Shown: in pieces, positions 1 to 64,000 of the stretch
Layout of the letters: each line of letters opens with the position of its first letter
Position numbering within the stretch: the first letter of the stretch is position 1
NCBI GenBank assembly: GCA_902527045.1
Contig: CABZNL010000001.1
Location: forward strand, 1-64,000
Direction: 5' to 3'
Source: an uncultured Alphaproteobacteria bacterium
GTDB lineage: Bacteria > Pseudomonadota > Alphaproteobacteria > HIMB59
DNA: 64,000 nucleotides
Program-made: the position numbers and the translations under genes
Notes under the pieces: generated by a model
What the model was told of the DNA's origin: nothing
What the model saw: only the letters and a program-made list of their open reading frames with translations
Database searches by the model: none

Positions 1-1
1 C

Positions 2-205
2 AAGGAGGATAGTTTTTCAAAAATAAACGAAGAGTATTTTTATAAATTACTTCAAAAAGGTGAATACAAAGCATTTGGCCTAGAATGGGATTATGAAGGC
101 ATCTTAAAAGAGGACAGTCATTATCCTGAGTTCTATAAGAATGAATATTCTAAAGTAATGATATCTGTAATGGTTGATATTTATTTGTCAGGCTATAAGT
201 CTTAA
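2..205 (+). CDS. C-terminal fragment of an unidentified protein (truncated by window start)
   Basis: Open frame from base 2 to TAA at 203-205: KEDSFSKINEEYFYKLLQKGEYKAFGLEWDYEGILKEDSHYPEFYKNEYSKVMISVMVDIYLSGYKS*. Confidence 0.5.
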   Translation, partial: KEDSFSKINEEYFYKLLQKGEYKAFGLEWDYEGILKEDSHYPEFYKNEYSKVMISVMVDIYLSGYKS

Positions 206-255
206 AAACAATCATAGACAGAATGCAAATTCAGGAATAAGATTTTTAACAATAT

Positions 256-1569
256 ATGAATAAACCTAATAACTTAGAACCACTATGGATGCCTTTTACT
301 CCCAACAAGACATTCAAAAAAGACCCTCGAATTATTGTTGGAGCCAAGGATATGCATTTTATCAGTGATGATAATAGAGAAATTTTAGATGGCACTGCAG
401 GACTGTGGTGCGTAAACGCTGGACATGGTCGAAAAAAAATTCAAGAAGCGGTAAATGAACAAATTGAAAATCTGGATTACTCTCCTCCATTTCAATTTGG
501 ACACCCTAAACAATTTGAACTAGCTAATCGCTTAGCTGCAATATTTCCTGAAGGAATGAATCATGTTTTCTTTTCTAATTCAGGATCAGAGGCGGTAGAT
601 AGTGCCTTAAAAATTGCTCTTGCTTATCAGCGAGCGCGAGGACACTCTTCTAAAACAAGACTGATTGGCCGTGAGAGAGGATATCACGGTGTTGGCTTCG
701 GTGGAATATCCGTCGGGGGTATGGTGAAAAATAGAATGTACTTTGGCTCAATGCTCAATGGTGTTGATCATTTACGTCATACTCATAATCTGGAACTGAA
801 TGCTTTTTCAAAAGGTGAACCTGAATATGGCGCTGAACTTGCAGACGACTTAGAACGTCTTGTCCAATTACATGATGCATCAACTATTGCTGCTGTAATC
901 GTTGAGCCAATTGCTGGATCAACTGGTGCACTTCCACCTCCAAAAGGTTACCTCAAAAGACTCAGAGATCTATGCACGAAGCATGATATTTTATTAATCT
1001 TTGATGAAGTGGTAACAGCTTTTGGTCGTATGGGAAAAGCCACTGGATCAGAATTTTTTGGTGTAACTCCTGATATAATTTCATGTGCTAAGGGCATCAC
1101 TAACGCGACTATTCCAATGGGTGCCACGATTGTTCAAGACTTTATCTATGAGTCGATGATGGAGAATGCAGATGCTCCAATAGAGTTATTTCACGGATAC
1201 ACTTATTCTGGCCATCCTGTTGCGTGCGCAGCAGCTTTGGCAACACTAGATATTTACAAAGAAGAAGGGCTTTTTGATAATGCAGCTCATATGGCTCCTG
1301 TTATTGAAGAAGCTGCCCATAGTCTTAAAGGCACTAAACATATTATCGATATAAGAAATTTAGGTGTTATTGCCGCTCTAGAACTAGAACCTAAAAAAGG
1401 TGCCGTAGGTGTAAGAGGCTTTGAGACGATGAAGAAGGCTTGGGATCTTGGTCTTATGGTTAGAGCCAATGGAGATACTCTTGCATTTTCTCCCCCTTTA
1501 ATCATTAACGATAGTCAAGTTGATGAAATGTTTACGAAAGTAAAAAAAGCCCTGGAACACGTAGACTAA
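256..1569 (+). CDS. class III aminotransferase, omega-amino acid (beta-alanine/taurine-like):pyruvate transaminase
   Basis: ORF 437 aa; LWMPFTPN N-terminus, FFSNSGSEAVDSALKIA, IFDEVVTAFGRMG, CAKGITNATIPMGA PLP-lysine region. Confidence 0.88.
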   Translation: MNKPNNLEPLWMPFTPNKTFKKDPRIIVGAKDMHFISDDNREILDGTAGLWCVNAGHGRKKIQEAVNEQIENLDYSPPFQFGHPKQFELANRLAAIFPEGMNHVFFSNSGSEAVDSALKIALAYQRARGHSSKTRLIGRERGYHGVGFGGISVGGMVKNRMYFGSMLNGVDHLRHTHNLELNAFSKGEPEYGAELADDLERLVQLHDASTIAAVIVEPIAGSTGALPPPKGYLKRLRDLCTKHDILLIFDEVVTAFGRMGKATGSEFFGVTPDIISCAKGITNATIPMGATIVQDFIYESMMENADAPIELFHGYTYSGHPVACAAALATLDIYKEEGLFDNAAHMAPVIEEAAHSLKGTKHIIDIRNLGVIAALELEPKKGAVGVRGFETMKKAWDLGLMVRANGDTLAFSPPLIINDSQVDEMFTKVKKALEHVD

Positions 1570-1837
1570 AGACATCTCCGCTACAGCCATATCCAGTTTC
1601 AAAAATACCACTCGGTTGATAAAAACCACACAACATAATCCATCTGTATATAAAGACTATTCCCGGAACAATGATAATTGCATTAATAAGAAAGAGAGCC
1701 ACTGAAATCACAACCCTCAATGCAAGGTTTGTACTCATGTATTGTTTATAAAAGATACGAATTATTAAGCCTGTAGTTACTGCTGAAAGTAATAAAAATG
1801 GGGCGTCTAAGTGTGTAACTAAAAATTCATAATACAT
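1532..1837 (-). CDS. small hydrophobic membrane protein, unknown
   Basis: 101 aa ORF with several hydrophobic stretches; overlaps the 3' end of the aminotransferase convergently. Confidence 0.45.
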   Translation of the reverse strand: MYYEFLVTHLDAPFLLLSAVTTGLIIRIFYKQYMSTNLALRVVISVALFLINAIIIVPGIVFIYRWIMLCGFYQPSGIFETGYGCSGDVFSLRVPGLFLLS

Positions 1838-1876
1838 CGCTTTAAATTAAAGCAATAATACAGTACGCCTTTTAAA

Positions 1877-2521
1877 ATGCAAAAATACATATCAGAGTTT
1901 ATAGGAACATTTATTTTATTAGTATCCATCGTAGGTTCTGGAATTGCAGGTCAACAATATACAAATGATCAAATGGTTATTTTGGTTAGTCATGCTGTTG
2001 TCATAGGTTTAACACTTATTTTTATAATTGGAATATTTGCTAATTTTTCTGGAGCACATTTTAATGCTATTGTTTCAATTTTGTTTTTCTTACAAAAAGA
2101 GCTAAGCTTAAAAGATCTATATCTATATATTTCAATACAAATTACTGCAGCTATACTAGGAACATTTTTTGCAAATTATATTTTTGGTTTAAGCATTTTA
2201 GAAATCTCCTCAAATATTAGAAGTGGAACAAATATTTATATTTCAGAGATTTTTGCATCCTTTGGACTACTGATGGTTATTTTGCTATCAAAAGTAGGTG
2301 GTAAAAATATTGTTGCTTTTAATGTTGGTATTTACATCACAGCTGCAATAATTTTTACATCCTCAGCTAGTTTTGCAAATCCTGCCGTATCGATTGCTAG
2401 AATTTTTACTGAGTCATTTGCAGGGATTAATCCCTCAACCGTAATATTTTTTATTGGCTCCCAAGTAATAGTTATGTTGGGGGCATACTTTTTATATAAC
2501 CGCCTGTTTAAAACTAAATAA
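1877..2521 (+). CDS. MIP/aquaporin family channel with degenerate first NPA motif
   Basis: 214 aa; SGAHFNAIVS (first half) and FANPAVSIAR (second half), six hydrophobic segments. Confidence 0.8.
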   Translation: MQKYISEFIGTFILLVSIVGSGIAGQQYTNDQMVILVSHAVVIGLTLIFIIGIFANFSGAHFNAIVSILFFLQKELSLKDLYLYISIQITAAILGTFFANYIFGLSILEISSNIRSGTNIYISEIFASFGLLMVILLSKVGGKNIVAFNVGIYITAAIIFTSSASFANPAVSIARIFTESFAGINPSTVIFFIGSQVIVMLGAYFLYNRLFKTK

Positions 2522-2614
2522 TATCAAGCTTTTTTTAATTATTAACAGAGACAATTCGTTATGTTGACTTACTAACAGGTTAACTTTTAATGGGACTAAA
2601 TTTTATTTAAGTAG

Positions 2615-4777
<2,163 letters not shown>

Positions 4778-4780
4778 TTA

Positions 4781-5443
4781 ATGTTCAATTATGGTAATAT
4801 CCAGCTCAAGGTTTGTGGTATTACTGACCAAAAATCTTTAGAGGTAATACAAAAGTATTCAGTAAGAACAGTGGGCCTTGTAAGTAATTACTTATATGGC
4901 CCCAATACACTATCTACTGAAGAAATTCATAACCTTACAATTGCTTCCTACAATTTAAAATTAAATCCAATTCTATTGATTGGCAATATTCAAATGCCAA
5001 AAATAATCGACATTATAAAACAAGTAGAGATAAAGGAAGTATGTGTATCTAATCAATACAAGATTGAGGATATCGAATTACTAAATAGTTCAACAAATTC
5101 AAAAATATCAATTTCAATAAATTACGAGAATTTTGATTATAATTTTTTTGAGCAAATCAAAAATAATGTTAGTAGTTTTTATTATGATCTTAATATTTAC
5201 AGAAAAGATGTAATTGAGAAAAAATCTCTAATGGAGTGTGAGAGTCAAATTAATCAACTTAAGAGTTTTGCAAAACCTTTATATCTTGGTGGAGGTATTA
5301 ATATTAGTAATGTCAAAGAGGCAATTAAAACTATATCTCCACACGGAATTGATATATCGACAGGGTTAAAAAAATCAAACAGCGTAGATGAAGAAAAGCT
5401 TAAAAAAATTCTTGATAATCTTGGGTTTGACGAGATTTCTTAA
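4781..5443 (+). CDS. divergent phosphoribosylanthranilate isomerase (TrpF)-like protein
   Basis: 220 aa; KVCGIT near N-terminus, YLGGGINISNV, GIDISTGLK as in TrpF; low overall conservation; 3 bp after katG. Confidence 0.6.
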   Translation: MFNYGNIQLKVCGITDQKSLEVIQKYSVRTVGLVSNYLYGPNTLSTEEIHNLTIASYNLKLNPILLIGNIQMPKIIDIIKQVEIKEVCVSNQYKIEDIELLNSSTNSKISISINYENFDYNFFEQIKNNVSSFYYDLNIYRKDVIEKKSLMECESQINQLKSFAKPLYLGGGINISNVKEAIKTISPHGIDISTGLKKSNSVDEEKLKKILDNLGFDEIS

Positions 5444-5948
5444 CGATAAACCTCTCCTCTAAATTATTTAAAAGGCTTTTATAAGAGTTATGGGTTTTTA
5501 AATCTATGAAATCTGGGTTTAAATCTAAGATAGGTTGTATCACAAAATCTCTTAAATGAGAGGATGTATGAGGAATAGTTATTAGGTGGTTTTTGATTTT
5601 CAAGTTTTCAAATTGAATAAGATCGAGATCTATTTTTCTTGGCCCATTAGATACAATTTTATTTTTTTTAATTTGTTTTTCCACAAAACACATTTTTATA
5701 AATAATTCGTTGAAGTATAGATTTGTAGTAAATAAAAAGGCAGCATTGTGAAAATATTTTTGGTTAGTTATCCCAAAAGGTTTAGTAAAATAGACTCTAC
5801 TAACCTTTTCGACATGTCCGAATTTATTCATTAGCTTTAATGCTAAATTAAAATTACTTTTCCAGTTGCCAATATTTGATCCAATAGCGATATATGATTT
5901 ATATCGATACGCTGACTTTTTTTGCATTATATTTTTTGGCAATCTCAA
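5400..5948 (-). CDS. folK: 2-amino-4-hydroxy-6-hydroxymethyldihydropteridine pyrophosphokinase
   Basis: YIAIGSNIGNWKSNF, GPRKIDLDLIQFE, FVIQPILDLNPDF; internal Met at 5927 may be the true start. Confidence 0.9.
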   Translation of the reverse strand: MRLPKNIMQKKSAYRYKSYIAIGSNIGNWKSNFNLALKLMNKFGHVEKVSRVYFTKPFGITNQKYFHNAAFLFTTNLYFNELFIKMCFVEKQIKKNKIVSNGPRKIDLDLIQFENLKIKNHLITIPHTSSHLRDFVIQPILDLNPDFIDLKTHNSYKSLLNNLEERFIVKKSRQTQDYQEFF

Positions 5949-6246
5949 TTTTATTTATTTCCAACTTTTCTATTTTAATTGGAAATTGATTGTCCAATTG
6001 TTTTTTTAATTCTGTAATTAATTTTTCTAGTGTTTTGTATTGAGATGCTGAAACAAATGTTACTATTTCTTTTTTAATATCGGAATAACTTGTAACGTTT
6101 TCAATATTGTCAAGATCTTGATTGTGATCAAGGTCTAATTGGCATTTAATACTAATTAATATTGTTTGTGGTTTTAACCTTTCTTCATCAAACACTCCAA
6201 TGATTGTGTCGACCTTTAAGTCCTCTATCTCTATAAAAAAATTCAT
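5899..6246 (-). CDS. folB: dihydroneopterin aldolase
   Basis: 115 aa IEDLKVDTIIGVFDEERLKPQTI...TLEKLI...IEKLEINKIEIAKKYNAKKVSV; operon context. Confidence 0.82.
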   Translation of the reverse strand: MNFFIEIEDLKVDTIIGVFDEERLKPQTILISIKCQLDLDHNQDLDNIENVTSYSDIKKEIVTFVSASQYKTLEKLITELKKQLDNQFPIKIEKLEINKIEIAKKYNAKKVSVSI

Positions 6247-7058
6247 TTATTTAAAACTTTCAAAACTTTTATCATTTGATTTGTCTCTTGGACATCATGA
6301 ATTCTAAACGTATTGACATTTTGTTGTAAGGCATGAATAATAGAAGCTAAAGATCCGCCTATTCTTTGATCAGCATCTGAAGGATCAATGAAATTTATCC
6401 AACTTTTTCGTGATGAACCTAAAAGTATTTGTAGATTTTTGTGACTATATTTTGATAAGGATCTCATTAATTGTAAGTTTTGGTATAGTGTTTTGCCAAA
6501 ACCTATTCCTGGATCAAACCATACTTTTTTAAGATTGAATTTCATTTTATTTAGTATTTTCAGTCTTTTTTCAATAAATTTATCAAACTCTTTTACCATA
6601 TTAGCTCTTGGATTTAGTTTTTTTTGCATCTCTTTTGGTGTTCCTCTTTTGTGCATTAAGAATAATCCAGCATTGTACTTTTTTGTAAGTTTGAACAATT
6701 CCTCTGAACCACCATTTATATCATTAATAATATGCACTCCTTTTTTAAGGGCATATTCTTGAGTCTCAGGTTTATAAGAGTCTAATGAAACAAGATATTT
6801 CTTATAATTCAAATACGGTAGAATTTGTGAAAGCCGACGAATTTCTTCTTTATATGTAATTGGTTCACTATTTGGTCTAGTGCTCTCGGCTCCAATATCT
6901 ATAATTTGTGCTCCATCTTTAACCATTGAGTTAATATGATTAAGTGCAGAAGTGCGAGAAAAGGTTTTGCCCCCATCACTAAAGGAATCAGGAGTAAAAT
7001 TACAAATACCCACTAATAATGGTTTTTTTAGAGTAAATAAATTTTTATTGAATTTCAT
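6243..7058 (-). CDS. folP: dihydropteroate synthase
   Basis: GICNFTPDSFSDGG, DIGAESTRPNSEP, WFDPGIGFGKT, GSSRKSWI. Confidence 0.94.
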   Translation of the reverse strand: MKFNKNLFTLKKPLLVGICNFTPDSFSDGGKTFSRTSALNHINSMVKDGAQIIDIGAESTRPNSEPITYKEEIRRLSQILPYLNYKKYLVSLDSYKPETQEYALKKGVHIINDINGGSEELFKLTKKYNAGLFLMHKRGTPKEMQKKLNPRANMVKEFDKFIEKRLKILNKMKFNLKKVWFDPGIGFGKTLYQNLQLMRSLSKYSHKNLQILLGSSRKSWINFIDPSDADQRIGGSLASIIHALQQNVNTFRIHDVQETNQMIKVLKVLNK

Positions 7059-7827
7059 AGTAATTATTTTTTATCATAGTCTCATAGTCTTTTTTTAATT
7101 TTTGAAAATATATCGTAGATTTTCTTTTCCAAAAAATACTTTGGATACTTTTTATAGACGTAATACCTCTTCCAGAACCTATTGATAATATTTCACTATA
7201 TTGGTTAAGCTCTTTTTCAAAAATTGTTTTTTTAATAAACTTAAATTTGGATATTTTCTCTACAAGTTTCAAAGTGTTACCATAATAGTATCCTATTTTT
7301 GGAATATATACTTTTCCTTCTTTAATAAAAATTAAATTTGTTACTGCACCCTCTGTAATTTCACCATCTCTTGATAGTATAATTTCATTTTCAGAGTAAT
7401 TTATCTCACTCATAAATTTTAATATTTTTTTGTAATATAAATTTTTATTTCTAAAGTCTTTTCTTTTATATTTTTTTATAAATCCAATTACACTGCTCTT
7501 TGTCGTTGTTCTTTTTCTAAGTGATATTGATAAAGTTGTTCCATTAGTAGCAATTCTTAGTAAGTGATTAAAAATTTTAATTTGCTTAATATCTTCTCCA
7601 ATTAATTCTCTGATCATTTTTGGATTTAGATTGGCATCAAATTTATAATTACGGCATGTATTATTAAAAGTCCTTAAATAGCGGTTTAAGCCTATAAATC
7701 TTGGAGTTTTTCCTATGACAGGTATAGACGTAAAAACACCCTTCTGGCCCCAAAGTGGTTTAAATTTAGAGTGTAAATAAGAGTTATTTTTTAAATTGAA
7801 TGATTTTTCGAATAAATTGTTTGCCAT
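7045..7827 (-). CDS. pabC: aminodeoxychorismate lyase-like class IV aminotransferase
   Basis: SRDGEITEGAVTNLIFIKEGKVYIPK motif; located between pabA and folP. Confidence 0.75.
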   Translation of the reverse strand: MANNLFEKSFNLKNNSYLHSKFKPLWGQKGVFTSIPVIGKTPRFIGLNRYLRTFNNTCRNYKFDANLNPKMIRELIGEDIKQIKIFNHLLRIATNGTTLSISLRKRTTTKSSVIGFIKKYKRKDFRNKNLYYKKILKFMSEINYSENEIILSRDGEITEGAVTNLIFIKEGKVYIPKIGYYYGNTLKLVEKISKFKFIKKTIFEKELNQYSEILSIGSGRGITSIKSIQSIFWKRKSTIYFQKLKKDYETMIKNNYYEIQ

Positions 7828-8350
7828 TTGGAGTTAAAAATGAGTCCGGGTGAAATTGTAAACCACAAATGTCATATTTATGGCTTTCCAAACACATTGC
7901 TACATTAGTTTCCTCACATCTCATTGTAATATGCATTGAAGAAGAATTAAATGGCTCTTTTAGTTTCAAAGAGTGGTATCTCCCTACTTGATATAAAGCG
8001 TTATTAGGAAATCTTAAACTTTGAGTATTTGTTCGTATATACGTTTGATAACCATGAAATATTTTTTCCTGTTTAGAAATAGTTCCCCCTTCTCCGTTAG
8101 CAATAAGTTGAAATCCAAGGCAGATACCAATAATTTTCTTCTTCGATTTATAATTATTATAAATATCCAATGATATTGGATAATCTAAGGGCTTTCCTGG
8201 CCCTGGAGAAAAAATTATTACATCTGACTTTTTTACAGAATTTTCTTTTACATCATAAAAATTTTTAACTTCAAGGTTACCGAAACCAGATAACAGATGT
8301 GCAAGATTATAGGTAAAGGAGTCTTCATGATCTATTAGTAATAAATTCAT
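7784..8350 (-). CDS. pabA: aminodeoxychorismate/anthranilate synthase glutamine amidotransferase subunit
   Basis: LLIDHEDSFTYNLAHLL, FSPGPGKP, GICLGFQ, GLQFHPDSFLTP. Confidence 0.9.
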   Translation of the reverse strand: MNLLLIDHEDSFTYNLAHLLSGFGNLEVKNFYDVKENSVKKSDVIIFSPGPGKPLDYPISLDIYNNYKSKKKIIGICLGFQLIANGEGGTISKQEKIFHGYQTYIRTNTQSLRFPNNALYQVGRYHSLKLKEPFNSSSMHITMRCEETNVAMCLESHKYDICGLQFHPDSFLTPNGKQFIRKIIQFKK

Positions 8351-9549
8351 TTTAATAAATCTAATAGTGATTTAGCTTTCAAATAATTTTCATGATACTC
8401 ATTTTTAGCAGTGCTATCTAAAATTACACCACTAGCTGCAAATACTTCATTATTTTTTTTAAAATTTAGTATAGACCTTATGATGATATTAAAACTCATA
8501 TCTTGTTTAGAGCGAAAGTAACCAAAAGAACCAGTATAAATTCGTCTGGGTTCTTTTTCTTCTTTATTAAGAAGTTTTAAAGTATTGATTTTTGGACATC
8601 CAATAACTGAACCTCCTGGCATCATTGCTTTAATTATTTCCGATAACCTTACATTATCAAGAAGTGTTCCTGAAATCTGAGAGACATTGTGGAAAATATA
8701 TTGGTATTTTTGTACAAATTTTAAATTTTGTATTTTAACTGAATTTGCCTTGGTAATACGACTTAAATCATTTCTTTCTAAATCAACGATCATGTTGTGC
8801 TCTTTATCCTCTTTTTGATTATTTTCAAAAAAGATCCTCGCTTGTTTTGTTGATTTTATTTTATCTCTGCTTACTGTTCCTGCTATTGGGGAAGTAACTA
8901 TTTTTTTCCCTCTTACTTTAAATAAGTTTTCAGGAGAGCAGCTAATTATATTAAAATTTTTGTTTCTTACGCAAAAAGACTCAGGACTAAGATTTTTTTT
9001 CATCAAATCAAAAAATAAATTAACAACATCAAGTTCTTTTTTATTGGAATATTTTTGAGCAATTTTTATTTGATAGGTTTCTCCTGCTCTAATATTTTTT
9101 TTAAATTTATTAAAGATTTTTTCATAGACTTTAACATTTGGACTTACAGTTATTTTACTATTATTTGAATTATTCTTTTTTAAAATTTTCAAATCTTCAA
9201 GTAATTCTGTTTTAGATTTGGTTATCACTTTAATTTTTTTATCTAAAATAATTTTCGTTTGTGGACGAAAGAAAACTCCCTCAGGAAAAGACGAACTATC
9301 TTTATTTACCTTTAAATTTATATTTTTACAAAGTAATTCATATCCAAAGAAACCAATATAACAATCATATGGTTTGTTTGATTTAAATCGTTCTAATTTA
9401 TTTAAGAATTTATCTAAATTACCTATATTTAAATTAATTTTTTCAACAAAATCTGTATATATTTCAAAATTATTTTTTTCTGAATTTCTAAAAATTATTA
9501 AATCTTTGTCAGATTTAAGTAAAATACTAAGTATTTCAGAATTAACCAT
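8347..9549 (-). CDS. pabB: aminodeoxychorismate synthase component I
   Basis: GETYQIKIAQ, SPIAGTVSRDK, NMIVDLERNDLSRI, MMPGGSVIGCPK, YTGSFGYF chorismate-binding motifs. Confidence 0.88.
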   Translation of the reverse strand: MVNSEILSILLKSDKDLIIFRNSEKNNFEIYTDFVEKINLNIGNLDKFLNKLERFKSNKPYDCYIGFFGYELLCKNINLKVNKDSSSFPEGVFFRPQTKIILDKKIKVITKSKTELLEDLKILKKNNSNNSKITVSPNVKVYEKIFNKFKKNIRAGETYQIKIAQKYSNKKELDVVNLFFDLMKKNLSPESFCVRNKNFNIISCSPENLFKVRGKKIVTSPIAGTVSRDKIKSTKQARIFFENNQKEDKEHNMIVDLERNDLSRITKANSVKIQNLKFVQKYQYIFHNVSQISGTLLDNVRLSEIIKAMMPGGSVIGCPKINTLKLLNKEEKEPRRIYTGSFGYFRSKQDMSFNIIIRSILNFKKNNEVFAASGVILDSTAKNEYHENYLKAKSLLDLLK

Positions 9550-9624
9550 GAACGAATTTTAGTTATATAGATTATTTATTCAACTAATGCGATTGCTACA
9601 ATTTTACTTTAAGGCTAAATTTAT

Positions 9625-9649
9625 TCGCACCCTAACCTTCGGGGTGCGA
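9625..9649. other. 8-bp-stem hairpin TCGCACCC(TAACCTTCG)GGGTGCGA between futA-like gene and pabB
   Basis: Perfect inverted repeat in a 127-bp intergenic region; no clear U-run on the minus strand. Confidence 0.5.
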
Positions 9650-9676
9650 CGGATCTATTTATAGCGACCAACCTAT

Positions 9677-10690
9677 CTAACCGTCAAAATTAATTTTATT
9701 TAAAATATCGAGAACGGCTTTTCTATTTGAGGCAATTTCTTCTAAACTTGTAGAGTCAAATTTTGCGTTATTTGCCAATTTTTGTACTCTTTCAGATGCA
9801 GAGACATTAGGGTTCACAGGAAACTCATTATTATCATTAGCATAAATTTTTTGTGCTTCTTCACTTAGCAAAAAGTCTAAAAAATCAATTGAGGCATCAT
9901 AGTTTTCATCATTTATTATAGATATACCTGAGATGTTTACATGAGTTCCATAATTATCTTGGTTTGGGAAAATTGGAGATACTTTATCAAGCCATACTAT
10001 TTGGTTTGGGTCATCTAACATTTTGAAATAGTAGTAATGATTTCCAATACTAAGGTCGCATACACCTGCATATATGGCTTTAACTTGGTCTCTGTCATTT
10101 CCTTGCGGTTTTCTTGCCAAATTTGCTTTTAATTTTATTATATAATCTTCAAACCACTCTTCTCCGTGATGAGCAATAAGAGATGAAAATAGTGAGATAT
10201 TATATGGGTGATATCCAGATCTAGTACAAACTCTATTTTTATACTCAGGTAGCACCAAGTCCTCGTATGAAATATTATTTAGGTTAAGGTCATTATGAGC
10301 ATAAATTACTCTTGCCCTCATTGTTAAACTTGTCCAATTTTTTGATTGTAAATTTTCAGGTACATTTTTCTGAAAAGGGATCTCGAAATTTGCTTTAGCT
10401 TCCGTAATATCAACTAGTCTAGCAATGTCTGATGATAGAAAAATATCAGCAACTGGTCTAGATTTTTCCAATATAGTTTTTTGCACTAAACCCTTTTTAG
10501 AAAATATCCACTCTATTTTATTCCCTGTACTTTTTTCATATTCTTTAATTAAAGGTTCTATTAAAAAAGGCTGTCTCTCTGAGTATACTTTAATAGTTTC
10601 TGATGCGTATGCTTTGGTAAGAGCAACATAAATTGATGTAAGAACTATTAGTATTGAAGAGGTCAAAAGAATAATTGATTTATACTTCAT
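9677..10690 (-). CDS. Fe(3+) ABC transporter substrate-binding protein (FutA/FbpA type)
   Basis: KVYSERQPFLIEPLIKEYEKSTG, VADIFLSSDIARL, CTRSGYHPYN, signal-like N-terminus. Confidence 0.87.
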   Translation of the reverse strand: MKYKSIILLTSSILIVLTSIYVALTKAYASETIKVYSERQPFLIEPLIKEYEKSTGNKIEWIFSKKGLVQKTILEKSRPVADIFLSSDIARLVDITEAKANFEIPFQKNVPENLQSKNWTSLTMRARVIYAHNDLNLNNISYEDLVLPEYKNRVCTRSGYHPYNISLFSSLIAHHGEEWFEDYIIKLKANLARKPQGNDRDQVKAIYAGVCDLSIGNHYYYFKMLDDPNQIVWLDKVSPIFPNQDNYGTHVNISGISIINDENYDASIDFLDFLLSEEAQKIYANDNNEFPVNPNVSASERVQKLANNAKFDSTSLEEIASNRKAVLDILNKINFDG

Positions 10691-10753
10691 AATACTTTTA
10701 TAAACACTAGAGAAACTATTAAAATTAAAAATTTATTTGTAGTTTAATAACAA

Positions 10754-11773
10754 CTATTGTGGTGATTTTTTGAAGTATATTTCAGATTTATTTTTTTTAG
10801 TTTTTCTAAAGAAAAATAGCTTTAAAAAATATCTTTTTAAAAATTTATAAGACTCAGAAAAAGGAGTTAAATATAATTCTTTTAATGAGTGTTTTTTTTG
10901 ATCATCTTTAGTTCCCAATCCTAGTGTAAGACTATCTGTATCCTCAGAATGATGTAATGATCCAAATAACCAATCCCATATAGCAAGAGCTGCACCATAA
11001 TTTTTATTGTAATGTTCTTTTGCAATTGAGTGGTGAAGGTGGTGTTGTGCTGGTGAAATCAAAATATACTCCAACCATCTCCAATATCGTATCCCAATAT
11101 GTGAGTGTCTTAAGTTTGAACCAAATACATTGAATAGAAATACAAATAAATTTGCACCAAGTATTGTATATAAATCAACACCGCCTCCAAATAAATAGAC
11201 AAAAGTTGAAATTGTTACACCTTGAGCAAAAGCTGATCTTAATGTGAACACTAAACCCTCTAAAGGATGAGTTCTAAAAACAGTCATAGGTGTAAGATTT
11301 GTCGCCGAGTGATGAACTTTATGTAAAGCCCATAAAAATGGCCAATTATGCATCCAACGATGTACTATATATTTTGAAAAATCGTCTACTATAAAATGAG
11401 TAAGTGTGAATAAACTAATTATTATGTATTTAGGTGAGGAAGCAAAAAGTCCCATATCAATAAAATTAATTTCAAAAAAGAAAAAATATAATGCAGTAGC
11501 TATTGTAATTTGAGTTAGTAGATGAGGAGAAATTAAAAGCATTATAACCTGGTTTATAAAAAAAACTTTATAATCACTTTTTGCTGATTTTGAAAAAAAT
11601 ACTTTTGGGTTAAAGATAAATTTTATTGACTGTAGTAGAGATTTTTTTTTATTAAAAATCAGCCAAAGCGTGGCAATAAATATAGATAATAATAAGTAAA
11701 GAATGAATACTCTTTTTTTTGGATTAGTAAATTGATCTATTGTGTTTTGAAATATATCAAAAAAAAATTCCAT
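10754..11773 (-). CDS. sterol desaturase / fatty acid hydroxylase superfamily protein
   Basis: His clusters HRWMHNWPFLWALHKVHHS, HSHIG, AQHHLHHS; membrane helices. Confidence 0.9.
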   Translation of the reverse strand: MEFFFDIFQNTIDQFTNPKKRVFILYLLLSIFIATLWLIFNKKKSLLQSIKFIFNPKVFFSKSAKSDYKVFFINQVIMLLISPHLLTQITIATALYFFFFEINFIDMGLFASSPKYIIISLFTLTHFIVDDFSKYIVHRWMHNWPFLWALHKVHHSATNLTPMTVFRTHPLEGLVFTLRSAFAQGVTISTFVYLFGGGVDLYTILGANLFVFLFNVFGSNLRHSHIGIRYWRWLEYILISPAQHHLHHSIAKEHYNKNYGAALAIWDWLFGSLHHSEDTDSLTLGLGTKDDQKKHSLKELYLTPFSESYKFLKRYFLKLFFFRKTKKNKSEIYFKKSPQ

Positions 11774-11865
11774 AAATTATACTGATATTATAACATGGCC
11801 TTCCGAAAAAGGCCATGCAATCGTCTCTTTATGTGTCAGTGTAGGAGAAGAGACAAACTTTTAAT

Positions 11866-13257
11866 TTAGTCGTTTTCTGCTGACTCAGATGTACCAATTT
11901 TAGACGCAAGATCTGCCATATCTGAAAGCATGTCATTACCTCTTGCTTCAACGCCAAATTGATCAATCATAAGTTTTTGTATTTTTAACATATGAAGTTT
12001 TGCATCATTCATGGAATAAACTTTATCCATTACATAATTACCATTTACATCGATGCCTACAATTTGAGTTTCGTCTAAAAGCATTGGGCCAAAACCAACC
12101 ATTCGATTAAGCTTTGTCCCTGTTTCTCCAATGTTGTCTTTTCCAACTTGAAGAGCCATTGAGAAACCTTTTAATTCTCCCCAATACTTCATGTACTTAT
12201 CAAATTCTTTAGCTAAATCAGCATTGCTCACATCTTCAAGAGCAACAAGTGATTTATAAGTTGATCCAGCGTACTTAAACACAGACTCTGCGATAACCTT
12301 TTCCCAGTTTTCAGAGATTATTGAGACATATCCCATTAATTCTGATCTTTGAGCATCAGAGAGTTTTTCTCCATTTGCAGATGTTATTAATTTTCTCCCA
12401 TCTAAAAAGGCTCTTGTTATGTCCTCAAGATAAGTTGTCTTGCCGCCTTTATCAAAGCTTGAAGCATAGTAAGCATGTGCAAAAACATACTCAGATTTGA
12501 GATCTACAACTCCATCGCCATTATGATCCGCAGATGCTAAATCTTTTTTCTTAGCTACATTGTAGTTTTGTTCAGCTGATAACAACAAAGAATGTGCTGC
12601 AGCACCCCAATATCCAAATGCCTCATCCCAACTATGCTCTTTACCTGTGTAACAAGCACCATCTTTGTATGGCTTATCATTAGGCTTTGTGTCTGCTTCC
12701 ATTTTTTCGTCAAGATAATTGTCGATAGCTTGGTTATAAAATACTGCTCCCATAATAAACTTTGAGAGAAGCTGCTGGTAATTTAATCCAACTGAGACAT
12801 CTTTTGGATTGCTCTCAGCTTTACTCATCCAAAAATCAATTACTTCTGGTCCTGTCATGTTGTTGGGCCAAGATGTAATAGTTCCTTTATAAGTTTTACC
12901 TGAAAGATTTTTACCAGAAGAAATATCATTTAATAATGTTTGTTTAATAGGAAAACCGTCCTTAGAAGCCGGCGCCCAAATTTGTTTATTTTTATCTGAG
13001 CCACTATAGTAAGAATTCATCTCAGAATAATCACCTTTTGTGGAAAGATGTTTAAGACTGTCGTGTTGTACGTGTCTTGCTACCTGGCCGCTGTAAGAAA
13101 CAGTATTTGTGCAATCACCAGAGTAACCTTTTAGAGTTACTGGGAATGGGCCATAGACATCCTCACTGTGCGCTCCTGCGTTGGCAAATCCTGTCAAGCC
13201 AAAGCTTATGCATGCAACAGATGCCAAAAGTTTTGTTTTTAAATTAGTTTTTTTCAT
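11866..13257 (-). CDS. DUF4856-like (imelysin-related) secreted protein
   Basis: 463 aa with signal peptide; GPFPVTLKGYSG, YNQAIDNYLDEKM, HSWDEAFGYWGAA, EF-hand-like DHNGDGVVDLKSE. Confidence 0.7.
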   Translation of the reverse strand: MKKTNLKTKLLASVACISFGLTGFANAGAHSEDVYGPFPVTLKGYSGDCTNTVSYSGQVARHVQHDSLKHLSTKGDYSEMNSYYSGSDKNKQIWAPASKDGFPIKQTLLNDISSGKNLSGKTYKGTITSWPNNMTGPEVIDFWMSKAESNPKDVSVGLNYQQLLSKFIMGAVFYNQAIDNYLDEKMEADTKPNDKPYKDGACYTGKEHSWDEAFGYWGAAAHSLLLSAEQNYNVAKKKDLASADHNGDGVVDLKSEYVFAHAYYASSFDKGGKTTYLEDITRAFLDGRKLITSANGEKLSDAQRSELMGYVSIISENWEKVIAESVFKYAGSTYKSLVALEDVSNADLAKEFDKYMKYWGELKGFSMALQVGKDNIGETGTKLNRMVGFGPMLLDETQIVGIDVNGNYVMDKVYSMNDAKLHMLKIQKLMIDQFGVEARGNDMLSDMADLASKIGTSESAEND

Positions 13258-13363
13258 AGTGTTGAGAAAATATTAAAAAAAAACTATAAAAAAATAAAAA
13301 AAAATTTAGGTATTGCTAGGCTTTAATAGGCTTAGTTTACTGAAATTTATTACAAATAATGAA

Positions 13364-13783
13364 TTACTTCTTTTTTTTGAGGTTAATTACCAAGGAATAT
13401 TCCTCTAGTAGCGAGAGGCAGGCCGGTATCGGTAAATCTTTGTGAAGCTCTGTGCAATCGTCGTAATCATATATTTTATTCTCTTCTTGATGATAAACAT
13501 GAATATGATTAGTTGTGTTCGTATCGTAGAATGATTGTTTATCAACAACAATTTGCTTTAAATATCCTTTATCGACTAAAGTATTGAGATTTTCATATAA
13601 GGTAGTAAGAGAAAAATAACTTCTATTATCTTTTAGAGTTTCGTTCATTTGATTAATCGAAAAATGTTTGTCATTTCCATCAAAAATTGATTTTAGGAGA
13701 ATCACTCTCTGTTTAGTTTGTCTCCAACCACACTTCTCTAAAACTACATCGATCTCTTTTTTACTAGCTTCTGATAAATTCAT
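13364..13783 (-). CDS. irr: Fur-family regulator, Irr-like
   Basis: CGWRQTKQRVILL, FSLTTLYENLNTLVDKGYLK, FYDTNTTNHIHVYHQEENKIYD; lacks the CxxC pairs of Fur/Zur. Confidence 0.72.
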   Translation of the reverse strand: MNLSEASKKEIDVVLEKCGWRQTKQRVILLKSIFDGNDKHFSINQMNETLKDNRSYFSLTTLYENLNTLVDKGYLKQIVVDKQSFYDTNTTNHIHVYHQEENKIYDYDDCTELHKDLPIPACLSLLEEYSLVINLKKKK

Positions 13784-13901
13784 TACTCTAAATTAAGCCA
13801 AAAATGGTTAATATTCAATAGTTTTGGATTTAATATGTTAAGACAAAATAGCACTAGCTAAAATGTAATATGTTCCATTAAACGATGTATTAACAAGTAA
13901 A

Positions 13902-14072
13902 TCAGCTTTTATTTAAATTGGATGATAGATTAGACATATTCTCATCAACCTTTTTTTGAGAATTTAACTGGTACATAACATTCACTCTTTCAATAAATGA
14001 TATGGGGTAATATTTCTCTTCGACGATTCTTTTTATTTTTTGATTACAAACCTTGTTTTTAGTTTTTCTCAT
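13902..14072 (-). CDS. candidate 56-aa basic small protein (not in ORF track)
   Basis: ATG at 14072, TGA at 13902: MRKTKNKVCNQKIKRIVEEKYYPISFIERVNVMYQLNSQKKVDENMSNLSSNLNKS. Confidence 0.35.
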   Translation of the reverse strand: MRKTKNKVCNQKIKRIVEEKYYPISFIERVNVMYQLNSQKKVDENMSNLSSNLNKS

Positions 14073-14098
14073 AAGGCATATAAGATGCCTATATGAGA
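14067..14098. other. stem-loop TCTCATA-AGGCAT-ATAAG-ATGCCT-ATATGAGA
   Basis: Inverted repeat with one bulge; encloses the ATG of the 56-aa sORF on the minus strand; plus-strand T10 tract 14113-14122. Confidence 0.5.
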
Positions 14099-14175
14099 AA
14101 ATTGTAAATTAGTTTTTTTTTTGACTTTAAGTTTCTTAGATTATTCAAATTATCTGAAACTTATTTCAAATTTCC

Positions 14176-15213
14176 TTAATGACAATCTTTAATAGAATTT
14201 GCTATTCCATTAACTAATTCGACATACATTGTAGGACCTGGATCTATGAAGGCTCCTAAAGGATCCATAACCCCTGTAGAGATATTCATATCGTTTCCGA
14301 GTGTCTCAATTATCTTTGGATTATATTGAGGCTCAGAGAAGATACACTTAATACCCTTGTCACTGATCAAATCTTGAATATCAGCTATTTGTTTAGCACC
14401 AGGAAGGACATCAGGATTTAAAGTTAATGCTCCTGCTGATTTCACACCAAATCTTGTTTCAAAATATTGGTAGGCATCATGGAATACAATGTAACTAATA
14501 TCTTTAGATAATACATTTTCTACATTATTAATAAGATTATCTAGTTCCAAAGTAGCTCCTGCAGTATTTACTGAATATTGCCTTTGACCTTCTGGATCAA
14601 TTTTTATTAATTCATCACGGATAATTCTAACCATTTCTTTTGCGTTTTCTGGGTCCAACCATATGTGAGCATCAAACTCTCCGTGATTGTGACCGTCGTG
14701 ATGTCCTGCATGATCGTCATGTTCGTCGTCATGGCCATCATGATCATCGTGTCTTTCATGTTCGTCGTCATGGCCATCATGATCATCGTGATCGTCATCT
14801 TTGTGACCATCGTGATCGTCATGGTCGTCGTGATCATCAAAAATATTTTCTTCTCTAAATTTTAGTTTTTCAATAGACTCGGAGTCCATAAATGCAATTT
14901 TTTTTGCATCTTTTGCTAGAGAGTTTAAAGGTTTTTCCATAAATGCCTCCAAATCCTCTCCAATCCAAAAAACAATATCTGCCTCTTCAATCATTTTTGC
15001 ATGTGATGGTTTAAAGACAAAAGTGTGAGGATTATTGGTACCCTCAATAATTAATTGTGGTTCTCCTCTTGTTTCCATAATTCTAGATATTAATGAATGT
15101 AATGGCTTTATTGTGGTTACTACTTTGATGTCTGTGCTTACGTCTGCGTGAGCAGAAAAACTACTAAATAAAATAGAAAGTCCGAAAATAATTGATTTTT
15201 GAAAGAAATTCAT
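14176..15213 (-). CDS. znuA: zinc ABC transporter substrate-binding protein ZnuA with expanded His/Asp loop
   Basis: VVTTIKPLHSLISRIM, NPHTFVFKPSHAKMI, HDDHDDHDGH... loop, HIWLDPENA, FHDAYQYFETRFG. Confidence 0.95.
   Translation of the reverse strand: MNFFQKSIIFGLSILFSSFSAHADVSTDIKVVTTIKPLHSLISRIMETRGEPQLIIEGTNNPHTFVFKPSHAKMIEEADIVFWIGEDLEAFMEKPLNSLAKDAKKIAFMDSESIEKLKFREENIFDDHDDHDDHDGHKDDDHDDHDGHDDEHERHDDHDGHDDEHDDHAGHHDGHNHGEFDAHIWLDPENAKEMVRIIRDELIKIDPEGQRQYSVNTAGATLELDNLINNVENVLSKDISYIVFHDAYQYFETRFGVKSAGALTLNPDVLPGAKQIADIQDLISDKGIKCIFSEPQYNPKIIETLGNDMNISTGVMDPLGAFIDPGPTMYVELVNGIANSIKDCH
14717..14790 (-). repeat. tandem repeat in znuA: 35-bp perfect copies at 14717-14751 and 14756-14790 (39-bp period)
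   Basis: TCATGTTCGTCGTCATGGCCATCATGATCATCGTG present twice; encodes HDDHDGHDDEH(E/D)x. Confidence 0.9.
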
Positions 15214-15234
15214 GTCTATTACCTACCTCTAAGT

Positions 15235-15264
15235 GTTATATTATTACATACGTGATATTATAAC
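15235..15264. promoter_or_regulatory. 30-bp near-perfect palindrome, candidate Zur operator (two GTTATA-type boxes)
   Basis: GTTATATTATTACATACGTGATATTATAAC between divergent znuA and znuC; halves GTTATATTATTAC and GTGATATTATAAC each resemble GTTATAATATAAC. Confidence 0.75.
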
Positions 15265-15289
15265 AATAAAAGTATGTCAATATTAAAAA

Positions 15290-16036
15290 ATGAATTCTTT
15301 AGTTGAATTAAATAACTGTGGAGTTATCCGAAACCATAAATGGTTAGTTAGAGGTGTCTCGTTAAAAGTTTCCCAAGGTGAAATTGTAACATTGATTGGA
15401 CCTAACGGATCTGGCAAATCAACAACTGCAAAAATGTCATTGGATATTTTAAAACCTGACGAAGGCACAAATAATATCAAAAAAGGAATGCGAATTTCAT
15501 ATGTGCCACAAAAAATTTCAATTGATTGGTCCCTCCCGTTAAGGGCTATAGATTTTGTTAATTTAGTAAAAAAACATAAAACCAGTGAAATTGATGATGC
15601 CCTTAGTATCACTGGAATCAAACATCTTATTTATGAAGATGTCAGAAATTTGTCTGGAGGAGAATTTCAAAGATTACTTATGGCTCGCGCAATAGCTAAA
15701 GAACCACATTTTCTGGTTTTAGATGAACCTGTGCAAGGAGTCGACTATCCTGGAGAAATTGCGTTATATAAAACAATTCAAGAAATTGTAAAAAAAATAA
15801 ACTGTGGAATATTACTTATTTCACATAACTTACATGTGGTGATGTCACAAACTGATTACGTTATTTGTCTTAATGGGCATGTTTGTTGTTCTGGAGCTCC
15901 CAACACTGTCATAAAGGAGCCAGAATATATTAAATTATTTGGAAAGAATATTGATCCCACCTTAGCTTTTTATCAACATCACCACGATCACGAACACTTA
16001 CCTGATGGGAGCATAGATGACTCGAAGAAAGACTAA
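15290..16036 (+). CDS. znuC: zinc ABC transporter ATP-binding protein
   Basis: GPNGSGKST Walker A, LSGGEFQR signature, LVLDEP; His-rich C-terminus YQHHHDHEH. Confidence 0.93.
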   Translation: MNSLVELNNCGVIRNHKWLVRGVSLKVSQGEIVTLIGPNGSGKSTTAKMSLDILKPDEGTNNIKKGMRISYVPQKISIDWSLPLRAIDFVNLVKKHKTSEIDDALSITGIKHLIYEDVRNLSGGEFQRLLMARAIAKEPHFLVLDEPVQGVDYPGEIALYKTIQEIVKKINCGILLISHNLHVVMSQTDYVICLNGHVCCSGAPNTVIKEPEYIKLFGKNIDPTLAFYQHHHDHEHLPDGSIDDSKKD

Positions 16037-16038
16037 TA

Positions 16039-16866
16039 ATGTTTGATGATTTTATTGTTAGAGCTTTTGCAGCAGGAATTGGTTTAGCATTTATTACAGG
16101 TCCACTGGGATGCTTTATAGTTTGGAGAAGGCTATCTTATTTTGGTGATACCATTGCACACTCTGCCTTATTAGGAGTTGTTATTGCTTATGCTTTGGAT
16201 TTCAACTTAATCATAGCCGTATTTGTTGTTTCTTGCTTACTTGCCCTGTCTTTACTTTTTTTACAAAGGAGAACCAATCTTCCAGATGATGCTTTATTAG
16301 GTCTGTTAGCTCACTCTGTGCTAGCGATAGGATTAGTGCTTTTAGGTATACTTTCATTCATAAGAATTGATCTCATGGGTTTACTTTTTGGAGATATTCT
16401 CTCTGTCAATGTCACCGACTTATTGTTTGTCTGGATTGGAGGAAGTATTGTTTTAATTGTATTAATATTAATTTGGAGACCTCTTTTTGCTGGAACAGTT
16501 AACTTAGAACTAGCAAAAGCAGAAGGATTAAATCCAGATCTAGCTAATGCAATCTTTACTTTGCTAATAGCTAGTGTCATTGCAATATCTATAAAAATTG
16601 TTGGGATATTATTAATTACTGGTCTTCTAATCATTCCCGCATCTGCCTCAAGAAATTTATCCTCCACACCAATACAGATGGCAATCATATCCTCAATTAT
16701 AGGTTTAGCTTCAGTAGTTCTTGGTATTCAAACCTCGATGATTTGGAACACCCCTACTGGTCCTACTATTTTAACAATCACTTTGGGTGTCTTTATAATC
16801 TCGTTACTGCCACTGAAAAAATTGCTAATCTCGAAAAAAAAAATAGAATTGCTAAATAAAAGATGA
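16039..16866 (+). CDS. znuB: zinc ABC transporter permease
   Basis: ABC-3 permease: RRLSYFGDTIAHSALLGV, KIVGILLITGLLIIPA; next to znuC. Confidence 0.93.
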   Translation: MFDDFIVRAFAAGIGLAFITGPLGCFIVWRRLSYFGDTIAHSALLGVVIAYALDFNLIIAVFVVSCLLALSLLFLQRRTNLPDDALLGLLAHSVLAIGLVLLGILSFIRIDLMGLLFGDILSVNVTDLLFVWIGGSIVLIVLILIWRPLFAGTVNLELAKAEGLNPDLANAIFTLLIASVIAISIKIVGILLITGLLIIPASASRNLSSTPIQMAIISSIIGLASVVLGIQTSMIWNTPTGPTILTITLGVFIISLLPLKKLLISKKKIELLNKR

Positions 16867-17276
16867 GTTCAACACATACACACTCTAAAAAAAGTCAAAG
16901 TTTGACCAAAAATCAGAGAATTGTTCTTGATCTCTTACAAAACAGTGGAGAGCCTTTAAAGGCATACTTTATATTAGATAGTCTGAAGAAAGAGGGCTTA
17001 AACTCACCTCTTCAAGTTTACAGAGCTTTAGATAAATTGGTTGAATTAGGAAAAATTCACAAAATTGAGAGTATTAACTCCTTTATAATATGTAATAACT
17101 CAAATTGTGCGAGTAACACCGCTTTTACCATTTGCGAGAGATGTGGAAAGGTAAAAGAAATTAAAAATAAATACTTAACGGATGGTGTCAGCGATCTGGT
17201 TAAGGATAATAAGTTAGAAATTACAAGATATAACCTTGAATTTTATGTTTTGTGTAAGTCTTGCAAAATAAATTAA
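16863..17276 (+). CDS. zur: Fur-family zinc uptake regulator Zur
   Basis: LTKNQRIVLDLLQNSGEPLKAY, CERCGKVKEI, CKSC zinc-site pairs; overlaps znuB. Confidence 0.88.
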   Translation: MSSTHTHSKKSQSLTKNQRIVLDLLQNSGEPLKAYFILDSLKKEGLNSPLQVYRALDKLVELGKIHKIESINSFIICNNSNCASNTAFTICERCGKVKEIKNKYLTDGVSDLVKDNKLEITRYNLEFYVLCKSCKIN

Positions 17277-17325
17277 TCAAAAACTAATCTCCAAATAAAT
17301 CGCTATTTTATTGCATTTTTGACTA

Positions 17326-17353
17326 TTGACATAAATAAAGACCTATATATATT
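17326..17353 (+). promoter_or_regulatory. candidate sigma-70 promoter of rplU (TTGACA-16 bp-TATATT)
   Basis: TTGACA 17326-17331, TATATT 17348-17353; predicted start a few nt before ATG 17366. Confidence 0.5.
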
Positions 17354-17365
17354 GACCGACTTATT

Positions 17366-17890
17366 ATGTACGCAGTTCTTAAATCAGTTGGTAAGCAATT
17401 TAAAGTGTCTCCAGGAGATGTTTTAAAGATTGACAAAATAGAGGGTAACGTAGGTGATACCATATCTTTTAAAGATATCGTGGCAGTTGGAAATGGCGAT
17501 AAATTTGAACTTGGATCTCCAGCTGTTAAAGGCGCAGAAGTATCTGCAAAATTATTGTACCAAACTAGGGATGATAAGATCAGAGTTTTTAGAAAGAATA
17601 GAAGAAAACACTTTCAAAGAACTAAAGGTCATCGTCAATATATCTCTATATTAAAGGTCATGGCAATCAAGTCCGCCATAGGAGAAGAAAGCTTTAAAGA
17701 GCCAGTGAAGAAAGCTGTGCCAAAAGCAGAAACCCCAAAAAAAGTTGAAAAAAAGGCAGAAACTCCAAAAAAAACTGAAGTAAAAGCTTCAGAAACAAAA
17801 AAAGTAGAAGCTAAAGCTGAAAAACCTAAAAAGGTCGAGGCTACAGAAAAAAAGACTGTGAAAAAAGAAACAACTGAGGTAAAAAAGTAA
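17366..17890 (+). CDS. rplU: 50S ribosomal protein L21 with Lys/Glu/Ala-rich C-terminal extension
   Basis: [45 protein letters not shown]; ~60-70 aa low-complexity tail. Confidence 0.95.
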
Positions 17891-17894
17891 AATT

Positions 17895-18140
17895 ATGGCA
17901 ACAAAAAAAGCAGGTGGAAGTTCCAAAAACGGAAGAGACTCGGCTGGTAGAAGGCTTGGAGTTAAAAAGTTTGGTGGAGAGCACGTAATTCCTGGAAATA
18001 TTATTGTTCGTCAGCGTGGTACTAAATTTTACCCGGGCGATAATGTTGGGATTGGAAAAGATCACACTCTTTTCTCCTTGGTCGAAGGCAAAGTTCTGTT
18101 CAAAAAATCACGTAACAGACAGTTTGTTTGCGTTAACTAA
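17895..18140 (+). CDS. rpmA: 50S ribosomal protein L27
   Basis: [27 protein letters not shown]. Confidence 0.97.
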
Positions 18141-18171
18141 TCCCACTAAAAAAACTTCAAATTAAACTGTT

Positions 18172-19161
18172 ATGGCATTTATTGATAAAGCAAAAATTTA
18201 TATTAAATCAGGAAATGGTGGTCATGGGGCTTTAAGTTTTCGTCGAGAAAAATTTGTAGAGTATGGAGGGCCCAATGGTGGTAATGGTGGTAAAGGTGGA
18301 GATGTAATTTTTCGAGGAAACAAAGGGATTAACACCTTACAACGATATCGTTTTAACCAGCATCATAATGCTCAAAATGGTACGGGTGGCGCTGGTCAAT
18401 TAAAAACAGGTGCAAGTGGAAAAGATCTCATCTTAGATGTTCCTTGTGGCACAGAAATTTATACCGAAGATATGAGTATTAAAATTCATGAAATTTTAAA
18501 AGATGATGAAACTTATCATTTCTTAAGAGGTGGCCAGGGTGGAAAAGGTAACGCTCATTTCAAAAGCTCTACTAATAGAGCTCCTCGTAAATTTCAACAA
18601 GGAGAAAAAGGACAAGAGTCAACTATTCGATTAAAACTAAAAATATTAGCTGATGTGGGTTTAGTAGGTATGCCAAATGCTGGTAAGTCTTCCATTTTAA
18701 ATTTTGTGACAAATGCAAAATCAAAAGTTGCTGATTACGCGTTTACCACTCTTCATCCACATATCGGTATGGTTCAAAAAGAAGATCTGGAATTTGTATT
18801 AGCTGATATTCCGGGGCTAATAGAACATGCAAGTGATGGAAAAGGTCTTGGTCATGATTTTTTATCTCATGTGGAAAGATGTAAAATCTTAATTCATGTA
18901 GTAGATATCACTGAAGATAAACCTTTTCATAATTATAAAGTCATTCGTCAAGAGCTTTTAAACTATGGTGCTAAGATAGAACAAAAAAAAGAGATTATTG
19001 CACTAAACAAGATAGAAATTGCTGATAAGCAAAGGGTTGCAGAAATTCAAAAGGAATTTGAGTCATCTTTAAAGCAAGAGGTAAAATTAATCTCTGCTGC
19101 TACGGGATATCAACTCGATCAATTAACAAATTTATGTTTAGAATACTTACAAGATGAATAA
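18172..19161 (+). CDS. obgE: GTPase ObgE/CgtA
   Basis: Gly-rich Obg fold, GLVGMPNAGKSS, DIPGLIEHAS. Confidence 0.97.
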   Translation: MAFIDKAKIYIKSGNGGHGALSFRREKFVEYGGPNGGNGGKGGDVIFRGNKGINTLQRYRFNQHHNAQNGTGGAGQLKTGASGKDLILDVPCGTEIYTEDMSIKIHEILKDDETYHFLRGGQGGKGNAHFKSSTNRAPRKFQQGEKGQESTIRLKLKILADVGLVGMPNAGKSSILNFVTNAKSKVADYAFTTLHPHIGMVQKEDLEFVLADIPGLIEHASDGKGLGHDFLSHVERCKILIHVVDITEDKPFHNYKVIRQELLNYGAKIEQKKEIIALNKIEIADKQRVAEIQKEFESSLKQEVKLISAATGYQLDQLTNLCLEYLQDE

Positions 19162-20272
19162 AAAATTCACAGAATTAGCCAAAAAATCAAAAGTTATTGT
19201 CATCAAAGTTGGCTCTAATATTTTAGTTAATGAAAAGTATGTGCTGAGAAAAAAATGGCTCACCTCCCTAATTGAAGATGTTCAGAAACTCCAAAAAAAA
19301 GGATCTAAAATTATCATTGTCTCCTCTGGCGCCATCGCTCTTGGGAGAAATATTCTCTCCAAAAAAAAGTTAACTAATTTGCATGAAAAGCAAGCTGCGG
19401 CATCTATAGGTCAAATACAACTCTCACAGCAATGGCAAAAAGCTTTTGCTAAATTTAATATTCAAAGTTCACAGATTTTAATCACAGCTGAAGATCTAAA
19501 TGAAAGAAGAAAATATCTCAATATCCGAAATACGATTTTCTCTTTAATGGATTTAAATGTTGTTCCAATCATTAATGAGAACGACACTACCTCAACAGAA
19601 GAAATTCGATTTGGTGACAATGATAAACTTTCAGCAATGATTGCGAATGCACTATCTGCTGAATTATTAATTTTATTATCTGACGTGAATGGGCTCTATA
19701 CAGCCAATCCAAAAAAATCAACAGATGCTAAGTTGATTACATCTGTTGAAGAAGTGGATCAAGAAATAGAAAAATATATTGATAAAGATTTGAGTGAATT
19801 TGGCTCTGGTGGAATGTTAGCAAAAGTAAATGCTGCAAAGCTTTGTATTCAGTCTGGATCCACAATGATAATATCAAATGGATTAGTCAATAATCCACTA
19901 AGTAACATTCATCCAACATCCTCAACATGGTTTCATCCTTCTAAAAATATTCTCACAAGTCGGCAGCAATGGATTTGGAATAGACCAATTCAAAAAGCTA
20001 TTGTTCATATTGATGAGGGTGCCTCAAAAGCACTGAAGAAGAATTCAAGTCTATTAGCAATCGGTGTGAAATCTATTGATGGAAAGTTTTATCGTGGCGA
20101 TACTGTTTCGATCCATTACAATAAAAAAGAATTGGCCAGAGGTATGATTAATTACGATTTTAAGGAAATGGATAAGATTAAAGGGAGAAAATCAAAAGAA
20201 TTTAGCAAAATTCTAGGTTTTGTTCGTGAAGATGAGATTGTGCATAAAGATAACTTGGTGAACTCAAGATGA
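19154..20272 (+). CDS. proB: glutamate 5-kinase
   Basis: VIKVGSNILV, IIIVSSGAIALG, NENDTTSTEEIRFGDND, PUA domain. Confidence 0.95.
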   Translation: MNKKFTELAKKSKVIVIKVGSNILVNEKYVLRKKWLTSLIEDVQKLQKKGSKIIIVSSGAIALGRNILSKKKLTNLHEKQAAASIGQIQLSQQWQKAFAKFNIQSSQILITAEDLNERRKYLNIRNTIFSLMDLNVVPIINENDTTSTEEIRFGDNDKLSAMIANALSAELLILLSDVNGLYTANPKKSTDAKLITSVEEVDQEIEKYIDKDLSEFGSGGMLAKVNAAKLCIQSGSTMIISNGLVNNPLSNIHPTSSTWFHPSKNILTSRQQWIWNRPIQKAIVHIDEGASKALKKNSSLLAIGVKSIDGKFYRGDTVSIHYNKKELARGMINYDFKEMDKIKGRKSKEFSKILGFVREDEIVHKDNLVNSR

Positions 20273-21522
20273 GTGATTATTTTAAAGAAATTTTAAATCA
20301 CTCTAAAAAAGCCTCGAGTGCTATGTCCAAACTCTCTGCTGAGGATAGAAGTAGAATCTTAATGAATATTAGTGGGTTCCTTTTATCTAAAAAGGATGGG
20401 GTTTTAGAGGCTAATCGAATTGACATCGATAGAGCTAAGTCAAATAATATTTCTGCACCGATGATCAATAGACTTGTTCTGACTTCCGAGAAAATAGATC
20501 AGCTATCACGTGACGTGGAGAAAATAGCTCAAATGGAAGATCCACTAAATCAAACTTTAGAAAATTGGACCAATCCCTCAAATGGATTACAGTTTACAAA
20601 AGTCTCTGTTGCTATTGGTGTGATTGGAATTATTTACGAATCTCGACCTAATGTCACAATAGACGCTGCATGTCTTTGTCTTAGATCTGGAAATATTTCT
20701 ATTCTAAGAGGGGGTTCTGAATGTATTGAAACTAATAAAAAACTTTATGAATGTATTCAAGAAGCTCTAAAAGATTTGCAATTTGATCCTTACCTTGTCT
20801 GTTTCATTCAAAACACGGATCGCAGTTTTGTTGAGGAACTATTAAAAGCCGAGGGAGACATTGATGTCATCATTCCTCGAGGAGGAAAATCTTTAATCGA
20901 AACAATCTCTCAGAATTCTCGTGTTCCAACAATTAAACATTTAGAAGGTCTATGCCATACGTTTTGGGACATTGGATATGACAAAGAGAAAGCTGCTGAG
21001 GTAGTTGCAAATGCCAAACTGAGAAGGCCTGAAATTTGTGGAGCAACAGAAACGCTACTCATACATTCTGGTAATTCAGCAGAGAACATTTCACATGTCT
21101 TGGATAGCTTAAGGTCGCAAGGATGTGAAATCATAGGATGTGCTCGACTCAAAGAGATGTACTCAATTGACCGTGCTGCTACAGAAGATGATTGGTCTAC
21201 AGAATATTTAGATAAGAAAATAACTGTTAAAATAGTTGATAATGTTGAGGAATCTGTCGAACATATTAATAAATACTCTAGTGGTCATACAGAGAGTTGC
21301 TTGAGTGACAATCAAGAGTCCATCCAGTATTTTTTTCAAAATTGTAAAAGTGCCATTCTAATGAACAATGCCTCAACTCAATTTGCTGATGGTGGTGAAT
21401 TTGGATTTGGAGCAGAGATTGGTATATCCACTGATAAACTCCATGTCAGAGGACCTGTCGGTGCAAAGCATTTAACAACTTTTAAATATCAAGTAACAGG
21501 CAATCACACCACCCGGCCTTAA
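20269..21522 (+). CDS. proA: glutamate-5-semialdehyde dehydrogenase
   Basis: IGIIYESRPNVTIDAACLCLRSGN, VIIPRGGKSLI, ADGGEFGFGAEIGISTDKLHVRGPVG. Confidence 0.96.
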   Translation: MSDYFKEILNHSKKASSAMSKLSAEDRSRILMNISGFLLSKKDGVLEANRIDIDRAKSNNISAPMINRLVLTSEKIDQLSRDVEKIAQMEDPLNQTLENWTNPSNGLQFTKVSVAIGVIGIIYESRPNVTIDAACLCLRSGNISILRGGSECIETNKKLYECIQEALKDLQFDPYLVCFIQNTDRSFVEELLKAEGDIDVIIPRGGKSLIETISQNSRVPTIKHLEGLCHTFWDIGYDKEKAAEVVANAKLRRPEICGATETLLIHSGNSAENISHVLDSLRSQGCEIIGCARLKEMYSIDRAATEDDWSTEYLDKKITVKIVDNVEESVEHINKYSSGHTESCLSDNQESIQYFFQNCKSAILMNNASTQFADGGEFGFGAEIGISTDKLHVRGPVGAKHLTTFKYQVTGNHTTRP

Positions 21523-21935
21523 TGGAATTTCGTCAAAATTTACAAGAATTAAAATCTCAGATTGATTATCTTGGCTCTTTAAAAAAAGAGGATATTACCC
21601 ATATTATTAAATCGTCGATTTATGAAATAGAAAATTTAAAAATTTTTAATGAGGAGGAATTAAATGAAATCAATAAAGTGACTCTTACCAGTGAGCCCTT
21701 TAATAATCTTTTCTTTAAATATAATAAAGAACCTTTAGTTAGTAGAGGTGTTATTTATCTAGAGGAAGAAAATGATCTTCACTTTATCATTTCGTTATTT
21801 TATTTTTTTAAACAAAGGGTGCCAATTTTGTTTCATACTAATTCAAAGTTGCAATTACAGTCTATCAACATCTTATTCAAATTTCTTGAAGAAAATGGTG
21901 TCTCTAAAAAAATTTTGATTGGAATAAATGACTAA
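21522..21935 (+). CDS. hypothetical protein between proA and nadD
   Basis: 137 aa ORF overlapping both neighbours; no recognised motif. Confidence 0.55.
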   Translation: MEFRQNLQELKSQIDYLGSLKKEDITHIIKSSIYEIENLKIFNEEELNEINKVTLTSEPFNNLFFKYNKEPLVSRGVIYLEEENDLHFIISLFYFFKQRVPILFHTNSKLQLQSINILFKFLEENGVSKKILIGIND

Positions 21936-22485
21936 GAAGATTGGATTGTATGGTGGATTTTTTAATCCCTTTCACGAAGGCCATCTTCATGTAATAAAAA
22001 GTTCTATTGCAAATTTAAATCTTCAAAAACTGATAGTCCTTCCTACTTATCAAAACCCCCTTAAGTCAAACCAAAACTCCAAACCAATAAAATCTCAATT
22101 ATCGAATATTCGCTCTCAAATCAAAGAGCCTTTAGTCAAAGTATCAGATTTTGAACATCGCTATCAAATGAAATGCACGTACGATGTACTTCAAAAGATT
22201 AGCACGAAATGTGACCTGAACTCTTTTTTTTTAATAATGGGACTTGATCAGCTTGGTCATTTTCATAAATGGAAAGAATATGAATGGATATTAAAAAATA
22301 TTAGTATTTGCGTTATTTATAGACCGAGATATGATGAATTTATTGAAAATTCAACAGTCCAAAAACAATTTCCCCATTTATTTATGCCTAATTTAGAAAC
22401 ATTTATCAATAATTCTACTCCCTGTTCACATATCCTTAACGTTTCAGGAGTAGAAATATCATCAAGTGAGTTACGAAATTCCTAA
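21928..22485 (+). CDS. nadD: nicotinate-nucleotide adenylyltransferase
   Basis: IGLYGGFFNPFHEGHLHV, SGVEISSSELR. Confidence 0.92.
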   Translation: MTKKIGLYGGFFNPFHEGHLHVIKSSIANLNLQKLIVLPTYQNPLKSNQNSKPIKSQLSNIRSQIKEPLVKVSDFEHRYQMKCTYDVLQKISTKCDLNSFFLIMGLDQLGHFHKWKEYEWILKNISICVIYRPRYDEFIENSTVQKQFPHLFMPNLETFINNSTPCSHILNVSGVEISSSELRNS

Positions 22486-22834
22486 TCACGATAAAGATAT
22501 CTCAGTAAAAGCGATAGTTGACTGTCTTGAAGACAATAAGGCAGAAAATATCTCAGTTATTTCTCTTAAAGGTAAAGCAGAGTTTGCAGAATTTATGGTT
22601 GTTGCATCTGGACGGTCAAACAAGCATGTGGACTCAGTTTCAGATAAAGTTTACCGAGACCTTAAAAAACATAAACTTTATTGCAACAAACCTGAGGGAA
22701 AGCCCCTTTGCGACTGGACGGTCATTGATGCGGGGCACGTTTTAGTGCATATTTTTAGAAATGAAGTACGTGAAATCTATGATTTGGAAAAATTATGGTC
22801 CGAAGACTTTAATAGCATTAACACAGCTTCTTAA
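22466..22834 (+). CDS. rsfS: ribosomal silencing factor RsfS
   Basis: FMVVASGRSNKHVDSVSDKV, CDWTVIDAGHVLVHIF. Confidence 0.93.
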   Translation: MSYEIPNHDKDISVKAIVDCLEDNKAENISVISLKGKAEFAEFMVVASGRSNKHVDSVSDKVYRDLKKHKLYCNKPEGKPLCDWTVIDAGHVLVHIFRNEVREIYDLEKLWSEDFNSINTAS

Positions 22835-22844
22835 AAAGTCACTT

Positions 22845-24071
22845 ATGCAAAGAATTCTTCTTATCCTCATTTTTGTTTTTAATACAAATGTCAGTTTATC
22901 AGACACAAAAGAAACATATAAACAACTCAGTATTTTTAACGAGGTATATAATCGAGTAAAAAATCAATATGTTGAAGAAGTAACTGATAAAGATTTAATA
23001 GAGAAGGCTTTGAATGGAATGCTTCAGGCCTTAGACCCGCATTCAAGCTTTATGAGTGAAGAGATTTATAAAGAGATGCAAATGGATACCTCAGGTGCCT
23101 TTGGAGGATTGGGTATAGAAATTACAACTGATAAAGGTTTTATAAAAGTAGTATCCCCAATTGACGACACACCCGCCTACAATGCTGGAATTTTAGCTGG
23201 AGATTATATTACGCACTTAGATGGTACATCGGTTGTTGATATGACTTTAAAAGAGGCAATCGACATTATGAAAGGCGAACCCGGAACAACTATAGTTTTG
23301 ACAATTTTTAGATCTAGCGAGGAACCATTTGATGTAAGCATTAAAAGAGATATCATTAAAGTTGCATCTGTGAAACATCGTCTTATTAATGATGTGGGAT
23401 ATATCAGAATCATTCAATTTAACGAACAAACAACAAGTGGATTAAAAAAAAGTATCAAAGAACTTGAAGAGAGTGATAACCCTCCGATTGGTTACGTTTT
23501 GGATTTAAGAAATAATCCTGGCGGACTATTGAACGAGTCTGTTTCTGTGACAGATATATTTCTTGATCAAGGAGAAATCGTTTCAATCAGAGGCAGGGAG
23601 AAAAAAGATGTTCAAGTTTTCTCAGCTAAAAAAGGAGATCTTATTAATGGGAAACCCTTGATAATTCTGATTAATGAAGGTTCTGCGTCAGCCTCTGAAA
23701 TTGTTGCAGGTGCATTACAAGATCATGATAGAGCAGTTATAATGGGTATCAAATCATTTGGGAAAGGATCTGTTCAAACTATAATTCCAATTGACAGTGG
23801 CGCTATCAGACTGACCATAGCCAAATATTACACCCCGAGTGGAGACTCTATACAAGCAATAGGCATCGAACCAGATGTTGTGGTTCCAAGAGCCGAGCTT
23901 AATGTTATTGATAATAATTTTACATTTAGAGAGTCAGATTACCGTGAAGCTTTAGATAACGAAACCAATGAAGAAAGTGAAGAGGAAATCTCACCAAGTG
24001 AAATTCTTGAAAAAGATTATCAACTGTCTCGTGCCGTAGATGCAGTGAAAACAATTGCCGTTTTAAATTAA
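22845..24071 (+). CDS. ctpA: S41 carboxyl-terminal processing protease
   Basis: ALDPHSSFM, PDZ domain, LRNNPGGLL, GSASASEIVAGALQDH, GKGSVQ; ORF extends to 22761 but MQRILLILIFVFNT signal peptide begins at 22845. Confidence 0.92.
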   Translation: MQRILLILIFVFNTNVSLSDTKETYKQLSIFNEVYNRVKNQYVEEVTDKDLIEKALNGMLQALDPHSSFMSEEIYKEMQMDTSGAFGGLGIEITTDKGFIKVVSPIDDTPAYNAGILAGDYITHLDGTSVVDMTLKEAIDIMKGEPGTTIVLTIFRSSEEPFDVSIKRDIIKVASVKHRLINDVGYIRIIQFNEQTTSGLKKSIKELEESDNPPIGYVLDLRNNPGGLLNESVSVTDIFLDQGEIVSIRGREKKDVQVFSAKKGDLINGKPLIILINEGSASASEIVAGALQDHDRAVIMGIKSFGKGSVQTIIPIDSGAIRLTIAKYYTPSGDSIQAIGIEPDVVVPRAELNVIDNNFTFRESDYREALDNETNEESEEEISPSEILEKDYQLSRAVDAVKTIAVLN

Positions 24072-24544
24072 TGAAAATCAATCCTAAGGATTTTCGCCCA
24101 AATGTTGGTATGATGATTTTAAATCACCATAAAGAAATCTTTGTTGGCAAAAGAATTGATCATCCCTCCGAATTTTGGCAAATGCCACAAGGGGGGATAG
24201 ACTCAAAAGAAAAATCTGAAGTTGCAGCCTTAAGAGAAATGGAAGAAGAGGTTGGAATAAAAAAGAGTAAAGTTAAATTAATCTCTCAAAGTAAAGAGTG
24301 GTATTACTATTCTTTACCTAAAGATTTATCAAAAACTCTATGGAAAGGTAAATACAAGGGTCAACGCCAGAAATGGTTTTTATATGAGTTCAAAGGAAGC
24401 GAGAAAGATATAAACATTCATACAGCTCACCCTGAATTCTCCGACTACAAGTGGGTTAAACAAAATTTTCTTGTACCCAATATCGTTCCTTTTAAAAAGG
24501 CTATATACAAAAAATTATTAATAGAATTTAAAGACTATTTATAA
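24071..24544 (+). CDS. rppH: RNA pyrophosphohydrolase (Nudix)
   Basis: RPNVGMMILN, WQMPQGGID, REMEEEVG Nudix box. Confidence 0.93.
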   Translation: MKINPKDFRPNVGMMILNHHKEIFVGKRIDHPSEFWQMPQGGIDSKEKSEVAALREMEEEVGIKKSKVKLISQSKEWYYYSLPKDLSKTLWKGKYKGQRQKWFLYEFKGSEKDINIHTAHPEFSDYKWVKQNFLVPNIVPFKKAIYKKLLIEFKDYL

Positions 24545-24900
24545 GGAGGGTTGTTTACTACCTGCTCAAAAGTACCAAGAGCAGTCTCATTCCCCTCTAG
24601 TTCTTGGAAGGTTTTGGATTGTTGGTAGTTAGAACTATTGACGTCAGATAGTGACTCGATTTGATCAACTAAGACTTCACAGACTTTTTCTTTCAGCATT
24701 ACTAAGCCACCAGAAACAAAGAAGCTCTCGTCTACTTTGTTTGCAGACATAATTACCATTTGACCTGGTCGAAGGGAGCTGATGAACGGAGAATGGTTGG
24801 GCATTGCAGCAAAATCACCCTCCGCACCTGGCAATACTGCCATTTCAACTTCTTTTTCAAAAATGACTTTTTGAGGAGATACGACCTTTAAATTGATCAT
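24535..24900 (-). CDS. atpC: ATP synthase epsilon subunit
   Basis: NLKVVSPQKVIFEKEVEMAVLPGAEGDFAAMPNHSPFI. Confidence 0.93.
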   Translation of the reverse strand: MINLKVVSPQKVIFEKEVEMAVLPGAEGDFAAMPNHSPFISSLRPGQMVIMSANKVDESFFVSGGLVMLKEKVCEVLVDQIESLSDVNSSNYQQSKTFQELEGNETALGTFEQVVNNPPYK

Positions 24901-24902
24901 GT

Positions 24903-29297
<4,395 letters not shown>

Positions 29298-29362
29298 TTT
29301 GTGTTGTTAACCAAGATTTTTTATCACATCACTAGCCTTACGGGCATCATACAAATGACGCA

Positions 29363-31435
29363 TCAAGCAATTGATAGTGGATCAATATCAATATTCAAAA
29401 AACGCCTGTAATTGGGGGTTATTTTTGTCATTAATATATTAGTTTTTTTTCTTAAAGCCTGATACGACCTCTCCTTGAAATAGAAGTTCTCATGAAAATG
29501 TCTCATTTTGTAAGGAATCAATGAGGGAACAGGACCTAAAATATCAAGTTTACTATTTTTTGATATATCGAGAATTTCTTGGCAAACCTCTCTTAAGGCT
29601 GAGACGTTAGGATGAATTAATTGAATCTGAGCTATTTTATAAAAGGGAGGAAGGTTATTTTCTTCTCTTCTTTGGAGTTCTAATTTTATGAATTGATCTC
29701 TACTCTGGTTTTTTAATGAATTATAAATTGAATGCTCTGGGCTATAAGTTTGTAATAAAACTTTTCCCCTATCCCCCTCTCTACCAGACCTTCCTGCAAC
29801 TTGTTGTAAAAGTTGGTAGGTTTTTTCCATAGCCCTAAAATCTGGACTATAAAGGCTTGAGTCAGCATCAATAATATTTACTAATTTCAAATTTGGAAAA
29901 TGAAAAGATTTACCTATTATTTGAGACCCTATTAAAAGATTAGTCTTTAAATTGTATATGTTTTCTATGATGTCTTTTTTATTTTTTTTAGATTTCAAAG
30001 TATCACTAGAAATTAGTTGATTTGAGTATCCGGGAAAAAGACGTGCTACTTCCTCTTGGAGTCTCTCTAATCCTATTCCAATTGACACAAACTTTTTAGA
30101 TGAACACATTTTGCATATTTGATCAGGTTCAAAAAAGTTTGAACAATGATGACAAACAAGCCTATCAATTTTCTTATGATAAACTAAATTTGCTGCACAG
30201 TTTTGGCATTGTATTGGTGTATGACAACTTGCACATATTTTAGATGGAGCATAGCCCCTTCTATTTAGAAAAAATAATACTTGTCCTTTTTGTTTTAAGA
30301 TCTTATTTGTTTCATCGAATACTTGTTTTGAAATCCAAGCCTTTGGACTTGGTTTTGATTGGTTCATGTCAACAATTTCCACTAATGGTAACTGAGTTTT
30401 ATGAAATTGATTAGATAAGTTATGAATTTTAAATTTATCCTGATTAGAATTATGAAGGCTCTCTAATGAGGGAGATGCGCTAATTAAGAGACACAATGCT
30501 TTTGAACATTTTGCTTTATATATAGCCATATCTCTTGCTTGATATTTTGGTCCATCCTCTTGTTTGTAAGAGGAGTCATGCTCTTCATCGCAGATAATTA
30601 ATTTTAAATTTTTAAAAGGAAGGAGAACGGATGACCTAGCGCCAACTAAAACGCATGGCTCACCCGATAACAAAGATCTCATTATTCTAGCTTTTTGAAT
30701 TTTTGATTGTTTTGAATGCCATATAAAAGGTTGGCAGCCAAAATATTTAAAAAATCTCTTTGACCACTCCTCAGTTAAGGCTATTTCTGGCAATAGTATT
30801 AAAGACTGATTACCATTTTCTAAATTAGACTCAACTGCTTTCAAATATAACTCTGTTTTCCCTGAGCCCGTAACACCATCTACTAAATGAACTTGAAAAT
30901 TATTTTTTTGATTAAATTCAAATGATTTGAAAATTTTTTCTTGATCAGAGTTTAATGTAATATTTTGTGCCATTTGATCAAAAATAAAACTTTTAGTAGT
31001 TCGAGAAATTTTTTTTTCTTCTGATAATTTTTGCCAATCTTTTTTAGAAAGATTTAATTTATTAATTAAACTTTTTTGAGTTTCATATATTATATTTTTA
31101 AAAAGATAATAACTCTTTAATTGTGTATCAGGAAAACGCTGCACTGCCATTTTCAAAATCATACCTAAATCAATGAAACAATGTTTTGACACATACTTAT
31201 AAAAATCTAAATTTTCTGCACTAATAGCAAATTGGTGCACGTTACTTATTGAAAGAACCTTATTAATATTAAATTTTAGATCTTTGATATTTGTTTGAGA
31301 TATAATTAACCCAGTTGATTTCTTTTTTCTAAGGGGTATCTCAACAATTGAACCAACTTGGATGGAATAAGAGTATTTATAAGTCAAACCCTCATTAATT
31401 TGCCCTAATGGCATGACTTGGTAATAATAATCCAT
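29363..31435 (-). CDS. priA: primosomal protein N' (PriA helicase)
   Basis: DGVTGSGKTELYL, CDEEHDSSYKQEDGPKYQARD, FLNRRGYAPSKICASC zinc region, GRSGR. Confidence 0.95.
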   Translation of the reverse strand: MDYYYQVMPLGQINEGLTYKYSYSIQVGSIVEIPLRKKKSTGLIISQTNIKDLKFNINKVLSISNVHQFAISAENLDFYKYVSKHCFIDLGMILKMAVQRFPDTQLKSYYLFKNIIYETQKSLINKLNLSKKDWQKLSEEKKISRTTKSFIFDQMAQNITLNSDQEKIFKSFEFNQKNNFQVHLVDGVTGSGKTELYLKAVESNLENGNQSLILLPEIALTEEWSKRFFKYFGCQPFIWHSKQSKIQKARIMRSLLSGEPCVLVGARSSVLLPFKNLKLIICDEEHDSSYKQEDGPKYQARDMAIYKAKCSKALCLLISASPSLESLHNSNQDKFKIHNLSNQFHKTQLPLVEIVDMNQSKPSPKAWISKQVFDETNKILKQKGQVLFFLNRRGYAPSKICASCHTPIQCQNCAANLVYHKKIDRLVCHHCSNFFEPDQICKMCSSKKFVSIGIGLERLQEEVARLFPGYSNQLISSDTLKSKKNKKDIIENIYNLKTNLLIGSQIIGKSFHFPNLKLVNIIDADSSLYSPDFRAMEKTYQLLQQVAGRSGREGDRGKVLLQTYSPEHSIYNSLKNQSRDQFIKLELQRREENNLPPFYKIAQIQLIHPNVSALREVCQEILDISKNSKLDILGPVPSLIPYKMRHFHENFYFKERSYQALRKKTNILMTKITPNYRRFLNIDIDPLSIA

Positions 31436-31470
31436 TTTTAAATTTTGATTCTATTTTATAATATAATGTA

Positions 31471-32451
31471 ATGAATTTTATTGAACTGCTAGAAAGGTCA
31501 AAAATAGATAATTCCTCAATACAAGACTTTGATAAATGGGCCACACATTTAAAAGACATAAAAGGACATTCTGAAAATACCTATAGATCATACTGTTTTG
31601 ATGTATGCGATTTTTTAATTTTTTTTAAGTTCTATAATGGATATTCAGTATCTTTATCTAGTTTAAAAGATTTAAATTTACAAACATTTAGAGCATGGTT
31701 AGCAGACCTTGGTGGAAATAGGGAATATGAAAATGTTTATAAAAAACCCTTGTCAGCTAGATCTAGAAGAAGAGCTATTAGTTCTATTAAGAATTATTTT
31801 AAGTATTCATCTTTTAAAAATGACTTATATAAAATTGCTTATAGTGAGGTTCAATTATTAAAAAATCCTAAAATTCCAAGGTCTTTACCAAAACCTATAT
31901 CAGAGGGAGATATAGAACTTTTAATTAATGAGTTAAAAAAAATTTCAAAAAAAACTTGGATTCAAAAAAGAAATCTTGCATTGCTCTATCTTTTATATGG
32001 GTGTGGTCTGCGGATAAATGAGGCTTTATCTATTACTAAAAATCATTTAGTTGATAAAAATTCTCTTACAATTTTGGGAAAAGGAAATAAGGAAAGATTA
32101 GTGCCAGTCCTAGATATTGTTGCACACTCAATAGAAAATTATCTAAACGAAATACCTTATGAATTATCTAAAAATGTTTCGATATTTGTTGGAGACAGAG
32201 GGAGTCCTCTTAAGGCTTCATCTTTTCAAAGGGATTTAAAAAATGCCAGAGTTAATTTAGGTCTTCCGAAAACAGCAACACCACACTCTTTAAGACATAG
32301 TTTTGCAACACATTTGTTAAAAAATGGAGGAGATTTGAGAATTATTCAAGAATTATTAGGTCATAGCTCTTTATCCACAACTCAATTATACACTGAAGTC
32401 GACGACATAAGTTTAGAAAAGACATACAAGGAAAAAAATCCAAGTAAATAA
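31471..32451 (+). CDS. tyrosine recombinase XerC/XerD
   Basis: LYGCGLRINEALSI, TPHSLRHSFATHLLKNGGDLRIIQELLGHSSLSTTQLYTEV. Confidence 0.93.
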   Translation: MNFIELLERSKIDNSSIQDFDKWATHLKDIKGHSENTYRSYCFDVCDFLIFFKFYNGYSVSLSSLKDLNLQTFRAWLADLGGNREYENVYKKPLSARSRRRAISSIKNYFKYSSFKNDLYKIAYSEVQLLKNPKIPRSLPKPISEGDIELLINELKKISKKTWIQKRNLALLYLLYGCGLRINEALSITKNHLVDKNSLTILGKGNKERLVPVLDIVAHSIENYLNEIPYELSKNVSIFVGDRGSPLKASSFQRDLKNARVNLGLPKTATPHSLRHSFATHLLKNGGDLRIIQELLGHSSLSTTQLYTEVDDISLEKTYKEKNPSK

Positions 32452-32453
32452 AT

Positions 32454-33218
32454 TTAGATTTTTCCTCTAACAATAAAATGAGGATTGATTATTTCTTTTT
32501 TTGAATATTGCAATCTAACACCACTGAGATCTTTAACGCTACCTCCTGCTCCCTCTACCACTGCCTGTGCTGCTGCTGTATCCCATTCAGAGGTAGGTCC
32601 AAGTCTAGGATATAAATCTGCAAGACCCTCAGCGATCATACAAAATTTTAATGAACTGCCTGCTTGTAAAATATCAAAGTCATTAAACTGAGATAAAAAG
32701 TTTCTTGTAGTTTCGTTAAGATGGCTTCTACTGGTAACAATCTTTAATTTATCAGTGGGTGCCTTGGCAAAAATTTCTGTGATATTATTATAACTTAACT
32801 TGAATGATCCTTTGTTCAGCCCTCCAAAAAATAAAGTTTTATCTTTAGGAACATAAACAAAACCTTGAATAGGATAATTATTTTCGATGAGAGCAATATT
32901 GACTGTAAATTCACCATTCTTGTTAATAAATTCTTTAGTGCCATCTAGAGGATCAACCAGCCAATATTTAGGCTCATTTGTATACTTTAAGTTGCCCTCC
33001 TCTGAAATGATGGGATAATTTGAAATAGATGATAGCAAATCAGAAATATGTTCATGTGATTCTAAATCTGCCTGAGTTAAGGGACTTTTATCATCTTTAT
33101 ACTCGACATTTTGGTCAAAACTCTCATAAATTTTAATTATTTTTTGTGAACATTGCTCAAGACATACACTAATTTCATTGTAAAATTCAAATTGTCGTAT
33201 TTTGTCATTTTTTTGCAT
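32454..33218 (-). CDS. cysQ: 3'(2'),5'-bisphosphate nucleotidase CysQ
   Basis: KSPLTQADLESHEHI, ISEEG, WLVDPLDGTKEFI, SEWDTAAAQAVVEGAGG. Confidence 0.92.
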   Translation of the reverse strand: MQKNDKIRQFEFYNEISVCLEQCSQKIIKIYESFDQNVEYKDDKSPLTQADLESHEHISDLLSSISNYPIISEEGNLKYTNEPKYWLVDPLDGTKEFINKNGEFTVNIALIENNYPIQGFVYVPKDKTLFFGGLNKGSFKLSYNNITEIFAKAPTDKLKIVTSRSHLNETTRNFLSQFNDFDILQAGSSLKFCMIAEGLADLYPRLGPTSEWDTAAAQAVVEGAGGSVKDLSGVRLQYSKKEIINPHFIVRGKI

Positions 33219-33300
33219 TATATTAAAAAAAAAATTTTTTTTATGTACATTTTGAATATTTTTTGTATTTTTCCATAAATACGACAGGCGGTTTATTATA

Positions 33301-34773
33301 ATGAATCATACTTTATTTTTCAAAATTAACCCATCAATTAAATATCCTGCTTGGGATAGCGATAGTCACTATAAATTTCTATTAGGTCAAAAATTATTTA
33401 AAACAAAGAGGTCCTATGAAAGGTGGCTGGAAAAGTTATCTATTTTCCCAGAAAATCTTAATTTAAATAATTATTTAGAAATACATAAGACGCAAGTAAA
33501 CAAATTAATATATGATTATTTTATAAAAAAGTTTGAAAAACAAAGATCACTGATTTTATTTGTTCAATATATTGAAGTAAATAATACAAAATTTTTGTTT
33601 GCTAACGATAGACGTAACGGAAGATTATGGGTAAAAGTTAAATCTAAAAAAATTAATGATATATCTGATGGGCTAAAATACTTTTCAAAGCTTAGAAAAA
33701 AAAATATTATTATTTTTCCAGATATTAATCTTCTAAATATTTTTGTTGAAGAGAAGATTAATGAAAAGCTTGTAAACTATAAATTAAAGCACCCTATTCA
33801 TTTTCCTGATTATTTATTTAAAATAAATAAATTAAATATCAAAGATACAAAATTATTAAAAAAATTTAACTTACCTCAAAACAGCTATCTCTCTGATCTA
33901 GAAGCAGAAAGTATCCACATTATTAGAGAGGTTGTTAGTGAAACTAAAAATCCTGTCATGCTTTATTCTATAGGAAAAGATAGTTCAGTGATGTTAAGAC
34001 TTGCGAAAAAAGCTTTTTATCCCAGCCCTCCTCCTTTCCCTTTGGTACATGTAGATACTCGGTGGAAATTTCGTGAAATGTATTTATTTAGAAGTTGGAT
34101 TGCAAAAAATAGTGGTATGAAGTTAATTACTCACATAAATCCCGAGGGTATTAAATCAAATATTAATCCTTTTGATCATGGGTCCGTTGTTCATACCGAT
34201 ATTATGAAGACACAAAGCTTAAAGCAAATTTTAGACAAGTATAAGTATGATGCTGCTTTTGGTGGCGCTAGAAGAGATGAGGAAAAATCAAGAGCCAAAG
34301 AAAGGATTTTTTCATTTAGAACTCCCTCTCATCAATGGGATCCTAAAAATCAACGTCCGGAACTTTGGTCTCTATATAATTCTAGAGTTAATAAGGGTGA
34401 AAGTACCAGAGTTTTTCCTTTATCAAATTGGACAGAGCTAGATATTTGGCAATATATCTACCAAGAACAAATACCAATTGTTCCCTTATATTTTGCAAAA
34501 GTTAGACCTGTGGTTATTAGAGATGGAATGATTGTTATGATCGACGATGATCGATTTAATCTTCAATCAAATGAAAAGATAGAATTAAAAAAAATTAGAT
34601 TCAGAACACTTGGGTGCTATCCCTTAACTGGAGCCATTGAATCTGATGCAAATACACTTGAAGATATTGTACTCGAGCTCCTTCAATCTAGGACATCTGA
34701 AAGACAAGGAAGGGCTATCGACTCTGACTACGGAAGTTCTATGGAAATGAAAAAAATTGATGGATATTTTTAA
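33301..34773 (+). CDS. cysD: sulfate adenylyltransferase subunit 2 (CysD) with ~190-aa N-terminal extension
   Basis: [82 protein letters not shown]; continuous frame from ATG 33301. Confidence 0.92.
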
Positions 34774-36639
34774 ATGATTAAATCAAATGCCATAAACAAG
34801 TATTTAAAAAATCAAGCCTCACTTGACTTATTGAGGTTTATTACCTGTGGATCTGTTGATGACGGAAAAAGCACACTCATTGGAAGAATGCTTTATGAAT
34901 CTCAGATGATCTTTGATGATCAAGTTTCTTCTTTAAAAAATGACTCAAAAAAATATGGAACCCAAGGTGAGGATATTGATTTTGCATTACTAGTTGATGG
35001 TTTATCAGCTGAGAGAGAACAAGGTATTACGATTGATGTTGCTTATCGATTTTTCTCAAGTAGTAAAAGAAAGTTCATTGTTGCAGATACACCTGGACAC
35101 GAACAATACACTAGAAATATGGCTACCGGAGCCTCAACAGCTGATATAGCTATCTTACTAATTGATGCTCGAAATGGTATGCTCACACAGACTAAGAGAC
35201 ATTCTTTTATTGTTTCTCTGCTTGGAATTAAAAATATTGTCTTAGCAATTAATAAAATGGATTTAGTTGACTATGATAAAGATATTTATGAAAAGTTAAG
35301 TTCTGAATACTTATCATTTTCAAAAAAATTAAATTTTAACAAAATTAAAAGTATACCCATATCAGCTCTTAAAGGAGATAATATTCATAAAAAATCGAAA
35401 AATATGAAATGGTATTCTGATAAAACTTTATTTGATTATTTAGAAACTACAAAATCTCAAATCACAAATAAAAACGGTTTCATATTTCCTGTACAAAGGG
35501 TTAATCGACCTGATCTAAATTTCAGAGGATACTCTGGAACTATTACTGGTGGGAAAATTAAAAAAGGCGATGAATTAATATCTCTACCATCTAATCAAAA
35601 AGCAAAAGTAAAAGATATTCTGATTGGAGAAAAATCAATAAAATCAGGAGGTTTAAAGCAAAGTGTTACCCTTACTTTGAATAAAGAGATAGATACCTCG
35701 AGGGGCGATGTTCTTTGTTCAAAAAAATCTGTAATAGAAATGGCTGATCAATTTAATTTGAATGTTATTTGGATGTCAGAGGAGAAATGTTTTAATGGAA
35801 GAACCTACTTAGCCAAAATTCATAATATATCTAATAGTATTAAAATTATGAGTATTAAAAAAATATATAATGTAAATACACTTGAATTTAATGGCGGGGA
35901 TGAGTTAAAACTTAATGATATTGCAGAAATTTCTGTCTCATTTAATAAAGACATTCCCTATTCTACTTTTGAAGAAAATAAAACTTTGGGTTCTTTAATA
36001 ATTATTGATCCCATAAGCAATCAAACTATTGGGATGGGTATGATAAATTTTGCTCTTCGAAGATCCCAAAATATCCAACTTCAAAATTTATCAATAAATA
36101 AAAATCTAAGAGAGAAAATTAATGGGCATAAGGGTCAGGTAATTTGGATGACCGGCCTGTCTGGCTCTGGAAAATCTACTTTAGCCAATGAACTTGAAAA
36201 AAAATTATACTCCCAAGGTAAAAAAACCTACATTCTTGATGGAGACAATATTAGATATGGACTAAATAAAGATTTAGGTTTTACAGATAAAGATCGAGTA
36301 GAAAATATAAGAAGAGTAGCAGAAGTCGCAAAGCTTATGTGCGATGCTGGGCTTATAGTCATCACTGCTTTTATATCGCCATTTAGATTAGAAAGAGAAA
36401 TGGCTCGATCACTTTTTGAAAAAAGTGATTTCAAAGAAATTTTTATTTCCACTCCTTTAAAAGTAGCCGAAAAAAGAGATCCTAAGGGTTTGTATAGAAA
36501 AGCTAGGCAAGGAAAAATACCAAACTTTACAGGTATAGACAGTGTCTATGAAAAACCAATAAATCCAGATTTAGAAATTGATACTTCTAAGATTTCTTTA
36601 GGTGAGGCGATAAAAAAAATATTGAATATTATTGTTTAA
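34774..36639 (+). CDS. cysNC: bifunctional sulfate adenylyltransferase subunit 1 / APS kinase (CysN-CysC, NodQ-like)
   Basis: [42 protein letters not shown]-terminal [36 protein letters not shown]. Confidence 0.95.
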
Positions 36640-37072
36640 GTTGAATTTCAACTTGAGTAAACTTAGTCATATCAAAAACTATATTTTCAAAAACAACGTC
36701 TTCAAATTTATAGTTAGGATTTAAAGAAAAACCAAATGGTTCTAGAGGCTGTCCTTTAAAATTTTTTGTGAATTGCCCATCTCCGTCAGTGTCTTGAAAC
36801 ACAAACAAGCCAATACTTATATGAGGAAATGCCTTTAAATTTATTTTATTAAATTTGTTTATATCTGGCTCAATGACGATAAATAATGGAGCAGAGTTCT
36901 TTTCAAAAAAATATTTCCTATCATATCCAAGCACGTGAATTGAACTAGTTGCATCAACAAATCCAGTAACTTTTGCTATGAGGTGATCAGAATATGACAA
37001 ATTTATTACAAAAAAAGACTGAAAAATAACATAAAAAATAAACTTCAATAAAGAAGATAATTGCCTGTGCAT
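36629..37072 (-). CDS. DUF2141 family secreted protein
   Basis: [32 protein letters not shown] pattern plus signal peptide. Confidence 0.65.
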
Positions 37073-37284
37073 AACTTTTTAAAGATTAATATTTTTTCTC
37101 AATAATTACACATGCAAATTGAGAATTTTGTTTTAAAAAGAACAAAATACAAAAAAAACTTGATATATTTAGATTTTTTGTTGTTAAAACCAAAATGAAA
37201 ATATCACATATTTATAAATAAACTAGATACCTAACAAATTAGTGTGGATAACTCTGTTTAAAAGTATTAACTTATTTTCCAATT

Positions 37285-37575
37285 ATGAAAAAGGGATACA
37301 TTATTGTTAGGGTTTCCATACATGACCCCGAATTATTTCAAAAATATCCTGTTTTATCCACAGAAGTCATGAAGAAATATGGAGGAAAGTACATAATAAG
37401 GGGGGGCAAATTTAAAGTTGTCGAAGGAGAGTGGCCTGCCGATAGAACTACGGTCGTAGAATTTGACAGCTTTGAAAATGCCAAAAAATGCTATGAATCT
37501 ATTGATTATTTAAAAGCCATGGATATTAGACAAAAAAGTACAAAAAGTGACCTAATTTTAATAGAAGGATATTAA
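37285..37575 (+). CDS. DUF1330 family protein
   Basis: KGYIIVRVSIHDPELFQKY, GGKYIIRGGKFKVVEGEW, RTTVVEFDSFENAKKCYES. Confidence 0.88.
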   Translation: MKKGYIIVRVSIHDPELFQKYPVLSTEVMKKYGGKYIIRGGKFKVVEGEWPADRTTVVEFDSFENAKKCYESIDYLKAMDIRQKSTKSDLILIEGY

Positions 37576-37751
37576 TTTTTTTTAAAAAAGGTATCAGCTA
37601 GCTTTAGTTTATCTTTTTTCTTCTTTAATAATGCTTCAAGGTTAATGATTTCAGATTTATGATCATTAATCATTCCCTCAATTTCCTCAACACTCAAGTC
37701 ATCCAAATCTAATGATTTCGGTTTTTTTGTAGGCTCTTCCTCATCAAACAT
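37572..37751 (-). CDS. DUF1192 family small protein (not in ORF track)
   Basis: 59 aa: MFDEEEPTKKPKSLDLDDLSVEEIEGMINDHKSEIINLEALLKKKKDKLKLADTFFKKN; matches the DUF1192 pattern (LSVEEL...I..L..EI..LEA.....A...FFK). Confidence 0.75.
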   Translation of the reverse strand: MFDEEEPTKKPKSLDLDDLSVEEIEGMINDHKSEIINLEALLKKKKDKLKLADTFFKKN

Positions 37752-37825
37752 TCTTAATTTTAATATATTTCAATTTTAAGTTTAAATAAATTGACTTTTA
37801 ATGTGATTTTTTCATAATTTCGAAT

Positions 37826-37984
37826 ATGTCCAAAAAACTCTTATTAATATTAATTTCTTTATTATTTTTTACTACAAGTTGTGCAACTGTAAGTGAAAAG
37901 GCAAATGACGCCTACGACACAGTAGCAGGAGCAGTATCTTCAGGTTACAATAAAGTTAAAGATACCGTTACTGGCGACGACTAA
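37826..37984 (+). CDS. small lipoprotein (entericidin-like)
   Basis: 52 aa: MSKKLLLILISLLFFTTSCATVSEKANDAYDTVAGAVSSGYNKVKDTVTGDD; lipobox TTSC. Confidence 0.65.
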   Translation: MSKKLLLILISLLFFTTSCATVSEKANDAYDTVAGAVSSGYNKVKDTVTGDD

Positions 37985-38039
37985 AATAAATAAATCTATT
38001 TGAAATTCTTAAATTGAATTCAAACAGTCGACTAATCTT

Positions 38040-38765
38040 ATGAAATTTTTATCTCTTCAACACATCGATATTGAAGACCCTGGGACTTTTAAAGATTATC
38101 TTTTAGCAGATGGTCATGAAATCACAACCATACAGCTAGATCAGGGAGATATGATTCCAACAAATCTTGATAGCTATGATGCAATGCTTTGCATGGGAGG
38201 TCCAATGGATACTTTTATGGAAAATGAATATCCTTGGTTAATTGAAGAAAAAAAAGCAATTGCAGAATATGTCCTCAATCTTAAAAAACCATTTTTGGGG
38301 TTTTGCTTGGGATGTCAACTTCTAGGTGAGGTGCTAGGAGGTAAAGTTGTAGAGTCAATACCACCAGAAATTGGTGTTTTAGATATTGATATAGACAAAA
38401 ATGCAAAAGATGATCGTGTGTTTAATTTTCTTCCAAAAAAGATTAAAGCTCTTCAATGGCACTCTTATGAAGTAATTGGATTAGATAATAATGCAAAGAT
38501 TCAAGTTATTGGCACGTCACCCTCGACGAGGTATCAAATTTTTGGTTATGAAAACTATGCCTATGGAATTCAATTTCATTTAGAAATTCGAAAGACCACA
38601 GTTGATGATTGGGCTAAGGTTCCTGAGTATAAAAATGCCCTAGAAAAATCTCTTGGAGCTGATGCCTTACCTCAAATGAAAGACATGGTAGGCAAAGAGA
38701 TTGATACGATGATGCAACAGTGCAACCAAATGTATAAGAACTTCGTTAACATTATTAAAAGTTAA
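38040..38765 (+). CDS. class I glutamine amidotransferase (GMP synthase-like domain)
   Basis: LCMGGPMDT, FLGFCLGCQLLGEVLGG, GIQFHLE. Confidence 0.87.
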   Translation: MKFLSLQHIDIEDPGTFKDYLLADGHEITTIQLDQGDMIPTNLDSYDAMLCMGGPMDTFMENEYPWLIEEKKAIAEYVLNLKKPFLGFCLGCQLLGEVLGGKVVESIPPEIGVLDIDIDKNAKDDRVFNFLPKKIKALQWHSYEVIGLDNNAKIQVIGTSPSTRYQIFGYENYAYGIQFHLEIRKTTVDDWAKVPEYKNALEKSLGADALPQMKDMVGKEIDTMMQQCNQMYKNFVNIIKS

Positions 38766-38784
38766 TTTTATTTAATTGTTTTAA

Positions 38785-39822
38785 ATGCTAAGAAGAGATT
38801 TTATAAAAAAAATTTTATTATTTTCATTAGCTTTTTTATCTTTTAAAACAAAAACTATGGCAAATTCTCTTTTCAAACCTTTCAATATGGAAGATGGTAT
38901 ATTTCTTAATAACTATGTATTGCATAAAAGTAGTTTCAAAGATTTTTGGAAATGGAGGAAAGAGTCAAATAAACCAATCCCTATTGAGTTTCCTGTAGTC
39001 AAAAATAATCCAGCTTATTTAAAATCCAACAAATCTGAAAAAACAATTACTTGGGTAGGGCATTCAACTTTTTTAATACAAATTGACGGGATTAATATAC
39101 TTACGGACCCTCATTTTACTAAAAGAGCCTCTCCTTTAAGTTTCATGGGTCCATCAAGAACGACACCACCAGGTTTGAATATTGATGACTTGCCGTTTAT
39201 AGATTTAATTTTAATTTCTCACAATCACTATGATCATCTTGATGCGCAAACTATTAAGCTATTATTAAAAAAACAGAACATTAACCAACCAACTTTTTTT
39301 GTACCCCTAAAATTAAAAGAAACTATTTCAAAACTAGGTGCAAGTAATGTGATTGAACATGAATGGTGGCAGATGTCTAAATATAAAAATTTAGAAATCC
39401 ACTCTGTTCCAGTTCAACATTGGAGTAAAAGAACATTTAACGATACAAACAAAACACTATGGTGTGGGTGGGTTGTAAAAACTAATAATTTTAAATATTT
39501 TTTTGTAGGAGATACTGGTTACTCAAAAGATTTTCATGACATTCAAAAGAAGTTTGGTGAATTTAATTTATCTACAATACCTATTGGGGCATATGAACCT
39601 AGATGGTTTATGAAAGACTCACATTGCAATGTGGAAGAGGCAATTCAAATTCATAGAGATGTTAATTCAAAACAATCTATAGCAATGCATTGGGGAACTT
39701 TTCAACTTACTGATGAACCAATGGATGAACCAATTAAATTACTTAAACAACTATCAAAAAAATTGAAATTAAAAAAAGATGAGTTTTCTTATATGACCCA
39801 CGGTCAAACAAGAAAAATTTAA
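38785..39822 (+). CDS. MBL-fold metallo-hydrolase (NAPE-PLD/UlaG-like)
   Basis: WVGHSTFLIQIDGINILTDPHF, LISHNHYDHLD, FVGDTGYS, AMHWGTFQL. Confidence 0.9.
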   Translation: MLRRDFIKKILLFSLAFLSFKTKTMANSLFKPFNMEDGIFLNNYVLHKSSFKDFWKWRKESNKPIPIEFPVVKNNPAYLKSNKSEKTITWVGHSTFLIQIDGINILTDPHFTKRASPLSFMGPSRTTPPGLNIDDLPFIDLILISHNHYDHLDAQTIKLLLKKQNINQPTFFVPLKLKETISKLGASNVIEHEWWQMSKYKNLEIHSVPVQHWSKRTFNDTNKTLWCGWVVKTNNFKYFFVGDTGYSKDFHDIQKKFGEFNLSTIPIGAYEPRWFMKDSHCNVEEAIQIHRDVNSKQSIAMHWGTFQLTDEPMDEPIKLLKQLSKKLKLKKDEFSYMTHGQTRKI

Positions 39823-39995
39823 GTAAAGTAATTATAAGTTTGATAACCTAAAGAAATTAATATCACTATTAAGGCCCAAATACTTAAATTACTAAGCAAT
39901 TGTTTAAATGATGAGTTAGTCTCTAAAAAACGAGGTCCTATTAAAATTAATAGACAGATTAAGTAAATTATTGGCATAAATATATCTGCTGACAT
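39819..39995 (-). CDS. small membrane protein (not in ORF track)
   Basis: 58 aa: MSADIFMPIIYLICLLILIGPRFLETNSSFKQLLSNLSIWALIVILISLGYQTYNYFT; start overlaps upstream stop (TAATG). Confidence 0.55.
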   Translation of the reverse strand: MSADIFMPIIYLICLLILIGPRFLETNSSFKQLLSNLSIWALIVILISLGYQTYNYFT

Positions 39996-40174
39996 TATTT
40001 ATCCTCTTTTAATTTTTCTAAATTTATTTCTTCTGAAAAATGATCATTAAGAATTGAAAGATCATTATTTTTTTTTGGATTTTTTAAGATAAATATCTCA
40101 TTTTCTAATTCTTGAATTTTTTCTTTCAGCTTTGCTATTATCTCTTTGTCATTATCTTTAGTTGTATTATTCAC
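39995..40174 (-). CDS. small coiled-coil-like protein, GTG start (not in ORF track)
   Basis: 59 aa: (M)NNTTKDNDKEIIAKLKEKIQELENEIFILKNPKKNNDLSILNDHFSEEINLEKLKEDK; coupled to the next small gene. Confidence 0.5.
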   Translation of the reverse strand: MNNTTKDNDKEIIAKLKEKIQELENEIFILKNPKKNNDLSILNDHFSEEINLEKLKEDK

Positions 40175-40197
40175 ATTATTTATCTAGTGTCATAAAA

Positions 40198-40617
40198 GTG
40201 CATATTCAAGTAAAAATATTAATTTTTGCAACTGGCTGGATGGTATTTAGAGCAGTTGGCTCAGGTCTATTTCTTACCCTTGGCGCTATAGGGAGTGAGA
40301 GATCTGCATCATCAGATTGGACTATAGCATTTCTTGGCGATTTCGTGATTGGGACAACTGCATTAATTCTTGCATATAAGATATGGAAAAATCCCTCTGC
40401 TTTACTTTGGGGAATTTTGCTAGCTTGGAATGCTGTTGGAATATTTGATTTATTTGGAGCGTTATCACATTCTTTTACAGCTCCTTTCTCACCTTTTCCA
40501 GAGATTGGAATTAATGAAATGAGCATAAGAACAATTTTAAGTTTAAACACATTAATACAATTTATTGCTCTTTTATTAATGTTTCGACCACAGGTGAAAG
40601 CCTATTTTAGAGTTTAA
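40198..40617 (+). CDS. membrane protein, unknown
   Basis: ORF extends to 40162 but GTG at 40198 is a more likely start; several TM segments (VHIQVKILIFATGWMVFRAVGSGLFL...). Confidence 0.65.
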   Translation: MHIQVKILIFATGWMVFRAVGSGLFLTLGAIGSERSASSDWTIAFLGDFVIGTTALILAYKIWKNPSALLWGILLAWNAVGIFDLFGALSHSFTAPFSPFPEIGINEMSIRTILSLNTLIQFIALLLMFRPQVKAYFRV

Positions 40618-40679
40618 AAAGAATATATAAATTAAGTTAATGGTTCTGTGGTGAAACGGATATCACACTTGACGACGGA
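40616..40679 (+). repeat. left copy of a 64-bp direct repeat containing the 5' half of tRNA-Arg (truncated tRNA)
   Basis: By eye 60/64 identical to 41763-41826 (offset 1147 bp); identity ends just after the anticodon. Confidence 0.92.
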
Positions 40680-40752
40680 AATCCTACGTCTCTTTAATTC
40701 ATTTATTATCAATATTATTCTGAGAGCTTAAACAACATTTTATCTATGTACC

Positions 40753-40770
40753 CCGTAATGTGCCCGTAAT
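40753..40770 (+). repeat. CCGTAAT direct-repeat pair, 11-bp period (candidate integrase arm sites, left)
   Basis: CCGTAATGTGCCCGTAAT; CCGTAAT at 40753 and 40764. Confidence 0.55.
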
Positions 40771-40805
40771 AAAAATAAAATATTTTTTTTGAATTTTAAC
40801 TTTTT

Positions 40806-41708
40806 TTATTTTAAAAAATTTATTGGTAATTTAACAATAGAATGGTTGTGAAATTTTTTATCATTTTTATCATGCATAAATAATTCATATTTTTCGATTG
40901 TTTGAGAAAATAATTTTTTGCATTCTGTCTTATCAAGTAACTTTTCACATTTAGACTCCGCATTCACACCATCAAAATAAATGACTCGCTGTGGAATTAT
41001 CTCGGTATTAAATACTTTTTTGTAACGTGAAATTGCAGATGCGTATAATCCATATCTTAGATTTAGTTCCTCACCCTTAGATGTATTACTTGTTCCTTTA
41101 AAATCTACTTTTAAAATGCCATCTATCCATACCTTCATGAAACCTTTGTCCTCGTCTGGATGCCAATTTGTGTTAAAAATTATTTCTGTCCATTGGCCTA
41201 AAAGTTCATCATTTCTTTTTAAAACTATTTCAGAGTCCTCAAAAGAGTCATTATTCCTGTTGAAAGTCAGTCCTGCATGAGTGTGACGAAACATAACTAA
41301 AACTTTAGATGGATTATGTCTTTTCCATTGAATTAAAGACATTGTAGCTGGGGCAATAGAGTTAAAGTCTTTAGGAAGCAAAATATTAAACTTATACCAC
41401 TTCACTTTTTTCCACTCTTCGTGGCTATAATATATTTCAGACCTCTCTCTATCAGTATCACAGTCACTAGATTTAGGCTCTTCTCCGCATTCTCCATTGT
41501 TAACTTCAAACATAATAGATTTATCTCCAATAATTGAATTATTACTCACTGAAATTGGATTTTTAGCATATTGAGAAATTAATGGATGAAATTCTTCAGG
41601 AATTATTTCTCCAAAACCATCTTCTTTTAGAGCCTTTTTAATTTTATTAAAATTCGAGCCAAGCACTAAACTGGGTAGAAATATAAATAGAATAAAGAAT
41701 ATTTTCAT
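40806..41708 (-). CDS. secreted polysaccharide lyase-like protein (heparin-lyase-I / concanavalin-like fold)
   Basis: Signal peptide MKIFFILFIFLPSLVLG; DRERSEIYYSHEEWKKVKWYKFNILLPKDF, MSLIQWKRH, WTEIIFNTNWHPDEDKGFMKVWIDG, RYGLYASAISR. Confidence 0.72.
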   Translation of the reverse strand: MKIFFILFIFLPSLVLGSNFNKIKKALKEDGFGEIIPEEFHPLISQYAKNPISVSNNSIIGDKSIMFEVNNGECGEEPKSSDCDTDRERSEIYYSHEEWKKVKWYKFNILLPKDFNSIAPATMSLIQWKRHNPSKVLVMFRHTHAGLTFNRNNDSFEDSEIVLKRNDELLGQWTEIIFNTNWHPDEDKGFMKVWIDGILKVDFKGTSNTSKGEELNLRYGLYASAISRYKKVFNTEIIPQRVIYFDGVNAESKCEKLLDKTECKKLFSQTIEKYELFMHDKNDKKFHNHSIVKLPINFLK

Positions 41709-41716
41709 AGATTTGC

Positions 41717-41734
41717 CCGTAATGATTCCGTAAT
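41717..41734 (+). repeat. CCGTAAT direct-repeat pair, 11-bp period (candidate integrase arm sites, right)
   Basis: CCGTAATGATTCCGTAAT; CCGTAAT at 41717 and 41728. Confidence 0.55.
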
Positions 41735-41762
41735 CAACATTGTATTGAATTTTATTATTAAA

Positions 41763-41826
41763 AAAAAGAGTATATAAATCAAGCTAATGGTTCTGTGGTG
41801 AAACGGATATCACACTTGACTACGGA
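41763..41826 (+). repeat. right copy of the 64-bp direct repeat (5' flank and 5' half of intact tRNA-Arg)
   Basis: Matches 40616-40679 with 4 mismatches. Confidence 0.92.
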
Positions 41827-41863
41827 TCAAGAATTCAGGGTTCGAATCCTTGCAGAACCGCCA
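41789..41863 (+). tRNA. tRNA-Arg(ACG), CCA encoded
   Basis: Cloverleaf: acceptor GGTTCTG/CAGAACC, anticodon stem CTTGA-CTACGGA-TCAAG, T arm CAGGG-TTCGAAT-CCTTG, GCCA end. Confidence 0.93.
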
Positions 41864-41865
41864 AT

Positions 41866-42696
41866 TTAAACTTTTAAATTATCAATTAATCTAACTTTAC
41901 CTTTGAAGATTGCATAAAAAAGTCTGGCTTGAGATAAAGTACCTACAAAACTAAGATCAGTATCATTTCTGAATTCAAAATAATCAAACTTATCAATATC
42001 TTGTGATTTCATAAAATCATTTGCTCTTTGGTTAGCGGTCTCAATGTCTAAGGACTCTTCAAGAGAGATTATAAAATTTTTAATTTTTTTATGAAAATCT
42101 ACAAAATCTTGAGTTTGCTTTTTACTTAGTTTTTTATTTCTTGATGAATAAGCTATTCCCTCTTCGTGTCTTTGTGTTGGGACAGAAACTAAGTCTAAAG
42201 ATTTGTATTTTTCTTCAATAAATTTCTCAATGATCTTTAGTTGCTGATAATCTTTTTCGCCAAAATAAACTTTATTACTTTTTATAATTGAAAAAAATTT
42301 ATCAAGAACAGTGATAACACCGTCAAAGTGTCCTTTTCTAAATTTATCACAAAGAATATCTTTAAAATTTTTATTATTCAGTAGCGTTTGATCATTTTTA
42401 AATATTTCTTCAGATGAGGGTTCAAATAGTATGTCTACCTCATTGTCTGTGCAGAAATCATAGTCAAAACCTTTATTCCTTGGGTAAGTTTCAAAATCCT
42501 CTTTACTACTAAATTGTTTTTCATTAACAAAAATACTCACAATAGTTTTGTGATTATCTTTTTTTGATTGCTTGATTAATTCACCATGTCCTTTGTGAAG
42601 AGCTCCCATTGTTGGCACATAACCAATTGAATATTTTCGATTTTGATAAGCGCTCAAATAGGACTGCAAATTAGAAATATCTTTAATTATCAGCAT
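41866..42696 (-). CDS. panC: pantoate--beta-alanine ligase
   Basis: GYVPTMGALHKGHGELI, YFGEKDYQQL, EGIAYSSRNKKL. Confidence 0.93.
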   Translation of the reverse strand: MLIIKDISNLQSYLSAYQNRKYSIGYVPTMGALHKGHGELIKQSKKDNHKTIVSIFVNEKQFSSKEDFETYPRNKGFDYDFCTDNEVDILFEPSSEEIFKNDQTLLNNKNFKDILCDKFRKGHFDGVITVLDKFFSIIKSNKVYFGEKDYQQLKIIEKFIEEKYKSLDLVSVPTQRHEEGIAYSSRNKKLSKKQTQDFVDFHKKIKNFIISLEESLDIETANQRANDFMKSQDIDKFDYFEFRNDTDLSFVGTLSQARLFYAIFKGKVRLIDNLKV

Positions 42697-42769
42697 AATT
42701 TGTTTTTATTTATTGACTTCATATCAATAATTGTTAAATGTAGGAACCTATTTTTTAGGTGTAATAATA

Positions 42770-42904
42770 ATGAAAAGAACATATCAACCCAGCCAATTAG
42801 TTAGAAAAAGAAGACACGGTTTTCGTTCTAGAATGGCAACTGTTGGCGGTCGTAAAGTTATTAATGCAAGAAGAGCTAAAGGTCGATCAAGACTATCAGC
42901 TTAA
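42770..42904 (+). CDS. rpmH: 50S ribosomal protein L34
   Basis: 44 aa [44 protein letters not shown] (below ORF-track cutoff). Confidence 0.97.
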
Positions 42905-42907
42905 TTA

Positions 42908-43237
42908 TTGAGACTCCCAACTCTAAAAAAATCATCCGAATTTTCTCAAATTAGAAATAAAGGTCACTACTTTAAAAGTACATATTTTAATGGTTATATT
43001 CTCCATGATGCTGATTTAGATTCTTTTCTAGTTGGTATCATTGCAAGTAAAAAGCTTGGAAATGCCGTTGAAAGGAATAGAGCTAAAAGAAGAACCAGAG
43101 AAGCTATTCGTACGAGCAGTCTTATAAATACATTAAATCAAGTTAAATTTGTGTTAATACTAAAAAAAACAGTTTTGAAAGTACCTTTTATTGATTTAAA
43201 ACAAGATATTGAAAAATTCATATCATATGAAAAATAA
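42908..43237 (+). CDS. rnpA: ribonuclease P protein component
   Basis: GIIASKKLGNAVERNRAKRRTREAIR; TTG start; 3 bp after rpmH. Confidence 0.92.
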   Translation: MRLPTLKKSSEFSQIRNKGHYFKSTYFNGYILHDADLDSFLVGIIASKKLGNAVERNRAKRRTREAIRTSSLINTLNQVKFVLILKKTVLKVPFIDLKQDIEKFISYEK

Positions 43238-43463
43238 TATTAAAAAACTCTGGAAGATAATTTTTATTACTCCTATAAAGATCTATCAGTTATTTATATC
43301 ACCTATGTTACCTAACACTTGTAGACATCTTCCAACATGCTCTCAATATACAATTGAAGCCATTCAAAAATTTGGTGTTTTAAAAGGGATAACAAAAGGA
43401 ACTCTTCGAATTCTAAAATGTAACCCTTTAGGTTCATCGGGTTACGATCCTGTAAGAAAATAA
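43209..43463 (+). CDS. yidD: membrane protein insertion efficiency factor YidD
   Basis: IYQLFISPMLPNTCRHLPTCSQYTIEAIQKFG, CNPLGSSGYDPV. Confidence 0.93.
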   Translation: MKNSYHMKNNIKKLWKIIFITPIKIYQLFISPMLPNTCRHLPTCSQYTIEAIQKFGVLKGITKGTLRILKCNPLGSSGYDPVRK

Positions 43464-43464
43464 T

Positions 43465-45153
43465 ATGGAAAATCAAAAAAACTTATTTTTAGCAATTATT
43501 ATTTCAATGGCAATCATTTTTGGTTTCCAATTACTAGTACCTCAACCAGAGAGAACACCAATTACCGAAGAACAAACAAATGGTGAAAGCCTGGTTGATC
43601 TCAGTATTCAAAAATCTACAACTACTGTTTTAGCTGAGAGGAATGAAGTAATAAATGAAACGGGAAGAGTAAACTTTGATAATTCAAAAATTAAAGGTTC
43701 TATAAACTTAAATGGTGGGCTAATTGATGATTTAATCTTGGAAGAATTTAGAGAGACTCTAGATCCAACATCTGACTTAATTGAATTTTTGAACCCTTTA
43801 GGATCTGATAATGCTTATTATTTGGACACTGGGTGGGTAAGTTCCGATAGTACAATTGAGTTGCCTGATAGCAACAGTATTTGGAGTGCTGATAAAAACT
43901 CTATAGGTATTAATGATCCTGTAAAGCTCACTTGGACAAGTAGTCAGAATATTACTTTTGAGAAAATAATTTCGCTTGATGAAAACTATTTATTTAATGT
44001 AGATCAGAGGGTTATTAATAATTCTGGTCTTTCTTTTGACCTTTACCCTTATGGTTTATCCAAAAGACAAGGTATTCCTGAAATGCAAAACTTCTTCATT
44101 TTACATGAAGGGCCCTTATCGATAACTGATGGTGTTTTAGAAGAATATGATTATGACGATCTAAAAGACGATAAAAAAATTAAACATTCTTCTGTTGGAG
44201 GTTGGATTGGGATGACTGATAAGTATTGGCAAACAGCTATTATCCCTAGCCAAAATGAACCTGTTCAACAAACGTATAGTTATAATTTTGTGGATAGTGT
44301 AGATAATTTTCAAACTGATATTGTTGGAGAAAAAATATCTGTTTCTAACAATGCTAGTATATCTCATAATTTTAAGATTTTTGCAGGACCAAAAATTGTA
44401 AATGTTATTGATAAATACATGGAGGAATATGGTTTTGATGGATTTGATCGCTCAGTAGACTTTGGTTGGTTTTATTTTTTAACCAAGCCTATTTTTAATG
44501 TTTTAGAGTTTATATTTGGATACGTAGGGAACTTTGGATGGTCTATTATATTGTTTACAATTCTTATGAGAATTTGTTTTTTTCCTCTTGCACAACAATC
44601 TTTTAAATCAATGGCTAAAATGAAAAAACTAGCGCCTGAAATGCAAAGACTTAAGGAGCAATATGGTGATGATAGAGCTGGAATGCAAAAAGAAATGATG
44701 GCATTATATAAAAAGGAAAAGGCTAACCCTATTGCTGGGTGCTTACCAATTCTTTTACAAATACCAGTATTTTTTGCCTTATATAAAGTTTTGTTTGTAA
44801 CTATTGAAATGAGGCATGCTCCTTTTATAGGATGGATACACGACCTCTCTGCACCTGACCCTTTAGGAGCACTTACTCTATTCGGATTTGTTGATTGGAA
44901 TGTTCCAGGTATATTACAAATTCTAAATGTAGGTATTTGGCCAATCTTAATGGGTATCTCGATGTATGTGCAATTTAAATTAAACCCCGCTCCAGTAGAC
45001 AAGATGCAAGCAAAAATTTTTGGTTTATTGCCAATCGTATTTACTTTTATTTTAGGTGGCTTTGCGGCAGGGCTAGTTATTTATTGGACAACAAATAATG
45101 TTTTATCAATGGCCCAACAATACATCATACAAAGAAAAATTATGAAGAGTTAA
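43465..45153 (+). CDS. yidC: membrane protein insertase YidC
   Basis: NWGWSIILFTILMR-like region, KKEKANPIAGCLPILLQIPVFFALYKVL. Confidence 0.95.
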   Translation: MENQKNLFLAIIISMAIIFGFQLLVPQPERTPITEEQTNGESLVDLSIQKSTTTVLAERNEVINETGRVNFDNSKIKGSINLNGGLIDDLILEEFRETLDPTSDLIEFLNPLGSDNAYYLDTGWVSSDSTIELPDSNSIWSADKNSIGINDPVKLTWTSSQNITFEKIISLDENYLFNVDQRVINNSGLSFDLYPYGLSKRQGIPEMQNFFILHEGPLSITDGVLEEYDYDDLKDDKKIKHSSVGGWIGMTDKYWQTAIIPSQNEPVQQTYSYNFVDSVDNFQTDIVGEKISVSNNASISHNFKIFAGPKIVNVIDKYMEEYGFDGFDRSVDFGWFYFLTKPIFNVLEFIFGYVGNFGWSIILFTILMRICFFPLAQQSFKSMAKMKKLAPEMQRLKEQYGDDRAGMQKEMMALYKKEKANPIAGCLPILLQIPVFFALYKVLFVTIEMRHAPFIGWIHDLSAPDPLGALTLFGFVDWNVPGILQILNVGIWPILMGISMYVQFKLNPAPVDKMQAKIFGLLPIVFTFILGGFAAGLVIYWTTNNVLSMAQQYIIQRKIMKS

Positions 45154-45728
45154 TGAGCCTTGTCTCAAATTACTTTAAAAAACAAACTACGTTTTTACTA
45201 AGCGCAACACAACCTCGTCAATATCCTAACGTAAGCTTTCCTGAAATAGCTTTTATTGGCAGATCTAATGTTGGAAAATCAAGTCTAATTAATGCAATTT
45301 TTATGAAAAAACTGGCGCATATCTCTAATACACCAGGTAAAACAAGACAAATTAATTTTTTTAATCATGGGGATTCAATGATGGTTGTTGATCTTCCAGG
45401 CTATGGATTTGCAAAGATATCTCAAAAAGAAGCCTTTCAAATATCAGATCTTGTATCTCAATATTTAACATCTCGTGAAAACTTAAAGAAAATATTTGTT
45501 TTGATTGATAATTCTTTGGGGCCAAAAAAAATAGATATAGAGATGATTGATTCCATGAGAGAGATAAAAGACAAAGTTATTATTTGTTACACTAAGAGTG
45601 ATAAAAAAATAAAAGAAAAGTCCCCTTTTATAGACGAATTAAATGATAAATTTGAGAACTTCATAGTTAGTTCAAAAACAAATAATAATGTATTTGAAAT
45701 TCAAAAAAAAGTTTTTGAATTTTTGTAA
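45153..45728 (+). CDS. engB: ribosome biogenesis GTP-binding protein EngB/YsxC
   Basis: IAFIGRSNVGKSSLINAIF, NTPGKTRQINFF, VDLPGYGFA. Confidence 0.95.
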   Translation: MSLVSNYFKKQTTFLLSATQPRQYPNVSFPEIAFIGRSNVGKSSLINAIFMKKLAHISNTPGKTRQINFFNHGDSMMVVDLPGYGFAKISQKEAFQISDLVSQYLTSRENLKKIFVLIDNSLGPKKIDIEMIDSMREIKDKVIICYTKSDKKIKEKSPFIDELNDKFENFIVSSKTNNNVFEIQKKVFEFL

Positions 45729-45771
45729 ATCTTCTTGGCTTTTTTAGAATAAACATTAGTTTAACACGATT

Positions 45772-46455
45772 ATGAATAACATTACTAACTGGGTTTTTGA
45801 TTTAGATAACACCCTTTATAAAGCAGAGTGTGGTTTGTTTGATAAAGTTCACATTCTAATGGGAAGGTTTATTGAGGAAAAATTAAATTTAGCCTCTGGA
45901 GATGCTCAAGCTCTAAGATCTAAATATTATCATCAGTATGGAACGACACTTAGAGGACTTATGATCGAGCATCAAGTTAACCCTGATGAATATTTAGACT
46001 ACGTTCATCAAATTAATTATGAAGTAGTTCAGCCAAATATTCCATTGGCACAAATATTAAAAAGCTTGAATGGAAAAAAATATATTTTTACAAATGCTAA
46101 CTTCGAACATGTCGAAAAAGTATTAGAAAAGCTTAATATGACAGATATTTTTGATGGATGTTTTGATATATCAGAGAGTAATTATATGCCAAAACCCCAT
46201 AAGGAAGTTTATGACTCATTTCAGGAGAAATTTAATTTAGACAACAGCTCAACGGCTATGTTTGAAGATCTTCATATCAATTTAAAAGAGCCTCATAATA
46301 TGGGATGGCAAACAGTTTGGGTAACTAATAATTTAGAATACAACTTAAATAAAGATGTTAAACAACAAACAGATATTCAAAAAATTATTGATGAAAAGGG
46401 TTATATTTCTCATGTTACTGATGATTTGGAAAATTTCTTAAAAAACGTAATATAA
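45772..46455 (+). CDS. HAD-family pyrimidine 5'-nucleotidase
   Basis: [42 protein letters not shown]. Confidence 0.88.
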
Positions 46456-46462
46456 AGGTAGT

Positions 46463-47293
46463 ATGAGCAATCAAGAAGTTATTGAAAAGTTATGGGATCA
46501 AAGAGATCAAATTAATTTTATTGAGGATAGCGAAGCAAAAAAAAGTATAGAAAATGTTCTAAACTTATTAGATCAAGGAAAGCTTCGAGTATGCGAAAAA
46601 AAAGATGATATTTGGCACGTCAATCAATGGCTTAAAAAAGCAATACTTTTAAGTTTTAGAATACAGGATATGGAAATGATCAGCGGTGGCCCAAGTGTCA
46701 GCCATGGGAATACTTCATGGTGGGATAAAGTTCCCTCAAAATTTCAAAATTGGACATCGGAAAATTTTCAATCAGCTGGCTTTAGAGCAGTTCCTAACTG
46801 TGTTGTAAGGAGGTCAGCTTTTATTGCAAAGAGTGCTGTCTTGATGCCTTGTTTTGTTAACCTAGGTGCTTATGTTGATGAAGGAACTATGGTAGACACT
46901 TGGGCAACAGTTGGCTCTTGCGCGCAAGTTGGAAAAAATTGTCATATTTCAGGTGGTGCAGGTATAGGTGGAGTCTTAGAACCCTTACAAGCAAACCCTG
47001 TAATAGTTGAAGATAATTGTTTTATTGGTGCTAGATCTGAAGTTGCAGAAGGTGTGATAGTTGGAGAGGGTTCAGTATTATCTATGGGGGTATTTATTGG
47101 AGCTTCAACTAAAATTTATAATCGTGAAACTAAAGAAATTTATATGGGAAAAGTTCCTCCTTATTCAGTAGTTGTACCAGGTAGTCTTCCAAGTTCAAAA
47201 GGTAATGCATCTTTGTACTGTGTTGTTATTGTTAAAACTGTTGATGAAAAAACTCGATCAAAAACCTCAGTTAATGAATTGTTAAGAGATTAA
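46463..47293 (+). CDS. dapD: 2,3,4,5-tetrahydropyridine-2,6-dicarboxylate N-succinyltransferase
   Basis: Hexapeptide repeats [46 protein letters not shown]. Confidence 0.96.
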
Positions 47294-47294
47294 G

Positions 47295-48458
47295 ATGTTA
47301 GACACAATAGAACTATCAAAAAAATTAATATCATTTGATTCTGTTACCCCTGCAAAGCAAGATATTTTTGACTTTTTAATTAAAACATTTGAAGAAAATG
47401 GTTTTATAACAAAACAATTAAATTTTGATGGGGATGGGAGCTACGAAGTCATCAATATCATGGCTACATATGGGCCAACCAACACCAATGGAAAACATTT
47501 TAATTTTTTATGTCATGTTGACGTAGTGCCTCCCGGTAACTTAGAAGACTGGGACACTCATCCTTTTGAGCCAACAATCAAAGATGGGTATCTTTATGGT
47601 CGTGGGTCTGAGGATATGAAGGGTTGTACTGCAGCTAGTATGGTAAGTGTTTTTAAATTTATAAAGGAAAACAAGGATTTTAACGGCACAATAAGTTTTA
47701 TTATCACAGGAGATGAAGAGGCTGATTCTGTTAATGGTGTGAAGAAGGTCGTAAAATGGTTAAAAGAAAATAATATAAGAATCGATGGCTCAATAGCTAC
47801 AGAGTCATCCTCAGAGAAGATAATTGGTGATCAAATAAAAGTGGGAAGAAAGGGAGCTGTAGATGTTCAAATTGAAATTATTGGTAAACAAGGACATGCC
47901 GCTTACCCTCAACTAGCTCAAAACCCACTACATTGTATGTCTAAGTTGATTTCCTTCTTTGATGATCAAAAACTTGATGATGGGGCGGAATACTTTGAAC
48001 CTTCAACTCTACAGTTCACCCAAATAAATTTAAATAATAAAGCAAAGAATGTCATTCCAGAAAAATTAATCACTGTAGGTGATATGCGCTTTAATGACAA
48101 TTGGGATCAAACAAAAATACAAAACTATTTTGATAAACACTTGTCTAGGCTTTGCTCAGAAAATAATTGTAAATATAATTTGAAATTAACCTTTAGAGGT
48201 ATGCCCTTCCAAGCTTTCAATAATCCATTCACAAAGCATTGTATTAAAGCAATAAAAGATGTGACTGGATTAGATGCAAGTCAAGATACAGGTGGCGGAA
48301 CATCAGATGCTAGATTTATGCAAGAAGTTTGTCCTGTTTTCGAATTTGGAACAATCAACAAAACGCTTCACAAAGTTAATGAATGTGTTTCTGTAGATGA
48401 TCTAAAAACTACTGAAAAAATATATCTTAAAACCTTAGAAAACTTTTTCCATAATTGA
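47295..48458 (+). CDS. dapE: succinyl-diaminopimelate desuccinylase
   Basis: FLCHVDVVPPG, LYGRGSEDMKGC, TGDEEAD, GGGTSDARF. Confidence 0.94.
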   Translation: MLDTIELSKKLISFDSVTPAKQDIFDFLIKTFEENGFITKQLNFDGDGSYEVINIMATYGPTNTNGKHFNFLCHVDVVPPGNLEDWDTHPFEPTIKDGYLYGRGSEDMKGCTAASMVSVFKFIKENKDFNGTISFIITGDEEADSVNGVKKVVKWLKENNIRIDGSIATESSSEKIIGDQIKVGRKGAVDVQIEIIGKQGHAAYPQLAQNPLHCMSKLISFFDDQKLDDGAEYFEPSTLQFTQINLNNKAKNVIPEKLITVGDMRFNDNWDQTKIQNYFDKHLSRLCSENNCKYNLKLTFRGMPFQAFNNPFTKHCIKAIKDVTGLDASQDTGGGTSDARFMQEVCPVFEFGTINKTLHKVNECVSVDDLKTTEKIYLKTLENFFHN

Positions 48459-48931
48459 AAGAGGGAGATTTAATTCCTGATATTATTTTAAGATCTGTTT
48501 CTGCAGATGGCACTAAGAATTTTGGACTACATGATAACTTTAAATTAAAAAGGGCATTAATAATTTGTGCTCCAGGTGCGTTTACATCAACCTGTCATAT
48601 ACAACACCTTCCTCCCTTTATCAGTGGTGCTAAAAGATTAATGACTGAAAAAAAAATAGATCAGATTTGCTGCATGACTACTAATGACCCTTATGTACTA
48701 GATTTGTGGAGAAAAGAATTAGGGGACTCAAAAATCTTATTTTTATCAGATGGAAATAATGAATTTTTAGAGTCTTCAAAATTAATAAGAAATCATGAAA
48801 AAAGCTTTATGGGTCATAGACTTACTCGCTCTGTTATCCTCATAGAAAATCTTAAAATTAAAAAATTAATCTGTGATGAACAGGGGCAATTAAAAAAAAC
48901 AAGCTACAAAGAAATTCTAAATAATATTTAA
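48455..48931 (+). CDS. peroxiredoxin, Prx5-like (redoxin)
   Basis: APGAFTSTCHIQHLPPFI; TTG start overlapping dapE stop. Confidence 0.85.
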   Translation: MKEGDLIPDIILRSVSADGTKNFGLHDNFKLKRALIICAPGAFTSTCHIQHLPPFISGAKRLMTEKKIDQICCMTTNDPYVLDLWRKELGDSKILFLSDGNNEFLESSKLIRNHEKSFMGHRLTRSVILIENLKIKKLICDEQGQLKKTSYKEILNNI

Positions 48932-49966
48932 ATATTCTTTTATTTTTTTTTTAGAGTCAAATTTGTTTGCAAATATGTAACTTTTTTTGCTATAAGTTTC
49001 GTACTTTTTTAAAATATCAATAATTGAATTTACTAATTCTTTGGGATTATTTTCTTTAACAATAATTCCATTATCCCCTACAGACTCAGGTGTACCTCCA
49101 CTATTGCTAACTATACAAGGTAGCCCGTATGATGCTGCTTCAATATTAGATATACCAAAGCCTTCAATACTCTCAGGTGTGGTTAAAGTTGGCATAATAT
49201 GAATAGATGAAGTTTTATATATTTTTTCGATAGGGCAATCTGGATTTATAAATTCTACTTGGCCATTAAGAGAATACCTTATTACCAAATCTTTAAGCCT
49301 TGATAATTCTGGACCATCTCCAAGAATTGCGTATTTAAGTATAATATTGTATTTATTTCTTAAAATAGACATTGCTTCAAATACTAAATGGTGACCTTTT
49401 CTATACTCTAAACGAGCAACAGTACATAAATCATATTTATTTTTAATAATCTTAGTTTTAAAGATCTTATTAGCGAATGCTGGGTGAATAATTTTTCGAT
49501 CAATTTTTTTTGAAATTTTGAAATTTTTCATTGTTTTGTTTTTAGTATAATTAGAGTTAAAAATTATCAAGTCTGCTCTGTTTAATGAATTTAAAATTCT
49601 ATCTTTTTTCCTAAGGTTTAAGATTTCATTACCGTGAACTAAGCAAATTTTTTTTGCATTGGTGGAAGTATTTAATGTCTCTAGTGATTTCCAACTATCG
49701 AAAAAGATTAAATCAATCTTATTTTCTTTTAGGAAATTGTGAGCAAAACTTGATTTAATCCTTTTTCTTAGAAATTTAATTTGGTCAAATCGAAAGATTT
49801 TAAATTTACATTTATTATCAAAATCTGAAGATGAAAGTTTAGAGCCATCAGATAAAACTGTTACATTGTTTTGAGAAATGAATGCATATTGGGCTATGTT
49901 TGTCATTACAGACTCTATACCCCCTATTTTTGGTGCAAAACATTGAGTGTATATAAGGATATTAAT
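48917..49966 (-). CDS. GT4-family glycosyltransferase, probable AUU start at 49966
   Basis: ORF track starts at ATG 49906, but in-frame upstream codons give INILIYTQCFAPKIGGIESV, the expected GT4 N-terminus; C-terminal ESIEGFGISNIEAASYGLPCIVSNSGGTPE. Confidence 0.85.
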   Translation of the reverse strand: MNILIYTQCFAPKIGGIESVMTNIAQYAFISQNNVTVLSDGSKLSSSDFDNKCKFKIFRFDQIKFLRKRIKSSFAHNFLKENKIDLIFFDSWKSLETLNTSTNAKKICLVHGNEILNLRKKDRILNSLNRADLIIFNSNYTKNKTMKNFKISKKIDRKIIHPAFANKIFKTKIIKNKYDLCTVARLEYRKGHHLVFEAMSILRNKYNIILKYAILGDGPELSRLKDLVIRYSLNGQVEFINPDCPIEKIYKTSSIHIMPTLTTPESIEGFGISNIEAASYGLPCIVSNSGGTPESVGDNGIIVKENNPKELVNSIIDILKKYETYSKKSYIFANKFDSKKKIKEYLNII

Positions 49967-50699
49967 AGTTAATCTCCTTTAGAATCAATCCTTTTGAGGG
50001 AACGGTTGGTCCAGCGAGTCTTCTATCTTTAGCGTCGATTAATTCACTTATCCAATTTATATCTCTATTTTTTGAACCAACTTCTAATAAAGATCCAACC
50101 ATTATTCTTATCTGTTGATAAAGAAAAGACTGAGCTTTAAAAATAAAAATTATTTTTTGATCTAAGGTATCAATTGAAGCTTCGTCAATGGTTCTAATTG
50201 GTTTGTTAGCTTGACAACCTTGTGCTCTAAAAGAAGAAAAATCATGTTTTCCTAATAAAAACCTTATTGCATTTCTCATTGAGTCTAAATCTAAAGGTTG
50301 TCGAACATGTATGCTAAAGTCATTTTCAATTACTGATGGTGCTAAACTATTAAATACTTGATAATTATAAATTTTACTTTTCGCTGTAAAACGTGCATTA
50401 AATTCATCGTCTACATTTTCAACTTTTGTGATCCTAATCTTTTCAGTGCCAAGATGAAAATTAATTCCATTTAAAATTTGGTAGTCATCAAATTTTTTTT
50501 CTAACTCGAAACTAGCACATTGTCCAATAGCGTGAACTCCGGCATCTGTCCGCCCAGCACCTTGTATTGTTTTTTTCTCGCCAGAAAATTTGAATATTGC
50601 CTTTTCTATTTCGCCTTGAATAGTTTTTTCATTTTTCTGAAATTGCCAACCGCAATATGGCAAGCCATGATATTCAATTGTAAGTTTTATATTAGCCAT
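49962..50699 (-). CDS. truA: tRNA pseudouridine synthase A
   Basis: YHGLPYCGWQFQKN, GAGRTDAGVHAIGQ, SFLYQQIRIMVGSLLEVG. Confidence 0.95.
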   Translation of the reverse strand: MANIKLTIEYHGLPYCGWQFQKNEKTIQGEIEKAIFKFSGEKKTIQGAGRTDAGVHAIGQCASFELEKKFDDYQILNGINFHLGTEKIRITKVENVDDEFNARFTAKSKIYNYQVFNSLAPSVIENDFSIHVRQPLDLDSMRNAIRFLLGKHDFSSFRAQGCQANKPIRTIDEASIDTLDQKIIFIFKAQSFLYQQIRIMVGSLLEVGSKNRDINWISELIDAKDRRLAGPTVPSKGLILKEINY

Positions 50700-51621
50700 T
50701 ATTTATGTTTTCATTTAATTGAAATTGATTATTGCCTAAAATAAATTCTTTAATGTTTAATGCTTTCTTTCCTTCAGCTTGAATTTCTAAAATATCCAAA
50801 CTTTTCTCACTACAAGCTACAGTAAGAGGTAAATTTATTATTTTTCCATTCACATCCTGTTTATTTGAAATTTTAGCTTTCAAAATTTTGTATCTCTGTC
50901 CCTTATATTTAAACCACATTGCAGGTGATGGGTAAAAGGCTCTTATTTTTTTTTCAATTACACTTGCAGATAGTCCCCAATCTACTTGTGTTTCAGCTTT
51001 ATTTATTTTTTTTGCGTAAGTAGATTGTGAATGATCTTGCTCTTTTAATGGAACTTGACCGAGAAAGTATTTTTTTAATGTATTAAATAATAACGAGCAT
51101 GAGTCGTAACTTATTTGATCAATTAATTGTTTTCCATTAGTTGTATTATTAATTTTAATATCCTTTTGGGCCAATATTGGGCCTTCGTCTATTTGATCAT
51201 TCATTTTCATTATACTAACGCCTGTCATATTATCATTATTTTCTATTGCCCTTTGAACAGGTGCTGCCCCTCTCCACTTTGGAAGAAGTGAGGCATGTAT
51301 ATTAATAAAGCCATGCAATGGTATATTTAGCCAATTTAATGGAACTCTTTTTCCGTAGGCAAAAAGTATTGCAGCGTCCGGCTTTAATGATTGAAATTCT
51401 TTTAAAGATGTATCATCTAGTGTTTCGGGGATAAAAACGGGAAGAAGTTGACTCTCGGCCCATTGATGTACGGGAGTATTATATTTTTTTTGCCCTCTAA
51501 ATTTTTTTTTTGGTTCTTGAGTATAAATTCCAACTATTTCATAACCACCAAGGTAAAGGGTCTTTAAAGGAGGTAGTGAAAATTCTGGTGAGCCAAAATA
51601 AACAATGCGTTGTTTTTTCAT
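50692..51621 (-). CDS. fmt: methionyl-tRNA formyltransferase
   Basis: RIVYFGSPEFSLPPL, NIHASLLPKWRGAAPVQRAI. Confidence 0.95.
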   Translation of the reverse strand: MKKQRIVYFGSPEFSLPPLKTLYLGGYEIVGIYTQEPKKKFRGQKKYNTPVHQWAESQLLPVFIPETLDDTSLKEFQSLKPDAAILFAYGKRVPLNWLNIPLHGFINIHASLLPKWRGAAPVQRAIENNDNMTGVSIMKMNDQIDEGPILAQKDIKINNTTNGKQLIDQISYDSCSLLFNTLKKYFLGQVPLKEQDHSQSTYAKKINKAETQVDWGLSASVIEKKIRAFYPSPAMWFKYKGQRYKILKAKISNKQDVNGKIINLPLTVACSEKSLDILEIQAEGKKALNIKEFILGNNQFQLNENINNG

Positions 51622-52143
51622 TTAGATTGATTCTTTTTCTTTTTTATACTTTCTCATCTTCCTAATAATGACATCTCTTTTTAAACGACTTAAATGGTCA
51701 ACAAATAAAATACCATTTAAGTGATCTAATTCATGTTGTATTATTCTTGATTCAAAACCTTTAAACGTAGAAGATTTTTTAGAGTTATTTTCATTAAGAT
51801 ATTCTATCTTGACATTTTCAGGACGATCAATTTCTGCAAAATGTTCTGGGAAAGATAAACATCCTTCCTCATATGGCACTATATTTTTTTCTAATGATAT
51901 TATTTTTGGATTTATAATTGTAATAGGTTTTTTTTCTTCATCTCTAGAGCCGGCATCGAGGATAAATATTCTAATATTTAAACCTATCTGTGGAGCAGCT
52001 AAACCTACACCATTTGCAGAGTACATAACTTCATACATTTGTTTTATCAATTCTCTGTGGTGATCGTCTACTTGAGGTATAGACACACTCTCTTTTTTTA
52101 ATATCGGATCAGGTGCATAAATGAGCTTCAACATAGCATTCAA
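51622..52143 (-). CDS. def: peptide deformylase
   Basis: GVGLAAPQIG, EEGCLSFPE, RIIQHELDHLNGILF. Confidence 0.95.
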   Translation of the reverse strand: MNAMLKLIYAPDPILKKESVSIPQVDDHHRELIKQMYEVMYSANGVGLAAPQIGLNIRIFILDAGSRDEEKKPITIINPKIISLEKNIVPYEEGCLSFPEHFAEIDRPENVKIEYLNENNSKKSSTFKGFESRIIQHELDHLNGILFVDHLSRLKRDVIIRKMRKYKKEKESI

Positions 52144-52210
52144 TATAGTTTAATTTATAAAGTTATTAGAAACAATAAATCAAAGTTTATTAGTTTTAGC
52201 TCTGGATAAT

Positions 52211-52807
52211 TTAACCTAAGTTTTTCCGAGACTCTAGAGCTGCTCCCAAAGTATTGTCATCTAGATAATGGATTTCACTTCCTACAGGAACACCATATGC
52301 TAGTTGGGTAATTTTAATATTTTGACTTTCTAGTTTGTCCTTTATTACTAGGGCAGTAGTTTGCCCCTCAATAGTAGCACTCAGTGCTAGAATGATTTCT
52401 TGTACTTGATTATTTATAATTCTTTCTTTGAGTTTATTTAAATTTAAATCCTTTTCTGTGAAATTCTTTGAAGCTGATAAGAGCCCACCAATGACATGAT
52501 AAAGGCCTTTATGATATCCTGATCTTTCAAATGCCCACACATCTGCCATGTCTTCGACAATACAGATAGTTGTTTTTGATCTATTTTCTGATGAGCAGAT
52601 ATTACAAGGGGTGATTACATCTAAAATTCCACAGTTGTTACATTTTTTTACTGCTGATGCAGTATGTTTTACGCTTTCAGCTAAGGGCAGCATCAGTTCT
52701 TGCTTATTTTTAATTAAATATAATGCAATTCTTTGTGCTGAGCGCAGACCAATCCCCGGTAACCTTGAAATAAGATTAATTAATTTTTGAAGTTCGTCTT
52801 GAGACAA
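52211..52807 (-). CDS. recR: recombination protein RecR
   Basis: LPGIGLRSAQRIALYL, CNNCG...CNIC zinc finger, Toprim domain. Confidence 0.95.
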   Translation of the reverse strand: MSQDELQKLINLISRLPGIGLRSAQRIALYLIKNKQELMLPLAESVKHTASAVKKCNNCGILDVITPCNICSSENRSKTTICIVEDMADVWAFERSGYHKGLYHVIGGLLSASKNFTEKDLNLNKLKERIINNQVQEIILALSATIEGQTTALVIKDKLESQNIKITQLAYGVPVGSEIHYLDDNTLGAALESRKNLG

Positions 52808-52808
52808 T

Positions 52809-53144
52809 TTAAAATGGCATCTTCATACCTGGGGGAAGGGGTATTCCTCCAGTAATTTTCTTCATTTCTTCAGCTGACATTTCTTCGACTTTTTCTTTAG
52901 CCTGATTCAATGCTGCTTTAATCAAATCTTCTAAGACTTCTTTTTCATCTGATGATAGTAAGGATGGGTCTATGTCAATAGATTGAACAATTTGTTTTCC
53001 ATTCATCTTAACTTTAACCATTCCTCCACCAGCCTCTGCTTCAACAGTTTTTGTTTCTAATTCTTTTTGCATTTCTTGCATTTTTGTTTGCATTTCCTGA
53101 ACTTTTTTCATCATGCCGCCCATATTACCCATCATTGTCATCAC
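52809..53144 (-). CDS. ybaB: YbaB/EbfC nucleoid-associated protein
   Basis: MMKKVQEMQTKMQEMQKEL, VEAEAGGGMVKVKMNGK, GGIPLPPGMKMPF. Confidence 0.94.
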   Translation of the reverse strand: MMTMMGNMGGMMKKVQEMQTKMQEMQKELETKTVEAEAGGGMVKVKMNGKQIVQSIDIDPSLLSSDEKEVLEDLIKAALNQAKEKVEEMSAEEMKKITGGIPLPPGMKMPF

Positions 53145-54729
53145 CTCTTTCTATTTCTTCTATATCTATAATCTTTGCATTAGGAAATTTAGCAAGAACT
53201 TTTTTAAATTCCTCAGTTTCCATTTCTTGATCAATTAACTCTTTTTTATATAAAGACTTAATTTCTTCTAAGGTTACAATTTCTTTTTTTACAATCACTT
53301 CAAGTGTGTATTCATTTTTCAAATTTCTATATAACTCCTCACTTCCATTAAAGTTTTCATCAATAACATTTATTCTTAATATTTTATTTTCCTCAGAAAA
53401 TTCAATTATTTCACAATTTTCTATTATAATTCCAGCCATTAATGGAGAAAAGTTTTTCCCATAAAATCGAAAAAAATATTGGTGAAGATCTATTTTATCT
53501 TTTAGGGGTAAGTTGGATTCTTGATTAACTTTATTTTGAATAACTTGATCAAGATTAGGTGAGGCTTGAGTCGTATTTTGATTTATTTCAGACTTTTTTT
53601 TTTCTTCTGAGTCTATACGTTGGTTATCATTTAATAAAAATGCACACCTAAGAAGTACCATTTCTAATGTTGTGTGAGGTTGAGGGGAAATTTTAATTTC
53701 ATCGTATCCTTTCATTAAACTTTGCCAAAAAATATTTAATTTACCTTGATCAAATTGAAGAACATACGAAGCAAAATTCTTGTCCTCTTCTGTTAAAAAC
53801 TCATCTTTTAAGAGCTCGTTGTTAATTTTTAATTTACAAGACCAGTTTATTATATTCATTAAGTCTTCAATAACTTTAGTTGTCTGCGAACCTCTTTGAT
53901 ACATTTCATCAAGCATTGATATTAATTTAGAAAGATCATTATTAAGAACAAATTTTGTTAACTCATATAAGTCGCTTTGCTTTGCGAAACCTAACATATT
54001 GACTATTTCTTCAACTTGTATTTCCTTTTGTGATTTAAAAATATTGGCTTGATCTAATATGCTTAATGAGTCCCTAACGGAACCATCGCCAGCTTTGACA
54101 ATCATATTTAATGCATCGTTGGAGATCGAAATATCTTCCTTTTTAGAAATATTTATAAGAAAATTATATAAGATTTTCTTTTCAACACGTCTTAAATCAA
54201 ATCTTTGACACCTTGATAGAATTGTAATTGGTACTTTAGCTATCTCAGTTGTCGCAAATATAAATTTTGAGTGAGGAGGTGGTTCTTCAAGTGTTTTGAG
54301 AAGTGCATTGAATGCACTTTTAGATAGCATGTGCACTTCATCAACTATGTAAACTTTGTATTTTCCTAATACAGGATTATATTTTACGTTTTCAATAATC
54401 TCTCTGGCATTTTCAACACTTGTGTTTGAAGCAGCATCAATCTCTATTACATCTGGATGTCTGTCTTCAGTGATTGCTTTAGCTTGTTCACAATTAGTTA
54501 AATCAGGTTTGTTATTTTTATCAAATACAGTGCAGTTCAACATTTTTGCTACTATTCTTGCAGTTGTGGTTTTGCCCACTCCTCGGATACCAGTAAAAAT
54601 ATAAGCATTTGGTATCTTATTCTGTTCTATAGACTTTTGTATGGTCTCAACCAAATACTCTTGGCCGATAAGGTCTTGAAAATTTGAAGGTCTATATTTT
54701 AATGCAAGGATGTTTGATTGATGTTTCAT
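53125..54729 (-). CDS. dnaX: DNA polymerase III subunit gamma/tau
   Basis: KYRPSNFQDLIGQEYLVETI, GIRGVGKTTTARI, DEVHMLSKSAFNALLKTLEEPP. Confidence 0.96.
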   Translation of the reverse strand: MKHQSNILALKYRPSNFQDLIGQEYLVETIQKSIEQNKIPNAYIFTGIRGVGKTTTARIVAKMLNCTVFDKNNKPDLTNCEQAKAITEDRHPDVIEIDAASNTSVENAREIIENVKYNPVLGKYKVYIVDEVHMLSKSAFNALLKTLEEPPPHSKFIFATTEIAKVPITILSRCQRFDLRRVEKKILYNFLINISKKEDISISNDALNMIVKAGDGSVRDSLSILDQANIFKSQKEIQVEEIVNMLGFAKQSDLYELTKFVLNNDLSKLISMLDEMYQRGSQTTKVIEDLMNIINWSCKLKINNELLKDEFLTEEDKNFASYVLQFDQGKLNIFWQSLMKGYDEIKISPQPHTTLEMVLLRCAFLLNDNQRIDSEEKKKSEINQNTTQASPNLDQVIQNKVNQESNLPLKDKIDLHQYFFRFYGKNFSPLMAGIIIENCEIIEFSEENKILRINVIDENFNGSEELYRNLKNEYTLEVIVKKEIVTLEEIKSLYKKELIDQEMETEEFKKVLAKFPNAKIIDIEEIERGDDNDG

Positions 54730-54742
54730 TACAGGTTCAAAG

Positions 54743-54830
54743 GAGAATTACACGACCCAACCCCTTATGTTACGGCTGCTTTCTTTCGAACCTGACCGGA
54801 TTGGCATAAAAAATTGCCCATGTAATTCTC
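54743..54830 (-). ncRNA. ffs: bacterial small SRP RNA (4.5S-like)
   Basis: Minus strand: GAGAATTACATGGGC...GGTCAGGTTCGAAAGAAAGCAGCCGTAAC...TGTAATTCTC; SRP domain IV motif with closing stem; upstream of dnaX. Confidence 0.9.
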
Positions 54831-54867
54831 AAATTATCTTATAACAGTATCTGATAGAAATATGAAG

Positions 54868-55707
54868 TTATTGTCTTACTCGATAAGGAGATTTTTCAAA
54901 AACTCCTAATTTTCTAACTTTTGAACAGTAATGATACATGTCATCAAGCGCAAACTTAGTGTTTTCTTGATCAGGATGTCCTTCAATTTCACAATAAAAT
55001 TGTGTAATTACAAAATCAGCTCCATAATTATAACTTTCTAGTTTAATCATATTAACATTATTAGTTGCAAATCCTCCCATCACTTTAAATAAAGAACCTG
55101 GTGTATTATTTACAGAAAATAAAAAAGAGGATACATAAGTCTTGTCCTTATCAAACTTTAGGTTTTCATTTTTAGACATTACATAAAATCTTGTTATATT
55201 ATTTACAGAGTTTGCAAAATTTTCATCAATTACCTTTAAACCATAGATACTACCTGCCAAACTTGAAGCAATCGCAGCTGTGTCATATATTTTTTCATCA
55301 AAAATTTTTTTTGCTGAACCAGCTGTATCAGCACCAATTAAAATATCTAAGTCCAATTTTTGAATTTTATCACTACATTGCGCCAAAGCTTGTTCATGAC
55401 TAATTATATTTTTAATATTTTCTATTTTACTATCTGGATGAATTAAAAGCTTATGTTCAACCTTTTGAAAATGTTCAAAGTTAATATGCAAATTAGATTT
55501 AGGTATTAGTCGGTGGATATCAGCTACTCTGCCTGCAGCTGAATTCTCGATAGGAATCATAGCGAAATCGACATTTCCTAACTCAGCTTCATTTAAAGCA
55601 ATTTCAAATGTTTTACAAGGTAATGGCTCTGCTCCAGGAAAAAACTCTTGAACAGCTAAGTGACTGTAAGCTCCTTCAACACCTTGAAAAGATATTTTTT
55701 TATTCAT
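54868..55707 (-). CDS. pheA: prephenate dehydratase
   Basis: ISFQGVEGAYSHLA, FAMIPIENSAAGRV, NNITRFYVM, ACT-like NTPGSLFKVMGGF. Confidence 0.93.
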   Translation of the reverse strand: MNKKISFQGVEGAYSHLAVQEFFPGAEPLPCKTFEIALNEAELGNVDFAMIPIENSAAGRVADIHRLIPKSNLHINFEHFQKVEHKLLIHPDSKIENIKNIISHEQALAQCSDKIQKLDLDILIGADTAGSAKKIFDEKIYDTAAIASSLAGSIYGLKVIDENFANSVNNITRFYVMSKNENLKFDKDKTYVSSFLFSVNNTPGSLFKVMGGFATNNVNMIKLESYNYGADFVITQFYCEIEGHPDQENTKFALDDMYHYCSKVRKLGVFEKSPYRVRQ

Positions 55708-56419
55708 TTTTTAAAATTAGACGGTTTACTCTATCTAAATCTTCTTTTGTATCAACTCCCAAAATTTCCTCTTTTACAATAGAAATTCCAATTTTATTGG
55801 TTTCAATAATTCGAAGTTGTTCAAGTTTCTCATCAAGCTCTCTTTTAGTTGGATGTAAGGAGATAAAATCATATAAAAATTGCTTATGGTATCCATAGAC
55901 CCCAATATGATGAAAGATATTTTCATTAACTTTTAATTCGTTTTTTAAAATTCTATAAAAATCTAAAGCACAATTTTTTTTATCAATTAAGACTTTTACT
56001 TTTGAATTATTATTGGCTTCATCTAAGTTTATGAATGGACAAGCTAAAGTACTTATTTGAAATTGTAACAGTCTTTCTTTTAATAAGTTTACATGATTTT
56101 CAGTAATAAATGGCATATCTCCTTGTACATTAATGACATACTTAAATTTGATATCTTCCTCTATTTTTTTTAATGCCTCTCCAATGCGATCACTCCCAGA
56201 TAAATGATCAGGATCGGTCATAACATATTGAAGGTCCATTTTTTCACAGTAATTTTTTACCTCTTGGTCACATATAGCTAAGTACAAATTTTCGGTAAAA
56301 ACTGATACACGATTATATACATAATGGAGCATTGGTAAGTCTCCAATTTGAGCGAAAGGCTTATTTGGGAATCTAGATGCCTTCAATCTTATGGGTATAA
56401 TAACTACAGTATCCTTCAT
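55700..56419 (-). CDS. kdsB: 3-deoxy-manno-octulosonate cytidylyltransferase
   Basis: VIIPIRLKASRFPNKPFAQIGDLPMLHYVY, SGSDRIGEAL, NVQGDMPFI. Confidence 0.94.
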   Translation of the reverse strand: MKDTVVIIPIRLKASRFPNKPFAQIGDLPMLHYVYNRVSVFTENLYLAICDQEVKNYCEKMDLQYVMTDPDHLSGSDRIGEALKKIEEDIKFKYVINVQGDMPFITENHVNLLKERLLQFQISTLACPFINLDEANNNSKVKVLIDKKNCALDFYRILKNELKVNENIFHHIGVYGYHKQFLYDFISLHPTKRELDEKLEQLRIIETNKIGISIVKEEILGVDTKEDLDRVNRLILKNE

Positions 56420-56479
56420 TAATGCGACAAATATCCGTTTTAAGTGGTATATTTTTAAACATAGACTTCTCTTTTTAAT

Positions 56480-56998
56480 ATGGAAACTAATAAAATTCTA
56501 GGGGCAATAATTCTTGCCCTCTTACTCGCTGCTGTATTCTCAAAAGTTGCTGATATGGCTATACACCCAGAGTTTCCAGATGAACTAGCATACAAAATTG
56601 AAGTCCCTGAAGGAGGTGTTACTACCTCAGTTAAAGAGGATGTAGATATTTTTGCAGTTCTTCCTGACATTACACCAATGCTAACATCAGCAAGCATGGA
56701 GAATGGAGAAAAAATTTTTAAAAAATGTGCCTCATGTCATACTCAAGTCAAAGGTGGTGAAAATAAAACTGGTCCTGCAATGTGGGGCATTGTAAATAGA
56801 AAAAAAGGTTCGTCAGAGGGTTTTGCTTACTCTGGAGCACTAGTTGCTTTTGGAGGAGATTGGAATGTCGAGGAGCTTAATAAATTCTTACTCAAACCTA
56901 AAAAGTACATCGCTGGCACTAAAATGAACTATAATGGTATAAAAAAAGATCAAGATAGAGCAGATTTAATTAAATGGTTAAGTTCTCTTAGCGATTAA
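56480..56998 (+). CDS. membrane-anchored c-type cytochrome
   Basis: N-terminal TM segment; GEKIFKKCASCHTQVKGGENKTGPAMWGIV; TKMNYNGI axial Met region. Confidence 0.92.
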   Translation: METNKILGAIILALLLAAVFSKVADMAIHPEFPDELAYKIEVPEGGVTTSVKEDVDIFAVLPDITPMLTSASMENGEKIFKKCASCHTQVKGGENKTGPAMWGIVNRKKGSSEGFAYSGALVAFGGDWNVEELNKFLLKPKKYIAGTKMNYNGIKKDQDRADLIKWLSSLSD

Positions 56999-57035
56999 AG
57001 TTTTCATTTATAATATTTTCAATATCATCTGAGCT

Positions 57036-58574
57036 ATGAGTTCTGTGTCATTAGATTCTAGTAAGTTGAAATCATTATTTGGCGCCTACTACGATAGAAG
57101 AATGATACGCATTCTTCTTTTAGGAATAATTAGTGGCTTCCCTTGGGTATTAATTGCAAGTGCGCTCTCCCTATGGTTAAAGGAAGAGGGCCTAAGTAGA
57201 AGTACAATAGGTTGGGCTGGACTTATTTTTGGTGTATATGCATTCAATTTTTTATGGGCACCAATAATCGATCGATTAAAACTTCCTTTTTTAACTAATA
57301 AATTGGGTCATAGAAAATCAATAATTATGTTGATGCAAACAGTAATCTTAATTTGCCTTATTATATGGAGTGCCTTAGAGCCAACTCAAAACTTAGCCTT
57401 AATTATTGGAGTTGGATTAGCTATTGCTATTTCATCTGCAACTCAAGATATAACAATTGATGCTCTAAGAATTGAACAAATAAAAAAAGATGAAACTTCA
57501 AGCATGGCTGCAGGTGCAGCAATGGCTGTTGTAGGATGGTGGACTGGTTTTAAGCTTGGAGGATATATTTGTCTTGAAATAGCTGAGAGACTTGAGATAT
57601 CAGGTGTGGAACAATATTGGCAAGTTACATTTATTTTTTTAATGGCTATTGTAGTTCTATGTAATGTAGGTTTAACATTTATTCCCGAGTCTAATAATGA
57701 GAGATTTCAGGATATCATAAATACAGATACATCAAATTCAAATGTTAATAGTGTAAAGAATGCTGGATATTTATTTGCATCTATAGGTGTTTTATGTTTT
57801 TTAACTGGAAAGTTCTTTGAAAAAATTTGGTTTACGAATGGGGGATTAACCTTTGTTATTTTAGGTGGGGCATTTTACCTTTTCTCATTTTACATACAAA
57901 AATTTGGCGAAGATAATCCTATTTCACAAACCCTCTTCTATTTAAATAATGTTGTAGCAAACCCTTTAAATAGTTTTTTTAGTATTAACGGTTTGAGAAT
58001 AGGTATTGCTATTCTTGCTTTCGTCTTTTTATTTAAAATTGGTGAGGCATTTTTAGGGAGAATGAGTTTGGTATTTTACAAAGAAATTGGCTTTTCAAAG
58101 GGTGATATTGCTATTTTTTCAAAAGCATTAGGTTGGATTACGACAATTGTATTTACACTCATTGGGGGAGCTATCGCAATGAGATCTGGTATTTTTAAAA
58201 CATTAATAATCGCAGGTATTGCAATGGCTGCCACAAACATTTTATTCTCTATTCTCGCCTGGGTCGGTCCATCAAAAACGCTTTTTGCTTTTGCAGTTAT
58301 ATTGGATGACTTAGCAGCTGCATTCGCAACAGTTGCTTTCGTTGCTTTTATCTCGTTACTGGTTGATCGGAGTTTTACTGCTACACAGTATGCTTTATTA
58401 GCTTCTGTTGGAACTGCAGGAAGGACTTTATTGGCATCCTCCTCAGGAGCTCTAGTTGATGGATTGGGTGGTGACTGGGGATTATTTTTCATTATTACAG
58501 CACTGATGGTTGTTCCCTCTTTGATTTGTTTAACATTAATAAAAAATAAGATTAAATTTAAAAGTTTTAATTAA
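57036..58574 (+). CDS. AmpG-like MFS transporter
   Basis: GIISGFPWVLIASALSLWLKEEGLSRSTIGWAGL, ATQDITIDALRIE. Confidence 0.82.
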   Translation: MSSVSLDSSKLKSLFGAYYDRRMIRILLLGIISGFPWVLIASALSLWLKEEGLSRSTIGWAGLIFGVYAFNFLWAPIIDRLKLPFLTNKLGHRKSIIMLMQTVILICLIIWSALEPTQNLALIIGVGLAIAISSATQDITIDALRIEQIKKDETSSMAAGAAMAVVGWWTGFKLGGYICLEIAERLEISGVEQYWQVTFIFLMAIVVLCNVGLTFIPESNNERFQDIINTDTSNSNVNSVKNAGYLFASIGVLCFLTGKFFEKIWFTNGGLTFVILGGAFYLFSFYIQKFGEDNPISQTLFYLNNVVANPLNSFFSINGLRIGIAILAFVFLFKIGEAFLGRMSLVFYKEIGFSKGDIAIFSKALGWITTIVFTLIGGAIAMRSGIFKTLIIAGIAMAATNILFSILAWVGPSKTLFAFAVILDDLAAAFATVAFVAFISLLVDRSFTATQYALLASVGTAGRTLLASSSGALVDGLGGDWGLFFIITALMVVPSLICLTLIKNKIKFKSFN

Positions 58575-59070
58575 TTATAGAAGAAGACAATTTATTATAA
58601 CCAGCTGTAAAACCTGATAATGAGTATGTAATTGTAGCCTCTCTATTATCAAGAAGTAGTATCTTTATACTCATTTGATTTCCCGCTTTAAAAAAATTAA
58701 CAAAATTTTCTCCAATTATTTCTGCTACAAAGCAAGCACTCTGATTGCAATATGCATAATTTAATTCTAAAGGATCTTTATCATCAATTTGTAATGAAAC
58801 AGGGATTTTTAGGTTTACAGCATGAGGAAATGCTATTTGCATTTGGGTTAAATTATCAGGGTTAATTGTTATTGAAAGATAGCTAACGACTTCTTCTGTA
58901 TTTTGGTCAAATACTAATTCTCTTAACTCGCAAATCTTTTGTGTTTGTTCCTCTATACATGTGAATTGCCAAGCATCAAAATTTTCTTGTTCTAGGATAT
59001 GATTATCAGCAAATAAAATCCCAATTAGTAAAAAATAGACGAGTATAACTCTCATTGAAAAAGCATACAT
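58567..59070 (-). CDS. invasion-associated locus B (IalB)-like protein
   Basis: Signal peptide; DAWQFTCIEEQTQKICELRELV ... LNYAYCNQSACFVAEI cysteine pattern. Confidence 0.7.
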   Translation of the reverse strand: MYAFSMRVILVYFLLIGILFADNHILEQENFDAWQFTCIEEQTQKICELRELVFDQNTEEVVSYLSITINPDNLTQMQIAFPHAVNLKIPVSLQIDDKDPLELNYAYCNQSACFVAEIIGENFVNFFKAGNQMSIKILLLDNREATITYSLSGFTAGYNKLSSSIIN

Positions 59071-59097
59071 AATGTTAATTTTTATCCAATAACGAAA

Positions 59098-60159
59098 TCA
59101 TTGATTTTTTAATCTTAGATGAATAATTTCGTTATTAGATCCTATTCTCATTTTTGGACCCCAAGTAGCTGATCCAGAGCTTACATATAAATAATTATTC
59201 ATTTTTTTATATAAACCATAATTTTGGGGGAATTGGAGCTTAACAACAAAATTAAAAGGGAAAATTTGTCCGTTATGGGTGTGCCCTGAGAGCATTAAAT
59301 TAGCATTATTAGATACTTTTTTCCAAATAGACGGTTTATGAACTATTAAAAGATTGAATAAATCTTTCTGAGAGAGTTTCTCGACATACTCAATTTTTGA
59401 TTTATTTGTTATATTGTCAGAAAGTCCTATTAAATTTATTCCATCTAATTGTAATGACTCATTCTCTAAAATTTTTATTCCAACTGATTTTAAATCCTGA
59501 AGATGTTCTTTATGATTTTGAATATAATATTCATGATTTCCTGTAACAAAGAATATAGGCTTTTTAATTTTTTTTAACTCATAAAGATCATTGATTTGAA
59601 AGGCACTACTATCAATTAAATCTCCCCCGATTACCAAGAAATTAAAGTCAAGTGAATTAATTTTGGATATTAATTTTTTTAATGAGGAGGGATGATTTGA
59701 GCCTATATGAACATCGCTAATGAATACAAAATTAATGCTTTTATTAATAAGATTTGACTCGATTAATAGTCTTTTTATCTTCAATTTTTTAGAGTTCATA
59801 TATCCATAGATAATAGCTGGTATTTGTATAGAGAAAAAAATAATCACTAATTGGTAGTTTATTAAAATTTGAAAATAACTAATTACTATTAAAGGTAAGA
59901 TAATAAAAAAGGATACTGTTCCAATTCCAAATCCTTCATGTACAAAAAACTTTATTATCTTATTTGTACTTTTGGATCTAAAATAATAAAGACAAACTGA
60001 AAAAACTGCTGATGTTGCAAATAATGTCTCATATAAATTTGATGGGTTATCTAACCAAGATGATAAAATATCAAACGGAAAGATAAAAATTAAATATGAA
60101 ATTACAAATAAAATTATTAGAGATATCAAAGCACTAATTATTTTTCTTACTTTTATCAA
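59098..60159 (-). CDS. metallophosphoesterase (membrane-anchored, YkuE-like)
   Basis: FISDVHIGSNH, VIGGDLIDS, VTGNHEYY, LSGHTHNGQIFP. Confidence 0.92.
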   Translation of the reverse strand: MIKVRKIISALISLIILFVISYLIFIFPFDILSSWLDNPSNLYETLFATSAVFSVCLYYFRSKSTNKIIKFFVHEGFGIGTVSFFIILPLIVISYFQILINYQLVIIFFSIQIPAIIYGYMNSKKLKIKRLLIESNLINKSINFVFISDVHIGSNHPSSLKKLISKINSLDFNFLVIGGDLIDSSAFQINDLYELKKIKKPIFFVTGNHEYYIQNHKEHLQDLKSVGIKILENESLQLDGINLIGLSDNITNKSKIEYVEKLSQKDLFNLLIVHKPSIWKKVSNNANLMLSGHTHNGQIFPFNFVVKLQFPQNYGLYKKMNNYLYVSSGSATWGPKMRIGSNNEIIHLRLKNQ

Positions 60160-61006
60160 AATAAAAAAGCATCAATCCTGCAGATATGACTATTATTATT
60201 CCAATATAATTATATAAAGTAGGTAGCTGTCTAAAAACAATCCAGCCTAATAACACACCAAAAATTATTTGAACATAACTTGTCAAGCCAAAAACTGAAG
60301 AAGGAAGTGTTCGAGATCCATAAATTACTGCGCTAATACCAAGACCAGCAAATACGCCGCCAAGAAGAGACAGAAGTAAATGGCTAAAAGTCATTGTTTC
60401 AAAGTTAAACTTTATAGAAAATAGAAATATTATAACACTCACAATCATACTAAAAAATGCTGCTGAATATGAAGACGTTAAATAGTTGTATTTTCTTGTT
60501 ATTAAATGAGTAATAGCTATACAAAAAGCACCTAAAAAGACATATAAAACTCCTAGGGCTGAGACGGTGTTAGTGCCGAATGGCTCTGCAGAAATAACGA
60601 CTCCTAAAAAACCAATTAAAATAGCTAAGACTCTTATTATATTGATATTATCACTTAAAAAAAAATGAGACATCACTAGTAACATTAAAGGAGATGTAAA
60701 TAAAACTGGATAAACCACTGAAAGCGGCAATAGTAAAACCCCTTTTAAAACAAAAAGAAATCCGATTGTATGAACAATTCCTCTTATAACTTGGAAAGTG
60801 TAATTTTGGTTCTTGTAAAAATGAAAACCATGATTCTTACAAATGAAAAAAAGAAGCGGTATTAGAGAAAAAAATGCATTTAAAAATAACAATTGTAAGA
60901 CAGAATATGTTTCACCTAAAATTTTAATGACGACGTCCATTGACACCAAAAAAAGAAAACCAGTAAAAGAAATAGCCGAAGGAAGAATAAATTTTTTATC
61001 TAACAT
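60134..61006 (-). CDS. EamA/DMT-family transporter
   Basis: Ten hydrophobic segments with duplicated EamA domain pattern. Confidence 0.88.
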   Translation of the reverse strand: MLDKKFILPSAISFTGFLFLVSMDVVIKILGETYSVLQLLFLNAFFSLIPLLFFICKNHGFHFYKNQNYTFQVIRGIVHTIGFLFVLKGVLLLPLSVVYPVLFTSPLMLLVMSHFFLSDNINIIRVLAILIGFLGVVISAEPFGTNTVSALGVLYVFLGAFCIAITHLITRKYNYLTSSYSAAFFSMIVSVIIFLFSIKFNFETMTFSHLLLSLLGGVFAGLGISAVIYGSRTLPSSVFGLTSYVQIIFGVLLGWIVFRQLPTLYNYIGIIIVISAGLMLFYFDKSKKNN

Positions 61007-61025
61007 TTATAAACAAATTGGAACC

Positions 61026-61415
61026 TTATTCTTTTTTTAATGAAACACACTTTAAATCGTATGACCATTTTTTATTATATTCCTTGTAGGATATTGAAAA
61101 AACTAGATCTAAATTATCTTTTATTGATATAGAAGAAATATAATCTTCTGTATTGTAATCAAAAACTAAATTTAAAAGTTCTTTTTCAACTAATTGGTAT
61201 TTTTTTTCATCAAAGCTACTAAACATAAAGGTGTTGTCACTATTTTGATTCTTTATGATATTTAATTGGGTACCGGAAACTTTTTGTTTGCAATCGAAGT
61301 ATTTAAGTGCATTTATTTTTTTATCACAAATACAAGCAAGAGGAAATTTTTCTAAAATATCGGCAAATAAAAAATTAGGAAGAATTAAAGAAAAAATAAT
61401 GATAATATTTTTCAT
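61026..61415 (-). CDS. hypothetical secreted protein
   Basis: 129 aa, signal peptide MKNIIIIFSLILPNFLFAD. Confidence 0.55.
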   Translation of the reverse strand: MKNIIIIFSLILPNFLFADILEKFPLACICDKKINALKYFDCKQKVSGTQLNIIKNQNSDNTFMFSSFDEKKYQLVEKELLNLVFDYNTEDYISSISIKDNLDLVFSISYKEYNKKWSYDLKCVSLKKE

Positions 61416-61435
61416 AATATTTAATTGTATACATC

Positions 61436-61540
61436 ATGATAAATAAACAGTTAATCACAATAATTATTTTTTGTGGAATTAGTTTTGCAGTTATTAGACT
61501 TTTACTTGAGTCTTTTTTTCCTGGTGGCCTATCTCTTTGA
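61436..61540 (+). CDS. candidate 34-aa membrane microprotein
   Basis: MINKQLITIIIFCGISFAVIRLLLESFFPGGLSL; stop overlaps TTG start of the next ORF (TTGA). Confidence 0.35.
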   Translation: MINKQLITIIIFCGISFAVIRLLLESFFPGGLSL

Positions 61541-61764
61541 ATGAGTTTAATAGAAAGAAAATCTGGAAAAAAATTCAATCTAGTGGTGATGAACTTCAAC
61601 CCCTTTTAAAACCATCTAGATATCATCCTAATGGAAGAAATGCATATGCACATATAGCTCTTAGTATTAAAGAAAAGTTTGGTCAGAGCTACAAAGATAT
61701 ATCTGATGACAAAATTGATGAGATAATCTTGCACATAGAGTATTTATTGAAAATACCTAATTGA
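61537..61764 (+). CDS. hypothetical protein
   Basis: 75 aa, TTG start; HPNGRNAYAHIALSIKEKFGQSYKDI. Confidence 0.55.
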   Translation: MNEFNRKKIWKKIQSSGDELQPLLKPSRYHPNGRNAYAHIALSIKEKFGQSYKDISDDKIDEIILHIEYLLKIPN

Positions 61765-61811
61765 ATTAACTTGATTTTTTTTTAATAAATAATAATTGTA
61801 TCTGTAAATTT

Positions 61812-62210
61812 ATGTCACGAACAAAAAGTTTAGCAACGCTCATCCAGCATTATGGTAATGAGAGAATATTCAAACCAAGTGCTAATAAAATCCCAACTGT
61901 ATATAAAATATTAAATAGAGAGGTTTTTAATAATCGTTTAAAAAAACCATTAATTAGTATTAGAAGAATACACGGTGCTCTTGGATTATTTGAGTTTAAT
62001 CCTTATGCTACAAAATATTGCTATAAAATAACTCTTCATAATAAATTTAAAAATTTTCAAGAGTTTGTAGAAATACTGGGTCACGAAATGGTTCATTATT
62101 ATCAAAAGTTAGTGCTGAAACAAAATTCAGCAAAACATAATAAAGAATTTTACAGTTTTAAGAGAAAATTTAAAAAAATAGGATTAGAATTAAAACGTAT
62201 TTACCGTTAA
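61812..62210 (+). CDS. SprT-like zinc metallopeptidase domain protein
   Basis: LGHEMVHYYQK (HExxH) preceded by hydrophobic beta strands; 132 aa. Confidence 0.72.
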   Translation: MSRTKSLATLIQHYGNERIFKPSANKIPTVYKILNREVFNNRLKKPLISIRRIHGALGLFEFNPYATKYCYKITLHNKFKNFQEFVEILGHEMVHYYQKLVLKQNSAKHNKEFYSFKRKFKKIGLELKRIYR

Positions 62211-63179
62211 TTATTCATTTTTAAAGCTTCTATTAAGTAAAATTTTTATTTCTTTTTTCGGTGGACTCCCATTTATAATGTTTATGATAGAGTCTATTAT
62301 TGGAAGCTTACCAATTATTATTTTTTTATTTTTTTTTATAGTTAGACAACTGTTAAGACCCTCTATGGTCTTAAAACGAGTAATAATTTTACTTTTACTT
62401 TTTTTTACAAAACTAAAACCAAAATTATAGTTTCTTGACTTATTTGAGCTACATGTAAGAATTAAATCTCCTATTCCTCCAAGGCTATAAATCATATTTT
62501 CGTTTAAATTTAAATATTTTAACATGCTCTTTATTTCAGATACGCATCTTGTTATGTATGCTGATCTGGCGTTTTGACCAAGTGACTCTGCATCAATGAT
62601 ACCTGCTCCAATAGCATATATATTCTTAATTATAGCAAGAAACTCAAGCGTCTTTAAACTCTCTGAGTAATAAATTCTAATATTTGTATCTTTAAAAATA
62701 TTGCCAATGTTTTTATTGGCTTTATGACTTGATAGACTGAGTGCAGTGGGTTTTCCATATAACACCTCATCCGCAAAGCTTGGTCCAGATAAAAAATGAT
62801 AATTTTTAAAATTTAGTTTTTTTGTTATTAGATTTGAAATGAATTCTCCGTTTTTACTGACTCCTTTTGAGCATATTACTAAATTATTGATTTTTTGATT
62901 TTTAAAATAATCTTTGCAAAACTTCTCAAATGCACTGGCTGGTAAAATATAAAAAATATAATGATAATCTTTGGCATTAAAGTTGCCTGATATAGAATTA
63001 AGTTTTGTAGATAATTTGAAATTTTTATAATACTTTTGATTAATTTTATTTGAATTTATTTTGTTAGATAAACTCATGTCTCTTGCCCAAAGATAAACCT
63101 CACTATTATTTTTTGAGAGAACATTTGCGATTGCTGTTCCCCAAGCACCAGCACCAATTACTAAAATTTTTTTAGACAT
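62211..63179 (-). CDS. gpsA: NAD(P)-dependent glycerol-3-phosphate dehydrogenase
   Basis: LVIGAGAWGTAIANVLSKN, CSKGVSKNG, SGPSFADEVLYGKPTA, GGIGDLILTCSS. Confidence 0.94.
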   Translation of the reverse strand: MSKKILVIGAGAWGTAIANVLSKNNSEVYLWARDMSLSNKINSNKINQKYYKNFKLSTKLNSISGNFNAKDYHYIFYILPASAFEKFCKDYFKNQKINNLVICSKGVSKNGEFISNLITKKLNFKNYHFLSGPSFADEVLYGKPTALSLSSHKANKNIGNIFKDTNIRIYYSESLKTLEFLAIIKNIYAIGAGIIDAESLGQNARSAYITRCVSEIKSMLKYLNLNENMIYSLGGIGDLILTCSSNKSRNYNFGFSFVKKSKSKIITRFKTIEGLNSCLTIKKNKKIIIGKLPIIDSIINIINGSPPKKEIKILLNRSFKNE

Positions 63180-63352
63180 TTATTTAAAATTAATTTTTAT
63201 TTAGAATAAACATTTCACTTGTATGTTTTGAATTAGTTAGAACAATATATTTGCCCAAGTCAATATTAAACTTAAGAATATTAACTAAAAATGGATAAAA
63301 TAGTTTTACCCTTACTTTACATTTTTAATTTTATATATGATGTTAGTAAGTA

Positions 63353-64000
63353 ATGTATGACGTTTTAATCATAGGCGGTGGTATTAATGGGGTAGGCATA
63401 GCTAGAGATGCAGTAGGAAGAGGTTTAAATACTTGCCTAATAGAAAAGGGTGATATTGCCTCACAAACATCTTCATGGTCTACTAAATTAATCCATGGGG
63501 GTATAAGATATTTAGAAAACTATGATTTTAAATTAGTCAGGGAGTCTCTGAAAGAAAGAGATATTATAAAGAAAATTGCTCCTCACATTACGAAACCAAT
63601 AAAATTTGTTTTGCCTCATGTTCCCAGCTTAAGGCCAAGTTGGTTCATAAGAATAGGTCTATTTTTATATGATAGATTAGGCGGCAAATCATCTTTTGAA
63701 AAATCAAAATTTATTTATCTGAAACAAGAATTTAAAGAAAATCCAATAAAGGAGAATTTTAAAAAAGCTTATATATACTCTGACCTATTTGTTGATGACT
63801 CGAGGCTAGCTCTACTTAATGCAGAAGATGCGATCAACAGAGGTGCAAAAATTTACGTAAATACAAAGGTTATTAAAGCAATAAGAGAGAAAGGACACTG
63901 GTCGATTTATTTAGAGAATGAAAAAATTTTAAAATCAAAAGTAATTGTTAATGCTACGGGTCCTTACGCTATTTCTGTTTTAAATAATACTTTTGGAATT
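63353..64000 (+). CDS. glpD: glycerol-3-phosphate dehydrogenase, FAD-dependent (N-terminal part, runs off window)
   Basis: MYDVLIIGGGINGVGIARDAVGRGLNTCLIEKGDIASQTSSWSTKLIHGGIRYLENYDF. Confidence 0.92.
   Translation, partial: MYDVLIIGGGINGVGIARDAVGRGLNTCLIEKGDIASQTSSWSTKLIHGGIRYLENYDFKLVRESLKERDIIKKIAPHITKPIKFVLPHVPSLRPSWFIRIGLFLYDRLGGKSSFEKSKFIYLKQEFKENPIKENFKKAYIYSDLFVDDSRLALLNAEDAINRGAKIYVNTKVIKAIREKGHWSIYLENEKILKSKVIVNATGPYAISVLNNTFGI

Follow-up and report, generated by a model that had tools for sequence, protein, structure and literature searches.

The tycheposons of Hackl et al. 2023 are reportedly marine, cargo-carrying elements that are integrated at tRNA genes and encode their own tyrosine recombinase. 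The tRNA islands identified by Islander are marked by a tRNA gene and a displaced fragment of it, and they include anticodon-centered crossovers and tandem arrays (PMC4383910). Fragments of the 5' type are rare among them (159 of 3919), and Islander drops candidates that have no integrase or measure less than 2 kb (PMC4383910). In the sections of PMC10872708 drawn on here, tycheposons are given a size of 4-200 kb, and the additive flexible islands fGI-2 of the Methylophilaceae, a group of streamlined aquatic bacteria, are described as variable cassettes of 330 bp to 42 kb between repeated tRNA fragments, where tRNA-Lys fragments recur and the last 20 bp of the tRNA are used. Arm sites, replacement of the integrase in its slot, and restoration of a tRNA 5' half are not reported for fGI-2 in those sections (PMC10872708). 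CALIN integron arrays consist of small cassettes without an integrase that carry folded attC sites and are thought to be mobilized in trans (PMC11389934), while phage satellites, including the PICMIs, are small elements in an integrated state that presumably rely on a helper, where PICMIs encode an integrase, AlpA, and a primase (PMC10803314). In a published account of HIMB59 islands, tRNA is mentioned once, as absent at island borders, and panC is unmentioned (PMC10734472).

The window analyzed in this study is a stretch of 64,000 nucleotides from an uncultured alphaproteobacterium of the HIMB59 clade. It contains a unit of 1,147 bp (about 40680-41826) between a stranded 5' half of tRNA-Arg(ACG) and the intact gene. 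This unit is probably a non-autonomous, site-specifically integrated mini-island, or cassette, moved in trans by a tyrosine integrase. The parts of the locus were as follows.

40198-40617, forward strand: chromosomal left neighbor of 139 aa with weak similarity to DUF6962, found directly beside the tRNA in empty relatives
40642-40679, forward strand: stranded native tRNA-Arg 5' half, nt 1-38, with T33G in the anticodon loop; left attachment-site copy
40680-40751, no strand assigned: cassette left end, beginning with AATCCTACGTCTCTTTAATTCATT, conserved across the cassettes of the genus
40752-40770, forward strand: left paired site of 11-bp period, putative integrase arm-type pair
40806-41708, reverse strand: cargo gene for a secreted polysaccharide-lyase-like protein (PF14099) of 300 aa, its start 10 bp from the right arm pair
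41716-41734, forward strand: right paired site of 11-bp period, putative integrase arm-type pair, with the motif of the left pair
41735-41788, forward strand: cassette-borne upstream region or promoter of the restored tRNA
41789-41863, forward strand: intact tRNA-Arg(ACG), with the 5' half from the cassette and a native 3' half
41866-42696, reverse strand: panC, chromosomal right neighbor and anchor for the locus in relatives

An earlier note on this DNA had described an intact tRNA-Arg preceded by a truncated copy, with a single lyase-like gene between the two, and both observations were reproduced. ARAGORN called one intact tRNA-Arg(ACG) in the window, and the direct repeat (40616-40679 and 41763-41826) was 64 nt long, with 60 of 64 positions identical and a spacing of 1147. 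Of the four mismatches, three precede the tRNA and the fourth falls on nt 33 of the tRNA, within its anticodon loop. The similarity stopped just past this loop, and the crossover likely took place within it, at 41820-41826. The only gene between the copies matched PF14099 (Polysacc_lyase) with an E-value of 2.5e-24 and 86.8 bits (cut-off 29.9), and the N-terminus of its product is hydrophobic, as is usual for secretion signals. A comparison with the PDB gave a weak match to glucuronan lyase (E=0.079). The AlphaFold model of the protein was poor (pLDDT 57), and its Foldseek matches fit only a generic beta-jelly-roll; those to botulinum binding domains reflect a common lectin-like fold and are meaningless for the lyase. 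A search for a phage relative of the lyase found none.

The locus resembles the Islander islands, as an intact tRNA and a displaced fragment in the same orientation mark its two ends. However, the unit is shorter than 2 kb and holds one lyase gene and no integrase of its own, so it would be rejected by the Islander filters. It shares with fGI-2 the placement of variable cassettes between repeated tRNA fragments, while its repeated fragment is the 5' half rather than the tRNA end. Like tycheposons, it is marine, integrated at a tRNA, and equipped with cargo, but it is far smaller and lacks their hallmark tyrosine recombinase. The small size and missing integrase are shared with CALIN cassettes; unlike these, the cassettes described here attach at a tRNA gene, and they are bounded by tRNA 5' halves accompanied by arm pairs in direct orientation. 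The unit is also comparable to phage satellites, except that, in contrast to PICMIs, it encodes no integrase, regulator, or primase.

The locus was examined in relatives by reading about 15 kb around panC in 40 genomes and the window, with the tRNA present in 40 of these loci; most genomes of the genus are incomplete single-cell or metagenome assemblies. An extra tRNA-Arg 5' half was found in 23 of 40 loci and two or more in 8 of 40, giving 31 segments in total. The sister genome G010 had the arrangement of the window, and empty sites were found in G047, G030, G029, G018, G009, G038, G021, G042, and G039. In G047, whose panC is 95% identical, only 28 bp separate the tRNA from the end of the gene equivalent to that at 40198-40617. 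The 110-bp stretch ahead of the left tRNA copy matched empty sites at 0.93 (window and G047) and 0.97-0.98 (G024 or G051 against G021, G042, and G039), whereas the corresponding stretch ahead of the right copy matched them at 0.33-0.52. The left flank is therefore native and the right flank foreign, which bears out the proposal of the earlier note that the element came with a promoter and 5' half of its own and left the native half stranded. The empty sites and other cargo that the note had suggested looking for at this tRNA were both found, together with tandem arrays, so the refuting condition set by the note, one arrangement shared by all close relatives, did not hold and the outcome favors the island. 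The cassettes carry one or a few genes, and at least 10 cargo classes occurred at tRNA-Arg(ACG), including three divergent PF14099 lyases, a cupin, HNH/HIT proteins, phospholipase-D-like proteins, and several uncharacterized secreted proteins. With up to 3 mismatches allowed, the cassette start that follows the tRNA half (TATCCTACGTCTCTTTAATTCATTTATTATCAATAC) was present in 24 of 52 genomes, and the exact left end was found in 17 GTDB stretches, all from this genus, so the left end is genus-restricted. Some cassettes were without a clean left half, and some left ends were decayed. To the left of this hot spot, about 4.4 kb of extra DNA was present between the neighboring core genes for LactB and a 58-aa protein in G016, G028, G032, G004, G006, and G041.

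Inside each end of the unit is a feature that the earlier note had missed. The 7-mer CCGTAAT occurs there as two copies 11 bp apart in the same orientation (CCCGTAATGTGCCCGTAAT at 40752-40770 and CCCGTAATGATTCCGTAAT at 41716-41734). Shuffles gave a chance expectation of no such pairs in the window, and the draft genome of the organism (1,148,299 bases) contained these two and no others. Among the 52 genus genomes, 30 pair matches were found, all at tRNA-Arg(ACG) and within a few kb of panC on its contig, while reversed controls gave 0 matches. Regardless of cargo length, the left pair started 69-74 bp after the tRNA half, and the right pair was mostly 71-76 bp before the tRNA. The motif varied among cassettes (CCGTAAT, CCGTATA, CCGGTAC, GTGTGTAC, and GTGTGTTA), while the two ends of each cassette agreed in 10 of 10 cargo classes that were picked by eye (permutation p=3e-5). 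Because of this choice by eye, and because some members of the cupin class have a CCGTATA right end (G013, G034, and G008), the agreement is strong but not absolute. The window unit has matching putative integrase sites at both ends and no integrase, and in this it behaves like an element mobilized in trans.

Similar pairs accompany integrases elsewhere. In the genus, integrase-bearing elements at tRNA-Gly, Ala, Met, and Thr were examined for arm pairs, and each of the six phage-type integrases inspected was preceded by an 11-bp-period pair, which lay 12-26 bp ahead of its start codon and was imperfect in locus L173. Where another gene occupies this integrase slot, the distance from pair to start was 10 bp for the window lyase and 22 bp for the cargo genes at tRNA-Arg(TCG); it was also 22 bp for an integrase remnant described below. 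In several IMG/VR contigs with related integrases, two pairs about 230-260 bp apart bracket a tRNA 5' half beside the integrase, for example in L227 (tRNA-Val-like) and L246 (tRNA-Arg-like), whose tRNA identities were read by eye. The clearest autonomous and non-autonomous pair at one site is found at tRNA-Gly(GCC), where elements with an integrase (L167 and L180) and without one (L275; G011 contig 1:186500-196500) have the same ends and TTGTGAC arms. Since the same paired format lies upstream of the integrase and brackets attP in integrase-bearing relatives, the paired sites were concluded from sequence to be probable integrase arm-type sites. A cassette-like format with a different integrase was also observed in the GC-richer viral contig L300 (IMGVR_UViG_2684623105_000002), where a 10.5-kb element with a tRNA-Thr encodes a 422-aa integrase and has a GTGTGTACTGA pair at both ends (at 210 and 10665).

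Alternatively, the pairs could be promoter or regulator sites of the cargo gene rather than integrase arms. The right pair, at 10 bp from the lyase start codon, must overlap the 5' region of the gene, as such a role would predict. However, a matching pair sits at the other end, far from start codons and at a fixed distance from the tRNA half, and in phage contigs and integrase-bearing islands attP is flanked by pairs of this format, which leaves a purely regulatory function improbable. Regulation could be an additional role of the pairs.

The absence of an integrase from the unit, stated in the earlier note, was confirmed by a search that found no PF00589 match within it, and the genome-wide search for a tyrosine integrase that the note had proposed returned only two PF00589 genes in the 82% complete genome. 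These are probably XerC and XerD, given that nearly every genus genome has two such genes, one for 329 aa and the other for about 286 aa. Neither this 82% complete genome nor the set of genus integrases yielded an integrase with CCGTAAT-type arms. A search of IMG/VR with the arm motif gave 20 matches, none beside an integrase recognized by the integrase profile, and a search with exact patterns of the left end and tRNA half gave no viral contig. The GTGTGTACTGA arm type was considered as a helper and rejected, as it belonged to two unrelated GC-richer contigs with other integrases that have only the format in common.

Evidence of how the cassettes arose comes from the class carrying a cupin and a 134-aa gene. 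In 13 genomes, the right end of this class retains about 50 codons that, by resemblance and position, appear to derive from an integrase N-terminus, with a stop in most copies. A Pfam search with this piece gave no match, and no full-length integrase matching it was found in 162 genomes of the order. Its retention implies that cargo replaced the integrase in this class, and the cassette probably arose when cargo took the place of the integrase gene beside the right arm pair.

Comparisons between genomes indicated that the cassettes have spread horizontally. For example, the lyase genes of G028 and G040 are 99.2% identical while their flanking genes are 80.9% identical, and the cupin cargo of G025 and G006 is 95.8% identical with flanking genes at 71.3%. 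Lyase cassettes were also found at different array positions in different genomes. Cargo appears, from sequence matches, to move between tRNA sites as well: cassette G027.2 matches an integrase-bearing island at tRNA-Arg(TCT) over 2,035 bp with 92.6% identity, and G024.1, at tRNA-Arg(ACG), has 83% DNA identity over 1,392 bp with a cassette at tRNA-Pro(GGG). The latter (L278, G021 contig 6, 5243-7731) lacks an integrase and includes a tRNA fragment of the 3' type, and the cargo it has in common with G024.1 is phospholipase-D-like and HNH. A hybrid left end was observed in L181 (G011 contig 7, reverse strand, about 8472-8600), which is of the tRNA-Arg(TCG) type up to AACGGATA and then of the tRNA-Arg(ACG) type with the left end of an ACG cassette; its arms are CCGTATA on the left and TTGGCGG on the right. 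This hybrid suggests cross-site recombination, and its join upstream of the anticodon loop is unexplained by a simple crossover in that loop.

These observations bear on two further explanations of the locus. One is an old tandem duplication at the locus, which would have copied the tRNA 5' half and enclosed a resident gene; it would account for the 94% identity of the two repeats and for the same arrangement in the sister genome. Empty sites and the variety of cargo at the tRNA-Arg site refute it, and the arrays, the foreign right flank, the matched arm pairs, and the horizontal transfer also argue against it, so that it retains almost no probability. A more serious rival, although still an unlikely one, is that autonomous islands lost their integrase after integration and are now inert, with the pattern reflecting old insertions and homologous recombination at shared ends or tRNA halves. 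The integrase remnant in one class and the decay of some left ends would fit such a history, homologous recombination could transfer cassettes between relatives, and no helper was found in the searches of the own genome, the genus integrases, and the IMG/VR arm matches. In contrast, an inert island does not readily explain the many independent integrase-less cassettes with varied cargo, whose arms differ from one another but match internally, nor the transfer with both ends intact between genomes with flanks of 71-81% identity, nor the insertions in several lineages with empty sisters. The earlier note had left open a satellite, cassette, or decayed island mobilized in trans. The cassette part of this description is retained, while decayed island is too weak a term in light of the matched ends, the horizontal spread, and the position in the integrase slot, which together point to a recurrent non-autonomous cassette system in the genus.

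In the proposed mechanism of the trans-mobilized cassette, the circular form would consist of one gene and an attP that runs from the right arm pair through the tRNA promoter, the 5' half of tRNA-Arg, and a short left end to the left arm pair. At the predicted attP junction, TATCCTACGTCTC would link the tRNA 5' half, which follows the right arm pair, to the left arm pair. The paired arms would be bound by a tyrosine integrase from another source, such as a helper phage, a satellite, or an autonomous island, and strand exchange would take place in the anticodon loop of tRNA-Arg(ACG). The 5' half and promoter of the cassette would then restore the tRNA, leaving the old 5' half at the far left, and repeated insertion would build tandem arrays next to the tRNA. 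An autonomous ancestor would have become a cassette by substitution of cargo for the integrase beside the right arm pair.

A second recurring sequence was found among the cargo of tRNA islands. At least 22 secreted genes begin with a nearly invariant 50-bp module (ATGAAAACCCTCTTAGCCCTATTGTTATTAATCCCTAGTTTGAGTTGGGG) that encodes the signal peptide MKTLLALLLLIPSLSWG. The mature parts of these genes have no mutual similarity at E<=1e-4, and several of the genes are alginate or polysaccharide lyases. The module had 41 matches in 24 of 52 genomes and none in a reversed control (loci L176, L177, L178, L179, L181, L275, and L301-L330; for example, L275:6699-6748 and L181:7106-7155), and a tRNA was present in 14 of 30 fetched module loci. 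Its conservation begins at the ATG and ends with the signal peptide (0.47 upstream, 0.94 within, and 0.46 downstream), where the value of 0.94 partly stems from the selection of matches, unlike the drop at either flank and the leucine codons that the copies share. Some copies are orphans followed by a stop. The module had no match in the own genome, where the leader of the window lyase is only loosely similar to it, and its 30-base core had no exact match in IMG/VR. As a tentative possibility, these data may reflect a modular secretome, in which integrase-less cassettes at several tRNA genes would be moved in trans and new cargo, placed where the integrase used to be, would be expressed behind a reused 50-bp module that also serves as a recombination joint between unrelated genes. 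If so, leader, cargo, and attachment ends would be three interchangeable parts.

The window unit is a real, mobile, integrase-less single-gene cassette, one of many in the genus, and a variant of the known tRNA-island kind, with a helper presumably acting in trans. Islands of about 1 kb without an integrase slip past the usual island filters. As the arms differ between cassettes and match within them, they offer a direct test of which integrase moves which cassette. The cassettes also illustrate how an autonomous element may shrink to its ends and one gene when cargo enters the integrase slot. Through such cassettes, streamlined ocean genomes gain and lose single genes, many of them for secreted enzymes that degrade polysaccharides.
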